NCBI GenBank assembly: GCA_022843745.1 | Contig: JALHNB010000022.1 | Span: forward strand, 31,113-93,951 | Length of the DNA stretch: 62,839 nucleotides | Direction: 5' to 3' | Source: Anaerolineae bacterium | GTDB lineage: Bacteria; Chloroflexota; Anaerolineae; Aggregatilineales; Phototrophicaceae | Part shown: piece after piece, positions 1 to 62,839 of the stretch | Layout of the letters: every line of letters starts with the position of its first letter | Numbering within the stretch: the stretch's first letter is position 1 | The notes under the pieces: generated by a model | What the model was told of the DNA's origin: nothing | The model's database searches: none | Seen by the model: the letters and a program-made list of their open reading frames with translations, nothing else | Position numbers and translations under genes: made by a program

Positions 1-35
1 CGGTGGTCGCCGCCCGTTCGATGAGGTTATTCATT

Positions 36-89
36 GGGACAAGTGGTAGGGAAAAATCACATGGGATAAGTGGTAGGGAAAAACCACAG
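36..89. repeat. Two-copy tandem repeat, 27-bp unit
   Basis: Two adjacent near-identical 27-bp units (36-62 and 63-89) sharing the core AAGTGGTAGGGAAAAA, with a few substitutions between copies. It lies in non-coding sequence downstream of the minus-strand SDR gene. No function is evident. Confidence 0.8.
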
Positions 90-148
90 AGACACAGAGT
101 ACACAGAGCAATATAGATTTTACTGTGAACTTTGCGTCTCTGTAGTTT
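81..148. repeat. Inverted repeat of the ACAGAGACACAGAG type
   Basis: The arm at 81-93 (AAACCACAGAGAC) pairs with 136-148 (GTCTCTGTAGTTT) with one mismatch, enclosing a purine-rich loop containing ACACAGAG copies. This kind of element is scattered in many bacterial genomes. It sits just after the stop of the minus-strand gene ending at 153, so it could double as a 3' hairpin; that role is inference. Confidence 0.6.
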
Positions 149-152
149 GTTT

Positions 153-1106
153 TTATGCCGCAGCGGGTTTTGGATTTTCGCGGAACCATTTCACCGTTGT
201 GCGAACCGCTTCGTCCAATGGTGTGGCGTGATTGCCAAACGCTTTCACAAATTTGCTATGATCGACCACGAACGGCTCCTCAAACTCATAAATCATTTCC
301 CCCAGTTCGCGCATCATCGGTATGAACAGCCCCATACCCCGAACGAGCAGCCGGGGAGCGGTCTGGATGCGCAGGGGATGACCGCTTTCCGCGTAGACCA
401 TTTCCGCGAACTGGCGAGTCGTGACCGCTTTCGCGTTTGGGAGATGCCACACCTGGCCGAATGCTTCATCATGTTCACCCAGGATGACCAGCCCTTTGCC
501 GATGTCCGGTATGTAGCTATATGTATGGGGCATATCCGGGTTGCCAAGACACTGAAAAGCCTTGCCTTCTAACGCGGGATAAAACAGCCTTTCGCCAACC
601 GCCGAATCCATCGCCCCTGGCCCAAAAAAATCCGAAGCGCGACCAATTGCTACCCGCACATCACCCCGCTTGTGGGCATCGAGTAAATCCTGCGCCATTT
701 TCGCGCGGGTGATGCCTTTGCGTGTTTTGGCGGCATAAGGCATATCTTCGGTCATGGGTTTGCCGTGTGTTTCGCCATACATATACAGGTTCTCCATGAC
801 GACCAACTTTGCTCCGGCGGCACTTGCGCCTGCCAATACCCCTGCTTGCAGCGCAGGAAATAATTCCGGCCATTTTGTGTAGGGCGGGTTCGTGCAATTG
901 TAAATTACCGTCGCACCTTTGCTAGCCTCACGGGTAAAAGTGGGATCGGCAGCATCACCCTTCATGATTTCGACCCCAGCAGGTAAATTTGCTTTGCCGC
1001 TGCGGTTGACCACACGGACGCGCTTCCCTCGCTTGAGCAGTTCGGTCATCACCGCTGTACCCGTAGGCCCCGTTCCAAAAATGACGTGCAGTTCATTTGC
1101 ATTCAT
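153..1106 (-). CDS. NAD(P)-binding epimerase/dehydratase-like protein (atypical SDR)
   Basis: A 317-aa Rossmann-fold protein of the NAD-dependent epimerase / NmrA-like type. The N-terminus carries the dinucleotide-binding loop GTGPTGTAV (residues 11-19) after a first beta strand, and the body follows the extended-SDR pattern (VIYNCTNPPY, then the NLYMYGET region). The usual catalytic YxxxK pair is not evident: the corresponding stretch reads GITRAK, with no Tyr four residues before the Lys. It may therefore be a cofactor-binding or sugar-nucleotide-related protein rather than a classical reductase. The start has a strong Shine-Dalgarno (AAAGGAGAAA). It lies 94 bp downstream of a TetR gene on the same strand and may be its target. 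The substrate is unknown. Confidence 0.85.
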   Translation of the reverse strand: MNANELHVIFGTGPTGTAVMTELLKRGKRVRVVNRSGKANLPAGVEIMKGDAADPTFTREASKGATVIYNCTNPPYTKWPELFPALQAGVLAGASAAGAKLVVMENLYMYGETHGKPMTEDMPYAAKTRKGITRAKMAQDLLDAHKRGDVRVAIGRASDFFGPGAMDSAVGERLFYPALEGKAFQCLGNPDMPHTYSYIPDIGKGLVILGEHDEAFGQVWHLPNAKAVTTRQFAEMVYAESGHPLRIQTAPRLLVRGMGLFIPMMRELGEMIYEFEEPFVVDHSKFVKAFGNHATPLDEAVRTTVKWFRENPKPAAA

Positions 1107-1200
1107 GATTTTTCTCCTTTTAATCCTGATCCAAGATGGGTTGAATAAACCCTGCTATTTATAGGGGTATTTGCTGCTTATTTGATTGCGATTCTTGAGA

Positions 1201-1917
1201 TTAAGCCTTCGGATTCAGCCCCATACTTTTACACAGATGCCGAATTTCGAATTCATAAAATTCGCCTGTGCTCCCGATAACGGGTTGAATATGGTTGAAT
1301 AGTTCGAGCATGACAATCCCGTGAATGCGTGTCCATCCCACCACACCGATATAAGCGATGCTGGCTGGCACATCGTAGCCCTGTTGTGCGATCATCTCTG
1401 GCAAGTAAGCCGAGATGGTTGAGGGCAGGTGTTGGTATTCCGATGGTGGTGTGACCTGACCCTTCTGTAAAGCCTCACGCAGAATTCGCATCACGACATT
1501 GAAGGGGCGGCTGGCTGCGGGGATGGTTATTTCTCCAGGCGCTTTGTAACCAGGAATTGGGTTGCCATAGATCAATTGAAAATCTGTCGGGTTAGTCAAT
1601 GCCCACTCTCGATATGCCCGCAGTACAGCGATTAGACGAGCATAATAATCATCGGGTAATTGCGACGCATCGGCGGCTTCGACAGCTTCACCAAGCCCGT
1701 TAAATGCGTCCAGAATCAATGCGGTAATCAGATCATCGAGCTTCGGAAAGTAGTGATAGATCGCCGGAGCAGTCATACTCATTTCACGGGCAATGGAACG
1801 TAAACCAATCGAAGTCGTCCCATCTTCTGCCATCTGCTTGCGGGCAATCGCCTTGATTTGATTTCGCAGATTCTCATGCTGGATTTCATCGCGCGTTCGT
1901 CCGCCTTTGAGTTTCAT
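1201..1917 (-). CDS. TetR/AcrR family transcriptional regulator
   Basis: A 238-aa one-component regulator. An N-terminal TetR HTH is clear at about residues 30-75 (LRSIAREMSMTAPAIYHYFP, followed by LITALILDAF). The C-terminal half contains YREWALTNPTDFQLIYGNP, a pattern of the WHG-type ligand domain (PF13305). The upstream region has a good promoter and a GAGG ribosome site before ATG 1917. The closest candidate target is the SDR gene downstream (153-1106); a common transcript and autoregulation are inferred from arrangement only. The ligand is unknown. Confidence 0.92.
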   Translation of the reverse strand: MKLKGGRTRDEIQHENLRNQIKAIARKQMAEDGTTSIGLRSIAREMSMTAPAIYHYFPKLDDLITALILDAFNGLGEAVEAADASQLPDDYYARLIAVLRAYREWALTNPTDFQLIYGNPIPGYKAPGEITIPAASRPFNVVMRILREALQKGQVTPPSEYQHLPSTISAYLPEMIAQQGYDVPASIAYIGVVGWTRIHGIVMLELFNHIQPVIGSTGEFYEFEIRHLCKSMGLNPKA

Positions 1918-1948
1918 ACATCATACCTCAAGTTCTATTTACATCATT

Positions 1949-1977
1949 AGTTTACAGTGTTTATTTAATTATGTCAA
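1949..1977 (-). promoter_or_regulatory. Sigma70-type promoter of the TetR gene
   Basis: On the minus strand TTGACA (1972-1977) and TAAACT (1949-1954) are separated by exactly 17 bp, about 35 bp upstream of the TetR start codon. The spacer/-10 segment contains ACAGTGT within an imperfect palindrome, a possible TetR operator overlapping the -10. The promoter is well supported by its boxes; the operator is speculative. Confidence 0.6.
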
Positions 1978-2010
1978 CAAGAGAAAATGAGGGATATGTG
2001 GTGAAAGGGA

Positions 2011-3888
2011 TCAGCGTCCGCGCCGCATCACAGCCAGCACAAAAAGGGGCAGGCGCAGCATCCGTTTGAAGCGCCAGGGCTGCAAATAGAGCCGGAACAG
2101 CCATTCCAGCCCCATACGCTGCATCCAAAGTGGCGCACGGGGCACTTTTCCAGCGATAAAATCGAAAGCGCCGCCCACGCCCATCGCCATTTTCACGCGC
2201 AAACGGGGCAGATTTCGGGCAATCCATTTGTCCTGTTCCGGCGCACCATAGGCCACAAACAAAATATCCGCTTGCGCCTCATTGACCCGCGCGACGATTT
2301 CATCTTCTTCGTTAGGAGCAGGGCTACCGCTGTACGTGCCGACGATCTGCAAGCCCGGATGTCGTTTGCGCAAAATTTCGGCTGCCTGATTCGCCACACC
2401 CGGCGCAGAACCGAGGAAAAATAGCCGCCAGCCTTTTTCTGCCGCCCGCGCCGCGATGATTGGCACACCGTCCGAGCCAGTCACGCGCTCTGGTAGGGGA
2501 TGTCCGAGGTATTTTGCCGCCCACAACAAGCCGACTCCATCCGGCACGCACAAATCGGCACGGGTGAGGATGTTGAAAAAATTCACATCATGTTGGGCGA
2601 TCATCATAAATTCCGGATTGATCGTGCAGACATGATGGGGCGTATTGGTAGGTGCGACTCGCCGAGTCGCTCCTACTGGATTGACCCATTCCTCAATCAA
2701 GGCCAGCCATTCGTCATAAGTGATCCCATCAACAGGCAAGTCAAGAATTTGGATTCGACGGGGAAATACAGACTTGGTTAAGGGCGCACGGCGACCAACG
2801 GAAGTCCCTGTGGGACGGTGCGCCCCTACGGAATCGCCGTTCAAAATTTGCCGGGATGCTGCCAGAACATCTTCTGGCGTGACCATACGGATGCACGTCC
2901 GCGCGGCGCAGCCTTCGCGCAGACCAACTGTGTGACGCACATAGCTGCATGGGCTGCATTCCGGTGCGCTGCGCACGACGATGGATTTTCCATCCGGTGT
3001 CCAAGGCCCCCAGGCATCGGGGTTTCCTGGGCCGAAAATCGCGACAACGGGTGTCCTAACTGATGCTGCAAGGTGCATTACCCCGCTTTCCGCACCAATG
3101 AACAAATCGGATTCTGCGATGACTCCAGCTAATTCACTGAGCGTGGTTTGCCCGGTCAGATCAATCGAATCGGTTTTCATAGCTGCTTTGACTACGCCTG
3201 TGTCGTCGGATGCGCCGCCGACCAGCACGATTTCCGCGCCATATTCGGCCTGGAGGGTATCCGCGACAGCAGCAAATCCAGCGGGATTCCAGCGCCGCGC
3301 CAGACTGTAGCCGCCCCCGCCCGCGTGAATGACGATTCGGGGTTTGTAGGGGAGGGTCTCAGACCCGCCCTTCCTATCAATAGTTTGATCGACTCCGACA
3401 ACCGCCCTACGTGCCGCCGACTCCGTGCCAACCAGCTTCACCAGATCGAGCCAATACTGCGCCTGATGCTTCGCGCCAAAACCTTCGTCTTGCAGGCGAT
3501 GTGTCAGAAACCAACCGTTGCCGTTATCAAGCCCCAAACGTCGTGGACTTCTAGATGCCAGCGCGATTAAAGCGAATTTGAGTGTGCCGAGTTTGAGTGT
3601 GAAATGATGGAAAAAAATAACCGTGTCGTAGCGGCCATCACGGAGTGCGAAAATGCGGCGTAAATTGGCGGGTCGTAGCAGCGCTTTGGAACTGTTGAAC
3701 TGCCGCCGCTCAAAGGTGATGATTTCATCGACCAGATTTGTGCCATTGAGGACAGGTGCACTGTGGGCTGTTGTCAATAAGGCAATGTGTGCATCCGGGT
3801 GAGCCTCTCGCAGGGCAGTGATAGCCGGTGTTGTGAGAATCAGGTCGCCAATATCGGCAAGTTGAACAAGGAGGAATCGATTAGTCAT
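2011..3888 (-). CDS. GT9 - WecG/TagA glycosyltransferase fusion
   Basis: About 625 aa from the preferred ATG at 3888 (an upstream in-frame GTG lies at 3900). Residues 1 to ~345 are a glycosyltransferase family 9 (heptosyltransferase-like) module: QLADIGDLILTTPAITALRE at the N-terminus, VIHAGGGG, and the nucleotide-sugar segment FIGAESGVMHLAA...VAIFGPGNPDAWGPW. Residues ~365-625 are a WecG/TagA/CpsF module (LPVDGITYDEW, TINPEFM, VPDGVGLLWAAKYLG, ERVTGSDGVP, then AYGAPEQDKWI and MGVGGAFDFIAG). WecG/TagA enzymes transfer ManNAc-type sugars to a lipid-linked acceptor. The two are usually separate proteins. Three palindromic repeats are translated in frame inside it (see repeats). It is the last gene of a minus-strand operon with a GT4 and a membrane protein, so a role in surface polysaccharide synthesis is inferred. 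Confidence 0.9.
   Translation of the reverse strand: MTNRFLLVQLADIGDLILTTPAITALREAHPDAHIALLTTAHSAPVLNGTNLVDEIITFERRQFNSSKALLRPANLRRIFALRDGRYDTVIFFHHFTLKLGTLKFALIALASRSPRRLGLDNGNGWFLTHRLQDEGFGAKHQAQYWLDLVKLVGTESAARRAVVGVDQTIDRKGGSETLPYKPRIVIHAGGGGYSLARRWNPAGFAAVADTLQAEYGAEIVLVGGASDDTGVVKAAMKTDSIDLTGQTTLSELAGVIAESDLFIGAESGVMHLAASVRTPVVAIFGPGNPDAWGPWTPDGKSIVVRSAPECSPCSYVRHTVGLREGCAARTCIRMVTPEDVLAASRQILNGDSVGAHRPTGTSVGRRAPLTKSVFPRRIQILDLPVDGITYDEWLALIEEWVNPVGATRRVAPTNTPHHVCTINPEFMMIAQHDVNFFNILTRADLCVPDGVGLLWAAKYLGHPLPERVTGSDGVPIIAARAAEKGWRLFFLGSAPGVANQAAEILRKRHPGLQIVGTYSGSPAPNEEDEIVARVNEAQADILFVAYGAPEQDKWIARNLPRLRVKMAMGVGGAFDFIAGKVPRAPLWMQRMGLEWLFRLYLQPWRFKRMLRLPLFVLAVMRRGR
2648..2676. repeat. 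REP-like palindrome inside the WecG domain (coding)
   Basis: A 29-bp near-perfect palindrome with arms GTAGGTGCGACTCG and CGAGTCGCTCCTAC. It is translated on the minus strand as VGATRRVAPT inside the WecG module. It belongs to the same family as the intergenic copies at 19611 and 59181. Confidence 0.85.
2781..2829. repeat. REP-like composite palindrome at the domain junction (coding)
   Basis: Outer arms AGGGCGCAC (2781-2789) and GTGCGCCCCT flank an inner GTCCCTGTGGGAC palindrome. Minus-strand translation gives VGAHRPTGTSVGRRAPLT. It sits in the linker between the GT9 and WecG modules. Confidence 0.75.
3346..3377. repeat. REP-like palindrome inside the GT9 domain (coding)
   Basis: GTAGGGGAGGGTCTCAGAC followed by the complementary arm GTCTCAGACCCGCCCTTCC, centred on GGGTCTCAGACCC. 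Translated as RKGGSETLPYK between the two Rossmann halves of the GT9 module. Same type as the copy at 24833. Confidence 0.8.
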
Positions 3889-3906
3889 AAAAAGTAACAC
3901 CGCACA

Positions 3907-4995
3907 TCATTTTGCGGCTGATTCGAGCGCTGCCATCGTTTGCTGCGCCGCCCGTTGCCATGTAAATTGTGCTGCCTGTTCGCGGCCTCTTGCTATCAAG
4001 CGTTGACGCAGATCATTATCGGCTGAGATTTTTGTCATGGCATTGGCAATTTCACCCACATCTAACGGATTGACCAACAGCCCAGCGTGTCCGGCTAATT
4101 CCGGCAGGCTGGATGTATTGCTGGTGATGACGGGTGTCCCACAGTGCATCGCCTCCACCACCGGAAAGCCAAAGCCTTCATATAAGGAGGGGAAGACCAG
4201 TGCTAATGAGCCAGCATAAAGCGCACCTTTATCCGCTTCGTCGATATACCCGGTCATCTGAACGCCAGGAAGCCCCTCCGCCCACTTGTCATCGTAAAGC
4301 CAGCCCTTGCCCCCCGCCAGCACCAGACCAGCCGGGTCGTTGGGATGTGCTGCCCGCCAGCGCAGATAGCTTTGCACAATCACGGCGATATTTTTGCGCG
4401 GCTGTAATGTCCCCAGGAATAAAAAATAACGCTCTGGCAAATGATACTTTTGCCGCACAATTTCAACGTTTGCTTCGTTATAAGGAGGTATATCCACACC
4501 GGGATAAACGACATGGATTTTATCGCGCGGAATATTGTAATACAGTGTCAAATCGTCCGCCGTCGCTCGGCTGTCCGCCAGCACCACGTTCGCGCGTCCA
4601 GCGCTGTAACGAGTCGTCCAGTCCAGATAGAGGCGGCTCAATGTTGTATGCGCTTCAGGAAAATAGCGAAATCCCAGATCATGCACCGTGACGACGGCGT
4701 TTCCGGGGAAATAAACTGGCAGCGTATGGGCAGGGACGAACGTCACATCTGGACGATCACGCCACAATGCCGCCGCTAATCGCGTATGAGTCCAGGCGCG
4801 TGGAAACGGAATCACACGCTGCGTGACTCGTTCTTGCGGTGGAAATAAATCAGGCGATGGTTGATCGCGGAAATACAAAATCAGTTGATGTTCACTGTTC
4901 AGGTCAATCAATTCACGAGTGAGCCGGATCGCGTATTGTTCCGTTCCGGTTACACGCTGGACAGTGGTTCTGCTGGCGTCAATCGCGATGCGCAA
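3907..4995 (-). CDS. Glycosyltransferase family 4 (GT-B)
   Basis: A 362-aa retaining GT-B glycosyltransferase. The N-terminal acceptor domain starts MRIAIDASRTT. The C-terminal donor domain shows FLFLGTLQPRKNI, VLAGGKGW and the GT4 signature FPSLYEGFGFPVVEAMHCG with the nucleotide-sugar-binding Glu pair, followed by TSSLPELAGHAGLL. This matches mannosyl/rhamnosyltransferases of polysaccharide assembly; donor and acceptor cannot be read from sequence. It follows the membrane protein gene by 7 bp and precedes the GT9-WecG gene by a few bp, so the three are probably co-transcribed. Confidence 0.93.
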   Translation of the reverse strand: MRIAIDASRTTVQRVTGTEQYAIRLTRELIDLNSEHQLILYFRDQPSPDLFPPQERVTQRVIPFPRAWTHTRLAAALWRDRPDVTFVPAHTLPVYFPGNAVVTVHDLGFRYFPEAHTTLSRLYLDWTTRYSAGRANVVLADSRATADDLTLYYNIPRDKIHVVYPGVDIPPYNEANVEIVRQKYHLPERYFLFLGTLQPRKNIAVIVQSYLRWRAAHPNDPAGLVLAGGKGWLYDDKWAEGLPGVQMTGYIDEADKGALYAGSLALVFPSLYEGFGFPVVEAMHCGTPVITSNTSSLPELAGHAGLLVNPLDVGEIANAMTKISADNDLRQRLIARGREQAAQFTWQRAAQQTMAALESAAK

Positions 4996-5002
4996 TAGTT
5001 TC

Positions 5003-5908
5003 TTAATTCCGGCGTCTAAAGATTAAAGGCAGCAGTAGAATGGCGGCGACCACAACAGCGATAACAGGCCATAGCGATGCGGCTGTCGTCATGATATTCG
5101 AGGGTACGACACCGTTGGTAACGGCCAGACCGACAAGTCCTGCAAAGCCGATCACCAGTCCGGGCATTGCCAATTGACGATCTGCGGGCTGCGCCAGAAA
5201 TGACGATAAAATGAAAGCGGCACCCAGAGCGACCAGCAGCAGCGGCCAGCCTGTAGAAACCATTTGCACGGCCAACAAAACTGCGCTCATGCCCCCAACC
5301 ATCAGAACTACCAGCGCGAAAAAAAGCGAACCACGTGACCAACGTCCTGATGAAAGCCAGCGTGAGAGGAGAGTCAGAGTTGTACCAGCTAACACTGCAC
5401 CCAACACGAGTGTAGGGCTTGGTACTGCACCGGATGTGGTCGCGGTGAATGTCAGCCAGATGCCAATCAAAATTAGTGCCAATGCGGGGACAACTGAATC
5501 GATGCGTCCGCGCTGCAAGGTAAGTAAAGGCGGCATGGGGAAAAAGCGTTCGGGATTTTTCAGACGTGCCTGACGTTCGGCTCTGGAGTCGGCTTCAGCC
5601 TGTTCCTGCGCAATGCGCGACTGTTCGGCAGCCTCTTGCTCGGCCAGTAAATCATCGAGCGTCGCCACTGCTGCCAATGCAGCATCAATATCCAGCGAGT
5701 TGTCGATGGAGAACTCATTGCTGAGTAGCGATTCTTCTTCCAGCGTGTCCGGTTCAGCCTTTTCGGTAGGCGCTAAATCTTCAGTGGACTCTATATCTTC
5801 GCTAAGCGCTAAACCTGAAGATTTTGCTTCAGCAGGTGGCGCGAAACGCAAATCATCGCCGGATTCGTCAGTTGAAGGGGCAGGTTTAATATCGTCGTTG
5901 GTTTCCAT
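5003..5908 (-). CDS. Membrane protein with acidic cytoplasmic N-terminus
   Basis: 301 aa. Residues 1 to ~100 are low-complexity and acidic (runs of Glu, Asp, Ser, Ala), continuing into a short charged coiled-coil-like stretch (LLAEQEAAEQSRIAQEQAEA). The rest carries about five to six hydrophobic segments (VVPALALILIGIWLTFT, LVLGAVLAGTTLTLLS, LFFALVVLMVGGMSAVLL, WPLLLVALGAAFIL, LVIGFAGLVGLAV, VIAVVVAAILLLPLIF) ending with RRRN. I do not recognise a family. As first gene of the GT operon it may support glycan assembly at the membrane. Confidence 0.75.
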   Translation of the reverse strand: METNDDIKPAPSTDESGDDLRFAPPAEAKSSGLALSEDIESTEDLAPTEKAEPDTLEEESLLSNEFSIDNSLDIDAALAAVATLDDLLAEQEAAEQSRIAQEQAEADSRAERQARLKNPERFFPMPPLLTLQRGRIDSVVPALALILIGIWLTFTATTSGAVPSPTLVLGAVLAGTTLTLLSRWLSSGRWSRGSLFFALVVLMVGGMSAVLLAVQMVSTGWPLLLVALGAAFILSSFLAQPADRQLAMPGLVIGFAGLVGLAVTNGVVPSNIMTTAASLWPVIAVVVAAILLLPLIFRRRN

Positions 5909-5956
5909 AGTCTATATTTTGTCCCGTTTTATGATTCAATGCAAGGTAGGTGTTTA

Positions 5957-6027
5957 GCCTTAACACACTCAGATGTAAAACCTTGTCAAGCGCTTCGGTG
6001 TTAAGCCTTGTCACACTCTGGTGAAAC
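5957..6027. repeat. Imperfect direct repeat upstream of tRNA-Cys
   Basis: GCCTTAACACACTCAGATG (from 5957) recurs as GCCTTGTCACACTCTGGTG (from 6005), 48 bp later. The second copy contains the tRNA -35 box. Confidence 0.6.
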
Positions 6028-6036
6028 GGCTATAAT
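6008..6036 (+). promoter_or_regulatory. Sigma70-type promoter of tRNA-Cys
   Basis: TTGTCA (6008-6013), a 17-bp spacer and a consensus TATAAT (6031-6036), with the tRNA body starting 11 bp after the -10. The spacing places transcription initiation just before the mature 5' end. Confidence 0.8.
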
Positions 6037-6046
6037 TTGTGTATAT

Positions 6047-6117
6047 GGCGACGTGGCCAAGTGGTAAGGCAAGGCTCTGCAAAAGCCTGATCACCGGTTC
6101 AAATCCGGTCGTCGCCT
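6047..6117 (+). tRNA. tRNA-Cys (GCA)
   Basis: A full cloverleaf can be drawn. The acceptor stem GGCGACG (6047-6053) pairs with CGTCGCC (6110-6116). The anticodon stem AGGCT/AGCCT encloses the loop CTGCAAA with anticodon GCA at 6079-6081. The T arm is CCGGTTCAAATCCGG. The discriminator is T6117. CCA is not encoded, so it must be added after transcription. Confidence 0.95.
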
Positions 6118-6165
6118 CTTAACGGGTATTCTGATTACCTGTTTTTCTATATTTGCGAGATTGCG

Positions 6166-6357
6166 ATGACGCCCAAAAACCCTCAGCAGGGCGATGATCG
6201 CGCTGATGCACTATCACCTCCGCCTTCGATTATCGCACCGCTTCCCAACTACACCTTATCAACCATTTGCCCTGCTTGCAGCACTCCCACTTTTCGACTA
6301 GCCTGTAAAGTGCGCTGTCCACGCTGCGGATTTGTATGGGATTGCAGCGAGTTGTGA
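6166..6357 (+). CDS. Zinc-ribbon microprotein
   Basis: 63 aa. The N-terminal half is a Pro-rich, probably disordered segment. The C-terminal half carries two CxxC knuckles (CPAC at about 35-38 and CPRC at about 51-54) separated by 12 residues, as in rubredoxin-like zinc ribbons. It follows the tRNA by 48 bp and could be read from the same promoter. A decayed tandem copy of its last nine codons follows directly. Function unknown. Confidence 0.6.
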   Translation: MTPKNPQQGDDRADALSPPPSIIAPLPNYTLSTICPACSTPTFRLACKVRCPRCGFVWDCSEL

Positions 6358-6387
6358 GCGGTATAGGATTACAGCAAGTTGTAAGGT
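6334..6387. repeat. Tandem duplication of a gene 3' end (27-bp unit)
   Basis: The last codons of the zinc-ribbon gene plus stop (6334-6360, GTATGGGATTGCAGCGAGTT) are repeated immediately downstream as GTATAGGATTACAGCAAGTT (6361-6387). Most differences are G/A transitions. The copy also keeps an in-frame stop. Confidence 0.75.
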
Positions 6388-6537
6388 GATTTCAATTCTA
6401 AAACCATTTTTGTACCTTAAATTGAATATAATAAGTGTGATAAATCGGTAATCAGGGCTAATAAATCGACCATTATGAAGTTGTTTTAATTTTGTATAGG
6501 GGAATTTTATGCTTTTCGGCTTTAGGTAAATGTTAGT

Positions 6538-6543
6538 TATAAT
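6538..6543 (+). promoter_or_regulatory. Possible -10 box of the exopolysaccharide locus
   Basis: TATAAT at 6538-6543 in an AT-rich 230-bp gap before the Wzz/BY-kinase gene. No good -35 is visible at 16-18 bp upstream, so this is a weak call based on position and the -10 alone. Confidence 0.35.
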
Positions 6544-6584
6544 CTCTAGACTAGGCTGATACTTCGGCTGCGAGGGCTGTGATA

Positions 6585-8630
6585 ATGGATATGTCTGTAG
6601 TTTCAACTATTCTGCGAGCTTTGCTCAAGTGGTGGTGGCTCATTGTCATCTCAATTGCGCTGGGTGTTGGTGTAGGCTATTTCCTGCGCCGTGAACAGCC
6701 TGATATTTACCTTGCTAAGGCCACAACCCTGGTTGGGCAAGACCCCCGCGCTGCTGCCGCCGCAGGAACCAGTTTCAGTAATCAAAGCAATTCTACATTG
6801 TTAGAGGCTTATTCGATTTTTGCGCGTCGTGCTTCTGCCCTGAATCCAGTTATCGAAGACTTGAATTTAGGAACGACAGCCGAAGAACTCGCGGAACGCA
6901 TCAGTCTGTCAGGCAATCCTAACGCGGCATTGCTGGAAATTTCGGTTTCTGATACCGATCCAGAACGTGCGGCCCAGATCGCAAATCGGGTAGCCCAGGA
7001 ATTGGTCAATCAAAGCCGTTCGAATAATTCAAGCCAAAATCAGGATTTTGTCAAAGGTCAGTTGGCAGATCTGGAGACTCAGATTAGCCAGTTACAGGAT
7101 CGTCTCGATCAACTGACTCAGGAAGGTGCCGCTTACACCTCTGCGTTCGACATTAATCGTAATCGCCAGGAACGTGAAGCTATTCAGGATACCATTGCTG
7201 AACTGCGCAGTGACTATGCAGCATTGAATGCCAGCGTGGGCAATATCCAGGGGGTCGTTCAGTTATTTGAACCTGCGGCTCCCAATTATCTTCCAGTGGC
7301 TACGACGAGCTTGCTTGGTCTGGTTTTTGCCGGTGTGGGCGGAGGTGTTCTCGCTACGCTCACTATTGTTTTAATCACATTTTTCGATGACCGTCTGCAA
7401 TGGGAAGAGAGCGATCAGGAAACTATTCAGGGTGTCAAGATATTGGGGCCATTGGGAATTATCCCTCGCCATAATCTACCCCTCTATATAGAAACGATGC
7501 CTACGTCGATTGAAATGCAGGCCATGCGGCAGGTGCGTGATAAAATCGCTTTAGCATCCGACCCACCGCCCCGCGTTTTGACCTTTTTGAGCTATGACTC
7601 GGGCGATGGTAAGACTATCACTTCATCGAATATGGCGCTGACATTTGCTAAAGCCGGGCTGCGTACTATTGTGATCGATCTGGATATGCGCCGGGGTGAT
7701 TTGCACGAAGTTTTCCGTTTCCCCAACGTCTATGGTGTTTCTGATCTGGTTGCCGCCAAAGAACCCTTAGAAGATATTCTGCAAGAGGCCATTCTCGATA
7801 GTGGTTATGAAAATCTGGCGATCATGACGAGTGGGCGCTCCAATACCGATCCCGCCGCGCTTCTAAGCCGGGCGCGTTTCCCGCATCTCATATTTCTCCT
7901 CAAGAAACAGTTCGATATGATCGTGATGGACTCTGCACCCACTATTGCTGGTTCCGATGCCATTTTCCTTTCGGAAGTCAGTGATGGTGTGGTCGTGGTC
8001 GTCAGCGCACGGCGTACCACCATGACTGGTCTGAAACGTACCCTGTCCAGCTTGCGTGAAGCCCAGGACGTCAATATTTTAGGTGTCGTCTTTAACCGTG
8101 TTCGCCTCCAGATAACGAGCAAATACAGCAACACGTATTATCAGCAGATGCCAGGTATGGAAGCATCAAAGCTGTCTCAGGAAATTCTCAACCCCAGCAA
8201 GGGTTTTAACCTCCGTGCGGGTGTTATCCAGAATAGAGAGGGTGAACGGCTTTATTCGATTGCTGCCTGCGCTGCCCGCCTGGGAGTGAAGCCAAAGACC
8301 GTGAATCAGTGGTGCAGTACCGGTTACTTGAAATCACAGCGTCGGCCCTTCCGCCGCTGGATCAAAGAAAGTGACATTGATGATTTGCTGAAGCGTCTGC
8401 CTCGTGAAGGTGCAGTTATGAAACCCACGCTTGTACAAGAGTCCGACGCAATGCCAATGCCAGTTCCCGCGCCAATGCCAGCGTCCCAGCCATCGAGTAC
8501 GACAGGTGTCACCAAAGAGTTGAATCGTATCCCCGATCAATTGCGTGAGCAGCGAGAGGCATTATTGGATTTTGTGAAGAAGCCATCGCAGTCCGAGTCG
8601 GAGACCCCCAATTCCAATTCACAGCATTGA
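6585..8630 (+). CDS. Wzz-type polysaccharide co-polymerase / BY-kinase with C-terminal HTH
   Basis: About 681 aa. There is an N-terminal Wzz domain with TM1 (WWWLIVISIALGVGVGYF), a periplasmic coiled coil (QLADLETQISQLQDRLDQLT) and TM2 (TSLLGLVFAGVGGGVLATLT). A cytoplasmic bacterial tyrosine kinase domain follows: Walker A variant SYDSGDGKTITSSN, Walker A' VIDLDMRRGD, Walker B MIVMDSAP. Such proteins set polysaccharide chain length. Unusually, where a Tyr-rich tail is expected, about residues 555-606 form a MerR/excisionase-like HTH (YSIAACAARLGVKPKTVNQW, then FRRWIKESDIDDLL), followed by a Pro/Met-rich linker and a short helix. First gene of the EPS locus. The start ATG 6585 is preferred because GAGGG lies 8 bp upstream; GTG 6579 is an alternative. 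Confidence 0.9.
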   Translation: MDMSVVSTILRALLKWWWLIVISIALGVGVGYFLRREQPDIYLAKATTLVGQDPRAAAAAGTSFSNQSNSTLLEAYSIFARRASALNPVIEDLNLGTTAEELAERISLSGNPNAALLEISVSDTDPERAAQIANRVAQELVNQSRSNNSSQNQDFVKGQLADLETQISQLQDRLDQLTQEGAAYTSAFDINRNRQEREAIQDTIAELRSDYAALNASVGNIQGVVQLFEPAAPNYLPVATTSLLGLVFAGVGGGVLATLTIVLITFFDDRLQWEESDQETIQGVKILGPLGIIPRHNLPLYIETMPTSIEMQAMRQVRDKIALASDPPPRVLTFLSYDSGDGKTITSSNMALTFAKAGLRTIVIDLDMRRGDLHEVFRFPNVYGVSDLVAAKEPLEDILQEAILDSGYENLAIMTSGRSNTDPAALLSRARFPHLIFLLKKQFDMIVMDSAPTIAGSDAIFLSEVSDGVVVVVSARRTTMTGLKRTLSSLREAQDVNILGVVFNRVRLQITSKYSNTYYQQMPGMEASKLSQEILNPSKGFNLRAGVIQNREGERLYSIAACAARLGVKPKTVNQWCSTGYLKSQRRPFRRWIKESDIDDLLKRLPREGAVMKPTLVQESDAMPMPVPAPMPASQPSSTTGVTKELNRIPDQLREQREALLDFVKKPSQSESETPNSNSQH

Positions 8631-8648
8631 TATTGTAAAAGAGGCGTT

Positions 8649-10169
8649 ATGATTGGAATCCAAAACACCGTCCATGGAGTGATTGGCCGTGCCAAATATC
8701 ACTTCCTAGACCGCAATTACATCCAGACTACGCGTTTTGCTCTGATTATCGCCTGCCTCGCATTGACGACGATTTGTGCATTGCTGATGGTTAACAGACT
8801 CTCCATCGGTCTTATTTTCCTGGGCGGAATCGTCGGGCTGTGTGTGGTCATTCTGCTGTATCGCAACATGGAACTCGGCTGTTTAATGGTGATGGTGGTG
8901 TCCACTGTCGTTAATATTGGCATCGGCAGCGGTACTGGAACAGCGATTATGTTTTCGCTGGTTCTACTCATCTTATTAGCTGGTTTGTGGGTGTTTAAGC
9001 TGTTGATCGTCGAGCGTTCTTTTGCCTCTGTGCGCTCTATACCCTCAAACTGGATGGTCGTTCTATTTGCAGTGGTTGTCGTTATTTCCCTGGTTTGGAG
9101 TTCGCTTTTCGTCGAGACCCCCGTTCGCCAGTTTATGGACGAAAAGCTGATGCCACGCCTGATGACCGCTTTGGTCATCATTATTTCGCCATTAGCGACC
9201 CTTATTATTGCTAATCACGTTCGTTCACTGCGTGCAATCAAATTTTTTACCTGGTGGTTTATCATTTACGGCTCCGTTATTGCCTCGACGTGGTTTGTGG
9301 GAGTTATTTCGCCTCCACTCTTCACTACCAAAGGGCAGCTTCCGATATGGACGTCGCTTCTGGCAGTTGGACAGGCGTTGTTCAATACCCATCTCCCGCG
9401 TTATGTTCGCATTGCGCTTCTTGTGGTCGCGGGATATTGGGTATATATCCAGTTTTTTCTTCAGCGCACCTGGGTGAGCGGATGGCTGCCACTGGTGCTT
9501 GCAATGGTCGGAATGGTATTTTGGTTTTCACGCCGGTTGTTTTTCGTGCTTCTGCTTGGTGTGGGCATTTATGTTTTCGCGAATAGCGATATGTTCTCTC
9601 AGACCATTGAGGCGGAGAACGACGAGTCCGGGCAAACCCGCGTGGAGGCATGGGATCGTACCTTGCAGATCGTGGGCGATCATTATCTGTTTGGTACTGG
9701 CCCCGCGGGTTATTATTTTTATCTCACCGTTTACATCGGCGGCCTTTTCCAGCTTTCACACAATAATTATGTCGATGTTATTGCCCAAACAGGCCTGGTT
9801 GGTTTTGTCCTCTACATAGGGATTTGGGCTGGCTTTGGGTGGATGGCTTTGAAGACCTACATGATAGTCCCTAAAGGTGGATTCCGTCAGGGATTGGCTA
9901 CGGCGGTACTGGTTGCCTTCCCGGTGACATTGGTTATCATGATGCTTGGTGATTGGGTGATTCCATTCACCTATACACAAACACTCAGCGGTATTAATTA
10001 CACAATCTGGCCCTGGTTAATCCAAGGTATCGGCATAGCTTTATATTTCGAATCGCGCAATATGCCACCAGAAGCATCCGACGCTGCGCCTCCAGAACGC
10101 CAGCTTGTTAATAATATCCGTCTCGCCCTCCCACTCCGAGGAAAAAATGAAGCGCAAATTGGCGGTTAG
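8649..10169 (+). CDS. O-antigen ligase / Wzy-like polymerase
   Basis: A 506-aa polytopic membrane protein with about a dozen hydrophobic helices. The long extracytoplasmic loop bears RVEAWDRTLQIVGDHYLFG and then SHNNYVDVIAQTGLVGFVLY, the signature region of the O-antigen ligase/polymerase (Wzy_C) superfamily with its conserved Arg and His. It would polymerise or ligate lipid-linked oligosaccharides on the outer side of the membrane. An AAAGAGG ribosome site precedes ATG 8649. It overlaps the next gene start by about 23 bp, indicating translational coupling. Polymerase and ligase cannot be separated by sequence alone. Confidence 0.9.
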   Translation: MIGIQNTVHGVIGRAKYHFLDRNYIQTTRFALIIACLALTTICALLMVNRLSIGLIFLGGIVGLCVVILLYRNMELGCLMVMVVSTVVNIGIGSGTGTAIMFSLVLLILLAGLWVFKLLIVERSFASVRSIPSNWMVVLFAVVVVISLVWSSLFVETPVRQFMDEKLMPRLMTALVIIISPLATLIIANHVRSLRAIKFFTWWFIIYGSVIASTWFVGVISPPLFTTKGQLPIWTSLLAVGQALFNTHLPRYVRIALLVVAGYWVYIQFFLQRTWVSGWLPLVLAMVGMVFWFSRRLFFVLLLGVGIYVFANSDMFSQTIEAENDESGQTRVEAWDRTLQIVGDHYLFGTGPAGYYFYLTVYIGGLFQLSHNNYVDVIAQTGLVGFVLYIGIWAGFGWMALKTYMIVPKGGFRQGLATAVLVAFPVTLVIMMLGDWVIPFTYTQTLSGINYTIWPWLIQGIGIALYFESRNMPPEASDAAPPERQLVNNIRLALPLRGKNEAQIGG

Positions 10170-11660
10170 TCGGCTCGAGTGGATCTTCTTCGCGCTTATT
10201 ATCGGGTTTATCGCGCTGATCTATTTCGCTACATTTTATCCTGATCAAGGATGGGGTGATGATTTCGCACAGTACCTTCACCAGGCAAGCAACCTGGCGT
10301 CAGGTAAAGATATGGCAGATACGGGCTATATTTACTCGCGTTACACCCCAGTTTTAGGGCCGCGTGCTTATCCACCTGGTTTTCCGCTGTTATTAGCACC
10401 GATCTACAGCATCTGGGGTCTGGATATGACGGCCTTTCAGGTTTACATGATCGTCTTACAGCTTATCGCCCTGGTCTTGATTTACCTGCTTTACCGGGCC
10501 GAGGTCACGCTACCCACTGCTTTGATTCTCCTGCTCATGATGGGACTCAGCCCATATCTCATTTCATTTAAACGCGACATTATGTCCGATGTGCCGTTTA
10601 TGCTGTTTTGTATTGCCTTTCTGGTGTGGGTTGAGAGGGTTTATCGGCAACAACGCTTTGATCGCTGGGCGGTTCTGGTTGCGGTTATATTAGCTTTTAT
10701 TTGTTATCTGATCCGCACCATAGGGTTCGTTGTATTAGGTGCGCTTCTGGTCAGCGATTTGCTGCGTCGACGGTCTATCACGCGTTTCACCTTATTCACC
10801 CTGGCGGGGACGGTTGGCCTGTAGTCATCAGCCGTTTTGTGATCGGTGGTGGCGAAGAGTCCTACTTTGACCAGTTCAGCGGCTATTCGATTTCTATGCT
10901 TTTTCAGAATTTTGGCTATTACCTGTTAGGACATCTTCGGGCATTCTGGGCAGGTCCGTCGATTCGCCTGAGCGCTGAGGTGATTTTACCCATTCTCTAT
11001 ATTGCGGCTGTTCCGTTGATTATCTATGGTTTTATACGTCGAGCGCGACGTAGCACATTATTGATCGAGTTGTTTTTTGTGTTTTATATGGGTGTTATTC
11101 TGGTATGGCCGAGTGTCCAGGAGCTTCGTTTTTTATATCCCATTCTTCCTCTGCTGCTGCTCTATATGGGAGTGGGCTTTGAGGGTGTGCTGGAAATGCT
11201 CAACGCGCGTTTGCCCCGACGGGTCATCCAGGCTGGAGCGATAGCTGTCGGCTTTGGTATTTTGCTGATTTACGGTGTGCGTGTGATCGATGTGGTTACT
11301 GAAGAAACCTGGGTAACGGACGGGCCATATACCTCAGCGTCTCAGGAATTATTTAAATTTGTCACCGATGAAACCGATCCTGACTCGATCTTCGTCTTTT
11401 CCAAGCCACGCGCATTGTCGCTTTATACGGAGCGGGCGGGGTCAGCTTTTCCCTGGACACAGTCAATTCCCATTGCTGCGGATTATCTGAACGAGATACA
11501 AGCCGATTACGCGATCCTTATGAAAACCAGTGATGAGCCGAACGCCAGATTAGCCGAATTTATCCAGGCACAGCCAGTTGCTTTTGATTCTGTATTTTCC
11601 AGTGATCAGTTTGAGGTGTATCGTTTGAAGCGGGATCAACTTGTCTTGAATCCCGACTAA
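10147..11660 (+). pseudogene. GT39-type glycosyltransferase, interrupted by a frameshift
   Basis: The first frame (10147-10824) encodes about 225 aa of a polytopic GT39/PMT-like transferase with the acidic loop motif GWGDDFAQYLHQ and several TM helices, stopping at LAGTVGL. Homologous sequence resumes in another frame (VVISRFVIGGGEESYFDQFS onward) and runs to 11660, with more TMs and a C-terminal soluble tail. A one-base change near 10800-10825 (GGCGGGGACGGTTGGCCTGTAG) would restore about 504 aa. It is either a real inactivating frameshift, a sequencing error at the G run, or, least likely, programmed. Start ATG 10147 overlaps the ligase gene and has GAGG upstream. It would add a sugar from a polyprenyl-phosphate donor. 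Confidence 0.8.
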
Positions 11661-11676
11661 AAGAGGGTAATGAGTA

Positions 11677-13206
11677 ATGATGCGGCGAGGCTTTGGGTTA
11701 GCATTGTGGTTTATTGGGCTTTTAATCGTGATTCTCCCTACACAGGCACAAGAACAGAGGATTGTCGCGGGCGTTTGGTCGCAACCGGAGGTTATAGGCG
11801 ATGGTTGGTGGAATCAGATCACTGTAGATCGTTCAGGCCAAGCACATGTAACATGGTACGGTGATAAGGAATTTGATGATTCCCTGTATTACACTACGCG
11901 CACAACTGACGGTATATGGTCATCCCCTAATGATATAATTTATATTCCTGCCAGAGGTGTTACGGTTCGCAATGCCATTGTCGCGACCACAGATGGGATG
12001 CTTCACTCGGTTTATCGTGCGCAAGGTTCCCATTATTATTCCCGTGCATATTCTACCGAAGCCTATAAAGCAACCAGTTGGTCACAACCTTTCCAAATTG
12101 ATACCGAAGCTTATTATGCCGACATCACTGCCACATCAGATGATGTTTTACATATCGTATTTGGCGAACTGTTAGGCGATACCACCAAAGTCGAGGTCAA
12201 TCCTGAACTGGCAGAGTGCTTTAAATGTTCAGAGGTGTTGTATCGTCGCTCAACGGATGGTGGCGATACATGGAGTACAGCAGTTAATCTCTCACAAACG
12301 CCCAATGCCTCTGAAAAAATGGACATTTTCCAAGGCCCGACTGGACGTTTATTTATCACGTGGGACGAAGGTCATGATACATTCATGTCGCGTGGTGATT
12401 ATCAGGACGTGCGCCTGATTTACTCCGATGACGAGGGTTTAAGCTGGTCCGACACCATTATTTTTGACGGTGGTCAACCGAATATCATCCCAATACAGAT
12501 TGCTTCTACTGAGCTTAATGACGGGGCTATGCTCGTTGTCTGGCGTGATTATCTCTCGAATTCGATTTTCTATCAGATATCCAGCGATGACGGTGAAACC
12601 TGGACGGAACCTGAACTCATACCAGGCATTTTGGCTCGTGATATAGTTGATACTCCCTATGATGACTATGATCTGGTTACAGATATTCTGGGTATCGCTC
12701 ACCTGTTCGTAGCCGGAAGAACCAGGCTCGATTTTGGGACGGAGGCTGGCTTATATCATATTGAGTTTCGTCAGGGCCAATGGCGACAACCACAACTTAT
12801 CTACCAAGGCCCGGCTGAAAACCTCTCCAGACCGGAATGGCCGAAAGCAGTTATCGGCCCGCAGAATGATATTCATTTGAGCTGGTTCGTTCGTTTTGAG
12901 GAAGTAAATCCCGATACGCTTTTACCCGGATTGGCTGTTTATTACAGCCATCGTTCTCCGACGATGCCAGATGCATCTTTTGTCGCTTTTAACCCGACTG
13001 AAACACCGCCGACACAGGCCGCTTTCGTCGCAGAGTTGGAGTCAACATCAACGCCATATCCAACGGTTGAGCCGCTTGATCGTAACTTTAAAACATCTAC
13101 CAGTGATTTGTATGTGATTCGTATTTTACTGGGTGGATTATTGGCAGTTGTTGTTTTTTGTGTCATTGTGGTGATTTTGACTGGATTTCGTCTGCGCCGA
13201 CCCTAG
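11677..13206 (+). CDS. Secreted BNR/sialidase-like beta-propeller, membrane-anchored
   Basis: 509 aa. The signal peptide is MMRRGFGLALWFIGLLIVIL...TQAQ. The body contains Asp-box-like repeats (YRRSTDGGDTWST, YSDDEGLSWSDT, ISSDDGETWTEP), each about 70-100 residues apart, as in BNR/sialidase-fold propellers. The tail has a Thr/Pro-rich stretch and a C-terminal TM (ILLGGLLAVVVFCVIVVILTGF) followed by RLRRP. It is exposed on the outer face. Location inside the EPS locus suggests binding or trimming of the polymer. Active-site residues of true sialidases are not identifiable, so catalytic activity is uncertain. Confidence 0.85.
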   Translation: MMRRGFGLALWFIGLLIVILPTQAQEQRIVAGVWSQPEVIGDGWWNQITVDRSGQAHVTWYGDKEFDDSLYYTTRTTDGIWSSPNDIIYIPARGVTVRNAIVATTDGMLHSVYRAQGSHYYSRAYSTEAYKATSWSQPFQIDTEAYYADITATSDDVLHIVFGELLGDTTKVEVNPELAECFKCSEVLYRRSTDGGDTWSTAVNLSQTPNASEKMDIFQGPTGRLFITWDEGHDTFMSRGDYQDVRLIYSDDEGLSWSDTIIFDGGQPNIIPIQIASTELNDGAMLVVWRDYLSNSIFYQISSDDGETWTEPELIPGILARDIVDTPYDDYDLVTDILGIAHLFVAGRTRLDFGTEAGLYHIEFRQGQWRQPQLIYQGPAENLSRPEWPKAVIGPQNDIHLSWFVRFEEVNPDTLLPGLAVYYSHRSPTMPDASFVAFNPTETPPTQAAFVAELESTSTPYPTVEPLDRNFKTSTSDLYVIRILLGGLLAVVVFCVIVVILTGFRLRRP

Positions 13207-13350
13207 GCGCTCTGTCAGTTAGGAATTTGTTAGGATGCAAATTGACCGCTTTTAACTCCTAGTAAGGCGCTTTCTCTATCTTGATACCACGTAGATGGAT
13301 TCCTGTGATTAGAATCATCAACCAAACATCTACTTAGAGAGCGATGAATA

Positions 13351-14667
13351 ATGCGCATTGGAATTATCGGCGGCGGCATCATGGGAAGGGCATTGGCCCA
13401 TTTCCTATCCAAGACCGAAAAAAAAGTGACTGTACTTGAACAAGGTGCTACCCTGGGAGGGCTTAACAGCAGCGCCCAGCTTGAAAATAACCTCACGATT
13501 GCTCGTTATCAACATAACATGTTGCCAAATGACCACGCCATTCAAGCACTCTGCCAGGAATTGGGGCTGAAAGATGAATTAGCCTTTTTTCCGGCACGCA
13601 GCGGGTTTGTGCATGGCGGTCATATCCACTCAATGAGCAGCGTATGGGATTTTATCACCTTTGGCCCACTGCGATTCCTGGATCGTGCGCGGTTGGGGCA
13701 TGCTATCTTACAGGCACTGCGTGTTGAGGATTGGCATTCGCTCGATCATATATCTGCTAAAGAATGGCTGATGCAGATCGGCGGCAAAAATAGTTTTGAG
13801 CAAATTTGGGCGCCCCTGCTGGAAGCAAAATTTGATTATGATTATGAAGACATTCCCGCGACTTTTATCTGGGCATGGCTAAAGCGTATGACCGCCATCC
13901 GGCGCGGCCCTCAATTAAAAGGCTACGTCGGCAATTTTAAACATGGGCATGAATCGCTCATTCAAGCGATGGCGAATCAGGTCATCGCGCGGGGTGGTCA
14001 GATTTTTACAGGAATGCGTGTTCGAGAAATTGAATTGCTGGGTGATGCTATGGGGCGGGTGCGCACTCATACAGGTGTAATGACATTTGATGTGTTGATT
14101 GCAGCCCTGCCTACGCCATCATTTTCACAGCTTATTCTGGGCGCGAATCCAGATTATCTGGCAACCCTGGAACGTTCGCAGTATCTGGGGCTGATCTGCC
14201 CGTCGCTGGTATTAGGTCGTCGCCTTTCACCCTACTGGACGCTCAATATCACCGACCCCAGCAGTCCATTCTCAAGCATTATTGAGATGCCGCATCCTGA
14301 AAATCCACGTTATCATGTAATTTATCTGCCCAAGTACACCGCGCCCGAAAATGATTGGATGGGTGTGCCTGATGAGGATATTCGTGATGCGTGGTTGCTA
14401 AGGCTGCGCCAGATTTTCCCGGATTTACGGCAGGAAGAAATACGTCATTTTGTTGTTAGCCGTTCACGTTATGTCGAGCCAGTACATCTTTTGAATGCTT
14501 CAAGCGCTTTGCTGCCTGTGCAAACGCCCTATGATGGGCTGTACCTTGCCAATACCAGTCAGGTTTATCCCAGCCTGCCAACCAGCGAATCGGCCATTAC
14601 CCACGCGCGCCAGGTCGCCCAAATGGTGATCGAACGGGATCGCCAGCGCGTGCGAACAGTTGCTTAA
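13351..14667 (+). CDS. FAD-dependent amine-oxidase-like oxidoreductase
   Basis: A 438-aa flavoprotein. The N-terminal dinucleotide-binding motif IGIIGGGIMGRALAHFL runs into VTVLEQGATLGGLNSS, the GG-doublet typical of the protoporphyrinogen oxidase / UDP-galactopyranose mutase / phytoene desaturase superfamily. The C-terminal FAD contact YDGLYLANTSQVYPSLPTSE is present. The position among glycosyltransferases suggests action on a sugar or a polyprenyl intermediate; the substrate is not predictable. A 144-bp gap before it means it may have its own promoter. Confidence 0.85.
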   Translation: MRIGIIGGGIMGRALAHFLSKTEKKVTVLEQGATLGGLNSSAQLENNLTIARYQHNMLPNDHAIQALCQELGLKDELAFFPARSGFVHGGHIHSMSSVWDFITFGPLRFLDRARLGHAILQALRVEDWHSLDHISAKEWLMQIGGKNSFEQIWAPLLEAKFDYDYEDIPATFIWAWLKRMTAIRRGPQLKGYVGNFKHGHESLIQAMANQVIARGGQIFTGMRVREIELLGDAMGRVRTHTGVMTFDVLIAALPTPSFSQLILGANPDYLATLERSQYLGLICPSLVLGRRLSPYWTLNITDPSSPFSSIIEMPHPENPRYHVIYLPKYTAPENDWMGVPDEDIRDAWLLRLRQIFPDLRQEEIRHFVVSRSRYVEPVHLLNASSALLPVQTPYDGLYLANTSQVYPSLPTSESAITHARQVAQMVIERDRQRVRTVA

Positions 14668-14685
14668 ATCACATAAAGGACGATC

Positions 14686-15888
14686 ATGCGCGTTTTGCTT
14701 TTGACTCAGGTTTTACCCTATCCACCCGACAGCGGTCCCAAAGTAAAAACCTATTATGTTCTCAAGTATCTGGCGCAGCAGCATGATGTCACGCTCGTGT
14801 CCTTTGTGCGCGAAAGCGATAAACCGGAATACATCCAGCATTTGGAGACACTCTGCGAACGGGTGATTACCGTACCCATAACACGATCCAAAAGCCGCGA
14901 TCTTCGTTTTCTTGGTCAGAGTTTGCTGACGGGGCAACCCTGGATGATGCTGCGCGATGAACGTCCAGAAATGCACAAGGTACTCGCCGACCTCGCTGCC
15001 GAAACAACATTCGATGTCGTTCATGCCGATCAAACCAACATGGGGCAGTATGCGCTCCCTTTTACCAAGAGCCGCAAGGTGCTGGATTTGCATAACGCGC
15101 TGTGGATGCTCTATAAGCGACTGGCTGAAACAACCGCTTTCACCAACCCTATGAAATACATTCTTTCGCGCGATTGGCAACTGCTGAAAAAATATGAAGG
15201 CGAATTGTGCCGTCAATTTGATGCGGTAACTGCCGTGAGCGAAGAAGATCGTACCCTGTTGATCGAAGCTGGCGCACGTGAAGATATTACGGTCATTCCA
15301 ATCGCGATTGATACGGATGAGCAGGCACAAATCGCGCGAAGGCCATCTGGCCCGCACATTGTCCATATCGGAACCATGTATTGGCAGCCCAATATTGATG
15401 GCATTACCTGGTTTCTGGACGAAATTTACCCGCTTATCAAGCAGCAGGTTCCCGATGTGCGCTGTACGTTGATCGGTGCCCGCCCGCCCGCCAGCATTAT
15501 CGAGCGAAGCCACAATGATCGGACGCTTACGGTCACAGGCTACGTCGAAGACCCGCAGCCATTTTTGGAAGATTCAAGCATGATGGTTGTGCCGTTGCGG
15601 GCAGGTGGTGGAATGCGTGTCAAAATTCTGAATGCACTTTCGCAGGGAATCCCTATGGTCAGCACAACGCTGGGCTGCGAGGGGATTAACGTAACCAACA
15701 ACAAGGACATCCTTGTCGCGGACGATGCCGAGTCCTTCGCAGCCGCAACCATTCGCCTTCTGGTTGAAGCCGAACTCAATAAACAGTTGACATTTGAGGG
15801 CCGCCAGACTGTCGTCAACCTTTACGATTACCGCCAGGCCTGCCGCCCGCTTGATGAGATTTATGCTTCAAAGGTCAAGCAAGAATAA
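14686..15888 (+). CDS. Glycosyltransferase family 4
   Basis: A 400-aa GT-B enzyme. The N-terminal acceptor domain is RVLLLTQVLPYPPDSGPKVK with the loop YYVLKYLAQQHDVTLVSF. The donor domain has HIGTMYWQPNIDGITWFLDE, VTGYVEDPQPFLEDSSMMVV and PLRAGGGMRVKILNALSQGI, the variant GT4 signature found in exopolysaccharide transferases of the Stp1/TIGR03087 kind. It starts 19 bp after the FAD oxidoreductase with an AAAGGA ribosome site and is followed by a paralogue. It adds one sugar of the repeat unit; specificity unknown. Confidence 0.92.
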   Translation: MRVLLLTQVLPYPPDSGPKVKTYYVLKYLAQQHDVTLVSFVRESDKPEYIQHLETLCERVITVPITRSKSRDLRFLGQSLLTGQPWMMLRDERPEMHKVLADLAAETTFDVVHADQTNMGQYALPFTKSRKVLDLHNALWMLYKRLAETTAFTNPMKYILSRDWQLLKKYEGELCRQFDAVTAVSEEDRTLLIEAGAREDITVIPIAIDTDEQAQIARRPSGPHIVHIGTMYWQPNIDGITWFLDEIYPLIKQQVPDVRCTLIGARPPASIIERSHNDRTLTVTGYVEDPQPFLEDSSMMVVPLRAGGGMRVKILNALSQGIPMVSTTLGCEGINVTNNKDILVADDAESFAAATIRLLVEAELNKQLTFEGRQTVVNLYDYRQACRPLDEIYASKVKQE

Positions 15889-15927
15889 ATTTTCCTCCTT
15901 CCGACAATTAGTTGGCTGCTATAAACA

Positions 15928-17121
15928 ATGAAAATCCTCTTTGTGACACCCTATATTCCGTCTCTGGTGCGTGTGCGCCCCTATAACATTCTGCGGGCGT
16001 TGGTTGAACGCGGTCATCAGGTTACACTTGCGGCATTGCAACCACCCGGAGACGAGGGCGAGTCATTAGACAGCCTGCGTTCCTGGTGTACCGCTGTTCA
16101 CGTTATTCCTCATAACCGCAGCCGCACGCTTATCAATGGGTTAATGGCCTTGCCCGGTATCCTGCCCGTGCAGATGGCGTATTCACGCTCACCGGAATTT
16201 GACCATCTTGCGCAGAACCTGATTGCCCGCCAATCCTATGATGTTGCTCATGTTGAACATCTGCGTGGCGCGGTATTGGCGCAATCGCTGGCTGGCTTAC
16301 CCATCGTATTCGATTCAGTCGATAGTATTTCGCTGCTGTTTGAGAAAGTGCTGAAAGATGCACCCAGCCTGAAAAGTCGCATGATGGCAACGCTGGACTT
16401 GAAGCGCACAAAATACTTTGAAGGTAGCCTGACGCGCCGTTTTGTCGAGGTTGCCGTCACAAGCGAGGTGGATCGTCAAGCGCTGATTGCTCTCGGCAGT
16501 GGCGAGAATTGCATCACAGTCATCCCGAACGGCGTCGATCTCAATTATTTTCAGCCGCAGAACATCAAACGTGATCCGCTGCGGCTCGTTTTCACCGGCA
16601 AAATGAGCTACCACGCCAATATTGCAGCTATTGAAGACCTAGTTGAGAAGATTTTGCCCCTGGTTTGGAAGGAGCAGCCCAGCGCACATTTGGAAATCGT
16701 TGGAAAAGACCCCGCACCTGTTATTCAAATGTTAGGTCAATCGCCTAACATAACAGTGACAGGTTATGTGCCGGATATGCGTCCCTATCTTGCGCAAGCG
16801 GCACTCGCTGTCAGCACGGTTCGATATGGTGTAGGCATTCAGAACAAAGTGCTGGAAGCGATGTCAATGGGAACGCCAGTGGTCTGCTCAACGCAGGCCA
16901 GTTCTGCGCTCAGAGCCACACATGGACGTGATCTGCTCGTAGGAGATACGCCTGAACAAATTGCTAAACATATCCTGGACTTACTCAAATCGCCGGAAAA
17001 GCGCGAAGCAGTGGGACAGGCCGGACGACAATATGTTGAACAGCATCAAACGTGGGACAGTGCGGCTGCGCTTTTTGAAACACTCTACCACAAAGCGCAA
17101 CGGGTGAAAACGACGATTTAA
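15928..17121 (+). CDS. Glycosyltransferase family 4 (paralogue)
   Basis: 397 aa, the same architecture as the preceding gene: KILFVTPYIPSLVRVRPYN at the N-terminus, VFTGKMSYHANIAAIEDLVE, then VTGYVPDMRPYLAQAALAV, and a donor-site segment RYGVGIQNKVLEAMSMGTPV. It is probably a tandem duplication followed by divergence, giving two successive sugar additions. It sits directly before the priming transferase gene in the EPS operon. Confidence 0.92.
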   Translation: MKILFVTPYIPSLVRVRPYNILRALVERGHQVTLAALQPPGDEGESLDSLRSWCTAVHVIPHNRSRTLINGLMALPGILPVQMAYSRSPEFDHLAQNLIARQSYDVAHVEHLRGAVLAQSLAGLPIVFDSVDSISLLFEKVLKDAPSLKSRMMATLDLKRTKYFEGSLTRRFVEVAVTSEVDRQALIALGSGENCITVIPNGVDLNYFQPQNIKRDPLRLVFTGKMSYHANIAAIEDLVEKILPLVWKEQPSAHLEIVGKDPAPVIQMLGQSPNITVTGYVPDMRPYLAQAALAVSTVRYGVGIQNKVLEAMSMGTPVVCSTQASSALRATHGRDLLVGDTPEQIAKHILDLLKSPEKREAVGQAGRQYVEQHQTWDSAAALFETLYHKAQRVKTTI

Positions 17122-17143
17122 GGGGAAATGGGGAAATGAGGAT

Positions 17144-18676
17144 ATGGGAACACGGATAATCGACTCAAAAACAGGAGGGCGCTCCGGCTCGTTTTTCTCT
17201 TCGCCTGGTGACATCCTCACGCGCGCTCGTCAGACGAGTGCAAGCAAGCTGCGTGTGGTTCGGATTGCCCTGATCGTACTGGACTTTTTTATGGTCAGTC
17301 TGGCGTTTTGGGTGGCGTATCAAGTGCGTTTCTATGGCTTGACCGCACAATTTTTCGATGCTGATGCTGCCAGTAATCAAATTTTTTATCAGGTTTACGT
17401 TTTTTTGCTTATTCCCCTGTGGGTCATATTATTCTGGTTATTTAAGCTTTATGATCCTGCAATCTTGTTCAGCGGCCATCAGGAATATACATTTATTTTT
17501 AATGCCTGTACCTTTGGTATCATGCTTGTGATTCTAGTTATTTTTCTGGATTCAACCCTTGCGATTGCGCGTGGTTGGCTGCTGCTCTCTTGGGTGCTTT
17601 CCATCGGCTTTGTTGGAAGTGCGCGTTTTCTCGCCCGACGTGTGGTGTTTACGGCACGCCGCAATGGGCATTTCCTAACCCCGACTTATATCGTCGGTGC
17701 GAACTCCGAAGGTGTGGCGATTGCCCAACATCTCTCCAGTGCGCCGATTTTCGGCATCAACGTCATTGGCTTTCTGGACGATGAACTGAGTATCGGTGAG
17801 GAAATTCTGCCGGGGATTGCCGTGCATGGCCCTACCTGGAAAGCGGAAGAACTCTGCACCAAATTTGGCATTGAACGCATGATCGTCGCAACCAGCGGCA
17901 TTGACCGTGAAAATCTCCTTACGATGTTCAAGCGCTTCGTCAACGTGGATGATGTGGCGGTGTGGCTGTCATCGGGGATGTACGAGATGCTCACGACAGG
18001 TGTGCGGGTACATGATATTGGCTCGATGTCGATGGTCAGCGTGAACCGCGTCCGGCTGACAGGGATCAGCGTACTCACGAAAACTTTGTTGGACTACATT
18101 GGCGCGTCACTGGGCTTGCTGGCGTTGTCGCCGTTGTTTCTGGCAATTTTTATCATCATGCGGCGCACCGACCCCGGCCCGATCATTTATCGGCGGCGTG
18201 TGGTGGGCGTGGGTGGCGAAGAATTTGATGCTTTCAAATTCCGCACGATGGTGGTGAACTCCAAAGAAGTTTTAGAAGAACTGCTGGCGAATGATCCCGA
18301 AGCACGGGCAGAGTGGGAAACACACGAAAAGCTGAAAAACGACCCGCGTATTACCAAAATAGGCGCGTTTCTGCGGAAAACCAGCGTAGACGAACTGCCG
18401 CAATTACTAAACGTCCTGCGTGGTGAGATGAGCCTTGTCGGGCCGCGCATGATTACCCGCGACGAAGTGAAACGCTTTGGTCAGTGGGATATGAACATCC
18501 ACACCGTCAAGCCGGGGATCACAGGTCTGTGGCAGATCAGCGGACGCAGCGACCTGTCGTATAAAGAGCGTGTCCAATTGGACATGCACTATATCCGCAA
18601 TTACTCGATCTGGCTCGATCTGCAAATTTTGTTCTGGACGATCCCATCCGTGCTGATGAACAAAGGCGCGTATTAA
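17144..18676 (+). CDS. Exopolysaccharide polyprenyl glycosylphosphotransferase (priming enzyme)
   Basis: A 510-aa WbaP/CpsE-like enzyme that transfers sugar-1-phosphate from a UDP-sugar to undecaprenyl phosphate, the first step of repeat-unit assembly. There are four TM helices at about 45-170, a CoA-binding-like Rossmann domain (YIVGANSEGVAIAQHL), a fifth membrane segment (LDYIGASLGLLALSPLFLAI), and the catalytic bacterial sugar transferase domain: DPGPIIYRRR, FDAFKFRTM, ITKIGAFLRKTSVDELPQLL, LVGPRM, KPGITGLWQISGRSDLSY. Length is typical. Last gene of the EPS run. No flippase or outer-membrane export gene is seen in the window. Confidence 0.95.
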   Translation: MGTRIIDSKTGGRSGSFFSSPGDILTRARQTSASKLRVVRIALIVLDFFMVSLAFWVAYQVRFYGLTAQFFDADAASNQIFYQVYVFLLIPLWVILFWLFKLYDPAILFSGHQEYTFIFNACTFGIMLVILVIFLDSTLAIARGWLLLSWVLSIGFVGSARFLARRVVFTARRNGHFLTPTYIVGANSEGVAIAQHLSSAPIFGINVIGFLDDELSIGEEILPGIAVHGPTWKAEELCTKFGIERMIVATSGIDRENLLTMFKRFVNVDDVAVWLSSGMYEMLTTGVRVHDIGSMSMVSVNRVRLTGISVLTKTLLDYIGASLGLLALSPLFLAIFIIMRRTDPGPIIYRRRVVGVGGEEFDAFKFRTMVVNSKEVLEELLANDPEARAEWETHEKLKNDPRITKIGAFLRKTSVDELPQLLNVLRGEMSLVGPRMITRDEVKRFGQWDMNIHTVKPGITGLWQISGRSDLSYKERVQLDMHYIRNYSIWLDLQILFWTIPSVLMNKGAY

Positions 18677-18680
18677 GGGG

Positions 18681-18707
18681 TTAGCTGTCAGCGATCAGCA
18701 GTCAGCT
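18681..18707. repeat. TCAGC-rich micro-repeat
   Basis: Successive TCAGC-type words in TTAGCTGTCAGCGATCAGCA and the bases just after it, directly downstream of the priming transferase gene. Similar short CAGCTGTCAGC tracts occur dispersed in several bacterial phyla. No T-run follows, so it is not a clear terminator. Confidence 0.4.
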
Positions 18708-18802
18708 TTTGGATTTGGAGAGGCGGGTGTTCGCGGTTTGCGGATGCCTGCTTTTGTTTTTATGCAGTTCGTCTATTCTTCGAAAATAGCATAGGTCTGT
18801 GA

Positions 18803-19540
18803 TCATCCTGGGCCGCTATCAAAATCAGGATCAGCTTTTTGGGCTATTTGCGCCACAGTATTAAAAACGGATTTCACTTCTGAAGCCACTCTTTGTCGTT
18901 TTTCAGGTATCCATTGATTCTCTTGTAAATCGTTGGTTTGAATTATTAGCTGCCGAATCTGACTTAAGACGAGATCATCTAATCCTAATTCAACCATATG
19001 ATGATGAGATTGACGTAATCCAATATCTATCCATTTCTTTTCAACATCACCCAATAACCAATAGTAAAGTTCATTGAGATCATGACATAACCAGAAAAGA
19101 TTGCCTGTCTTATTTGTGCTAATTTTGACAGGGATAGATACCTCATTGAACTGTACATGCTCTTTAAGAAGCTCTGCTTTTAACAGATTTAGAGCTGTAT
19201 CATATTCTTGAGATGAAAAGTCAATATGCTGTATATCGTTTAGATCATAGGGCAAATCCCCTTTTCCCCAAATTACTGGAATGATCCTTTTGTCATGGCT
19301 CAGAAAAAAACGCCACTCTTTTCTTACCTGCTGTGAGTTTAAAGAATCTGGCGAAACAATGAGTATCATAATTCGGCATTGGTTCAAAGCATTATTAATA
19401 CTATCAGCCCAAGCTTCACCCGGACGTATATGCTCAAAACTTACCCAAATTACGGCCCCTAGACTATATTGCAATGAATTTGTGAGACGGCGAACAAAAT
19501 CAATGTCCTTGGTACTGTGCGAAACAAAAATTTCCGACAT
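18803..19540 (-). CDS. TIR-domain protein (putative NADase effector)
   Basis: 245 aa. The N-terminal TIR domain (about 1-125) begins EIFVSHSTKDIDFVRRL and shows WVSFEHIRPGEAW, MILIVSPDSLNS and VRKEW. Glu75 of VRKEW aligns by eye with catalytic Glu642 of SARM1 (WVHKE). The remaining ~120 aa are an alpha-helical region without a recognisable family, rich in Gln/Leu/Asp. The TIR part closely resembles that of the cNMP-gated TIR at 41972-42826 (SPDSLNS, IPV/VPI, QHIDF). The gene is visibly more AT-rich than its neighbours and stands alone between the EPS and sulfur genes, suggesting separate acquisition. Role in NAD cleavage or defence is inferred. Confidence 0.85.
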   Translation of the reverse strand: MSEIFVSHSTKDIDFVRRLTNSLQYSLGAVIWVSFEHIRPGEAWADSINNALNQCRIMILIVSPDSLNSQQVRKEWRFFLSHDKRIIPVIWGKGDLPYDLNDIQHIDFSSQEYDTALNLLKAELLKEHVQFNEVSIPVKISTNKTGNLFWLCHDLNELYYWLLGDVEKKWIDIGLRQSHHHMVELGLDDLVLSQIRQLIIQTNDLQENQWIPEKRQRVASEVKSVFNTVAQIAQKADPDFDSGPG

Positions 19541-19610
19541 GGATTTTCACCAAATTTGTCATTATTCAACTTAACTATTGGTTATAGTAACACGATATTC
19601 GAATCAAAAA

Positions 19611-19635
19611 GGGCGAGTCGCCAACTCGCCCCTAC
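19611..19635. repeat. REP-like palindrome (intergenic)
   Basis: GGGCGAGTCGCC and AACTCGCCCCTAC form the same type of palindrome as 59181-59209. Located between the TIR promoter side and the SufE 3' end. Confidence 0.75.
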
Positions 19636-19639
19636 GTCC

Positions 19640-19683
19640 AATTTCTTTGCGTTCTTTGCCTTCTTTGCGCCTCTGCGTTGAGC
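19640..19683. repeat. TTCTTTGCG-type degenerate tandem tract
   Basis: Polypyrimidine-rich succession of TTCTTTGC-like words ending CTCTGCGTTGAG, just after the palindrome at 19611 and overlapping the 3' side of SufE. It is related in style to the AGACACAGAG element at 81-148. Confidence 0.5.
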
Positions 19684-19685
19684 TT

Positions 19686-20138
19686 TTAGTTTTTGTTTGC
19701 CAGCCGCTTCTGCGCCTCGTGCTGTACCATCGCGACGATGCCCATCAATCCCTGACCTTTGCCCATCGAAACCTCGCGGCCAAAAATCTTGAACACGATG
19801 TCCGTAGCCACCGTAGCAACCTGTTCCAGAGGTGTGCCGGAACACGCATCGTTCAAAATGACCGAGATCGCCATCGCCGAAAGCCCCTGCGGATTCAGCA
19901 CATCAAAGCGATAGGTCAATGTGCCATCGGCGTTATCCAGCGCCCAAACGAACGCTTCGGATTCGCAGGCCGGGACACGGTGCGATTCCTCATAGGGTTT
20001 CGTCGCGATGTCCGGCGTGACCTTTGCCTCTTTGAAGCGATCCGCGATTTCAATCAGGTATTCAGCACGTTCGTTGCGGTCAGTGAGGAACGAAAAATCC
20101 TCCAGCACTTCCGCCAGCTTTGGTGGATAATCAGCCAT
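19686..20138 (-). CDS. sufE: SufE family cysteine desulfuration protein
   Basis: 150 aa, the usual SufE length. It accepts persulfide sulfur on a conserved Cys and passes it to acceptors in Fe-S assembly. The motif VPACESEAFVW places the acceptor Cys at residue 58, and the LTDRNERAEYLIEIADRF helix and MVQHEAQ C-terminus fit the family. It begins 2 bp after the stop of a rhodanese-type sulfurtransferase gene, so the pair are almost certainly co-translated. The donor here may be that sulfurtransferase rather than SufS, which is an inference from context. Confidence 0.9.
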   Translation of the reverse strand: MADYPPKLAEVLEDFSFLTDRNERAEYLIEIADRFKEAKVTPDIATKPYEESHRVPACESEAFVWALDNADGTLTYRFDVLNPQGLSAMAISVILNDACSGTPLEQVATVATDIVFKIFGREVSMGKGQGLMGIVAMVQHEAQKRLANKN

Positions 20139-20140
20139 TA

Positions 20141-21004
20141 TTAGCGCTCAATCGGCACGTTGACCAGATTGCCCCACTCCGTCCAACTGCCATCGTAATT
20201 GCGGACATTTTTATAGCCCAGCAAATAGGTCAACACAAACCACGTGTGGCTGCTGCGCTCACCGATGCGGCAGTAAGCGATAATATCGTCGTCGGCTTTC
20301 AAGCCCTGTCCCTGTTCATAAATCGCGCGGAGTTCGTCGGCTGTTTTGAATGTGCCATTTTCGGGGTTCGCCGCCTGCGCCCAGGGGATACTTTTCGCGC
20401 CGGGGATATGACCGCCGCGCAGCGCACCCTCGTTGGGATAATTGGGCATATGCAGCAATTCGCCGCGATACTCAGCAGGGCTGCGCACATCGACCAGTGG
20501 CAGTTTGGCCTCAACATGCTTCAAAACTTCATCGCGGAAAGCGCGAATCTGGCTGTCATCGCGATTTTTCGCTTGATATTGCGTCGGAGGATAGGCTGGG
20601 GCTTGCTTGGTCATTTCGCGACCTTCCTGCTCCCATTTTAGCCTGCCGCCATCCACGATACGCGCGTTGGTGTGACCGAAAAGGTGAAATACCCAGAGTG
20701 CATAGCATGCCCACCAGTTATTTTTGTCACCGTAAAATACAACTGTCGTTTCCGGTGTCACGCCAATCCGCGACATCAGTTTTTCAAAACCGTCCTTGTG
20801 TAGATAATCGCGGCGTAGCGGGTCGTTGAGATCGGTTGTCCAGTCCACCTGTACCGCGCCGGGGATATGACCGGATGGATAGAGCAGCGGGTCTTCGTTG
20901 GATTCGATAATGCGTATATCAGCATCTTTCAAATGCTCGGCAACCCACTCCGTGGAAACCAGCATGTCGGGGTGTATGTAACCCCGCTCGTTAATAGCAC
21001 TCAT
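20141..21004 (-). CDS. Thiosulfate/3-mercaptopyruvate sulfurtransferase (two rhodanese domains)
   Basis: 287 aa with tandem rhodanese domains: an inactive N-terminal half ([19 protein letters not shown]...[10 protein letters not shown]) and a catalytic C-terminal half ([24 protein letters not shown]) ending in the active loop CRIGERS followed by SHTW. The loop cysteine carries the persulfide. CRIGERS resembles thiosulfate sulfurtransferases (CysA/SseA type) more than CG[SA]GVTA of mercaptopyruvate enzymes. It is directly upstream of SufE and downstream of a TauE/SafE exporter, a small sulfur-handling cluster. Confidence 0.93.
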
Positions 21005-21071
21005 AAAATGACTCCCTACCGAATAAAACAGATAAAGATGATAATAACTCAGGATAGCTGTTCGGGCAATG

Positions 21072-21782
21072 TTAAAAAATGAGATTCAACCCCAGGCCGA
21101 CCAGTAAAACCATGACGATTTTGCGGAACAACAAGGGGTTGATGTATTTATCCAGGCTGATCCCAAACGCCAGTCCCAACATCGCGCCAGGGAAGGCGAA
21201 TAGAAAAGACTGCCAGACGAAAGGAGTATAGTGGTGCGCCAGCGTGTGGCTGATAATCGTCGTAATGCTGTTGAGCAGGAAATAACCCTGTAAATTGCTG
21301 CGAAATTCCTGCGGACTCCAGCGCCGACAGCTTCCATAAATCACAACGGGCGGCCCACCCGTGTTATATGCCCCGCTTAGAACGCCGCCGACGAAGCCAA
21401 AACCATAAGCCCAGTTGGGATGCTTGATTTCCGGCAGTCGCAGATTCAGAAGAGCATAGAGCGCGTACCCTGTGATAACTATACCCAACAGTGTCAGGAC
21501 GAAACGCTCATCTGCCCGCTGGAGGACAAAAACGCCGATTGGAATCCCGACCAGCGATGCCGCTGACAGGCTCCCTACCGTGCGCAGATTAATCGCATGG
21601 CGATAGCGGATAAGCAGGATAACCTCGGCAGCAATGGCGACGATAGCGACCAGCGGCGCTGCTGCCTGTACGCCGAGTGTGCTAATCAACAAAGGCATGG
21701 CGATGAGCGCCGTTCCGAACCCGGCGATAGTCTGCGTAAAAATGGCAAAAAACATAATGAGCGCGATGAAGAGAGGATTCAT
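21072..21782 (-). CDS. TauE/SafE family sulfite exporter-like permease
   Basis: A 236-aa integral membrane protein with seven to eight helices. The N-terminal half repeat [20 protein letters not shown] and the second-half [19 protein letters not shown] are hallmark TauE motifs. Family members export sulfite, sulfoacetate or other organosulfur anions. The ATG overlaps the preceding gene's stop by one base (TAATG), and a sulfurtransferase and SufE follow, which fits thiosulfate/sulfite handling. The exact substrate is inferred. Confidence 0.9.
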
Positions 21783-22213
21783 TATTGTCCTGACGGGAGT
21801 AGGGGGTAGATTGATTCAGCGTTAAATGGGGGAACTTGCAGCGTCCCGGTGATATGTTCGAGGATAACGCGCCCATCATTTAACTTCAATACGAGGTAAG
21901 TGTCTTCTGGTACGACGATATTGAAAAGCCCGGTGGACATCCGCCCCAGAACGGCTTTGCGCTTGGCGACGACATATACCCCGGCATCATCCTGGTCGGT
22001 GGCAACACGCCAGCCAAAAGCGGCTTGCAGAGTCGCCGTGACTTCCACTTTGGGCTGCTGCCAGCGCATCACGCGCACATCCGCATTTTCGGCCTGCAAA
22101 TAGAATGTGATCGGGCCGAGAGTCGAAAAATAATACGTTTGCGTGTGCCGAGTCAGGCTTGTGATCTCCGACGCGGCGTTGACGACCTGCCAGAGTGTGT
22201 TTAATTTTTGCAT
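21782..22213 (-). CDS. DUF4097-like putative adhesin-fold protein
   Basis: About 143 aa from ATG 22213; an in-frame ATG at 22240 would overlap the upstream gene by 22 bp. The body is beta-rich (ITFYLQAENADVRVMRWQQP, VEVTATLQAAFGWRV, VYVVAKRK, LFNIVVPEDTYLVLKLNDGR) as in right-handed DUF4097/DUF2807-type adhesin folds. There is no signal peptide or TM. It sits between an alpha/beta hydrolase and the TauE gene with overlapping ends, so it is likely in the same operon. Function unknown. Confidence 0.65.
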   Translation of the reverse strand: MQKLNTLWQVVNAASEITSLTRHTQTYYFSTLGPITFYLQAENADVRVMRWQQPKVEVTATLQAAFGWRVATDQDDAGVYVVAKRKAVLGRMSTGLFNIVVPEDTYLVLKLNDGRVILEHITGTLQVPPFNAESIYPLLPSGQ

Positions 22214-22218
22214 CTGTT

Positions 22219-22974
22219 TTAACCTGTTTTTTCTAGCCATCGTTGGATTGCGCCCGCGACGACCTGCGGTTGTTCGAACGCCATCATATGACCGCCGTCT
22301 TCGACACTTACCAACTGCGATCCGGCGATTTGTTCGTGCAGATAGGTGCTGAATTTGAAGGGAGTCATGCGGTCTGCTGTCCCGCCGATAATGAGTGTCG
22401 GCACACGAATTTGTGCAATCTGACCTCGCAGGTCGAAAGCGTTTGTTGCCACGAAATCACCATGAAGCACTTTGGGGTTGGTTTCCAGCAGGCGTTTATG
22501 ACCCAATCGCTTGATCTGCTCATACCCTTCCGCCCACTGCCAATCGACAATCATCTGCACCGTTTTTTCGTAATTGCTCACCAGACCGTTCAAAATATCC
22601 GGGTGAACCGAGAGTTTCGCCCCTGTGCCGATCAGAATCAAGCCTTGCACGCGATCTGGATTATGCAGCGCCATCGTCTGGACAATCGCGCCGCCCATGC
22701 TGTGGCCTAAAAGAATCGCTTTGGGAATCCTGAGTGCATCAAGCAGGCCGATCAGATCAGCGGCATAGGCACTAATGCTGGTACGCGCGGGCATTTTGCT
22801 TTTCCCATGACCGGATAGATCGGGGATAATCGCGTTCGCTTCCGGCATCCGGCGCAGTTCAGCAGGCCAATCGAGATGCGTACCGCCCGCGCCATGTATC
22901 ATCACGACGGGTAGACGATGGGCAGTTGGGTCGCGGTGGTCGGCGTACCAGATTCTATTTTCAGCGAGAGGCAT
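22219..22974 (-). CDS. Alpha/beta hydrolase
   Basis: A 251-aa alpha/beta-hydrolase fold enzyme without a lid insertion. Oxyanion region HGAGGTHLDW, nucleophile elbow GHSMGG (Ser at about 93), acid in GTADRMTP, and catalytic His in DGGHMMAFEQP. Esterase or C-C hydrolase activity is typical of the family; the substrate cannot be inferred. First gene of a minus-strand run continuing into DUF4097-like, TauE, sulfurtransferase and SufE genes. Confidence 0.93.
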   Translation of the reverse strand: MPLAENRIWYADHRDPTAHRLPVVMIHGAGGTHLDWPAELRRMPEANAIIPDLSGHGKSKMPARTSISAYAADLIGLLDALRIPKAILLGHSMGGAIVQTMALHNPDRVQGLILIGTGAKLSVHPDILNGLVSNYEKTVQMIVDWQWAEGYEQIKRLGHKRLLETNPKVLHGDFVATNAFDLRGQIAQIRVPTLIIGGTADRMTPFKFSTYLHEQIAGSQLVSVEDGGHMMAFEQPQVVAGAIQRWLEKTG

Positions 22975-23085
22975 ATTTTCCCTATACTGTTTTCAGAGAG
23001 AGATATTTCCACCTTTATGGATGGTGTTTAATTTTAGCGTAAACTGAGATGATTAGACGAATTGCTATTGACGCTTATTTTGTTG

Positions 23086-23130
23086 TCGGGCATGATGATA
23101 GTTGGGTCGTGGGGCATGATGATAGTTAGG
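23086..23130. repeat. Two-copy direct repeat GGGCATGATGATAGTT
   Basis: GGGCATGATGATAGTTGG and GGGCATGATGATAGTTAG occur in tandem (units from 23086 and 23107, the second with three extra bases) in the divergent intergenic region between the hydrolase and the DedA gene. No palindrome is seen in the unit. Confidence 0.7.
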
Positions 23131-23155
23131 TGTAAGGCCAATCCGTGAAAATCAA

Positions 23156-23199
23156 TGAGGTTTTATTAACCTCAATTCTAATGCCATGCGACAATTGAG
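23156..23199 (+). promoter_or_regulatory. Two overlapping alternative hairpins in the dedA leader
   Basis: TGAGGTT (23156-23162) can pair with AACCTCA (23168-23174), and CTCAATT (23171-23177) can pair with AATTGAG (23193-23199). The two stems share CTCA, so they exclude each other, the geometry of an attenuator or RNA switch. It ends about 28 bp before the DedA start. No T-run follows; the regulatory role is speculative. Confidence 0.35.
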
Positions 23200-23226
23200 A
23201 ATCACATCTATGGAGAAATTTAACTG

Positions 23227-23898
23227 ATGGCGCAACTTTTGGAACAGCTCGCCCTTTGGATCGAGCAGATCATTCAGACCATTGGCTATCCGGGCATCGC
23301 ATTTGTCATGTTTGCGGAGAATGTTTTTCCGCCGATCCCATCCGAACTCATTATGCCTTTCGCGGGGTTTTTGGTAGGACGCGGTGAGTTTACCTTCGTC
23401 GGTGTCTGGATCGCAGGCGTTATCGGCTCTGTGCTGGGAGCGATCATACTCTATTACATCGGCATGTGGGCTGGCGACAAGGTATTGCGCACGTTTCTGC
23501 GCCGCTATGGATACCTGTTCACCGTTTCTGAAAAAGAATATGACCGCGCTCTGAGCTTTTTTGCCCGCTACGGTGACGTGATTGTCTTTTTTGGTCGCCT
23601 TATCCCCCTGGTACGCAGCATTATCTCGATCCCGGCAGGCGCGAATCATATGTCGATGCCCAAGTTTATCCTCTTTACAACACTTGGCTCGGCGATCTGG
23701 AGTGGTGCGCTGGCTTACGCGGGTATGGCGCTTGGCGAAAACTGGGAACAGGTTATTGGTTTTGTCGAGAATTATCAGGACATCGTGACTGTTGTGGTTG
23801 CCATTATCGGTGTTGTGTTTGTGGGTTGGATCGCGTCTCGAATCATCTCCCGCAGTCGCGCTGGGACGTTAAAAGCTGATACTGAAACTCAGGATTAA
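23227..23898 (+). CDS. DedA family membrane protein (VTT domain)
   Basis: A 223-aa DedA/VTT protein, implicated in the family in undecaprenyl-phosphate or phospholipid flipping and proton-dependent envelope homeostasis. Signature features are the re-entrant loop ENVFPPIPSELIMPFAGFL near residues 33-53, GSVLGAIILYYIGMWAG, and FFGRLIPLVRSIISIPAG with the conserved Arg pair, then C-terminal TMs. Ribosome site ATGGAGAAA precedes ATG 23227. The GT39 gene follows after 12 bp, linking it to lipid-linked sugar transfer. Confidence 0.94.
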   Translation: MAQLLEQLALWIEQIIQTIGYPGIAFVMFAENVFPPIPSELIMPFAGFLVGRGEFTFVGVWIAGVIGSVLGAIILYYIGMWAGDKVLRTFLRRYGYLFTVSEKEYDRALSFFARYGDVIVFFGRLIPLVRSIISIPAGANHMSMPKFILFTTLGSAIWSGALAYAGMALGENWEQVIGFVENYQDIVTVVVAIIGVVFVGWIASRIISRSRAGTLKADTETQD

Positions 23899-23910
23899 TG
23901 TCGAAAAGTG

Positions 23911-25836
23911 ATGCGTCGCAGCGAGAAGCTTGTCTTATATGCCATTCTGCTCACTGCGGCGTTTTTGCGCACTCAGTATTTCCTTCAAATTGAACATAAC
24001 ATCGACCATGCTTATCCCATCTGGCAGGCGCTGCAAACGCTCGAACATGGCGATTGGCCGCTGACCGGGCAAAGCACATCGGTACTTTTTGCGAACCCCG
24101 CGCTGACCGGTTATCTCTATCTACCCTTCGTCGCGCTGACCCGTTCCCCTCTGAGCGTCTATATTCTGATTATCGCGCTGAATACGCTGGCGGTTTTGCT
24201 GGCGTTCCGCGCGGTGCGAACGCTGCTCGGCACACGTCCAGCATTGATTGCCGCTGCGATGATGGCGGTTAACCCCTGGGTGATCGAGTACAGCCGATCC
24301 GCCTGGGTACAGAGTTTGCTTCCATTTTTCGCCTGTGCGATTGCATGGCTGCTGTGGCCTGTGCTGCTCCGGCGCAGTCGTAATCCCTTCCGCCGGACAA
24401 TTCTCTCGCTGGTCATGCTCATGCTGATGACGCAAACCTATCTGCTGGCGTTCATGATGGTAATCCCAGTGGGCGTACTGCTGCTTATTTTCTGGCGGCG
24501 TGTACCAACCCGCGCGGTGATAATCGGTGGCGCGATTTTTTTCGCGGTATCGGCGATCTACGGCGCGGCTTTATGGACACAGCGCGACTCGGTTCAGCGG
24601 CGGCTGGATGATTTTTCGTCGCACTCCTCGCAACTGAGCAGTGAAGCCTGGAATCACGCCGTGCGGCTGGTTTCCGGCAGCGATTACGCATTAGCGCGTG
24701 GGCAGCTTGCCCCGACGGGAGATTGGCAGCTTCGCCAAAATTTGAGCCAGATCGCGCATTATGGGATTTTGACTGTGCTTGTTTTGGGGATAGGTCGCGC
24801 GATTTTTGTGATTTGGAGGGGGCGAAAAAATATAGGACAGGTCTCAGACCTGCCCCTACAGCAGTCCGATGCGGCAATTATTTTGCTGATCGGGTTCGGC
24901 CTGCCGGTGCTGCTGATGTCCTATGTTGGGCAGCCTGTGCATCCGTTTTACCAATTGCTTGGCCTGCCTGCGGGATATGCGCTGGCGGCGTGGGGCTTGA
25001 CCACCATTTTTCGCCCGGACACGCGAATCGGAGTCGCGATTTTATTGGCGCTTGGGTTGCCATTTGGTGTGCTGATGGGCATCAACAGCGCCCGATATTA
25101 TCAGGAAACGGTGGCGACTCCTGCTATAGACGGGACAGGTGCGCTGCCGCTGGAATGGGGTTTGCGTTTAGGCCGCGCGATCACCGATCATCTGCCACCC
25201 GGCGGCATCGTTTACGCCGATGAAGCACAGTGGACGTTTAACAGCTTTGCCGGGACGACCTTCCCCGTAGTCCGCGATACTCGTGCGCCGATTTTCAGCA
25301 TTGTTCCGCGCGAAGGTGGACTTTATATCGCTCCTCATGCGCCGGGAAGCGATGCTATGAATCCGCCTACATCAGCCACACGCGCCGAAACTCTGACTCT
25401 CCCGGATGGCTGGACGATCACGATTGACGAAAACCCGCCAAACGCCGCCGACTCGCTGGAAATTTCGCACCCGCTGGAGCAGGCAAGCGAACAGGGTATC
25501 ACACTGTTGGGTTACGACCTCGAAAAATTGGAGACAGCCTACACGCTAACCACCTATTGGCGCATTGATTCTGTGAATGCTGACACTCCCAATTGGTTAT
25601 TTGCCCCATTTGCCCACATTTTTGACGAATCCGGCGCACGGGTATTGATCGTCGATGGGGCGCTTGCTCCCGGTAGTGAGTGGCACGTCGGGGATATTCA
25701 CGTTCACCGCATGACCATCAATTTGCCCGCACTCGCCACATTTAGCGCCAGCATCGGGCAGTATGATTCTGTCAGCGGGCGCAATGTCATCTTTTTGCCA
25801 GATTACGTGCCGATGGTTTCGCTGCCACTGGAATAA
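23911..25836 (+). CDS. GT39-type polyprenyl-phosphate-sugar transferase
   Basis: About 641 aa (ATG 23911; a GTG one codon earlier is possible). The N-terminal ~430 residues contain ten or more TM helices, with the first extracytoplasmic loop carrying an acidic position (QIEHNIDHAYPIWQAL) as in ArnT/PMT-fold enzymes. The last ~200 residues are a soluble beta-rich domain. Such proteins transfer a sugar from a lipid donor on the outer face. A palindromic repeat is inserted in frame in a loop between helices (IGQVSDLPLQQ). It follows DedA closely. Substrate unknown. Confidence 0.85.
   Translation: MRRSEKLVLYAILLTAAFLRTQYFLQIEHNIDHAYPIWQALQTLEHGDWPLTGQSTSVLFANPALTGYLYLPFVALTRSPLSVYILIIALNTLAVLLAFRAVRTLLGTRPALIAAAMMAVNPWVIEYSRSAWVQSLLPFFACAIAWLLWPVLLRRSRNPFRRTILSLVMLMLMTQTYLLAFMMVIPVGVLLLIFWRRVPTRAVIIGGAIFFAVSAIYGAALWTQRDSVQRRLDDFSSHSSQLSSEAWNHAVRLVSGSDYALARGQLAPTGDWQLRQNLSQIAHYGILTVLVLGIGRAIFVIWRGRKNIGQVSDLPLQQSDAAIILLIGFGLPVLLMSYVGQPVHPFYQLLGLPAGYALAAWGLTTIFRPDTRIGVAILLALGLPFGVLMGINSARYYQETVATPAIDGTGALPLEWGLRLGRAITDHLPPGGIVYADEAQWTFNSFAGTTFPVVRDTRAPIFSIVPREGGLYIAPHAPGSDAMNPPTSATRAETLTLPDGWTITIDENPPNAADSLEISHPLEQASEQGITLLGYDLEKLETAYTLTTYWRIDSVNADTPNWLFAPFAHIFDESGARVLIVDGALAPGSEWHVGDIHVHRMTINLPALATFSASIGQYDSVSGRNVIFLPDYVPMVSLPLE
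24833..24859. repeat. REP-like palindrome inside GT39 gene (coding)
   Basis: ACAGGTCTCAGACCTG centre with flanks TAGG and CCCCTAC. The reading frame stays open through it (GQVSDLPLQ), in a predicted loop between two membrane helices. Confidence 0.85.
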
Positions 25837-25890
25837 TGGCGCGGCGCGAACAGGTGATATAAAATCCCTTCTGTCACAGGAGGCTTGAAA

Positions 25891-26739
25891 ATGAAAAAAA
25901 TTGTTGTCACTGGCGGCAGCGGGCGCGTTGGTCGTGCGGTGATTCATGAACTGCTGGAACATGGTTACGAAGTTCTCAACGTCGATGTTCGCCCATCTGA
26001 TAACGAACAGGTCGAATTTCGTAACGTCGATCTGACCGATTACGGCGCGGCATTTGTCGTGCTGCACGGCGCGGATGCGGTCATCCACATGGCTGCCAAC
26101 GCCTCGCCGGATACCAATTTGCAAACAGGCGCGGCGACATTTCATCAGAATATGACCAGCACCTACAACATTTTTAACGCGGCGACAGCGCTCGGCTTGC
26201 AGCGGGTCGTGTGGGCTTCGAGCATCACCGTATCCGGTTATCCCTACGATCACACGCCAATAGCCTATGCGCCGCTGGATGAAGATCACCCCGTTGCGCC
26301 AGAATCGAGCTATGCGCTTTCGAAGGCGATGGGCGAAGAAGCGGCTAAACACTTTGCCCGGTGGAGTGGTGTGCCGTTTATCGGTCTGCGCTATGCCCTG
26401 GTCGTCGCTGACGACGCTGCGTATCAATTTCTGAAAACGCTTCGTGAGCGTGAAGATGCCTATAAAATCGCTGCGCTGTGGGCTTATGTTGATGCACGTG
26501 ATACGGCGCAAATCTGTCGCCTCTCGCTCGAAGCTAATATTCAGGGTGCGGAAGTTTTTAATGTGGGCGCATCAGAAACCATCATGAAAATCCCGACCCG
26601 TGATCTGATGGCGAAGACATTCCCGGAGGCTAAAATTCGCGAGAATTTGGGCGATTTTGAATCGGTTTTTAGCATCGAAAAAGCGCGTCGAATGCTTGGC
26701 TACGCGCCAAAATATTCCTGGCATCAGTACATACCTTAG
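25891..26739 (+). CDS. NAD-dependent epimerase/dehydratase (extended SDR), copy 1
   Basis: About 282 aa from ATG 25891, which has a textbook AGGAGG at 25878-25883; the upstream TTG is not needed. Cofactor loop VTGGSGRVGRAVIHELLEHG; active-site YxxxK in SSYALSKAMGEEAAKH; substrate-side segment FIGLRYALV. It acts on a sugar nucleotide or related carbonyl compound, substrate not known. Shares most of its length with the next gene (EVLNVDV, LHGADAVIHMAAN, TYNIFNAAT), so the two arose by tandem duplication. Confidence 0.9.
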   Translation: MKKIVVTGGSGRVGRAVIHELLEHGYEVLNVDVRPSDNEQVEFRNVDLTDYGAAFVVLHGADAVIHMAANASPDTNLQTGAATFHQNMTSTYNIFNAATALGLQRVVWASSITVSGYPYDHTPIAYAPLDEDHPVAPESSYALSKAMGEEAAKHFARWSGVPFIGLRYALVVADDAAYQFLKTLREREDAYKIAALWAYVDARDTAQICRLSLEANIQGAEVFNVGASETIMKIPTRDLMAKTFPEAKIRENLGDFESVFSIEKARRMLGYAPKYSWHQYIP

Positions 26740-26750
26740 AGGAGAGCGTC

Positions 26751-27599
26751 ATGATTAAAAAAGTGGTCGTAACAGGCGGCAGCGGCAAAGCGGGACGCGC
26801 GGCGGTTCGCGAACTGCTACAACACGGTTACGAAGTCCTCAACGTCGATGTGATGCGTCCGGCGGAAAATCTGACAACGTTTCGTCAGGTCGATCTGACC
26901 GATTATGGGCAGACGTTCGCCGCGCTGCATGGGGCGGATGCTGTTGTCCATATGGCTGCTAATCCCGCGCCGGACGATAATCCGCAGACGGGTGAGGAGC
27001 GCTTCCGGGGCAACACCGCCAGCACCTATAATATTTTTAACGCCGCTACGACATTGGGAATGCAGCGCGTCGTTTGGGCATCCAGCGAAACGGTTCTGGG
27101 GCTGCCATTCCAGCGCCAGAAACCGCAGTATGTGCCGATTGACGAAGATCAGCCGACTTATCCAGAATCGAGCTATGCGCTTTCAAAAGTCATCAGCGAG
27201 GAAATGGCGCGGCAGTTCAACCGCTGGACAGGTATTCCGTTCGTCGGTCTGCGATTCTCAAACATCATGGAAGGCCCGCACGATTACGCGCCGTTTCCGA
27301 CTTATTGGGATGATCCCCTCAAGCGTCCCTGGAATCTGTGGGGATATGTCGATTCACGGGATGTCGCGCAGTCCTGCCGCTTGGGACTGGAAGCCGACTT
27401 TACAGGTGCAGAAGCTTTCATTATCGCGGCGGGCGATACGGTCATGAAAACGCCGAGCCGCGACCTGATGGCAGCGGTTTTCCCGAACGTCCCGATTCGC
27501 GATGATCTAGGCGAATTCGATTCGCTTTTGAGCAACAAAAAAGCAGGTAGATTGCTGGGCTATGTGCCTCAGCATTCCTGGCGCGAATTTGTCGGCTAG
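26751..27599 (+). CDS. NAD-dependent epimerase/dehydratase (extended SDR), copy 2
   Basis: A 282-aa paralogue of the preceding protein, starting 11 bp after it with GAGGAG as ribosome site. VTGGSGKAGRAAVRELLQHG binds NAD(P); YALSKVISEEMARQ holds the catalytic Tyr and Lys. It differs mainly in the middle (EGPHDYAPFPTYWDDPLK), so the substrate pocket has probably diverged. Its stop codon overlaps that of the convergent trmB gene by two bases. Confidence 0.9.
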   Translation: MIKKVVVTGGSGKAGRAAVRELLQHGYEVLNVDVMRPAENLTTFRQVDLTDYGQTFAALHGADAVVHMAANPAPDDNPQTGEERFRGNTASTYNIFNAATTLGMQRVVWASSETVLGLPFQRQKPQYVPIDEDQPTYPESSYALSKVISEEMARQFNRWTGIPFVGLRFSNIMEGPHDYAPFPTYWDDPLKRPWNLWGYVDSRDVAQSCRLGLEADFTGAEAFIIAAGDTVMKTPSRDLMAAVFPNVPIRDDLGEFDSLLSNKKAGRLLGYVPQHSWREFVG

Positions 27600-28579
27600 T
27601 CTGAATCTTCGCGTAGCTTATTGATTAAAACCTGCGAATCGGGATGTAAACCGATGAGCCAATCGCCGAGCAGGGATGCCGCTTTGTGAACGCCAGCGGT
27701 TGACCGGGGATGGCCGAGCGAACTCAGTTGCAGCGTATATTGGTGCGGCTGGTCACGCGCCAGAAGCAGAAAACCGATGCGCTGTTCAATCGTCGGTTCT
27801 TTGATAAACACCTCGAACAGCAGCGTATCCTCACCTTGATAGCCAGCGATCAGGCTGACGCGCGTCTCGCCATCCACCGAGTCGCTCGGCTGGAAGCGCG
27901 AGAGCATTTCGGGGAGCATCAGCGGGCTGCTAAAAACGATGTGCGGCATATCCCATTCCTTGATAACTGGCAGCGGAAGCGCGGGGCGGTCATTCCGTCG
28001 ATAGGCGAAATAATAACACGAACGCCCCTCGCGGATAGCCTTCATTTCATATTTGGTGGTGACTCTGCCTGGCATCGACCCCGCCCAGGGTGCATCAAGT
28101 AAATTTTCTAACTGGGGCGTCGCTTGCAAAATTTCGCTGCTCATCTCGGCATATTCGATAATATCGGTTGCCAGGTAGAGCAATGCTCCCGGCGCGAGTC
28201 GATTGACCAGCGTATCCAGCGTATCGCGCTGCATCAGGCGGCGATGTCCGTGCTTGGTTTTGAACCAGGGATCGGGAAAATTGATATGAACCTGCGTAAG
28301 CGTCGCGGGCTGAAACATATGATGCAGCGCGGTTTCGGCAGTGCCGTGAATCACACGCACATTCTCAAACTCCATTCTTTCCAACGCATTCTCCACATGC
28401 GTCAGGCAGCGGTTTGAGACTTCCAGCCCGACCAGATTGTGATCGGGATGCTGCTGCGCCAGATGAAATAAAAACTGACCCCGCCCAAAGCCGATTTCGA
28501 GGATGAGAGGGCGATCCGTGCCGAATAAAGTCGCCCAGTTCGTCGGCCAGGGCAGGGTTAAGCTGCTCAGTTTTTGCAT
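27596..28579 (-). CDS. trmB: tRNA (guanine-N7-)-methyltransferase with C-terminal extension
   Basis: TrmB makes m7G at position 46 of tRNAs using S-adenosylmethionine. Residues 1 to ~195 are the standard enzyme: EIGFGRGQFLFHLA is motif I, GLEVSNRCL binds SAM, and NFPDPWFKTKHGHRRLMQ is the family signature with the catalytic Asp. The protein has 327 aa, about 110-130 longer than usual. The extra C-terminal part (from ~DRPALPLP on) is a beta-rich domain of unknown role. Starts 2 bp downstream of the PhyH-type gene, probably translationally coupled. Confidence 0.92.
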   Translation of the reverse strand: MQKLSSLTLPWPTNWATLFGTDRPLILEIGFGRGQFLFHLAQQHPDHNLVGLEVSNRCLTHVENALERMEFENVRVIHGTAETALHHMFQPATLTQVHINFPDPWFKTKHGHRRLMQRDTLDTLVNRLAPGALLYLATDIIEYAEMSSEILQATPQLENLLDAPWAGSMPGRVTTKYEMKAIREGRSCYYFAYRRNDRPALPLPVIKEWDMPHIVFSSPLMLPEMLSRFQPSDSVDGETRVSLIAGYQGEDTLLFEVFIKEPTIEQRIGFLLLARDQPHQYTLQLSSLGHPRSTAGVHKAASLLGDWLIGLHPDSQVLINKLREDSD

Positions 28580-28581
28580 GG

Positions 28582-29364
28582 CTACAGGTCGTAATGTGTA
28601 CCCATAGACGACGGCTCAATCGCAGTGCCGCCACGTTGATAGCGGTTGTCAATCGAAAGCCGCAGTTGATTCGCGGTCAGATTGGGCAGCGCCTTGTGAA
28701 CGGTATGCGAGTGAAACATGAGCGCGTCGCCAAATTCAAAGCCGCTGGCGTGCCATTCCTGATGAGGCAGTTGGTCATCTTCCAGTCCGAAGGGGACATT
28801 TCTGCCGCTGAATTTTCGGTGGTCGATGAAACCTTCTTTATTTGACCCTTTCAAAATCGCCAACCCGCCTAATTCCATTGGGCAGTCACCAAGCGGAATC
28901 CATACGGTATACGTTTCCGCCGCGCCACGAATGTAATAAAAATCCTGATGCGCGGGGATGGTTTGCCCGATATTTTGCGGAAAGGTGATACGCCCGATTT
29001 TACGTCTGTGGAGCAGCACCGGATCGCCCGTTACTTTTCCGACGACGCTCATTAATCCCTCGTCCTCTGGCGCGGCCTCAAACGAAGGCAGGTGAATGAC
29101 GTGGCGATAGACCTTCATAAATTCGGGGTCGCCTTCGGTGTATGGCCCAGCGCCACTCCAGATACCATCCATCACATCGGCCTTTTGGTCGAGCCAGCCC
29201 GCGTTGGCGCACAGATCGAGTATATCGCGCCGCAGTGTGAGCAGTTTTTCTTTGGGGGCGACACCACGCAGGAATAAATAGCCGTTTTCATCAATCATAC
29301 TTTTCAACCGCGCCGGATCGCCCAGCGCATCATTTGCAATGATAAAAGACGTGTAGTTTTCCAT
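28582..29364 (-). CDS. Phytanoyl-CoA dioxygenase (PhyH) family protein
   Basis: A 260-aa Fe(II)/2-oxoglutarate oxygenase of the PhyH superfamily. Iron ligands are visible as HQD in IPAHQDFYYIRG and the distal His in FHSHTVHKALPN; the 2OG-binding Arg is probably in QLRLSIDNRYQRG. Family members hydroxylate lipids or small molecules. The gene lies between a methyltransferase and trmB on the same strand; the substrate is unknown. Upstream sequence is made of decayed tandem repeats of the previous gene's 3' end. Confidence 0.9.
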   Translation of the reverse strand: MENYTSFIIANDALGDPARLKSMIDENGYLFLRGVAPKEKLLTLRRDILDLCANAGWLDQKADVMDGIWSGAGPYTEGDPEFMKVYRHVIHLPSFEAAPEDEGLMSVVGKVTGDPVLLHRRKIGRITFPQNIGQTIPAHQDFYYIRGAAETYTVWIPLGDCPMELGGLAILKGSNKEGFIDHRKFSGRNVPFGLEDDQLPHQEWHASGFEFGDALMFHSHTVHKALPNLTANQLRLSIDNRYQRGGTAIEPSSMGTHYDL

Positions 29365-29374
29365 AATGAGCTAT

Positions 29375-29458
29375 CCTCTGAGTAGACTGTAGCAGATCAA
29401 TTTTCTTCTAAGCAGACTATAGCAGGTCAATTAACCTTTGAGCAGGCTATAACGATTA
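29375..29458. repeat. Decayed tandem repeats of a gene 3' end (30-bp period)
   Basis: Three units start near 29375, 29405 and 29435, each like CTTTGAGCAGGCTATAACG (variants CTCTGAGTAGACTGTAGC and TTCTAAGCAGACTATAGC). The last one is the coding 3' end (RYSLLKG plus stop) of the minus-strand methyltransferase. The other two fill the gap to the next start codon. Confidence 0.8.
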
Positions 29459-30132
29459 ACCGCGCCGTCGAAACCATCGGCACGATACGATTGTATCTCA
29501 GTTAGCCCGGTTGCGGCGACCAGCGCGGCATGTTCGGTATCATCGACATAATGGCAGTAGCGCAGTGCCACTTCACCACGCCGCCAATCGAGCAAATAAT
29601 CATTGGCTTCGACGCTGATGTCGGCAGGCCAGGGAACGACTCGCTGGCGGAAGCGCTCATATTCATAAAATCGCCAGCAGGCAAATGCCAAAATCCCGCC
29701 GGGTTTGATGCGATGCGACAGGGTTCGCACAAAATTTTGTCGCTGCTCCGCGCCGGGGATATGGTGCATCACACCGAACAGCACCACCAGATCATAGAGT
29801 CCGCTGTCCGGCGGGTTCTCGATGATGTCGCGTTCTTCGAATCTTGCGTCCGGCAGTATAGTCAGTGCCGCGCGTGCGTGTTCCAGCAGCGCCGGATTAT
29901 TATCCATGCCGTGATACTGTACATTCGTTGCGCCAAAATGTTCCGCCAGAAAAACGCCGAAACGCCCGTTGCCGCAGCCAACATCCAGCACCGAAAGCGG
30001 CGTTTTGAGATGCGGTAAAAGCACATTCCAGCCCGGCCAGGCCTGCCCGCGCGTCTGGTCAAATTCGTCGGCGGTGACGCGGTAAAATTCGCGATTGATG
30101 GCGTTCAGGCGGTGAATGGTGGAGTCGTTCAT
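29431..30132 (-). CDS. Class I SAM-dependent methyltransferase
   Basis: About 233 aa from ATG 30132 (MNDSTIHRLNAINREFYR); longer starts would run into the divergent gene. Motif I VLDVGCGNGRFGVFLAEHFG, motif II-like YHGMDNNPALLEHA, motif IV LYDLVVLFGVMHHIPG. Substrate not identifiable. The 5' end region is shared with the divergent DUF3566-like gene, and its 3' end is duplicated in tandem downstream. Confidence 0.9.
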   Translation of the reverse strand: MNDSTIHRLNAINREFYRVTADEFDQTRGQAWPGWNVLLPHLKTPLSVLDVGCGNGRFGVFLAEHFGATNVQYHGMDNNPALLEHARAALTILPDARFEERDIIENPPDSGLYDLVVLFGVMHHIPGAEQRQNFVRTLSHRIKPGGILAFACWRFYEYERFRQRVVPWPADISVEANDYLLDWRRGEVALRYCHYVDDTEHAALVAATGLTEIQSYRADGFDGAVNRYSLLKG

Positions 30133-30196
30133 TGTCAGAAAATTTGTTTCGCTATAAAGTTGGTTGAAATAGCTTTGAGTTGGGGGGATTATACAC

Positions 30197-30577
30197 ATGG
30201 TCATCATCAAGCGCATTCGAGTCGGGTCGGCGTTTCGCGTGGGGTTGTTAGTCGGAGCAGTGGTCGCGACTATTACCGGGCTGCTCGTCGTTGCTTTTCA
30301 GGGGTTGTTTCTGGGGGCGATTGTGAGCCTCATATCTCTTGATCCGCAGTCTGGCGGCACTTTTTCGCGTAACAGCGATGCATTTGCCACCTTCAGCCTG
30401 ATAACGCTCTGCATTTTTTATGGTATGTATGTCGTGTTTTCAGCGATTTTTGGGGGCATCAGTGCAGCCATCACCGCCTTTGCTTATAATCTCGCTGCCA
30501 GATGGATTGGCGGGTTGGAGATCGAGCTTGAAACCGATGGCAAAAGCAAGCGCGGCGTGGATGATATTTTTGAATAG
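30197..30577 (+). CDS. Small membrane protein, DUF3566-like
   Basis: 126 aa with two long hydrophobic segments (VGLLVGAVVATITGLLVVAF and FSLITLCIFYGMYVVFSAIF) and a third short one (ISAAITAFAYNLAARWIGGL). The N-terminal VIIKRIRVGSAFRVGLL and the C-terminal NLAARWIGGLEIELE resemble DUF3566-type transmembrane proteins, a tentative match. Divergent from the methyltransferase gene; convergent with the SH3 protein. Function unknown. Confidence 0.7.
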   Translation: MVIIKRIRVGSAFRVGLLVGAVVATITGLLVVAFQGLFLGAIVSLISLDPQSGGTFSRNSDAFATFSLITLCIFYGMYVVFSAIFGGISAAITAFAYNLAARWIGGLEIELETDGKSKRGVDDIFE

Positions 30578-30595
30578 CCTGTCAGATAAAGATTG

Positions 30596-30624
30596 CTCAG
30601 GCAGGTTTTGAGGCCTGCCTGTAG
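30596..30624. repeat. REP-like hairpin between convergent genes
   Basis: CAGGCAGGTTTTGAGGCCTGCCTG forms a stem around a short loop, flanked by CT and TAG like the GTAGGGGCAGG elements. Located between convergent genes ending at 30577 and 30643, so it could serve as a bidirectional 3' hairpin. Confidence 0.65.
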
Positions 30625-30642
30625 CAGATGACATTGAATATG

Positions 30643-31422
30643 TTAATCGCAGCCGCTTTCCGAAAGGAAGTCCGCGCTGACCCATCCCTGCATATCCAGG
30701 TAAACGACTTTGTACCAGCCTTCGATACGGTCTGTCGCTTTATAGGTTGTTTGCCAGGGAAGTGTCGAAATCACAGTGCTGGTGGTCGTATTTGGCTCCG
30801 TGCGGATGCGAACGGCGCGTGTTGTGGTCACACGGCAGTTTTGCAAACTTTCCGATCCAGCGACAACAGCGGTAACAGGAGTCGTGCTATCTGTGGTCGT
30901 CACCGTGATAGAGGAGAGTGCGCCACCGGAAGGATTTGCGGCATCCGGCGCGATAATGGGCTGCGCACCATCCAGTGGTGTTCCGGTAGCCGGATCGAGA
31001 TGATACAAGTCTTCCTTGCCCGTGTACCAGACGACGATATAGCCTGCGCCATCGGGATAGAAGGTGTTGAGCTGATACTCACCAGTCGTCAATCTGGAAA
31101 TAATCACAGGACGACCTGAAAGCTGGTTCGTACCCTCACCGATCACGACATTGCCATCGGTAGGAATTGGCACTCTTTTGTCGATGCTGATAATCGGCTT
31201 GCCAACATCCGTACCCTGACTGGGCGTGAGAACGACGATATTATCGCCGATCAGATAAATGAGTACCGGTGCGCCGCAGTCACGTGGGGGGCGGTTATTG
31301 ATGCGGTTATCGCCCGTCACACAGTTAAAGTCGTCACCAGCGACGTTCCCGACCAGCGTGAGCGCACCCAACAGTAATACGATCAGCATTATGAGGCGTT
31401 TATAAGGTAAATGGGTTTTCAT
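30643..31422 (-). CDS. Secreted SH3b-domain protein
   Basis: About 259 aa from ATG 31422 (MKTHLPYKRL), preceded by AGAGAGAA. Signal peptide LIMLIVLLLGALTLVGNVAG. The middle is a beta-rich domain seen in Chloroflexi extracellular proteins (GDNIVVLTPSQGTDVGK, YQLNTFYPDGAGYIVVWYTG). The C-terminus is a bacterial SH3 domain (TTRAVRIRTEPNTTTSTVIS...EGWYKVVYLDMQGWVSADFL) that may bind cell-wall or surface polymer. Cysteines near both ends (NCVTGD, RDCGAP, ESGCD) could form disulfides. Target unknown. Confidence 0.85.
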   Translation of the reverse strand: MKTHLPYKRLIMLIVLLLGALTLVGNVAGDDFNCVTGDNRINNRPPRDCGAPVLIYLIGDNIVVLTPSQGTDVGKPIISIDKRVPIPTDGNVVIGEGTNQLSGRPVIISRLTTGEYQLNTFYPDGAGYIVVWYTGKEDLYHLDPATGTPLDGAQPIIAPDAANPSGGALSSITVTTTDSTTPVTAVVAGSESLQNCRVTTTRAVRIRTEPNTTTSTVISTLPWQTTYKATDRIEGWYKVVYLDMQGWVSADFLSESGCD

Positions 31423-31493
31423 AACATTTCTCTCTATCTTAAAAGCCTGACCCGACAATTATTTCCCAGAGTCTTCGCGATGTCAAAAGTTTA

Positions 31494-32162
31494 TTAAGGG
31501 CTGCCGTCTATTTTTCGCCCCTGTGTCAGTTCATTTAGCCGCGTGAGCACTAGTTTTGATGCTGCTGCATCGTTCAGCATACGAGCAATCTGCGGAGCGA
31601 TTGTGCCTGTAAGGTCAGACGCTTCCTTCCATCGATACCCGTAGAGCATCAAAATGGTGGTGAAACTGTGATATCGCAGCAGATACTCCGAATTTTTTTG
31701 AAGCGTCTCCATCAAAGCCTGACGGCTAGGTTCACCAGGCATTTCCGCTAATGCGCGAACGGCATCAATCCGCTGAGAACTATCGAGACGCTTGTCCTGT
31801 ACCATCGTGGCAATATCCCTGACAGCCTGTGGATCACGCACAATACGCCATAAAGCCTGGGCATAAGCAGGTTTTTTGTCCTTTGCCAGCAGCTTGCGGA
31901 TCGGCGCGGCGGCTTTTTGAGAGCGAATGATGCCTAAACCTATCGCCGGGCGACTGTCGCCACCGGGTAATTTTTCGATCATCATTCGCTCGGCTTCGGC
32001 GAGTTCGTCCGGTGTGAGCTTCTTAAATATGCCCTCATCCAGGCCATCATGAATCACACGCTGGAGATCGCCATCGCTGATGAAATTGCCATAAAAAGCC
32101 TTAAAATTTTCAGACGCATTTCGCGGCAAATTCAAGTTTGATCTTTTCAGAAAACCGAACAT
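31494..32162 (-). CDS. HEAT-like alpha-helical protein
   Basis: 222 aa, soluble, almost wholly helical. The centre has paired-helix segments reminiscent of HEAT/PBS-lyase repeats (RKLLAKDKKPAYAQALWRIV, RIDAVRALAEMPGEPSRQAL). No catalytic motif is seen. It starts 9 bp after the Elp3 gene on the same strand, so it is likely co-expressed; any link to tRNA modification is inference only. Confidence 0.7.
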   Translation of the reverse strand: MFGFLKRSNLNLPRNASENFKAFYGNFISDGDLQRVIHDGLDEGIFKKLTPDELAEAERMMIEKLPGGDSRPAIGLGIIRSQKAAAPIRKLLAKDKKPAYAQALWRIVRDPQAVRDIATMVQDKRLDSSQRIDAVRALAEMPGEPSRQALMETLQKNSEYLLRYHSFTTILMLYGYRWKEASDLTGTIAPQIARMLNDAAASKLVLTRLNELTQGRKIDGSP

Positions 32163-32171
32163 TTTTAACCC

Positions 32172-33992
32172 TCACAGTTCACGAAGTTGATAAAGCTTGC
32201 CATCGCTGAATCCGCGCTTGCGATAATATTCGCGTGTGCCAATTGCCGAGATCACCGCCAGTCTTTTATAACCACGTTCGTGAGCGATTTCAACAGCGCG
32301 TTCGATCAATTGTTTACCCAGGCCGAGATGCTGTGAATGCCCAGATGATAATTCGCCGATTTCAACCGACTGACCATAGACGTGAACTTCGCGAATCATC
32401 GCCGCGTCGATCAGTTCATCAGTGATGGGCGCTTCAGTCGGGAGCGAGAGGCGCAAAAATCCGACGATGTTACGTTCCGGCGTAATATATTGTAGAAAAA
32501 CCTCGTAGCTGCAACTCGACGTATACCAGAGTTCGTCCAGGTGTAAATCTTCTGCGCGTACTTTCTGAAAACGAATCTCGCGGGCGCGAATATCCGGGCT
32601 GCGGATGCCCTGTTTCGCCAGTTCATTTTCGGCGATCTGACGGAAATTGGTAAGCTGGTTGCCAACGACAATATCGGTGGACGGAATATCGCGAATCACG
32701 CGAGTCAGGCGGCAGTATTCCGGCGTGAGCTTAAAACTTTCCATCAGCACGTAGAGCAGTTCATCATGGGTATACGGTTTCCACGAGCCGTCCTGATAGC
32801 GCTGCATCAATTCGGCGCTTTCGATGAGTGAACAGGGATAGACCTTCAGCTCGTCCGGACGAAAATCCGGGTCTTCGAACATGCGGCGATAATCTTCTAC
32901 ATCGTCCTCTGGCGACGAGCCATACAGATTCGGCATCCAGTGCGCGTGAATTTTGAACCCCGCCTGCCGCAGGAGTTTGACCGCGCGGCGTGTGGCGGCG
33001 ACATTATGCCCACGCTTATTCACACGCAGCACTTCGTCATTCAAACTCTGAAAGCCAATCTGGACTTTTGTGCTGCCGAGCCGTCGGATGCGCAGCACTT
33101 CCTCCACGCTGATGTGATCGGGGCGTGTTTCGATGACCAGTCCCACGCTGCGGCAGGTCGCGGTTTCGTTTTCGAGGTGCGCGGCTTCCAGTTCTTCCCA
33201 CGTCGCGAACTCATCGACAGCCGAACGGGGCTGTTCGCCTCTGCCGATGGCCTGCGCGAGTTCATTCGAACGGTGCATTTCGTCGCGATAAACCGACTGC
33301 ACGACCTGGTTATAGTTATGTTCCAGATTCATGCCATGTACGGTCACATTGGTGGTATTGTGATCCGGGTGAAGCTGCGATTTTTCGCGCACTTCTGCCT
33401 CGACTTCCTCGCGGCGATCAATACCTTTGCCGAAGTCGTGCAGGGCATCAAACACCCGCTTGATAAACCAGATTTGATAGCTTTCCGGGTAAAACGACCA
33501 TGTGCCCCCCAGAATAATGATCTCAATTTTGTCCGTCGGATGTCCGGTGTTGTAATAGGATGCCAGACGGCTGTAGGTTTGCAGATAGGGGTCAAAGCTG
33601 TTTTGCTCGGCACGCTGCGCACCCGGCTCGTCGGAAAGGTAGCTTTTGGGCATTCGCACGTCATTCGGGCAAAAAATGCACGTCCCCGGACAGGGAAACG
33701 GCTTTGTCAGGATCGTTACAGGCGTTACGCCGGAACTGGTACGCACGGGTTTGAGACGCAGGCTCTCGACCACCGAATCGCTGTAGGGTGGCAGGCCATT
33801 CGAACCCGCCATCTCGCGATAGGCGTAAATCAGGTCGCTGTGCGTATACATCCCGCCGCCGGGTTTCGAATATTTGCGCACCAGCGCGTTCAGCCGTTGG
33901 TGGGTGATGTCACTGCTTGCGATGGCCTCGCGCAAAATATTGAGCAGCGCGGTGCCGTGTGTATCCAGGTCAATCTTGTACTTGTTGGTCAT
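32172..33992 (-). CDS. elp3: Elp3-type tRNA U34 carboxymethylation enzyme (radical SAM/GNAT)
   Basis: About 606 aa from ATG 33992 (MTNKYKIDLD); longer in-frame starts give an unrelated extension. Elp3 uses a radical SAM centre and acetyl-CoA to build cm5U at tRNA wobble U34. Cluster cysteines C101, C105 and C108 lie in CPGTCIFCPND; PVTILTKPFPC and the TRPDHISVEEVLRIRRLG region match Elp3. The C-terminal GNAT domain has GLGKQLIERAVEIAHERGYK and AIGTREYYRKRGF. Bacterial Elp3 without other Elongator subunits is known in Chloroflexota (Dehalococcoides). The HEAT-like gene follows. Confidence 0.95.
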   Translation of the reverse strand: MTNKYKIDLDTHGTALLNILREAIASSDITHQRLNALVRKYSKPGGGMYTHSDLIYAYREMAGSNGLPPYSDSVVESLRLKPVRTSSGVTPVTILTKPFPCPGTCIFCPNDVRMPKSYLSDEPGAQRAEQNSFDPYLQTYSRLASYYNTGHPTDKIEIIILGGTWSFYPESYQIWFIKRVFDALHDFGKGIDRREEVEAEVREKSQLHPDHNTTNVTVHGMNLEHNYNQVVQSVYRDEMHRSNELAQAIGRGEQPRSAVDEFATWEELEAAHLENETATCRSVGLVIETRPDHISVEEVLRIRRLGSTKVQIGFQSLNDEVLRVNKRGHNVAATRRAVKLLRQAGFKIHAHWMPNLYGSSPEDDVEDYRRMFEDPDFRPDELKVYPCSLIESAELMQRYQDGSWKPYTHDELLYVLMESFKLTPEYCRLTRVIRDIPSTDIVVGNQLTNFRQIAENELAKQGIRSPDIRAREIRFQKVRAEDLHLDELWYTSSCSYEVFLQYITPERNIVGFLRLSLPTEAPITDELIDAAMIREVHVYGQSVEIGELSSGHSQHLGLGKQLIERAVEIAHERGYKRLAVISAIGTREYYRKRGFSDGKLYQLREL

Positions 33993-34050
33993 GAAAAACT
34001 GGTGTTCCTGCAACCTGCATGATAACGACAAGTGTAACAGCGCCTTCTTC

Positions 34051-34096
34051 AGGTTGCCAGACGCATGATTGCTAGTTGCCAGATACATGACCGTCA
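34051..34096. repeat. Two-copy tandem repeat, ~23-bp unit
   Basis: AGGTTGCCAGACGCATGATT and AGTTGCCAGATACATGACCG adjoin in the divergent gap between elp3 and the STAS-like gene. Related by mostly transitional changes. Confidence 0.7.
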
Positions 34097-34174
34097 GAAG
34101 AACGTCAATAAAACGAAAACCCGATAGGATGTTAAAATAAATTCGTTCAATGTTACGGTAGAGGAATGAGATTA

Positions 34175-34573
34175 ATGCCTGTTCAAGCAACCTGGGATAA
34201 CCCGGAAAAAACCATCATCCTGCTCAATTTCGAGGGTAATTGGACGTGGGAAGAAACTTACCAAGCCGTTGCCGAGCGCAACCAATTGATAAACGCCGTC
34301 GAAAACAAAGTAGACATCATCGTTAATTTTGGCGGTGCGGGGTTCAAAGTGCCGCCCAACGCCCTGACTCACACGCGCAACATCATAAGCCAATCACATA
34401 ATCGCATTGTCCGAAATGTCGTCGTCGGTTTTAAGCCGATGCACATTGCTTTGTGGAAAGTGATTGAAAAGGTGTACGAATCAATGGGGAAAAGTCAGCA
34501 GTATTTTCTCGTTGGCTCGCTCGATGAAGCCCGCGCGATGTTAGCTTCCGTGCCTGAACGAAGATCAGAATAA
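34175..34573 (+). CDS. STAS/SpoIIAA-like small protein
   Basis: About 132 aa; ATG 34175 is preferred over ATG 34166 because GAGGA ends immediately before 34166. Alternating strands and helices (TIILLNFEGNWTWEETYQAV, VDIIVNFGGAGFKVPPNAL, RNVVVGFKPMHIALWKVIEK) fit a SpoIIAA/STAS-like fold, as does the protein at 38656; the call is by pattern only. No conserved phosphorylatable Ser motif is certain. The 3' end overlaps that of the convergent radical SAM gene by 9 bp. Function unknown. Confidence 0.65.
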   Translation: MPVQATWDNPEKTIILLNFEGNWTWEETYQAVAERNQLINAVENKVDIIVNFGGAGFKVPPNALTHTRNIISQSHNRIVRNVVVGFKPMHIALWKVIEKVYESMGKSQQYFLVGSLDEARAMLASVPERRSE

Positions 34574-35725
34574 TTCCAACTGCTGCGGTGGCTTGCGCCC
34601 GTTCAGCAGGATGTATGGCGCGATCTGTTCTGGTGCGCGGATGCCCAGCATCCGCAGATCAGCAAGATCGCTCAACCGCCCCTTTTTTCGCGCACGGAGA
34701 ATCGCGTCTGCACCTTTGGGGCCGATCCCCGGCACACGCAGCAGGATATTCCGTTCCGCAAGCATCAGATCAATCGGCGTGTGGCGCAAATGCTGGTCTG
34801 CCCAGGCGCGTTTGGGGTCAACATCCAGCCGCAGGCTGCCACTGTCTGAAAACGGTAATTCTTCCACATCCCAGTTGTAATCGCGCAGCAAAAAGCTGGA
34901 TTGATACAGCCGATGTTCACGCAGCGCGGGTGTAGACTCCAGATTTTCAAATGGGGTCTGGATAACTGGGCTGAATGCGGAATAATACGCCCGCTGCAAA
35001 CCCACCTGACGATACAGCCGTTCGCTGAGTGACAGCAGCTCGAGATCGGTATCGCCCACCGCGCCCACGACAAACTGCGTCACCAGACTGGCGAGATTGC
35101 GCTGCGCGTCGCGCTTCATCTGCCCCGCCCAGGCCAGCCGATTGAGCAGTTCACCATCGAAATCTTTCTTAGGGGCAAGCGCGTTCAGGCGTTCCGGTGT
35201 CGGCCCTTCCAGATTGATCGACACGCGATCCGCAAGCTGCATCGCCCTCATGATCTGGTCAGGTTCCGCACCGGGCATAATTTTTAAATGGACATAGCCG
35301 CGATACTGATATTTTTTGCGGATAATCTCAATCGTGTCGATGATTTTATCCTGCGTCGTCACCCCGCCGTTGATGATGCCAGACGACAAAAAGATGCCAT
35401 CTACCATTTTCGCCCGCTGCAAATCATCAAATGCCTTTGCCAATTCATCTGGTTTGAAGGTGACTCGCTTGGTTTTGCCTCTGCCCGCGCGGAAAGGGCA
35501 GTAAAAGCAGTTTTTTTCGCAGGCCGTCGTCACCATTGTCTTGAGGATTGGCTTTTGCCCGTGACCCGTGCTGACATTGCTGATGCACTCTGCCAGATTT
35601 TGCGATTGGTAGGGGAGGCGCTTATGCTTTTCAACCTGCGGCGAATCACCAGCAGGCTCATAGAGCGTTACATCGCCCATAAGCGTCAGTTTTTGAATCG
35701 CGTCGGGATTTGATTGAATATTCAT
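34565..35725 (-). CDS. Radical SAM protein with C-terminal HhH (putative DNA modification/repair)
   Basis: 386 aa. The radical SAM cluster is CEKNCFYC (C69, C73, C76), followed by strands that include GIFLSSGI and VHLKIMPGAEPDQIMRAMQL. The C-terminal helix-hairpin-helix (LLRVPGIGPKGADAILRARK) binds DNA or RNA. This matches the TIGR03916 family, called putative DNA modification/repair radical SAM. In many genomes it pairs with a uracil-DNA-glycosylase-like partner (TIGR03915), which is absent here. A perfect-spacing promoter ends at the start codon, so the mRNA may be leaderless. Confidence 0.9.
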   Translation of the reverse strand: MNIQSNPDAIQKLTLMGDVTLYEPAGDSPQVEKHKRLPYQSQNLAECISNVSTGHGQKPILKTMVTTACEKNCFYCPFRAGRGKTKRVTFKPDELAKAFDDLQRAKMVDGIFLSSGIINGGVTTQDKIIDTIEIIRKKYQYRGYVHLKIMPGAEPDQIMRAMQLADRVSINLEGPTPERLNALAPKKDFDGELLNRLAWAGQMKRDAQRNLASLVTQFVVGAVGDTDLELLSLSERLYRQVGLQRAYYSAFSPVIQTPFENLESTPALREHRLYQSSFLLRDYNWDVEELPFSDSGSLRLDVDPKRAWADQHLRHTPIDLMLAERNILLRVPGIGPKGADAILRARKKGRLSDLADLRMLGIRAPEQIAPYILLNGRKPPQQLELF

Positions 35726-35731
35726 AATACT

Positions 35732-35760
35732 ATTTTACGAACATAAGTTCTATTTGTCAA
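35732..35760 (-). promoter_or_regulatory. Promoter of the radical SAM gene, possibly leaderless
   Basis: Minus strand TTGACA (35755-35760), a 17-bp spacer, and TAAAAT (35732-35737). The A of the ATG (35725) lies 7 bp after the -10, exactly where transcription should begin. No room exists for a Shine-Dalgarno. The boxes are clear; leaderless translation is inferred. Confidence 0.6.
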
Positions 35761-35858
35761 TGTTTAATCGGCAAATCCGGCTGTATCGCCAAATACCATT
35801 ACTTCTATGGATGTGGTAATATTTTTATTCAACGGGCTTTACAAATGGAACATCGGTT

Positions 35859-36419
35859 ATGGCGAATTTGATCTCTCAGGTTGAAAGACGGCGGCGTAAT
35901 CTGCGGATTGTGCTGTTTATCATTATTATCGCGACTCTGCCGTTTTATTGCGCCGGGTTTTTGCTGTGGGGGACTGCTCCGGCGCGTCTTTCCAGTGATC
36001 GACTCACCACGACTGCCACATTCACGCCATTGGCAACGGTTTTAGCGCCAACGCGGACACTCTTACCGACCATTACCCCGTTGGGGACGCAGTTAAGCCC
36101 GCTGCTGCCAACGCCGATTCAGTATCTCCCGCCCGCAGGTGGTGGCGGCGGTAATAATAACCCTGTGCCGCCAACCGCGACCTTCCCGGTGTTTATCCCA
36201 ACCTCGACAAGCGCGCCGACTTTGACACCGCTGCCAACCTTTACACCCATCCCGCCGCCGACTTTGGCCCCACCGCCTACCAATACACCCATCCCGATCC
36301 CATCGAATACGCCAATCCCATCGGATACGCCGATACCGATTGCCAGCGATACGCCAGTTCCTATCCCTAGCGACACGCCGATACCAATCGAAGAGGTAAC
36401 GGTAGAACCTGCGTCGTAG
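35859..36419 (+). CDS. Membrane-anchored Pro/Thr-rich protein
   Basis: 186 aa. A single N-terminal anchor (LRIVLFIIIIATLPFYCAGF) is followed by a long extracellular region of Thr-Pro-rich sequence that becomes a repeated NTPIPIPSDTP-like motif in the last 60 residues, with a GGGGGNN spacer midway. This looks like a stalk or glycosylated spacer; no globular domain is present. At the DNA level the tail is a degenerate 12-15-bp repeat. Such proteins are frequent in Chloroflexota. Promoter not identified; a decayed repeat follows the stop. Confidence 0.75.
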   Translation: MANLISQVERRRRNLRIVLFIIIIATLPFYCAGFLLWGTAPARLSSDRLTTTATFTPLATVLAPTRTLLPTITPLGTQLSPLLPTPIQYLPPAGGGGGNNNPVPPTATFPVFIPTSTSAPTLTPLPTFTPIPPPTLAPPPTNTPIPIPSNTPIPSDTPIPIASDTPVPIPSDTPIPIEEVTVEPAS

Positions 36420-36420
36420 A

Positions 36421-36460
36421 GATCATTCAATATCTACCAGGGATCATCCAGTATCCACTA
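36421..36460. repeat. Tandem repeat (21-bp) just after a stop codon
   Basis: GATCATTCAATATCTACCAG is followed by GATCATCCAGTATCCACTA, starting two bases after the stop of the PT-rich gene. Confidence 0.65.
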
Positions 36461-36524
36461 TTGAATTTTAGTTGTATGATAAAGATAATTTAACTGAATA
36501 CTTTGCTTCCTCTGGAGGTCATCA

Positions 36525-37604
36525 TTGATTGATCTGAAAAATCACTTAAAAGCGCTGGTCGAGTCCCACGCGCCCAGTGGTCACGAAGGGCCGATTCGCG
36601 AGCTTATCCGCGACACCTGGCGCGATCTGACCGACGAAATGCAGGAAGATAAGCTGGGCAGCCTGATCGGGATCAAACGCGCCACCAATCCGGTTGACCC
36701 GCCGCGACGGATTATGCTGGCGGCGCATATGGACGAAATCGGTATGTTAGTGCGCGATGTTGTCGATGGTTTTGTCTATGTGCATCGCATCAGCGGTGTC
36801 GATGCCCGCGTGATGCTGGCGCAAACGGTCATGGTACACGGGAAACGCCCGCTGCCCGGTATCGTCGCGTCACGCCCGCCACATTTGCTGACGGCTGACA
36901 TGCGCAGTAAATATCCTGCGTTTACCGATCTCATCATCGACGTTGGCCTACCTGCCGCCGAGGTCGCTGAATTGGTGCGCCCTGGTGATCTCATCACCGT
37001 TGATGTGCCGATGATCGAGTTGCAGGGCGATAAAGTCGCGGGCAAAGCGATGGATGATCGTGCGTGTCTTGCAGCGGTCACAGCCTGTCTGGATAATCTG
37101 AAAGGGATGCACCATCAATGGGATGTGTACGCGACGGCGACGGTGCAGGAAGAAACCGGACTTTTGGGGGCGACCACAGCCGCTTATTTTATCAAGCCGG
37201 ACATTGCTATCGCCCTTGATGTAACCTTTGCGCCGCAGCCCGGTGTCGATGCGGATTCGTCCTGTGTAATGGGTGACGGGCCAGGAATCGGCGTTGGGCC
37301 AAATTTTCATCCCGGCCTCTACGATAAGCTCAAAGAAACCGCCAAACGTTACGAGATTAAACTGCAAGACGACCTCGTTCCCGGCAACAGTGGGACGGAT
37401 GCGTGGGCGATTCAGATCGCGCTGGAGGGCATCCCCTGTGCCTTGCTCGAAGTGCCGATTCGCAACATGCACTCACCCGTCGAAACGGCTGACCTGCGTG
37501 ATATTGAGCGCTGTGGCCGCCTGATGGCACATTTTATCGCCAGCCTGGACGCGGATTTCCTGAAGGCGATAGATTGGCCGATAGCAAAGGAGCAAGAGGC
37601 GTGA
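36525..37604 (+). CDS. M42 family aminopeptidase, copy 1
   Basis: A 359-aa dinuclear-metal aminopeptidase of the TET/M42 type, which trims peptides in large tetrahedral complexes. Start TTG 36525 is supported by GGAGG at 36514-36518. Metal ligands: His/Asp in LAAHMDEIG, bridging Asp in AMDDRAC, catalytic Glu-Glu in QEETGL, Asp in IALDVT, and the C-terminal His in NMHSPVE. Residues around GNSGTDAW complete the family. First of three M42 genes read in one direction; the next starts by GTGA overlap. Confidence 0.94.
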   Translation: MIDLKNHLKALVESHAPSGHEGPIRELIRDTWRDLTDEMQEDKLGSLIGIKRATNPVDPPRRIMLAAHMDEIGMLVRDVVDGFVYVHRISGVDARVMLAQTVMVHGKRPLPGIVASRPPHLLTADMRSKYPAFTDLIIDVGLPAAEVAELVRPGDLITVDVPMIELQGDKVAGKAMDDRACLAAVTACLDNLKGMHHQWDVYATATVQEETGLLGATTAAYFIKPDIAIALDVTFAPQPGVDADSSCVMGDGPGIGVGPNFHPGLYDKLKETAKRYEIKLQDDLVPGNSGTDAWAIQIALEGIPCALLEVPIRNMHSPVETADLRDIERCGRLMAHFIASLDADFLKAIDWPIAKEQEA

Positions 37605-38650
37605 TTTTAAAAGAACTTTCCGAGGCCGTTGGCGTTTCTGGCAAAGAGCAGGCTGTTCGCCAGATCATTCTGAAGGCTATCGAAGGCCATGCCGATAATA
37701 TCCGCATCGACCCACTCGGCAGCGTCACAGCGATCAAAAAAGGCAAACGCAGCAAGGGTCGTCCGCGCGTCATGCTGGCGGCGCACATGGACGAAATCGG
37801 CTTTATGGTCATGGGTTTCGAGAGTGACGGCCTGATTCGCTTCACCAATATCGGTGGCATCGATGACCGTATTTTGCCCGGTTTGCGTGTCAAGGTGGGT
37901 GAGAGCCAGATTCCTGGCGTGATCGTCTGGACTCCGATTCACAAAAATAACGATCAGAACGTGGTCAAACTCGCGAATCTGCGTATCGACATCGGCGCGA
38001 CCAGCAAAGACGGCGCAAGCGGCAAAGTCAAACGTGGCGATCATATCGTTTTCGACAGCTACTATGCCGAAATGAGTCCGAAAATTCTGCGCGGCAAGGC
38101 ATTTGATGATCGCGTGGGCTGTTCGCTGCTGGTCGATGTCCTGCAAGGTGGGCCATATCCGGTTGACGTGCTGGCGGCCTTCACGGTGCAGGAAGAAATC
38201 GGCTTGCGTGGTGCGCGTGTGGTTGCGCAGGCGATGAATCCTGATCTGGCGTTCGCGCTCGAAGGGACGACTGCCCACGATCTACCGAATCCGTCCGGCA
38301 ATCCTGACGATGATGATGAGCCAAATCCGGTTACAAAATTGGGCAGCGGCCCGGCGTTGACGGTTATGGATTCAAGCGTGATTGTCGATCCACGTTTGTT
38401 GCGCTTTTTGCGGACAACAGCCGAATCGAACAACATTCCCTATCAACTCAAGACAGCACCGGGTGGTGGGACAGATGCAGGGTCGATTCACCGGGCGAAC
38501 GCGGGCATCCCATCCGCTGTGATTTCCGTCCCGTGCCGCTATATTCACAGCCCAACAGCGCTGCTCAACCGCGATGATTATGACAATACGCTTAAGCTCA
38601 TCCAGGCCGCGCTGAACAACATGTCGGCTGATGTTTTGAAACGCGATTAA
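37601..38650 (+). CDS. M42 family aminopeptidase, copy 2
   Basis: 349 aa from GTG 37601, which overlaps the previous stop (GTGA) and has AAAGGAG 8 bp upstream; the upstream in-frame TTG is not needed. Ligands are LAAHMDEIG, AFDDRVG, QEEIGL, FALEGT and YIHSPTA, so the active centre is complete. An acidic insert (DDDDEPNP) lies after the fourth ligand. Paralogues may co-assemble into mixed TET complexes with different peptide preferences; this is inference. Confidence 0.94.
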   Translation: MILKELSEAVGVSGKEQAVRQIILKAIEGHADNIRIDPLGSVTAIKKGKRSKGRPRVMLAAHMDEIGFMVMGFESDGLIRFTNIGGIDDRILPGLRVKVGESQIPGVIVWTPIHKNNDQNVVKLANLRIDIGATSKDGASGKVKRGDHIVFDSYYAEMSPKILRGKAFDDRVGCSLLVDVLQGGPYPVDVLAAFTVQEEIGLRGARVVAQAMNPDLAFALEGTTAHDLPNPSGNPDDDDEPNPVTKLGSGPALTVMDSSVIVDPRLLRFLRTTAESNNIPYQLKTAPGGGTDAGSIHRANAGIPSAVISVPCRYIHSPTALLNRDDYDNTLKLIQAALNNMSADVLKRD

Positions 38651-38655
38651 TTCTT

Positions 38656-39024
38656 ATGCCTATTGAAACCACGCGCATCGAAAATGGTATCTATCTCAAT
38701 CGTTGGATAGGCGCTGTCACGATGGACGACGTATTGCAATCGGAACAGAGTGGCGCGACTAACCTCCACCCGGATGAACCGCGTGTCGTGCTGGTGAATG
38801 ATTTGAGCGAAGTCAAGAAGGTGCCGCTGGATACGAAAGCGCTGCGTCGAGTGGTTGAGAATAACCCGCAAGTGATTGGCTTGCTGATCGTCAACGCGCC
38901 GGCTTTGCTGCGCATGGTGGGCGAGGCACAGGCCAAATCGGTGTCATGGACTGTCGAATTTTTTGATGCGCTGGATGTGGCTTATGTGCGGGCGCGTGTC
39001 CTGCTGGCCGAAAATCCAGATTGA
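38656..39024 (+). CDS. STAS/SpoIIAA-like small protein between M42 genes
   Basis: 122 aa, with IENGIYLNRWIGAVTMDDVL, RVVLVNDLSEVKKVPLDT and NPQVIGLLIVNAPALLRMVG giving the alternating beta/alpha pattern of SpoIIAA-like/STAS proteins (by eye). No clear ribosome site; it begins 5 bp after the M42 stop, so translational coupling is likely. It has a similar partner at 34175. A regulatory role within the peptidase operon is possible but not shown. Confidence 0.7.
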   Translation: MPIETTRIENGIYLNRWIGAVTMDDVLQSEQSGATNLHPDEPRVVLVNDLSEVKKVPLDTKALRRVVENNPQVIGLLIVNAPALLRMVGEAQAKSVSWTVEFFDALDVAYVRARVLLAENPD

Positions 39025-39039
39025 AGGTGAGGATAAAAC

Positions 39040-40023
39040 GTGAAGGAACTGATTAAAAAATTGGTCGAGGCCTGGGGGCCGTCCGGCTACGAGCATCATG
39101 TCCGCAAGATGATTCAGGATGAAGTCGCGAAATTGGCGGACGAAATTACGGTTGATCCGCTTGGCAATCTGATCTGCCGTGTCGGAAAAGGCGGCACGAA
39201 AATTATGGTCGCCGCGCATATGGACGAAATCGGCCTGATGGCGACGTTTGTCGAGCCGAAAAGCGGCTATCTGCGTTTCTCGCAAATTGGTGGCTTAAAC
39301 AAAGCGACATTATTTGGCAACCGCGTCCGCTTTGAAAATGGCACGATGGGCGTGATCGGCGCACATGACAAATGGAATGCGCAGAATGACCTCAATAATT
39401 TTTATGTTGACGTGAGTGACGGCAGCGGCATGAATCCGGTTGAACCGGGCAGTCCGGCGGGATTCTGGCGCGAGATGGAAGAACGCGGCACCCGTTTGAT
39501 CGCCAAGTCGATGGATGATCGGATCGGCTGTGTCATCGCAATCGAAGCGATGCGCAAACTCAAGAAAAAGTCGCCAAATGAAGTCTATTTTGTGTTTACC
39601 GTGCAGGAAGAAGTTGGCTTACGTGGCGCACGTCCGGCAGCGCACGGCATCGACCCGGACATCGGCATCGCCCTTGATGTGACAAATACGGGCGATGAGA
39701 TTAAAAATGACAAAATGAGCCTCAAGCTGGGCGGCGGCGCGGCCATCAAGATACACGACCCTGGCCTTGTGGTGCCGCCAGCGGTGCGCGATTGGATGAT
39801 TGCGCGGGCGGAAGCCGATGGCGTTCCCTATCAGCTCGAACTGCTGGCAGGCGGTACCACTGACGCATCTGGTATTCAGATTTCGCGGGCGGGTGTACCA
39901 AGCGGCTGTATCTCGATCCCCACGCGCTTTATCCACACCACCAGCGAAACGGTGGACATCCGCGATGTACAGGCGTGTGTCGATCTGTTAGCAGGCTTGC
40001 TAAGTAACCCCGCCAAACTTTGA
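39040..40023 (+). CDS. M42 family aminopeptidase, copy 3
   Basis: 327 aa from GTG 39040 with AAGGTGAGG upstream. Shorter than its neighbours. Ligand motifs are VAAHMDEIG, SMDDRIG, QEEVGL, IALDVT and FIHTTSE; the His is kept but the usual SP after it is TT. Substrate-side loops LAGGTTDASGIQ and VPSGCISIPTR are present. It closes the peptidase operon, followed by a repeat cluster and a terminator. Confidence 0.93.
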   Translation: MKELIKKLVEAWGPSGYEHHVRKMIQDEVAKLADEITVDPLGNLICRVGKGGTKIMVAAHMDEIGLMATFVEPKSGYLRFSQIGGLNKATLFGNRVRFENGTMGVIGAHDKWNAQNDLNNFYVDVSDGSGMNPVEPGSPAGFWREMEERGTRLIAKSMDDRIGCVIAIEAMRKLKKKSPNEVYFVFTVQEEVGLRGARPAAHGIDPDIGIALDVTNTGDEIKNDKMSLKLGGGAAIKIHDPGLVVPPAVRDWMIARAEADGVPYQLELLAGGTTDASGIQISRAGVPSGCISIPTRFIHTTSETVDIRDVQACVDLLAGLLSNPAKL

Positions 40024-40078
40024 TAGATGTTTCATAAGCGATGTGCTTCTGTAGGGGCAGGCTTATGAATGTTGAATA

Positions 40079-40176
40079 ACCCTCATCCTAAATCCTTCCC
40101 TCATGGCGAGGGACTTAAACATGTCACTAATCCCCTCTCCATGAGCTTGCGAAATGGGGAGGGCTAGGGAGGAGTT
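40079..40176. repeat. CCCTC/GAGGG dispersed repeat cluster
   Basis: A run of CCCTCATCCTAAATCC, CCTTCCCTC, GGCGAGGGAC, CCCCTCTCCATGAG and GGGGAGGGCTAGGGAGG. It forms long imperfect inverted repeats. It is the CCCTCACCCCNAACCC type of repeat frequent in Chloroflexota and cyanobacteria. Just before it, GTAGGGGCAGGCTTATGA (40052-40069) is a half copy of the REP-like palindrome. The gap 40024-40394 holds no gene that I can support. Confidence 0.6.
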
Positions 40177-40217
40177 TTTAACATGCTCTCACACCTGTTC
40201 CCTTGCTCTTTGACCGC

Positions 40218-40250
40218 AAAAGCCCTCTATTTGTAGGGCTTTATTTATTC
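40218..40250 (+). terminator. Rho-independent terminator
   Basis: AAAAGCCCT (40218-40226) pairs with AGGGCTTT (40235-40242) around a CTATTTGT-like loop, followed by ATTTATTC. It ends the M42 peptidase transcript before the histidine kinase operon. Confidence 0.7.
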
Positions 40251-40306
40251 ATCCACCTCTTTTAAAATGAGTCATATCTCTACATAGAAAGCAGTATTGG
40301 CTTGAC

Positions 40307-40336
40307 TTGAATCTCTCAAACCTTTACTTGTGTAAT
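40307..40336 (+). promoter_or_regulatory. Putative promoter of the histidine kinase / cNBD-TIR / cyclase operon
   Basis: TTGAAT (40307-40312) and TGTAAT (40331-40336) with an 18-bp spacer; a TTGACT at 40302 is an alternative -35. It lies about 60 bp before the preferred ATG at 40395. The boxes are imperfect. Confidence 0.35.
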
Positions 40337-40394
40337 TTGATAGAGTGTGTTTCACTTAAAATTGGAAAATAATAAGGTCTGGAAAGAACAATCT

Positions 40395-41954
40395 ATGTCG
40401 CCTCTCGACACACCGCCACTGTATGAGGATTTGAAACTTCTGACCGAAGTTTCACAACTGTTAACCCTGCTTGATCTGGACAATGTGATGCAGAAAGTTA
40501 TCAGTCTGATGTCCTCGGCGGTAGGTGCGACCAAGGCCAGTCTGTTTCTACATGACGGGAATAATGTCGATTGGGATCACATATTTCTAATGCGCGATCT
40601 TGATCCAGACCAATCTATTGAGGTCGTTCAGGCGGTATTGGATGAGGGACTGGCTGGATGGGTGATGCGCAACCGCCAGGAAACCATTGTTTATGATACC
40701 GAAACCGATGAGCGCTGGCACAAGTTTCCCAATGATACCAATCCGGTGCGTTCAGTGTTGTGCGTGCCGTTTATACACGATGATAAAGTGCTGGCGGTTC
40801 TTACGCTGGTGCATCCCGAACCCAACCATTTTGACGAACATCATTTGCGCCTTTTGACGATTGTTGCGAACCAGGCGACAGTTGCTATCCGTAATGCCCA
40901 GCTTTTTAACCAGGTACAGCAGCAGCAGCGACAGCTTGAGGTTATTCTCCATGCCATTCCGGATATTTTGCTGGTGCTGGATGATGGTGGCAGAATTCTG
41001 ATGGTCAACGAGCCAGCGAAAAAGCTGTTGAGTGACAACGCGGAAATTTCGCGCGAGTCGATGATTGGTCAGGATTTACTTCGTTATGTCGATGTCGATC
41101 CAGCGATTGCGACTGTCCAGCGCATCGTGAGCAAAACCGACCACGCGCATCTGCGCCCTTTTGAAACGCGCTCTGAACGCAGCCAGCAGGATTTTCTGGT
41201 TACGATGTCCGTGTGGCAAAACCCAGGCCGCAAAACAGCCGGATTTGTCGTTGTCATGCACGATGTCACGACCCTGCGCGATCTGCATCGTTTCAAGGAC
41301 GAAATGCTGAAGGTTGTCACCCACGATTTGCGCAGCCCTGTTTCGCTTGTAATCAGCGCAAGTGAAATGTTAACCTATGATATGCCGCCACTGGAACCAG
41401 ACTCGTCCATACCGCAATATATGGACATCATCCGCCAGGCTACCGAGCGGATGCAAGGTTTGCTGGATGACCTGCTGCGGGCGGAAACCTCAGCGCTGCG
41501 CCCTACAGACCCCAGCGAACTCATCCAGGCTATTGTGGGAGATCTCCAGCCGCTGGCGACGAAAAAATCACAAAAGCTCGAAACTCAGGTTGAATTAGCG
41601 CCTGATCTCATGATGATTGTCGATCCTATGCTTATGCGCGAGGCGATGGAGAATTATGTGAGCAATGCCATCAAATATACGCGCAAAAAAGGCCGTATCG
41701 TTCTCCACGCCACCACCGCTGACAATCGTTTTCAGTTCGTCGTGGAAGATAACGGTATTGGCATCGCCGAAGAACACCTCCCACATCTTTTTGAGCCATA
41801 TTACCGCGTCCAGCGACCGGAAACAGAGGATATCGAAGGTTATGGCGTGGGTTTAAGCCTTGTCAAAACGATTGTGGAACGTTACAAAGGTGGAGTGTGG
41901 GTCGAAAGCAGGGAAGGCAAGGGCAGTCGCTTCGGCTTCTGGTTGCCCCTGTAA
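40395..41954 (+). CDS. Soluble sensor histidine kinase (GAF-PAS-HisKA-HATPase)
   Basis: About 519 aa from ATG 40395 (a GTG at 40347 would add 16 residues). No TM or signal. Domains in order: GAF at ~15-175 (TLLDLDNVMQKVISLM, GLAGWVMRNR, VLCVPFIHDDKVLAVLTL), PAS at ~180-295 (AIPDILLVLDDGGRILMVNE), HisKA with phospho-acceptor His310 in VVTHDLRSPVSL, and HATPase with N box NYVSNAIKYTR, G1 DNGIGI, and G2 GYGVGLSLVKTIV. No receiver or effector is fused. The cNBD-TIR gene begins 17 bp after it, so an intracellular signal is probably coupled to the downstream cNMP/TIR module. Confidence 0.92.
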   Translation: MSPLDTPPLYEDLKLLTEVSQLLTLLDLDNVMQKVISLMSSAVGATKASLFLHDGNNVDWDHIFLMRDLDPDQSIEVVQAVLDEGLAGWVMRNRQETIVYDTETDERWHKFPNDTNPVRSVLCVPFIHDDKVLAVLTLVHPEPNHFDEHHLRLLTIVANQATVAIRNAQLFNQVQQQQRQLEVILHAIPDILLVLDDGGRILMVNEPAKKLLSDNAEISRESMIGQDLLRYVDVDPAIATVQRIVSKTDHAHLRPFETRSERSQQDFLVTMSVWQNPGRKTAGFVVVMHDVTTLRDLHRFKDEMLKVVTHDLRSPVSLVISASEMLTYDMPPLEPDSSIPQYMDIIRQATERMQGLLDDLLRAETSALRPTDPSELIQAIVGDLQPLATKKSQKLETQVELAPDLMMIVDPMLMREAMENYVSNAIKYTRKKGRIVLHATTADNRFQFVVEDNGIGIAEEHLPHLFEPYYRVQRPETEDIEGYGVGLSLVKTIVERYKGGVWVESREGKGSRFGFWLPL

Positions 41955-41971
41955 AGCTGTAAAGTAAACTC

Positions 41972-42826
41972 ATGTCCCAGACAGCTCTAAAAACCCTCAT
42001 TGAAATTTTCCCCGATGTTGAACCTACCGTTGTGCAATCCTTGCTGGACTGTGGTGAGATTAAACGTTATCCCGAAAAAGTGCGCTTGTGCCAGAACGGG
42101 GAAATTGAGGATGTCTTTTATATCCTGTTAGAGGGTCAGGTCGATATTTATCGCTATGTCGAAGGCGAACCAGAATTGGTCGATTACTTGCCCAGGGGAT
42201 CGTGTTTTGGCGAAATCGCCCTGATTCTGGATGTTCCGCGCACTGGTGATGTGGTGACATCCGAGCCGGTAGAAGTGCTGGAAATCAGCCGATCTCGCTT
42301 CAACGACCTGGCTGAAAAAACGCCCGAAATCCTCAAAACGGTCACACGGCTGGTGCTGGAACGGATGCTTCGGCAGGAAGAACGCCGTTTGCTCCAACTC
42401 GTCAAATATCAAAAACAGCGCACACTCACGCAGCAGATTTTCGTCAGCTACTCGCACAAAGACGATCTTTTTGTGCGCAAATTGACCCGCCACCTGAAAG
42501 AGCATCGCTTTAATATCTGGGTGGACGTGTTTAATATTCGTGCCGGGAAAAGCTGGGCGCGGCAGATTGGCGAGGCGCTCGACCAGAGCCATATTATGCT
42601 GCTCATCCTCTCACCGGACAGCCTAAATTCCGAAAATGTCGAGGACGAGTGGAATTATTATCTCGACAAGAAGAAAATGCTGGTGCCAATTGTGTATCGC
42701 AAGTGCGACATTCCCTATCGACTCTTCAAATTGCAGCACATTGACTTTGCAGAATTAAGTTATGGCAGCGCGTTAACTCAATTGATCGCAAACCTGAACG
42801 TGATATATGCTAATCAGAATAGCTAA
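41972..42826 (+). CDS. Cyclic-nucleotide-binding domain - TIR effector (PycTIR-like)
   Basis: 284 aa, soluble. Residues ~15-135 are a CRP-like cNMP-binding domain (KVRLCQNGEIEDVFYILLEG) with phosphate-binding cassette FGEIALILDVPRTG: Glu81 and Arg90 are kept, and the residues after Arg are Thr-Gly rather than the usual Ala/Ser-Ala. A helical linker (~125-150) leads to a TIR domain (155-280): IFVSYSHKDDLFVRKL, LLILSPDSLNS, and Glu226 in VEDEW, which aligns with SARM1 Glu642, the NAD-cleaving Glu. The same order (cNBD then TIR) occurs in Pycsar PycTIR effectors, which destroy NAD+ on binding cUMP/cCMP. It is followed by a nucleotide cyclase gene 31 bp downstream, the expected partner. Defence role is inferred. 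Confidence 0.92.
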   Translation: MSQTALKTLIEIFPDVEPTVVQSLLDCGEIKRYPEKVRLCQNGEIEDVFYILLEGQVDIYRYVEGEPELVDYLPRGSCFGEIALILDVPRTGDVVTSEPVEVLEISRSRFNDLAEKTPEILKTVTRLVLERMLRQEERRLLQLVKYQKQRTLTQQIFVSYSHKDDLFVRKLTRHLKEHRFNIWVDVFNIRAGKSWARQIGEALDQSHIMLLILSPDSLNSENVEDEWNYYLDKKKMLVPIVYRKCDIPYRLFKLQHIDFAELSYGSALTQLIANLNVIYANQNS

Positions 42827-42857
42827 AATCACGTTTGCCTGAGCGATTTTTTATCCC

Positions 42858-45800
42858 ATGACGCAAAACGCAGTTCACCAGATTGCAAAACTGCGCGCGG
42901 CTTTGACCGAAGTTTTTGCCCAGCGCAGTCTTTTTAGCGAGGAAACCTACACGCAGGTTGTTCTTGCGCTCTATGACCGGATGCGGATGTTGCAAACGCA
43001 TTCAGGAGAATTTGCGTCGTCCCCTGTCGCCGAATACGATGAGATTCGGTTGGTGACGGTGATGTTCATCGACGTAGTGGACTCCACTGAAATCGTTTCG
43101 AAACAACGTGTAGATGCCGAAGACTGGAAAAAGATTATTCGTGATGCCCACAGCCGCTTGCGAAGCGTGCTGCGAAGCTGGGACGGCGAAGTGGGGCAAT
43201 ATCTGGGCGATGGGCTGCTCTGTTTTTTTGGCGCACATCACAGCCGTGAGGATGACGCCGTACGCGCTGTCTACTGCGCACTGGCTGCACAAGAGGCAAT
43301 TGCCGAGTACGCCATCCGCATTCGTCAGCAGTATCGCATTGATTTTGCAGTTCGCATCGGCATGAGCACAGGGCGTGTCGTCGTCGGGCTGATGGGCGAT
43401 GAAGACAAAAAGGAAATCCTGACCGTTGGCACACCCACCAATCTGGCATCTCGGTTACAAGGCATGTGCGAGCCGGGTAAAATCCTGATTGACGCGCAGA
43501 CGAATCAGCGAGTCCATTATCATTTTGTCACGCAGGCTCGCCCGATGGCTCAAATTAAGGGTTTTGAAGCGCCCGTCGAGTCGTTTGATGTTTTAGGCCG
43601 TCAACGTTCCACACAAGCCTCTTTGAATCGTATCCTGGGTACTCAGACACCTTTTATTGGACGAGAGCGTGAGTTGGGCAGTTTATATGACATGGCTCGA
43701 CGGGCGCAGGACGCTAAAACTTTCCGGGTTGTAACGATCTATGGTGATGTTGGATTAGGGAAAAGCCGTTTGCTTCAGGAAGCGATGGCTAATATGCCTT
43801 TTACGCACATCATGATGAGTGGAAATTTCATCCGGCGGCAAAACTCATATAACCTCATCCATGATCTGCTAGCGGAATTATGTGAGTTGAAAGACGATAC
43901 GCCATCAGAAGTGGCCGAGCAGCGAATCGTCCAGCGGATTTGCGAAAACTGGTCGCATCCCGATGCTGAAGCAACCGCCCATATGATGGGTTTTCTGGCG
44001 GGCTATGGCTTTAAAGAGAGCCAGCACGTTCGCGCTTTCAAATTTGGCAAGACTCGTAAAAAAGAAATCGCTTATGCCTGGATCGCCAAATGGTTTCAGA
44101 ACATGGCCCAGCCAAATGGCTTACTGATTGTCGTCGATAACCTGCAATGGGCGGATATGGAGTCGTTGGGGCTTCTGGAATATCTGGTCGAGGTATTGGC
44201 GCAACAACCAGGGATGCTCATCGGCGCGGCGCGTCCAGAATTTCTTGAAAATGACACTGGGTACATGATTAAATTTGATGATCGGGTGATCGTCTCACTG
44301 GAGCAACTCAACGCGACAAGTATCACCGAGATGATTGACGCGATTTTGAAGCAGGTCGAGAATGTGCCGCCTCAGCTTCCCATTCTGATGAGTGAGCGCG
44401 CTCAAGGAAACCCTCTGTTTGTTGAGGAGTTTTTTCATATGCTGCTCGACAACAATATTTTTGAGGCTATCGGTGAGGGTCGCTGGAAAGCAAATCGCTT
44501 TTTATACGCCACGCTGACATCCAGGCTGCTCCCGAACAGTTTATTGGCGCTGCTGCAAGCGCGGTTGGATGAACTTCCTGCCACCACACGCCGTGTTGTC
44601 CAGGTTGCGTCGGCGATGGGACAGACTTTCTGGAAGAATATCGTCATGCAAATTGCCGGGTTAGAAACGATTCAGCTCGAACTGACGGATCTGCAACATC
44701 GGGGGATTATCGTTCAGGAACATATCAGCAGTTTTGAATTTGACGAGGAATACACATTTCGCCATACCCTGTATCGCGAAGTCGCCTATTCGATGCTGAC
44801 GCGCCCCAATCGCGAAACTTACCATCGTCAGATTGCCGCCTGGTTGTCCAGCCAGGTGAAAGATCGGCCTGATTACCTGGGGATGCTTGCCCATCATTTC
44901 TCGCAGGGCGCACAGCATCGAGAATCGCTGAACGCCTATCTGATGGCGGCGGAAGAACGCTTTCAGCGTGGCTTGATGCGTGAAGTGCTTCAGATGGTTG
45001 AGGCTGGGCTGGCGGCGGCACGTGAAGTCCAGCGCGAAGTCGCCCTACCGCGAGCCAGTAAATTGTGGATGTTGCAAGGCCAGGCGCTTGACTCGCTGGA
45101 TCGGTTTGAAGAAGCCAGCGCAGCCAGTCAGACCGCGCTGATGTTGATGGAAGAAATTCCGTTGATTGAGCTGGTTGAGGAGCGGGTCATTGCGGCACGC
45201 ACATTGGGCAGCGCCTTTTTAAGTCTGGGACGCTTCGATGAGGCGTTTCAGGCACTCCGCAATGCGCATTCGCTGCTGCCAAAAGAGAATATCCGCCAGC
45301 ACGCCGCTGTGTTGCGCACCTTTGGGACGCTCTTTCGCTATCGCGGTCAACTGAACGAAAGCCTGGCCTATCAGCAGCAAGCGTTGGCGTTGGCACAGGA
45401 AAGTGGTGATTCTCGTGAGATTGCCCAGACGATGGCAACGATGGGGCGAATCACGCTTGAAAAAGGTGATTTCGCGACAGCTTTAGCGTATCTGGAGCGT
45501 GTACTGGCGATGAATCGGCAGGATGATAACCTGTACTACCAGATTTTGGATTTGAGCAATATGGCGACCATTTATCGCTGCCTGTTTGATTATGAAACGG
45601 CGCTCGATCTTTGTAACGAGGCGGATGGCCTGGAAGCGCAAATCCACTACCACGATCCATTAGTGCGTATCAACCGAGGCTTATGTCTGATCGCATTAGG
45701 CCAGCGTGATGAAGGGTTAACGCTGCTTCAGGAAATTGCCTCAGTCAATCATCAGAGCGTGTCTACTCGTTGGCGTGTTCAGTTGGCGTTGGTCATGGGG

Positions 45801-46193
45801 CTGGCACTGGTTGGAGAATATGAATATTGCCAGGACGCTGCCACCATACTGATTGTGGATACCCGCGAACGAAATCCCATTTTTCATGGGCGTGGTCTGC
45901 TCTGGTTGGGGGTAGCGCAGCACGCGCTTCAAAATAGAGAGCAGGCGCAAATCACGTTGCGCGAGGCACTCGAAAAAGAGCTTCATTTTGGCGGGCGCGA
46001 TGCCTGGTTGTGTTATTATGCGCTTGGCAGTGCCATCGAAGACCCGGCAGAAAGTCGAAATTATCTTCAGCACGCCCTACATGTGCTTCAGGCGACTTCT
46101 ACCAGCCTCTACAGCCGCCCTCAATTACAGACGATCATTCTGGAAAACTCAACGACGATCTGGCTGGTGGAATCGCTCCGCAATACGAATTAG
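42858..46193 (+). CDS. Class III nucleotide cyclase - STAND ATPase - TPR protein
   Basis: 1111 aa. The class III cyclase domain spans ~60-245: metal Asp72 (MFIDVVDST) and Asp118 (GQYLGDGLL), transition-state Asn195 and Arg199 (GTPTNLASRL). The adenine-selecting Lys and Asp of adenylyl cyclases seem to be Gln114 and Leu188, so the product (cAMP, cGMP or a pyrimidine) is open. A STAND/AAA NTPase follows: P-loop GDVGLGKS (296-303), Walker B LLIVVD (422-427) and an LQWAD sensor. From ~720 on are TPRs (LGSAFLSLGRFDEAFQALRN, ATMGRITLEKGDFATALAYL) for ligand or partner sensing. Such cyclase-AAA-TPR proteins are known in other bacteria; pairing with a cNBD-TIR gene is the unusual part. Its 3' end is convergent with a second STAND gene. 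Confidence 0.92.
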   Translation: MTQNAVHQIAKLRAALTEVFAQRSLFSEETYTQVVLALYDRMRMLQTHSGEFASSPVAEYDEIRLVTVMFIDVVDSTEIVSKQRVDAEDWKKIIRDAHSRLRSVLRSWDGEVGQYLGDGLLCFFGAHHSREDDAVRAVYCALAAQEAIAEYAIRIRQQYRIDFAVRIGMSTGRVVVGLMGDEDKKEILTVGTPTNLASRLQGMCEPGKILIDAQTNQRVHYHFVTQARPMAQIKGFEAPVESFDVLGRQRSTQASLNRILGTQTPFIGRERELGSLYDMARRAQDAKTFRVVTIYGDVGLGKSRLLQEAMANMPFTHIMMSGNFIRRQNSYNLIHDLLAELCELKDDTPSEVAEQRIVQRICENWSHPDAEATAHMMGFLAGYGFKESQHVRAFKFGKTRKKEIAYAWIAKWFQNMAQPNGLLIVVDNLQWADMESLGLLEYLVEVLAQQPGMLIGAARPEFLENDTGYMIKFDDRVIVSLEQLNATSITEMIDAILKQVENVPPQLPILMSERAQGNPLFVEEFFHMLLDNNIFEAIGEGRWKANRFLYATLTSRLLPNSLLALLQARLDELPATTRRVVQVASAMGQTFWKNIVMQIAGLETIQLELTDLQHRGIIVQEHISSFEFDEEYTFRHTLYREVAYSMLTRPNRETYHRQIAAWLSSQVKDRPDYLGMLAHHFSQGAQHRESLNAYLMAAEERFQRGLMREVLQMVEAGLAAAREVQREVALPRASKLWMLQGQALDSLDRFEEASAASQTALMLMEEIPLIELVEERVIAARTLGSAFLSLGRFDEAFQALRNAHSLLPKENIRQHAAVLRTFGTLFRYRGQLNESLAYQQQALALAQESGDSREIAQTMATMGRITLEKGDFATALAYLERVLAMNRQDDNLYYQILDLSNMATIYRCLFDYETALDLCNEADGLEAQIHYHDPLVRINRGLCLIALGQRDEGLTLLQEIASVNHQSVSTRWRVQLALVMGLALVGEYEYCQDAATILIVDTRERNPIFHGRGLLWLGVAQHALQNREQAQITLREALEKELHFGGRDAWLCYYALGSAIEDPAESRNYLQHALHVLQATSTSLYSRPQLQTIILENSTTIWLVESLRNTN

Positions 46194-46229
46194 CCTGTCA
46201 CGATTTCAGCAGCCTGTCACGATTCCAGC
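46192..46229. repeat. Tandem 19-bp duplication at a convergent gene junction
   Basis: AGCCTGTCACGATTTCAGC (46192-46210) and AGCCTGTCACGATTCCAGC (46211-46229) differ at one base. The second covers the stop of the minus-strand STAND gene, the first fills the gap up to the cyclase stop. Confidence 0.9.
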
Positions 46230-48862
46230 AATTTGTAAGCGTTGGCAGCATACTCCTGCGGCGTACCCGTGACAACCGATTGTTTGACACCCTGTGCTTC
46301 CTCGACCAGCAGCTCGTTAGTGATTCTATCTTTCAGGGCTTTTACATCACGATCAGTTGGTTCAAGCTGCGCCGCATCGTTGATAAGGAGCTGCGCGATG
46401 GACAAATGGCGCGGGCTTTTTACCAGCAGTCGTACCAGATCGACAATCGTGCTGACAATATTTTCGCGATCTTCGCTCTGATACGCCAGATGCAGCGCCT
46501 GACGATAGCGCAGTACCGCCTGACCCAATTGCTCGGCGCGAACTGAGGCGTAACCCAGATTGCTCAGTTGGAGCGCTTCTTCTTCGCGATCACTGACTTC
46601 GCGGGCGATATACAGTGCTGAGGTATGGAAGCTGATCGCCTCTGCCCAGCGATCCAATTCACCGTAAGCCGTCCCAAGACCGCCCATGACGCGGCCCTCG
46701 TAGGATCGCTTGCCCTGGTCACGGAACAGGGTGAGTGCCTGTTCCCAGGTTGAACTGGCGGCATCGGCATCGCCATTGTCGATTTGCGCATAGCCAAGTT
46801 TGTACAAAATGAGCGCTTCATTCTGGCGATCACCCGTACCACGTGCGATTTCGAGCGCCTGACGGAAGGAGCGCTCGGCGTTTTCGCTTTCGCCAAGCTG
46901 CTGACGTGCGTCGCCCAGCGTGATGAGCATTTGCATTCGCGTGTCGTTATCGCGCAGTTTTTCCGCCAGTTTGATGCCTTGCATCGCGTGGAGAACGGCG
47001 GCCTGTGAATTTTCGGTTTTGACGGTTAGCGCAGACAGGGTATCCAGAATTTCGAGCAGCCCTTCGTCGTCGCCCAGTTCTTCAAAAATGGGAAGCGCTT
47101 CGCCGTAGGTGGCAATCGCCTCATTCTCCATCTTTTGTTCAATCTGCTTTGCGCCGAGCGTTCTTAAGAGTTCGGATTGGCGGCGCAGGTTGCTTTGCTG
47201 TCTCGCCACGATGATGGCCGCACGGAGTCCGGCGATGCTGTCCGCTGCTGGCGCGGGAGGAAGCGCGGTTTCGATCTCGGCTATGGCTTCGTCAATCGCT
47301 GAAGGGGTTGAGCGTCGAATACTTCCGACTTCTTCCTCATCTTCATCATCGTCCTCGAATTCGTCACCTTCCTCGGCTTCATCGTCCTCTAGTTCGTCGT
47401 CCGCATCCTCGAAATCGTCGTCTTCGTCTGCATCTTCTTCGTCGTAATCTTCAATGTCGTCTTCATCTTCGTCATAGGCGAGGCCGTCATCATTCACTTC
47501 CTCGAACATATCGCGGATGTAATTGGGCGCGGCGGCACTGCGAAGTGGCAGTTCCTCATCTTCATCTTCATCAATCAGCGAAATGGCAGCAGCCTGTTCA
47601 TTTCCGGCATAGGGGAAGGCCGTTGTGGACGTGATCGCCAGACGGCGCAAACGCAGCAGTTCGTATAAATAGCCGCGCTGGTTGATAAAATCGCCAGCCT
47701 GGGTAAGCGTCAAAATAAGCTGATTCGCCGTATCGCGATCATTTTGCTCGGCAGCCCATACACCAGCAGCAACAAAATTTTCGATTTCTGTAGCTAATTT
47801 ATCGTGGGATGCGCTGTCGCCGGAGCTGTATTTTTTCGCATACGCCAGCGCTGCATCGCGCATTTTTCCTTGCAGGCCATCGAGTCGCTGTGACCCCCGC
47901 AGCCAGCTTTGCGCGAATGAATAAGTGATTTCGTGCAGTCGATAATAAGGTGCGCCGTAACGCTGAATTTTTTCGACCAAGAATTGTTGAGACAGCAGAT
48001 TCATCACCTGCTGGATGGTATCCTGCGGCGCGTTGCCGACGGCGCTCAACAGTTCCGTCGAGGCTTGCCGGGTAAAGGTCGCGCCCATCATCAAAATGAT
48101 CCCCTGGAGGGCGCTGTTGAGGGTGCGGAAGGCAGCCGTGAGCGCCACCAATGTGGGATCAGCCGTGTTATAGCCAGGGATTTGCGTGAGTGCGTTGATA
48201 TATTGAATGGGTGCTTGTTTGCTGCTGCGGAGACTGGCGGCGGCAACGACAATCGCGAAGGGTGAGAATTTGAGCAGGCTGACAAGCTGGTCAACATCCG
48301 GGTCGGGACTTTCCGGTAATCCGGCGGTCTGTTTGAATAAGAGCGCGGCGTTGTTGGCATCCAGCGCGGGAACTTCGATGGCTGTCCATGTCTCGGAGAC
48401 GGGCTTGACGGTGACGATCATGATAGGAAGCCCACTGGCGCAGCGTGCGACAAATGCCGTCGCCACGTTTTCTTCCAGCCGACCATCCAGAATAATCAGC
48501 GGTTTGTGCTGTGTAAGTGTGCTGGCAACCGCGCCGATCATCCCCAGCGGATTATCGGTGTTCGTGATTTCCGGCACGTTATAGGCACGCCCGACCCGCA
48601 CGATCAATTCTTCGATGCTGCTGTTTTCCACATTCAGCCACAATACGCCCCCCGGTTGCTCGGTATAAGCCGCCGCGAGTCGAGCCACCAGCGCCGTTTT
48701 GCCAACGCCGGGAGCGCCATAAATCTGAATGGGCGCATTTTCACGCAGCCGCGTGTAGACTTTTCCCAATAGGGCATCTCGTCCGATCAGCTTGGGTGGG
48801 ATCGTCACTGGCAGGGACAATACCTCGTGGGCGGGTGCTTCATGAGATAAAGTGTCGGGCAT
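46217..48862 (-). CDS. STAND (NB-ARC-like) ATPase with acidic linker and TPRs
   Basis: 881 aa. Residues ~20-330: NB-ARC-like NTPase with IGRDALLGKVYTRL, P-loop GAPGVGKT (49-56), Walker B-like PLIILDG (121-127), then a winged-helix-like region. Residues ~431-511 are an extremely acidic low-complexity linker, about 80 residues and mostly Asp/Glu. From ~540 to the end are six or more TPRs (ALIILYKLGYAQIDNGDADAA-type pairs such as EEALQLSNLGYASVRAEQLG). STAND proteins act as switch sensors; no effector domain is fused here, so a separate effector is expected. It faces the cyclase-STAND gene tail to tail; linkage to the cNBD-TIR locus is inferred. Confidence 0.88.
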   Translation of the reverse strand: MPDTLSHEAPAHEVLSLPVTIPPKLIGRDALLGKVYTRLRENAPIQIYGAPGVGKTALVARLAAAYTEQPGGVLWLNVENSSIEELIVRVGRAYNVPEITNTDNPLGMIGAVASTLTQHKPLIILDGRLEENVATAFVARCASGLPIMIVTVKPVSETWTAIEVPALDANNAALLFKQTAGLPESPDPDVDQLVSLLKFSPFAIVVAAASLRSSKQAPIQYINALTQIPGYNTADPTLVALTAAFRTLNSALQGIILMMGATFTRQASTELLSAVGNAPQDTIQQVMNLLSQQFLVEKIQRYGAPYYRLHEITYSFAQSWLRGSQRLDGLQGKMRDAALAYAKKYSSGDSASHDKLATEIENFVAAGVWAAEQNDRDTANQLILTLTQAGDFINQRGYLYELLRLRRLAITSTTAFPYAGNEQAAAISLIDEDEDEELPLRSAAAPNYIRDMFEEVNDDGLAYDEDEDDIEDYDEEDADEDDDFEDADDELEDDEAEEGDEFEDDDEDEEEVGSIRRSTPSAIDEAIAEIETALPPAPAADSIAGLRAAIIVARQQSNLRRQSELLRTLGAKQIEQKMENEAIATYGEALPIFEELGDDEGLLEILDTLSALTVKTENSQAAVLHAMQGIKLAEKLRDNDTRMQMLITLGDARQQLGESENAERSFRQALEIARGTGDRQNEALILYKLGYAQIDNGDADAASSTWEQALTLFRDQGKRSYEGRVMGGLGTAYGELDRWAEAISFHTSALYIAREVSDREEEALQLSNLGYASVRAEQLGQAVLRYRQALHLAYQSEDRENIVSTIVDLVRLLVKSPRHLSIAQLLINDAAQLEPTDRDVKALKDRITNELLVEEAQGVKQSVVTGTPQEYAANAYKLLES

Positions 48863-49091
48863 AGCTCACCGTCTTTTTGAGTAATCCGCGCGAAATTCCT
48901 AAATCGCAGTATAACATCGGTGTGAGATGACGGCAATTCAATGGGTGAAAAAAGTTGAAGGAAATATGCCAATGAAAATGAGTGCAATTCGAAACCCGTC
49001 TATTTTATCAATTTTTACTGCCCTGCAAACGTTATTAATGCCCTAATGCTTATTGGGGTGAAATAGCTCAGAACAAGAGGAGACATCAAAG

Positions 49092-50156
49092 TTGCATAAA
49101 CTAAATCAATATTGTGTGGTCGCACTTATATGCGGTTTCATAATGATATGTTTGAGTTCTGATGTGTTCGCTCAAAACGAATCGCTAAAGCCGATTTATT
49201 CAGGAACTCCTATTGTAAATATTGCTTGGTCATCGGACAGCCAAAAGCTTATTTTTCAGGATAGTCTAACTGGGGAAACTCTTTTGTCAGGTGAGCGATA
49301 TTGGCATTCGTATGACATCACCACCCAATCATTCGTTCAATCGGCGACTTGGCCGTTGCAACCAGCCTTAACATCAGATTTAGCAAAAACATTCAATGTG
49401 GAAAACGGAGCAGATGCAGAAAGCAGACTCTTGTATCTTTCACCCAACGGTCAGTATATTATCGGTGGCGACGAACTCGCATTGAACGCTCCGCTTGAGA
49501 GTTCGATGCTCTTTGCCGATCTTCAAAGTGATCGTATATTTTCTATCCCTATACCAGCTTTAGGTATCTCATCTGACCCAGACTCATTCAATGTTCATTG
49601 GAGCAATGATTCTGGAGCCTTTACCCTTTTAATAATGGCGCTCCAGGTGAGTACGCCGAGCTATATTTACTATGTCAACGGCTATAATGAGAATCCTGCG
49701 AATCTTACCCTACAGGATATGACATCTTTTATCGTTAATGACCAGGAGTACTCGACTATGAAGATATTTGATGTGTCTTCAAACGGAGAGCGCGTCTTAG
49801 TTCATGGCAGTTATATCATTCCAGCAAGTGACACTAGAGAATACGAGTATGGATTTCCTATTGTGATGTGGAATGCCAAGGATGCTTCACAGCATTTCGT
49901 CATTGATGAATTCAACAAATCTGGGTTTAATTTGAGATCGGTCAGCTTTGCACCCGACAATGATAACCAGATTCTAGTGTTAAATGAACAAGGACTGGTG
50001 CAGTATGATTTGTTAACTAAGATGACCACAATTTTGAGGGCTGATCTGAACTCGATGTGGGCCAATGAAGCTTTGTTTTCCCCAGATGGAAATTGGCTTG
50101 CGCTTACTGAGGGTGAGGTTGTGGAAAATATATATCTAATCGACCTTAGAAATTGA
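49092..50156 (+). CDS. Secreted beta-propeller-like protein
   Basis: 354 aa from TTG 49092, with AAGAGGAG upstream. Signal peptide: YCVVALICGFIMICLSSDVFAQ. The mature part has several blade-like units (IVNIAWSSDSQKLIFQDSL, LLYLSPNGQYIIGGDE, FNVHWSNDSGAFTLLI, VSFAPDNDNQILVLNEQG, ALFSPDGNWLALTEGEV), the SPDG/W pattern of TolB/WD40-like propellers. Function unknown. Codon use appears more AT-rich than adjacent genes, hinting at different origin. A strong terminator follows. Confidence 0.8.
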   Translation: MHKLNQYCVVALICGFIMICLSSDVFAQNESLKPIYSGTPIVNIAWSSDSQKLIFQDSLTGETLLSGERYWHSYDITTQSFVQSATWPLQPALTSDLAKTFNVENGADAESRLLYLSPNGQYIIGGDELALNAPLESSMLFADLQSDRIFSIPIPALGISSDPDSFNVHWSNDSGAFTLLIMALQVSTPSYIYYVNGYNENPANLTLQDMTSFIVNDQEYSTMKIFDVSSNGERVLVHGSYIIPASDTREYEYGFPIVMWNAKDASQHFVIDEFNKSGFNLRSVSFAPDNDNQILVLNEQGLVQYDLLTKMTTILRADLNSMWANEALFSPDGNWLALTEGEVVENIYLIDLRN

Positions 50157-50190
50157 GTTAAGTTTATTGGTTTATACTCGCTCGACAGAG

Positions 50191-50221
50191 AAAAGCCGAG
50201 TTCGTGTGACTCGGCTTTTTT
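50191..50221 (+). terminator. Rho-independent terminator
   Basis: AAAAGCCGAGT (50191-50201) and ACTCGGCTTTTTT (to 50221) form an 11-bp stem around TCGTGTG, with T-run on the plus strand and A-run on the other side, so it may act in both directions between the propeller gene and the Trm112 gene. Confidence 0.9.
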
Positions 50222-50234
50222 GATCGCGAGTAGG

Positions 50235-50474
50235 TTATTCAGCGGGCGGCGGGACGGGCAGTTGATCAACAGGCGTATCTTTCCATTTTTCACCTTCTTC
50301 GACCAGCATCACTGGGATGCCGTTGCGAATCGGGTATTTGTTGCCGGAGTCGGCACTCACCAGCCACGAATCCTTGACCAGTTGCAGCCGTCCGGGGTCA
50401 GCGCCTTTGTCCTTGTAGTGTACCGCCACAGGGCAGCGCAAAATTTCGAGCAGTTCGGCATCAATTACAGACAT
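50235..50474 (-). CDS. Trm112 family protein
   Basis: 79 aa. LLEILRCPVAVHYKDKGA and YPIRNGIPVMLVEEG match the Trm112 family, small partners and activators of methyltransferases; in some bacteria YcaR-like. The Zn-knuckle CPxC is here CPVAV, so the metal site is absent. No cognate methyltransferase is adjacent; possible partners lie elsewhere in the window (29431). Normal length and compact gene. Confidence 0.88.
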   Translation of the reverse strand: MSVIDAELLEILRCPVAVHYKDKGADPGRLQLVKDSWLVSADSGNKYPIRNGIPVMLVEEGEKWKDTPVDQLPVPPPAE

Positions 50475-50550
50475 ACCGTTTTTCCTTCGATTTTCGTTTC
50501 ACAATTAGTGCAAGTATAACGGCGTGGTGGCAGGCCGTCAACGTCATGAC

Positions 50551-50577
50551 TAGGGTGCAGCGCACTGCGTCTCCCTA
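50551..50577. repeat. Imperfect REP-like palindrome
   Basis: TAGGGTGCAGCGCA followed by CTGCGTCTCCCTA, an imperfect palindrome with the TAGGG/CCCTA ends of the other elements. Intergenic between Trm112 and MFS genes. Confidence 0.55.
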
Positions 50578-50591
50578 CTCCGATTTCACAC

Positions 50592-51887
50592 TTATGGTTT
50601 GTCGCTGATTTCCTTGAGATCGAGGATTTCCGGCCAGATTTTCACCACGCCAAAGCAAACCAGCAAAGTCGCGAGTCCTCCGGCGACAACCGCGAAAACC
50701 GGGCCAAACAAGCCCGCGACGAGGCCGGATTCAAATTCGCCGAGTTGATTGGACGCGCCGATAAATACGCCGTTGACGGCAGAGACGCGCCCGCGCAGTT
50801 CGTCCGGTGTTCGCATGAGTACCAGCGTACCTCGGATAATCACGCTGATGAAGTCCAGCGCACCGAGCAGCGCAAGCATGAGCAGCGATAGCCAGAAATT
50901 TGTCGAAAGGCCAAAAATCGCCGTTGCGATTCCGAACCATGCGACTGCCCACAGCAGCGTTTTTCCAGATTCTTTGAACGGCGGCCTGTTCGCGAGGATC
51001 ACCGCCATTACAACTGCGCCAACGGAGGTTGCAGCACGCAGCCAGCCCAGTCCATCAGGGCCAACCATCAAAATATCTTTGGCGAAAACGGGCAGGAGCG
51101 CGGTTGCCCCGGCGAACAGCACTGAAAACAGATCGAGCGTGATCGAAGCGATAATCGGCTTGGTATCCCAGATGAAACGAAACCCTGCGAAGAGCGATTT
51201 CATGGTTACAGGTTCATCGGATTGTGGGATGTCGCGCCCACGTATCAATATGACTGCCACAATAAAGATCGCTCCTGCGACGGCATTCAAGGCATAAACG
51301 ATAGCAGCGCCGCCCGTAATCGCGATCAAACCGCCACCAAGCGCTGGCCCCAAAACCGAAGCAAGCTGCCAGGAAGTGCTGCTCCAGGTGGTCGCACTGT
51401 GGTAAATTTCCGGCGGGACGGTTTGTGGCACGAGTGTCGATGATGCCGGGCCGTTGAATGCCCGTGCGGTGGCGATACCCAGGACGCACAGATAAACCAG
51501 CCACAATGCGCCTTCCGTAGCGGAGATGCTCGCCAGCGCCAGTGAACCGAGCGCCATCGCCATTGTCGAGATAATCACGATTCGCTTGCGGTTATAGCGG
51601 TCTGCGACATGACCTGTGAGGAAAACCAGCAAAATCACGGGCAATATCTGAACCAAACCCATGAGGCCGAGTGCAAACGCTTCGCCTGTGCGGTCATAGA
51701 TTTCCCAGCCGAGCGCGACGGCGATCATCTGCCCGCCCAACGAACTCACGAATTCGCCGATCATAACGAGGCGAAAATCGCGAAAACGTAAGGCAGCAAA
51801 TGGATCATGGACGGTTGCCGGGAGCGCATTGACGGGTGGTTCGGCGTTTATATCTGGGCGTTCTTCATTCGGGTCTTGAATATCCAA
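50592..51887 (-). CDS. MFS transporter (MFS_3/EntS-like)
   Basis: A 431-aa major-facilitator protein with about 12 TMs. FAALRFRDFRLVMIGEFVS opens the first helix and GHVADRYNRKRIVIIS is the loop 2-3 MFS motif (D-R-x-x-R-K). ARAFNGPASSTLVPQTVPPE is typical of the EntS/MFS_3 group, exporters of siderophores and drugs. Substrate unknown. A 76-residue cytosolic N-terminal extension is not present beyond ~25 residues, and the C-terminus is short, so the gene is intact. Confidence 0.92.
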   Translation of the reverse strand: MDIQDPNEERPDINAEPPVNALPATVHDPFAALRFRDFRLVMIGEFVSSLGGQMIAVALGWEIYDRTGEAFALGLMGLVQILPVILLVFLTGHVADRYNRKRIVIISTMAMALGSLALASISATEGALWLVYLCVLGIATARAFNGPASSTLVPQTVPPEIYHSATTWSSTSWQLASVLGPALGGGLIAITGGAAIVYALNAVAGAIFIVAVILIRGRDIPQSDEPVTMKSLFAGFRFIWDTKPIIASITLDLFSVLFAGATALLPVFAKDILMVGPDGLGWLRAATSVGAVVMAVILANRPPFKESGKTLLWAVAWFGIATAIFGLSTNFWLSLLMLALLGALDFISVIIRGTLVLMRTPDELRGRVSAVNGVFIGASNQLGEFESGLVAGLFGPVFAVVAGGLATLLVCFGVVKIWPEILDLKEISDKP

Positions 51888-51913
51888 TTGGCGAGTCCTT
51901 TAATCAACACATA

Positions 51914-51937
51914 TAGAGGCGACTCCGCGAGTCGTCG
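51914..51937. repeat. REP-like palindrome
   Basis: GAGGCGACTCCGCGAGTCGTC, a palindrome of the GCGACTC/GAGTCGC type, located just upstream of the MFS gene. Confidence 0.65.
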
Positions 51938-52000
51938 TGAGTTCATGGGTCGGGTAGTCGGGTATGGCGTAACAGACCCAATTACATCCGAAGAATTGAA

Positions 52001-52741
52001 TCAGGTGGGTGTAAAGCCAAAGTAGTTGAGCAGTTCAATTACCGCGTTATTATAAGCCTTCGCGTTCTCATTCTCTACGATGATTGCATTTCGGTTGAGA
52101 AAATTCGCCAATTCCGTATGGTCATCGGCATTTAATCGAAATCCGTTGTGCCATATCGGAATCGTGTGCCTGCCGGATTCGAGCGCCCAGGTGATTTCAT
52201 CACGCGCATAGGGTGATGCCAGCGTTTGTGGGCCAACCAGACAGACGAAATGTTCGCGCGTTTTGACCTCGTTTTCCAGCCGTTCTCGCCAATCTTCCCC
52301 TGGGGCGAGTCCCGTGAGATCAAGAAAAGCGTCAACGCTGGCGGCTTTCAAACGTGCCAGAACCAGTAAGGCAAAAGCGCTGCTTTCGGCACGGTTATAC
52401 GAGATAAAGGCTTTGGTCGAGATCGGCTTTTCGAGCAGTAGGAAGGCTTTTTCGGTGAGCAGATAATCGGTTCCGTAGTTTGCCTCGTTTTTGAAAGCCA
52501 GATAGCCAAACGCGATCAGAAAATCTGGCGAAGGATGCTTCCCCCGCCATTTATGAGCTAAATATTCTCCGACCTTCTGGCTGCTCTCGCTGTTATAGCC
52601 AATCCAGAACACCCCATGCGGCGTGACCGAAATCATCGCACCCCACATTTTGTTGACCGCGCCCCACGCCAAGTCACGCGCCAGTGTATGGATACGTTCT
52701 ACAGCGTCATCAGGTGGTGGGAGTTCAAGCGGGTTTTGCAT
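52001..52741 (-). CDS. TIR protein with an unrecognised N-terminal domain
   Basis: 246 aa. Residues ~1-105 form an alpha/beta domain I do not recognise (MWGAMISVTPHGVFWIGYNS, GEYLAHKWRGKHPSPDFLIA). The TIR domain is at ~108-240: KAFISYNRAESSAFALLVLA, LDLTGLAPGEDW, VCLVGPQTLASPYARDEITW, with Glu182 of ARDEI at the catalytic position. Differs from the other two TIRs (QHIDF, SPDSLNS absent). No cyclase, STING or SAVED partner is adjacent; the divergent neighbours are unrelated. NADase function and any role of the N-terminal domain are inferred. Confidence 0.88.
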   Translation of the reverse strand: MQNPLELPPPDDAVERIHTLARDLAWGAVNKMWGAMISVTPHGVFWIGYNSESSQKVGEYLAHKWRGKHPSPDFLIAFGYLAFKNEANYGTDYLLTEKAFLLLEKPISTKAFISYNRAESSAFALLVLARLKAASVDAFLDLTGLAPGEDWRERLENEVKTREHFVCLVGPQTLASPYARDEITWALESGRHTIPIWHNGFRLNADDHTELANFLNRNAIIVENENAKAYNNAVIELLNYFGFTPT

Positions 52742-52929
52742 CAGGATAATCCATACTCGCGATTCTTATTCCACTATAACGGAACTGTGGCAAAGTTGCA
52801 TGAATACTGGCAATCAATGGACTCCCAGAGGTCGCTCCCTTGTAGAGCCTGCCTATGAAGGAGGCACAGGATTTTGGCGATTATAGGCATTGCTAGAATT
52901 TAAATTAAATCATAATATATTTTAAAAGG

Positions 52930-52958
52930 TTGATTCAAAAAGGATAAACCCGTATAGT
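52930..52958 (+). promoter_or_regulatory. Sigma70-type promoter of small membrane protein gene
   Basis: TTGATT (52930-52935), 17-bp spacer, TATAGT (52953-52958), about 75 bp before ATG 53036. A four-codon ORF (ATG 53006, MRLI, stop) lies between, preceded by AAGGAG. The larger gap 52742-53035 otherwise holds no gene that I can support. Confidence 0.55.
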
Positions 52959-53035
52959 ATGTGGAACTATTTGTAGCTCCTGTGTAAGGAGAATTGAAAG
53001 GTCGTATGCGTTTAATTTAGAAGGAGGCTCATATC

Positions 53036-53266
53036 ATGTTCGACCTGAATACGCTTCTGTTCGGTGCTTTGTTGGGATTGGCGCTGGGTGGCGCAATCGT
53101 TGCCTTCCTGATCTATGCCGCGATCAATGCAGCCAAAGAAAATGTTGAACGGGCGCGTTTTAATGGTTTTGGTAGTTCGGGTTTGTGGCCGCATGTATCA
53201 CGGTCTGAGCCGCAGCGCAATCATTTGCACACGTTAGGGCGCGACCTGGACTCGTTTGAGTGGTAA
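53036..53266 (+). CDS. Small single-pass membrane protein
   Basis: 76 aa with one strong N-terminal hydrophobic helix (LLFGALLGLALGGAIVAFLIYA, about residues 7-28) and a charged cytoplasmic tail. The Gly-rich helix may dimerise. A perfect AAGGAGG ribosome site 8 bp upstream and the upstream promoter support the gene. Function unknown. Confidence 0.75.
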   Translation: MFDLNTLLFGALLGLALGGAIVAFLIYAAINAAKENVERARFNGFGSSGLWPHVSRSEPQRNHLHTLGRDLDSFEW

Positions 53267-53315
53267 GTTAAAAAACGTTTCTTTTTAAAAACAATAAAAT
53301 TTATAGAAATACCGC

Positions 53316-53356
53316 TACTGCCAGTAGTGCCTCTGAATTGCGGCCTGCTGGCAGTA
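53316..53356 (+). terminator. Possible weak terminator hairpin
   Basis: TACTGCCAG (53316-53324) pairs with CTGGCAGTA (53348-53356) across a 23-base loop, followed by TACTTTTCC. The loop is long and the T-run short, so it is doubtful. Confidence 0.35.
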
Positions 53357-53432
53357 TACTTTTCCCCTAAAACTCCGCCTCATTAAACAGGTTATAATGA
53401 ATTGCGATAACTTATGCTCTGGAAGGTGAGTC

Positions 53433-54296
53433 ATGCAGTTAACGCGATTCGGAAACGCCGAGGACTTTTATCAACGGGTTGAATCTTTTCTGGTGGCACA
53501 TGAAGCAGAACATTGTTTGATTCTTGGGCTGTGTTCAACCTTAATCCGGCAGCCTGGATATTATCAAAATCCGTATCTGGCGTTGGTCGAGGAAGGTGAG
53601 ACGGTGCTGGCCGCTGCTTTAATGACACCGCCGCATAACCTGACACTCTCCTTAACACAGCATTCTGAGGTGTTCCGGCTGTTTGCAGATGATCTTTACA
53701 CGGACTTCAAAACGCTTCCGGGTGTTTCCGGTGCGCCTGAGATTTGTCGGGGTTTTGCCGAAGAATGGCAAAAAATCAGCGGTCAAACCTCCCGTCTCTC
53801 AATGGAGGAACGGGTTTACCGCCTTGATAAAGTGAACCCAGTTACGGGTGTTGCAGGTCATTTTCGCCGTGCGACAGAGGCGGATCGAGCTTTGCTGATG
53901 AAATGGATAATCGCGTTCGAGAAAGAGGCTTTTGGCAGTGTTGTGACCGATGAGGCTAACCGCGAAAAAACCGTTAATGCCATGCTCACTTCTCCGATTC
54001 GCGGGGCATATTTCTGGGAAGATGGCGAACAGGTTTCGTTCTCAGCGTATGGTAATCCGACTCCTCATGGTGTTCGCATTGGCCCAGTCTATACGCCGCC
54101 GGAATATCGGGGACGTGGTTATGCCAGCGCGTGTGTGGCTGCATTGAGCCAATACCTGCTGGACAGTGGGCGCAAGTTCGTAACGTTGTTTACCGACCTC
54201 GCCAATCCAACATCGAATCATATTTATCAGGCCGTTGGCTATAATCCGGTGATTGATTTTGATGTACTCGAATTCGAGCCACTTGAATCGGCATAA
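53433..54296 (+). CDS. GNAT N-acetyltransferase
   Basis: 287 aa. The C-terminal ~130 residues are a GNAT fold: the acetyl-CoA-binding segment VYTPPEYRGRGYASACVAAL (R/QxxGxG/A), followed by LFTDLANPTSNHIYQAVGY. The N-terminal part (QLTRFGNAEDFYQRVESFLV) has a second, partly degenerate GNAT-like or accessory domain. Typical substrates are amines or peptides; none can be specified. A GGAAGG-like site precedes ATG 53433. No operon partner is obvious. Confidence 0.88.
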   Translation: MQLTRFGNAEDFYQRVESFLVAHEAEHCLILGLCSTLIRQPGYYQNPYLALVEEGETVLAAALMTPPHNLTLSLTQHSEVFRLFADDLYTDFKTLPGVSGAPEICRGFAEEWQKISGQTSRLSMEERVYRLDKVNPVTGVAGHFRRATEADRALLMKWIIAFEKEAFGSVVTDEANREKTVNAMLTSPIRGAYFWEDGEQVSFSAYGNPTPHGVRIGPVYTPPEYRGRGYASACVAALSQYLLDSGRKFVTLFTDLANPTSNHIYQAVGYNPVIDFDVLEFEPLESA

Positions 54297-54363
54297 GAAT
54301 TTTCCGTTGGTGGCGTGTGTATGAGGTTGATTACAGAATATATTGCTGGAAGGACGCTAAAAA

Positions 54364-55455
54364 ATGGCAACTGTGGTAGATTCGACCCCCTCGGTTTCGA
54401 CTCCTGCGCGGATGAAAGGGTATCCGCTTGGTGGTGTTCGCTTTGATGCAATATTCGTTGTCCTGTCGTTATGGCTGATCGGTGGGCTGGCGATAGATGG
54501 GTGGGCGCACACACACGGCCAAGTCGATACCAGCTTTTTTACGCCCTGGCACGCGGTTTTTTACAGTGGCTTTACGGCGGTTGCCCTGTTTTTATTCGTC
54601 AATCAATGGCGAAATCTTTCCAAAGGTTTTCCACTGCGTCGGGCGCTGCCAGCAGGCTATGAATTGTCGCTTTTTGGCGCGGCCATTTTCGCAACGGGCG
54701 GTGTAGGTGATATGTTCTGGCATACCCTGTTTGGCGTTGAGGGCGATTTAGCCGAAATTTTACTCAGCCCGACACATCTGCTCCTGGCGATTGGCATGGC
54801 CTTAATCACGAGTGGGCCATTACGCGCGGCGTGGTTCAGGTCGCAAAAAGAACATTCACAGGGTTGGCGAATGTTAGCGCCGATGCTGTTCTCAGCGACT
54901 CTGATCTGGTGCATCCTGTCATTTTTTACCGCGTTCGCGCATCCCTTGACGGAAATTTATGCGACCCAAAGCCCCTGGCGATCTGATGCTTACCTGACCC
55001 AGAACGGCGGTGTTGCCAGCATTATCCTTCAAGCAGCCATACTTTCAGGCGTTACCCTGCTGCTGGTGAGGCGCTGGACGCTGCCCTTTGGTGCGCTGAC
55101 GCTGATGATGACTCTCAATGGCCTCGTCATGTGTGTTTTTCAGGATTATTTTTCGCTGATTCCGGGCGTGTTCGTCTCAGGCCTGATTGCCGACATTCTT
55201 TTAGCAGTTCTCAAGCCATCGGCGGATAAGCCCTCCCGTTTTTATCTCTTCGCATTTCTGATGCCACTGGTTTTTTACGCGCTCTATTTTGTCTCGTTGC
55301 AGCTTACAGAGGGAAGTCTTGGCTGGACGGTTCATCTGTGGCTTGGCTCGGCATTCGTAGCAGGCATCGTCGGCCTGTTGGTAAGCTTTTTGCTTATCTC
55401 GCCGTTCCAGTCGCCAGATTTGACTCCAGATGGGGAATATACTACAACACCTTAA
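54364..55455 (+). CDS. Polytopic membrane protein of unknown family
   Basis: 363 aa with about ten TM helices. Several His/Trp positions in or near helices catch the eye: WAHTHG, FFTPWHAVFYSGF, GDMFWHTLFGVEGDLAEI and SPTHLLLAIG, a pattern that could bind a metal or haem. No known family is recognised. Starts after GGAAGGA with ATG 54364. Sits between the GNAT and the HisKA-containing gene with short gaps; shared operon is possible. Confidence 0.75.
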   Translation: MATVVDSTPSVSTPARMKGYPLGGVRFDAIFVVLSLWLIGGLAIDGWAHTHGQVDTSFFTPWHAVFYSGFTAVALFLFVNQWRNLSKGFPLRRALPAGYELSLFGAAIFATGGVGDMFWHTLFGVEGDLAEILLSPTHLLLAIGMALITSGPLRAAWFRSQKEHSQGWRMLAPMLFSATLIWCILSFFTAFAHPLTEIYATQSPWRSDAYLTQNGGVASIILQAAILSGVTLLLVRRWTLPFGALTLMMTLNGLVMCVFQDYFSLIPGVFVSGLIADILLAVLKPSADKPSRFYLFAFLMPLVFYALYFVSLQLTEGSLGWTVHLWLGSAFVAGIVGLLVSFLLISPFQSPDLTPDGEYTTTP

Positions 55456-55478
55456 TCAGGTAATGTCGGAGGAAAAAC

Positions 55479-57569
55479 GTGTCGCAACTGCCCATTCGTC
55501 AATTGACCCTCTATAAGCAAGGCATCGGTTATTTTGAGCGGCGCGGCAAAGTTGAAGATCAGATGGTCTCATTAGTCATTCCGCGTGATGCAACAAATGA
55601 TGTATTAAAAAGTCTGAATGTGATTGTTCATCAAGGCGGACAGGTACTTAGTGTCGATTACGAAACTCCGGAAGATAAACAGAAAGTGCTTGATGAGCTG
55701 TCCATCAAATTATCCGAGCGCTCAAGTATGGTGGATTTGCTGGTCAGCTTACGCGGAAGCCGCGTCACGCTACGTCTTGATGATTACCAAGAAGTGAGTG
55801 GACAGGTGATTGGTGTCGAGGCATCTCTTACCGCTGCTCAACAACCTGCAACCGTGTTATTGCAGCCGGATACAGGCAGTGTACAAGTGTGGTCGATTGC
55901 TCAAGTACACGGCATTTCGCTTCTGGACGAGCGTGCCTCAACCGATGTCGCATTTTTCTTGAATCTAAGCCGTACCGAGCAAGCACGAACGACGTTGGCG
56001 GTCCGCCTCTCAGAAGGTAAGCATGATCTCGGCATCAGTTACCTTGCTCCCAGCCCAACCTGGCGCGTCAGTTATCGTATCGTTGCCGATAGACCTAATC
56101 AAGCGCGGTTAGTGGGATGGGGCCTGTTTGATAATTCGTTGGATGAAGATTTAGAGGATGTAAAGCTCACCTTGATGTCCGGGCGTCCAATTTCGTTTTC
56201 ATACGGCCTGTATGAATCTCGCACTCCCTCTCGTCCTGAAGTTTTAGATGACCCACTAGCCATTGAGGCTTTTTCGGATGATCCGCGTATGGTCGAGACA
56301 GTCAGTGCAATTTCGCACGATTTGCGAACTCCTTTGTCAACAATTACAGGTTTTACAGAATTGCTAGAACAGATGGGAGGATTAACTAAAGACCAGTCCG
56401 GAATAGTAAAAAATATTCGTCAGGCTAGCCAGCGGATGTCTGCTTTGATGAATGATTTGTTAGGAATGGTGCATTTGCGTGAACAAGCCGATTCACCGGG
56501 GGGCCAATCTGATGCAACGTTTTATCGCTCCGGCCCATTGGGGGATTTGAAAGTCAGCGGTAGTTACTTTATCCCTGTGATGATGGGAAATGCAGAACCA
56601 GAGTTTATGATTTACAATGTTGAGGAGTCAATTTCTGTTCGCCGAGGGCAATCGGCAATGGTTCCCATTATTAATACAGAGATTACCTATGAAGAGCTTT
56701 GTGTTTATAATGGCGATAAAATGCCTAATCATCCGCTGCTCGTATGGCGTTTTCAGAATGCCAGCGGTTTAGCGTTGGAACAAGGGCCTCTAACCATTAT
56801 TCGCAATGACCAGTATTTGGGTGAGGGACTGCTGCGTTTTACAGGCGCGGGAGATGATATTCAAATTGCGTATGCTTTGGAATTTGGCATTCTGGTCAGT
56901 GAAAAAATAGAATGGACCGCCAAACGTCCCTGGCAGGTTGTGTTTGATGCTGAACGCCGACAAACTCTCCTTACACGTTACCAAATTACGGAATATATTT
57001 ATTCACTATCCAGCCGCGTTGGGCGACGGATTGATGTTTTGATTGAAAGACGTGACCCTAGCAAAGGTGAATATTTTGAAATGGCAACACCAGCATTGCA
57101 AATGGCTTCACACACTCGCTGGTCAGTTACCGTAGAACCCAAGAACGAAACGGTTTTTACAGTTCGGGTTCGTAATTTTGAGGAAAGTTGGGAAGATGCT
57201 GCCAATTGGCGTACAGAGCTTATTGAAGAACTGCACACGGCAAATGTGCTGGGGGACGATAAATATGCGCTGCTTCAATCCTTGCTGAGTGAAAAACATC
57301 AATCAGCTAGCAATACCTCAGAAATCAAGAATTTTCAGGCCGAATATACCCAAATTGTTGCACTTCAAGAACAGTTACGAAAGAACTTGAGCGCTTTAGG
57401 TGAGTCAGAACGCGAAGTGACCATTCGTAATCGGATACTCGATGATTTAGAAACGAGTGAAAATCGCCGCCGCCAGATTGAAAGCCAGATTGTCGAACTC
57501 AATGTCCAGTTGAAACAAAGCCAGCAAACTCAGCATTCGCTTATTAACCAGATGTACGGTTCAGGCTGA
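55479..57569 (+). CDS. DUF4139-like protein with inserted HisKA dimerisation domain
   Basis: 696 aa. N-terminal ~250 and ~355-560 resemble the DUF4139/DUF4140 two-part beta protein seen in mucoidy-inhibitor A homologues (QLTLYKQGIGYFERRG, ISYLAPSPTWRVSYR, GWGLFDNSLDEDLEDVKLTL). Between them, residues ~272-335 are a HisKA dimerisation/phospho-acceptor domain, with the H box AISHDLRTPLSTITGFTELL placing His280. No HATPase or receiver follows. The last ~120 residues are a coiled coil (LREQLRKN, RRRQIESQIVELNVQLKQSQ). It may form a four-helix bundle or be phosphorylated by another kinase. Ribosome site CGGAGG before the GTG at 55479. Confidence 0.85.
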   Translation: MSQLPIRQLTLYKQGIGYFERRGKVEDQMVSLVIPRDATNDVLKSLNVIVHQGGQVLSVDYETPEDKQKVLDELSIKLSERSSMVDLLVSLRGSRVTLRLDDYQEVSGQVIGVEASLTAAQQPATVLLQPDTGSVQVWSIAQVHGISLLDERASTDVAFFLNLSRTEQARTTLAVRLSEGKHDLGISYLAPSPTWRVSYRIVADRPNQARLVGWGLFDNSLDEDLEDVKLTLMSGRPISFSYGLYESRTPSRPEVLDDPLAIEAFSDDPRMVETVSAISHDLRTPLSTITGFTELLEQMGGLTKDQSGIVKNIRQASQRMSALMNDLLGMVHLREQADSPGGQSDATFYRSGPLGDLKVSGSYFIPVMMGNAEPEFMIYNVEESISVRRGQSAMVPIINTEITYEELCVYNGDKMPNHPLLVWRFQNASGLALEQGPLTIIRNDQYLGEGLLRFTGAGDDIQIAYALEFGILVSEKIEWTAKRPWQVVFDAERRQTLLTRYQITEYIYSLSSRVGRRIDVLIERRDPSKGEYFEMATPALQMASHTRWSVTVEPKNETVFTVRVRNFEESWEDAANWRTELIEELHTANVLGDDKYALLQSLLSEKHQSASNTSEIKNFQAEYTQIVALQEQLRKNLSALGESEREVTIRNRILDDLETSENRRRQIESQIVELNVQLKQSQQTQHSLINQMYGSG

Positions 57570-57603
57570 TTTGTATGAATGATAATGCCATAAGGAGAAA
57601 ATT

Positions 57604-59169
57604 ATGAGACAGTCTCAAAAGCGCTCAATATTCTTTATCGCTGTTGTTTTATTGCTAACCTTCTCGGCGGCAGCCTGGGCGCAGGACGCAACAGAGGAAG
57701 CGACAGAAGCCGCAGCCGAAACGACCTCGCAAGGTACTAATCTGACCTACAACTCGCCCGTCCAGGGTGCGATTGACAACACAAGCTTTACGCAAATCTG
57801 GACACTGCAAACAGCTTCCGCGGATCGCATTTCGATTATGGTCGAGCGCACAGACGGCAATCTTATCCCGACTCTCGATCTGCTAGACCCGAACAGCCAG
57901 GTTCTCCAAAGCAGTTACGGCTCGGATGAAACCGCTTCGAAAGCAATCATTCAGAATTTTACACTGCCGGCGGGTGGTACATTCCAGGTGCAGGTGGGGC
58001 GTGATGGTGGTGAAGCTGGCACGACCAGCGGTAGTTATTCGCTGACCGTGATCCCATTGGCTACGGCGCAGGATAACCCCAATAACACACTGGTGCTTGA
58101 TTCGATTCAGTACGATACCCCTGCACGTGGCGAATTGAGTGCGACTCAGTGGGTCAGCCTCTATACGCTGGATGCGCCTGCTTCCGACATCATTCAGGTG
58201 CGTGTGGAGCGCGTCAGCGGCACACTCATGCCTGAAATCGATGTGCGCGATGTCAATGGCTCGTCTATCGGCTACGGTTATCTTGATAATTCCGGCACCT
58301 TTGCCCAAACCAGCCCCATTTCGTTGACGGCTCCCGGACAGTATACGATTGCCGTTTTGCGCCAGCGCGGATTTACAGGTGATACCACTGGTGGTTATGA
58401 AGTCACCGTCAAGCTGGTTGGTGCGGGTGAAAGTAACGCATCTCTGCAAGGCGCGGCGGGGACGGTGGAGTATGATACGCCGCTGACGGGTACACTGACC
58501 AATGCACGTTGGTACGAGGATTGGCAGTTGACCACTGAGGCAGGCGATACCTTGACGATTAATGTCGAACGCCCAGAAAGCGTTGAAGATGGCATCGTCG
58601 GCAATCTCCAGCCGGAAGTGATTCTTTTGGGTGGCAGCGGTCAGGAACTCCGGCGCGGTTATCTGAATAGTGACGGTGCAAGTGCGGTCATTGAGCGCTA
58701 TCGCCTGGATACCAGAGGCTCGTATACCGTGCGCGTTGTTCGCTACAGTGATCAGGATGGTCTGACATCCGGCACGTATAATCTGACAGTGCATCTGGTT
58801 GGCTCTGGCGAAGGCAGCCCCAATCTGGAATCCGTGACTGGCACAATTGAAAAAGGCACACCTGTGACTGGTGAAATCACACCCGCACGTTGGGCGGATA
58901 GCTGGACATATGAGGCTACCGAGGGCGAACAGGTGGACATCAAAGTGACCCGCGAGGATGGAACCTTGATTCCGCTGATCGACATTCAGGACATCAATGG
59001 TCAATCCGTTCGCTCGGTTTATTTCGAAGCCAGTCGTGATCGCGCCCTGCTGCCGGGGTACACATTCCCAGGCACAGGTACATACCGCATTGTTGTGCTG
59101 CGTGACCGCGAACAGGATGGCCTGACCACAGGCACATACACCCTCGCAATCAGCGCACCCGCGCAATAA
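57604..59169 (+). CDS. Secreted protein with four PPC-like beta domains
   Basis: 521 aa. Signal peptide SIFFIAVVLLLTFSAAAWAQD; then an Ala/Glu/Thr linker. Four ~105-120-aa repeats follow, each with a W-containing start (TQIWTLQT, TQWVSLYT, ARWYEDWQLT, ARWADSWTYE), a NLIPTLDLLD-like strand, and a [ST]G[ST]Y.LTV end. This is the bacterial pre-peptidase C-terminal/PPC-like beta-sandwich. It is likely a surface or secreted binding protein with no catalytic domain. A perfect AAGGAGAAA ribosome site precedes ATG 57604. Confidence 0.9.
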   Translation: MRQSQKRSIFFIAVVLLLTFSAAAWAQDATEEATEAAAETTSQGTNLTYNSPVQGAIDNTSFTQIWTLQTASADRISIMVERTDGNLIPTLDLLDPNSQVLQSSYGSDETASKAIIQNFTLPAGGTFQVQVGRDGGEAGTTSGSYSLTVIPLATAQDNPNNTLVLDSIQYDTPARGELSATQWVSLYTLDAPASDIIQVRVERVSGTLMPEIDVRDVNGSSIGYGYLDNSGTFAQTSPISLTAPGQYTIAVLRQRGFTGDTTGGYEVTVKLVGAGESNASLQGAAGTVEYDTPLTGTLTNARWYEDWQLTTEAGDTLTINVERPESVEDGIVGNLQPEVILLGGSGQELRRGYLNSDGASAVIERYRLDTRGSYTVRVVRYSDQDGLTSGTYNLTVHLVGSGEGSPNLESVTGTIEKGTPVTGEITPARWADSWTYEATEGEQVDIKVTREDGTLIPLIDIQDINGQSVRSVYFEASRDRALLPGYTFPGTGTYRIVVLRDREQDGLTTGTYTLAISAPAQ

Positions 59170-59180
59170 GCGATAATTTG

Positions 59181-59209
59181 GTAGGGGCGCCTCGCCGAGT
59201 CGCCCCTAC
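59181..59209. repeat. REP-like palindrome (intergenic)
   Basis: 29 bp with arms GTAGGGGCGCCTCG and CGAGTCGCCCCTAC, between the secreted protein and the SDR gene. A TTG start at 59178 would translate it; the real start is downstream (59286). Confidence 0.85.
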
Positions 59210-59285
59210 AGCCCTCTTGGAAATGCCTTTCCCCACATGCTACAATGGCGCGACCTTTTTAAAACAGGGAAGGCATAATTTGAGC

Positions 59286-60254
59286 ATGGATAATCAGGTT
59301 TTCGATTGGCGTAGCCAACGAGTAATCGTCACGGGTGGAAATGGTTTTCTAGGACGGCATCTGGTCGATCATCTGCGTTCGCTAGGTGCGGCAGAAATCG
59401 TCGTTCCCCGCAGTCGCGATTATGACCTGCGCGAAAAAGAGGCCGTCGTGCGGCTGTACGAGCAAAACCCCGATGCGACGATGGTCATTCATCTGGCGGC
59501 AACCGTCGGTGGCATCGGCGCGAATCGTGAGCATCCTGGCCTGTTCTTCTACGACAACATGATGATGGGAACGCTGCTGCTGGAATATGCGCGTCGTTTC
59601 AATATTCCCAAATTTGTCGGCATCGGTACAGTGTGCAGCTATCCCAAATATACGCCTGTGCCATTTAAAGAAGAGGACATCTGGGACGGCTATCCCGAAG
59701 AAACCAATGCTCCCTACGGCCTCGCTAAAAAAATGCTCATGGTGCAAAGCCAGGCTTACCGTGCCGAATATGGCTACAATGCCATTCACCTGCTTCCGGT
59801 CAATCTTTATGGCCCCGGTGACAATTTTGACCCAAAATCCGCGCACGTCATTCCCGATATGATCCGCAAAATGATGGATGCTAAAGCGCAAAATCTGCCC
59901 TTTGTGACGTTGTTTGGGGATGGGACACCGACGCGCGAATTTTTGTATGTGAAGGATGCTGCCGAAGCGATTGCGCGTGCCGCTGCCGCTTATAACGCCC
60001 CTGAACCCGTCAATATTGGCAGCAGTTTTGAAATCAGTATCAAGGAGTTGGCAGAAACAATTGCCACATTGGTCGGTTTTCAGGGCGAATTGCGATGGGA
60101 TACCTCCAAGCCCAACGGCCAGCCGCGCCGTAAGCTGGATGTCAGCCGCGCCGAGCATGAATTTGGCTTTCGGTCATTTACGACATTTGAGAATGGTCTG
60201 CGCGAGACGATTGTATGGTATACACAGCAACAAATCTCACTTTCGATGACTTGA
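59286..60254 (+). CDS. GDP-L-fucose synthase-like epimerase/reductase (SDR)
   Basis: About 322 aa from ATG 59286. Cofactor motif VIVTGGNGFLGRHLVDHL; catalytic YGLAKKM with Tyr/Lys spaced as in GDP-fucose synthases (NAPYGLAKKMLMVQSQAY); conserved VGGIGANREHPG and NLYGPGDNFD. The family converts GDP-4-keto-6-deoxymannose to GDP-fucose; related epimerases act on other sugars, so this is probable rather than proven. It may supply the EPS glycosyltransferases. A stand-alone gene preceded by a palindromic repeat. Confidence 0.88.
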   Translation: MDNQVFDWRSQRVIVTGGNGFLGRHLVDHLRSLGAAEIVVPRSRDYDLREKEAVVRLYEQNPDATMVIHLAATVGGIGANREHPGLFFYDNMMMGTLLLEYARRFNIPKFVGIGTVCSYPKYTPVPFKEEDIWDGYPEETNAPYGLAKKMLMVQSQAYRAEYGYNAIHLLPVNLYGPGDNFDPKSAHVIPDMIRKMMDAKAQNLPFVTLFGDGTPTREFLYVKDAAEAIARAAAAYNAPEPVNIGSSFEISIKELAETIATLVGFQGELRWDTSKPNGQPRRKLDVSRAEHEFGFRSFTTFENGLRETIVWYTQQQISLSMT

Positions 60255-60427
60255 TGATTTGAACCTCACATCAAAGACTGGTGTAACTATAAGAATTGCA
60301 CAATGAGATGGGCGATTTTTTGTTAGAGCCTCGATAGTAGAATTTGACAGATAGGGTATTATCGTGCAAACTCTTCGATTTATAACGAAACTTAACAAAG
60401 TCGAGTCTAGGAAAGGGGACCTCTAAT

Positions 60428-61462
60428 TTGGCAGTCCTTATGGAGGTCAAAGACCTCGTAACACGTTTTTATACGCAGGAAGGGACGGTTTACGCCGTCA
60501 ATGGGATTTCATACACGCTTGGCGAAAGTGAAACCCTGGGTGTCGTAGGCGAAAGCGGTAGTGGTAAAAGTGTTCACGCGCTTTCGATCATGGGCCTGAT
60601 CCCCAGCCCGCCAGGAAAGGTCGAGGGCGGAGAAGTTACGTTCCGAGGGCGTGATCTGCTCAAGCTTTCGAAAGAAGAAATGCGGCTGGTGCGTGGCGCT
60701 GAAATTGCCATGATTTTCCAGGACCCTATGACCTCATTGAACCCCGTGCTAACCATCGGATCGCAGATTACCGAAGCACTGAAGCTGCATATGGGCATGA
60801 ATAACAACGAAGCCCGCAAGCGTGCCGCCGAGCTGCTGACTCTGGTAGGTATCCCGGATGCCGCATCTCGTCTGGACGATTACCCCCATCAATTCTCTGG
60901 TGGTATGCGACAGCGCGTGATGATCGCGATGGGGTTGTCATGCAATCCTAAGCTGCTCATCGCTGATGAACCGACAACAGCGCTCGATGTGACTATTCAA
61001 GCTCAGATTCTCGATCTCGTGAAACGCCTGCGTGAAGAGTTTGGCATGGCGATTATCTGGGTTAGTCACGATCTCGGTGTGGTCGCAGGTATTGCCGACA
61101 CGATCCAGGTGATGTACGCCGGAACGATTGTCGAGCGTGGGCCAGTCGATATCGTCTTTGCAGATACACGCCACCCCTACACGCTGGGCTTGCTCTCATC
61201 GCTGCCACGTCTGGATGAAGAAGGTGGTTCACGGCGCTTGACTTCGATTGAAGGTTCGCCGCCGGATATGCGTAACCCGATTAAAGGTTGTCCGTTCGCG
61301 CCTCGCTGCGCTTATCGTAAAGATGTTTGTTGGGAAGTAACGCCGCCTCTGGAAATTGTCCCTGAAGCTGGAATCGAAAAGCATTTGATGGCCTGCTGGG
61401 TAGACGTTCGCTCAGGAGAATTACGTGAAGGTGCGCCCCATGTTCAAGGAGTCCAGGCATGA
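60428..61462 (+). CDS. Oligo/dipeptide ABC transporter ATP-binding protein (DppD/OppD-like)
   Basis: 344 aa from TTG 60428 with AAAGGGG upstream (ATG 60440 is the alternative). Walker A GESGSGKS, signature SGGMRQR, Walker [13 protein letters not shown], and the C-terminal oligopeptide ABC domain with a CPFAPRC...CW cysteine pattern. It hydrolyses ATP for peptide or nickel uptake together with the next gene. Permease and binding-protein genes are not in the window. Confidence 0.95.
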
Positions 61463-62511
61463 TTAGCCCTGCCCCTCAATCAAAAGCCAAATCCAGCACT
61501 GGCGAGAAAGAAGTTCTCGTCAAGGTACGCAATTTAAAGAAGCATTTCCCGATTACCTCCGGCGTGATTTTCCAACGTCAGGTCGGAGCAGTGAAAGCCG
61601 TTGATGGCGTGAGCTTTGATATTTTCAAAGGCGAAACGCTTGGCCTCGTGGGAGAATCCGGCTGCGGTAAAAGCACCACCGGACGCACGATTCTCCAGCT
61701 CTATAAACCCACTGAAGGCTCGGTTTCGATCAAGGATACCGAAGAAAATGGTCAGGAATCCTATCGGGAATTGACTACGATGAAGGGCGAAGAACTGCGC
61801 CGTATGCGACGCAAGATGCAGATGATCTTCCAGGATCCCTATGCTTCGCTCAACCCACGTATGTCGGTTGGTCGTATCGTCAGCGAGCCGCTGCGCATCC
61901 ATAACATTATGGGACGCAAGGAGCAGGATGAATACGTCGAGCATTTGTTGGAACGAGTAGGCTTGAACCCCTACTATGTCAACCGCTATCCGCATGAATT
62001 TTCTGGCGGACAGCGCCAGCGTATTGGTATCGCCCGCGCGTTGGCGCTTGAGCCAAGTTTCATCGTCGCTGATGAGCCGATCTCCGCGCTGGATGTGTCC
62101 ATTCAGGCGCAGGTCGTCAACCTGCTTGAAGATTTGCAGGAAGAATTGAACCTGACTTATCTGTTTATCGCGCATGATCTGAGTATGGTGCGCCATATTT
62201 GTGATCGTGTGGCGGTGATGTACCTGGGCAAGATCGTCGAACTCGCGCCATCAAACGAGCTTTACGACAACCCACTGCACCCGTATACGCAGGCGCTCCT
62301 GTCGGCGGTACCTGTGCCAGACCCGGCGCTGGAAAAGAAACGTCAGCGTATCATTCTGACGGGCGATGTGCCTAGCCCCGCCAATCCGCCGCGCGGCTGC
62401 AATTTTAACACCCGCTGCCCGGTTCGTTTTGATCTGTGCTATCGTGAACCCGATCCTGAACTCATCGAAGTTTCACCGGGACATTGGGCAGCCTGCCACC
62501 GCGTCGTATAA
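61459..62511 (+). CDS. Oligo/dipeptide ABC transporter ATP-binding protein (DppF/OppF-like)
   Basis: A 350-aa partner ATPase. The ATG overlaps the previous stop by four bases (ATGA). Walker [10 protein letters not shown], signature [15 protein letters not shown], Walker [14 protein letters not shown]-terminal [18 protein letters not shown]. The H-loop and Q-loop regions are intact. A hairpin with T-run follows the stop. Confidence 0.95.
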
Positions 62512-62531
62512 GCTAAAACTCACCGAAATAA

Positions 62532-62575
62532 GTAGAGGCGAGTCTTTCTTGGACTCGCCCCTATTGTTTTTAATC
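62532..62575 (+). terminator. REP-like hairpin acting as a terminator
   Basis: GTAGAGGCGAGTC and GACTCGCCCCTAT form a long stem around TTTCTTG, followed by TGTTTTTAATC. It is one of the dispersed palindromes and also has terminator geometry after dppF. Confidence 0.65.
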
Positions 62576-62595
62576 ACCTGCCAAATGCCGTTAAT

Positions 62596-62823
62596 TTATT
62601 TTCGGCGTTTGGAAATGTTGTTGAAACCCCAGAGTTCCTTCTTTTCAGTTTCCGCCGCAGGTAATTTCAACCGATTCGGCGTTTGCCCACCTTCGGCATA
62701 TTTGGTCGCGCTGTCTTCGTCGTAGGTTACACTGCGCCGTTTCTTCCACTGCTTCCCAAACTCTGAGCGTTCTATTTCGCTGGTTGCGCGTCGAATATCC
62801 GGTTGAACGAGCGTCGGCGTCAC
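62596..62823 (-). CDS. Small basic protein, probably 5'-truncated by the window edge
   Basis: 75 aa if it starts at GTG 62823, but the frame stays open up to the window end, so the true start may lie outside. Rich in Lys/Arg/Glu (GKQWKKRRSVTYDEDSATKY); no recognised domain. No ribosome site is evident. Confidence 0.45.
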   Translation of the reverse strand: MTPTLVQPDIRRATSEIERSEFGKQWKKRRSVTYDEDSATKYAEGGQTPNRLKLPAAETEKKELWGFNNISKRRK

Positions 62824-62839
62824 GCTGGGTCGGCTAACA

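Follow-up and report, generated by a model that had tools for sequence, protein, structure and literature searches.

The 62,839-nucleotide stretch of DNA analysed here (the window) contains an open reading frame at 2011–3900 on the minus strand, with its start placed at 3888 by the gene finder, which encodes a 629-aa fusion glycosyltransferase. A GT9 domain (PF01075, Pfam E 6e-27) lies N-terminal to a WecG/TagA/CpsF domain (PF03808, 1.2e-65), and the gene is referred to below as GT9-WecG. An initial annotation had proposed that three palindromic elements are translated in frame within it, and this is confirmed: the palindromes are real and the frame runs unbroken through all three. Site 1 (2648–2676, minus strand) is a 29 nt GTAG REP with a tag at both ends that reads VGATRRVAPT and occupies a loop early in the WecG region. 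Site 2 (minus strand), at the junction of GT9 and WecG, is a long-loop GTAG REP that reads VGAHRPTGTSVGRRAPLT; its location had been given correctly but its extent is about 2777–2829, not 2781–2829. Site 3 (3346–3377, minus strand, with a core at 3346–3370) is a GTAG REP that reads DRKGGSETLPY within the linker that joins one half of GT9 to the other.

The predicted structure of the protein bears out the proposal that each element occupies a loop, linker or junction. In an AlphaFold2 model built from 22 sequences (mean pLDDT 81.3), there are five stretches of at least three residues with pLDDT below 50, at residues 63–65, 170–178, 312–328, 356–372, and 407–409. The element-encoded residues in the same numbering are 171–181 (site 3), 354–371 (site 2), and 405–414 (site 1), so that three of the five stretches coincide with REP-encoded segments, all of them predicted to be coil. 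Residues 170–178 form the linker of the GT9 halves, 356–372 the GT9/WecG junction, and 407–409 the loop leading from a helix (391–402) to a strand (418–423). Three repeats within one gene might also be expected of a decaying pseudogene accumulating repeats, but the 629-aa frame is open, the coding score is positive on either side of each element, and 21 orthologues are 54–69% identical over the length, such that decay is extremely improbable. The protein is presumably made and working.

Palindromes of the same family are present in intergenic DNA, as had been claimed, and the window contains copies at 59181–59209 and, between convergent genes, at 62532–62564. A fourth in-frame REP of the window, absent from the initial annotation, is at 24835–24859 on the plus strand and reads GQVSDLPLQ within a PMT_2 membrane-protein gene (23911–25836, plus strand). 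What looks like a further intergenic repeat lies at about 36–115 of the window, where a pair of near-copies of a GGGAYAAGTGGTAGGGAAAAA stretch, followed by CCACAGAGACACAGAGTACACAGAG, is found.

We surveyed the family in a sample of 2.44 Mb, including the window, representing 31% of the source genome, a 7.96 Mb draft in 117 contigs with an estimated 4% contamination. The sample is uneven, owing to that contamination and to contig C18, where REP matches are several times as dense as on the other contigs sampled (42 strand hits in 120 kb). A hairpin directly follows GTAGGGGC in 165 of 259 instances, whereas permuted 8-mers, taken together, are followed by one in 7 of 4598. Palindromes were not required beforehand in this comparison, which rules out chance palindromes. 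Eleven other tags in front of GGGC gave between 0 and 7 hairpins each among 5–101 occurrences. The element form, as in REPs, is GTAG immediately 5' of a short hairpin, usually 19–21 nt, whose GGGC foot is constant and whose core is variable but compensated. Variation that maintains stem pairing, a further REP property, is evident in 35 distinct even-length 24-mers, with pairing in 97.1% of cells and more double changes than in shuffles (78 vs 18.4), although these figures are overstated because the 24-mers were pre-selected as near-palindromes, a pre-selection that the GTAGGGGC comparison does not involve. On its own, the pattern GTAGGGGCG-N(4-34)-CGCCCCTAC has 97 occurrences in the whole genome, and it is found in 34 of 61 genomes, the source genome counted, with 0 or 1 match in each for the backward control; the cores differ from genome to genome among the matches listed.

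The counts used here are based on a strict scan for GTAG followed by a hairpin, which identified 127 elements and none in the reversed-sequence control. An energy-based detector had been dropped, as it gave 83 matches vs 64 in its control; its successor gave 66 vs 15, and a relaxed version 144 vs 28, or 80 vs 5 when restricted to at most one arm mismatch. To the 127 strict elements we added 17 relaxed near-palindromes with at most one arm mismatch, a few of which may be false, and one long form by hand, giving 145 elements, or 144 after removal of one near-palindrome judged to be false (within a 5106-aa frame on contig C2). The sample counts therefore cover short-loop forms, and long-loop forms only as the single hand-added one. 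By eye, most of the reversed-control matches of the 66-vs-15 detector belong to a second hairpin family, CCCCTCCC...GGGAGGGG, and peptides resembling it are seen in the linkers of two GT9-WecG orthologues (L236 and L244) and in a 630-aa protein on contig C18 (L115:14194–16086, minus strand). The latter has at least two REPs together with other repeat-like peptides in one region, and no Pfam or NCBIfam match. An effect of core length seen in a first sample disappeared in the larger one (even 14 and odd 8 in open frames, even 58 and odd 35 in intergenic DNA).

The tag is at one end only in 86 of the 127 strict elements and at both ends in the remaining 41, in which the CTAC at the far end could pair with GTAG. 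The doubly tagged copies have the appearance of TA-targeting miniature transposons (TA-GGGGCG...CGCCCC-TA), but a two-ended TA element is not suggested by the one-ended majority, nor by the base preceding GTAG in these (T in 65%, C in 26%, and A in 2%), and we regard this alternative to REPs as very improbable. Close neighbours are scarce, with 5 of 114 neighbouring pairs less than 150 bp apart. The three segments of GT9-WecG are very likely to be copies of the genome's own GTAG-tagged REP family, tolerated in coding linkers and loops.

To place the elements we used gene calls from a purpose-built codon-model gene finder, with 91% of the sample being coding. The 145 elements are predominantly intergenic (110), with 8 overlapping a gene end and 27 inside an open reading frame, the last number becoming 26 of 144 when the false element is removed. 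Elements number 0.51 per kb of spacer and 0.012 per kb of coding DNA, where their density is about 44 times lower. Convergent spacers are favoured (34/108 elements vs 165/1245 spacers, odds ratio 3.0) and divergent spacers avoided (6/108 elements vs 285/1245 spacers, odds ratio 0.2), and this dispersed, mostly intergenic distribution with a preference for the 3' sides of genes is that of REPs.

The 26 coding copies, whose survey together with reading phase had been suggested at the outset, are concentrated in 20 genes, five of which have at least two copies. There are 7 same-gene pairs vs 0.24 expected, and none of 20000 random placements gave as many. Doubtful start codons led us to exclude three N-terminal copies (C6 68834, C9 86478, and C9 33542) from the frame, Pfam and membrane counts, though they are among the 26; the interior set that remains has 23 copies in 17 genes. 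By a simple hydropathy count, 12 of these 17 hosts are multi-pass membrane proteins, compared with 131 among 600 other genes encoding 400 aa or more (p=3e-5); 3 of the 23 copies overlap a predicted membrane segment instead of a loop, which counts against the loop-tolerance reading. Pfam matches among the hosts include four PMT_2 proteins, a flippase, YfhO, a PTPS-related membrane protein, an asparagine synthase (searched as 413 of its 648 aa), a GH3 enzyme, a beta-lactamase-fold enzyme, and GT9-WecG itself; six hosts are without a match.

We compared GT9-WecG with 48 orthologues drawn from a longer list, comprising 28 of 29 first-round loci (L030 being left out) and 21 of 58 second-round loci, with the duplicate L247 removed. 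The other second-round loci were repeated contigs, partial, or single-domain relatives, and one that was kept (L259) is partial. At site 1 the protein is 9 aa longer than the median loop of 47 orthologues, for about 10 aa encoded by the element, and the one equally long orthologue, L236, holds another repeat there. At site 2 the gain is 5.5 aa over the median for about 18 aa encoded (48 compared, 7 as long), and at site 3 it is 2 aa for about 11 aa encoded (48 compared, 21 as long). Gains at five more REP sites, located in NagZ, YfhO and PMT genes, are 5, 1, 3, 6, and 0 aa for 9–10 aa encoded. The clean presence or absence of the segments anticipated by the initial annotation is therefore seen at site 1, which is the only clean insertion demonstrated, because at the other sites the gain in length is smaller than the encoded length; there, the REP sits in a linker that is already of variable length. 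These shortfalls at sites 2 and 3 and at the five sites in three other genes argue against simple insertion at those places.

One scan of the GT9-WecG loci of relatives gave 18 matches vs 2 on the control. The scan of the 48 orthologues detects short-loop forms only and fails to pick up the protein's own site 2, so it would also overlook long-form REPs in relatives. It located short-loop REPs in three orthologues, L010 (sites 2 and 3), L236 (site 2), and L244 (the site-2 linker), 3 of 48 in all, with cores other than those of the gene examined here. Two further orthologues, L237 and L239, have VGSR/VGTR at the site-2 column, where no REP was found. It had been proposed that the same residues, present as ancient sequence in orthologues from unrelated genomes, would refute the initial reading, and at site 2 the different-core REPs and the VGSR/VGTR strings are a mild instance of this; site 2 could be an older insertion, or could reuse a native Val-Gly. 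In some other relatives these GT9-WecG sites are occupied by unrelated repeats. By eye, one PMT loop and one YfhO loop that bear REPs in this genome also bear one in L172 and L150, respectively. Short CTCAGCACTCAGCACT-like repeats of another class are present in the site-3 linker of L236, L237, L238, L239, L246, and L259. The L239 contig (JAPUDW010000422.1) is titled Bacteroidetes and is probably misbinned, as its GT9-WecG gene is nested in a Chloroflexota clade.

For site 2 specifically, a single insertion might have occurred in the ancestor of the present gene, L010 and L236, with the core turning over afterwards through hairpin-templated repair. VG(A/T) begins at the same alignment column in all three, and the cores differ yet remain palindromic. 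The tree is compatible with one origin or with separate ones, but L236 groups with L011 and L012 (100/98) and L010 with L015 and L017 (95/80), in a tree for which bootstrap is not settled, and losses are therefore needed since none of these four partners shows a REP there. We consider a single origin to be possible but doubtful; it concerns the history of site 2 only, and the broader reading of all three segments as REP copies tolerated in linkers and loops does not turn on it.

The reading frame of the coding copies is biased. All 12 interior copies that have GTAG in the sense orientation read it as GTA-GGG, giving Val-Gly (two-sided p=0.0005), although stops are equally rare in the following frame (stop-free in 121 vs 123 of 127 elements). 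Such a 12:0 split would not be expected under plain neutrality. An alternative to tolerance is that the elements are recruited, with the GTA-GGG reading providing a short VGAxxxxxPL linker that helps to separate domains or membrane segments, consistent with both the frame bias and the enrichment in multi-pass proteins, as well as with the use of the same linkers in relatives. However, the bias is not absolute, as the L244 copy uses another frame (RRGDLPGRPY), the 12 copies are spread over only 9 genes and so are not fully independent, and the interior copies tagged only by a 3' CTAC are spread over the three frames (6, 2, and 3). Hydropathy alone could account for the bias, the Val-Gly frame being the less hydrophilic (mean +0.33 vs -0.85), and 45 of the 48 orthologues have no short-loop REP in the gene. 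Recruitment thus appears unlikely, and we favour the tolerance of REP copies where their encoded peptides do little harm.

A mobilising enzyme was sought with profile searches of the genome. These identified two matches to PF01797 (Y1), of which one, on contig C101, is an IS200-type transposase and the other, on contig C1, is weak and falls at the end of a protein with a receiver domain; no GTAG REP lies within 1.5 kb of either. No RAYT or TnpA-REP transposase could be tied to the family in this search, a linkage that is typical of REPs but not universal. Across 61 genomes, a comparison limited by draft assemblies, the number of strong Y1 matches does not correlate significantly with REP number (Spearman 0.23, p=0.08), and such matches are present in 3 of the 6 REP-rich genomes and in 7 of the 27 that are REP-free (p=0.34). 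It is possible that an enzyme acts in trans. On C1, the 1148-aa protein at L050:6105–9551 (plus strand) begins with a response-regulator receiver domain and, towards its C-terminus, resembles IS200/Y1 transposases, but the HUH histidines and catalytic tyrosine are absent there by eye; weak Y1 matches in long frames occur in many relatives. Eleven identically scoring genes for IS200-type transposases lie on contig C1 of another genome, G027, which has no match to the symmetric REP pattern.

The initial annotation had likened the elements to Rickettsia palindromic elements (RPEs) in a different phylum. The likeness stands in that these are palindromes read in frame within genes and that the phylum is another one, Chloroflexota, and it may extend to the genes' encoding functional proteins; the family is known here from sequence, and the functions of the host proteins are predicted. 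The closest kind, however, is the GTAG-tagged REPs: by their tag, the covariation in their stems and their mainly intergenic placement the elements belong there and not with the RPEs. In Di Nocera et al. 2013 (PMC3733652), RPE-4 and RPE-6 are CGTC repeats and RPE-1 a longer element; the tag here is GTAG, distinct from CGTC. The same paper reports GTAG repeats in Chloroflexi and intragenic REPs, with some open reading frames hit twice and an emphasis on DNA synthesis and repair genes, and suggests linkers and loops as harmless sites, so that translated intragenic REPs are of an already known kind. The present family resembles those REPs, as described there, in its tag at one end, short stem and compensated variation, and in being mostly intergenic, between convergent or same-direction genes, with some copies within genes. 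It differs from that description in the 41 of 127 elements tagged at both ends, in the scarcity of neighbours within 150 bp (5/114), in having no linked RAYT that we found, and in coding copies that favour multi-pass membrane proteins. A substrate form of group 3 TnpA-REP, according to PMC8266576, is GTAG beside a perfect palindrome, and the GTAG next to a hairpin seen here is similar, although no REP-flanked TnpA gene was found and C at -2 is not enriched (23%), in contrast to the systems described there. In partial coverage of the literature on RPEs, in-frame palindromes and Chloroflexi REPs, with few subscription journals represented, we did not meet the frame bias, the membrane-protein enrichment, or the refilling of linkers; and among the literature matches listed for the string GTAGGGGCG, none concerns bacterial repeats by title.

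A plausible scenario is that copies are seeded around the genome, either by HUH single-strand processing in trans or by template-switch copying, and that selection would then remove coding copies unless the frame stays open and the landing site is a tolerant linker or loop, where a copy may be close to neutral. GT9-WecG would offer three such linkers, and some relatives hold REPs or unrelated repeats in the same ones.

These observations extend translated REPs to an uncultured group of Chloroflexota. Tentatively, REPs in this order may be a recurrent, frame-biased source of linkers, with the coding copies kept largely as VGAxxxxxPL-type peptides in linkers between domains and in multi-pass membrane proteins, and with different REPs or other repeats refilling the same linkers from genus to genus. 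With 23 interior coding copies in 17 genes from 31% of the genome, the family provides a case for measuring which frames and which positions in proteins tolerate new peptides. It also carries a warning for annotation, in that VGAxxxxxPL-like strings in such proteins can derive from repeats.
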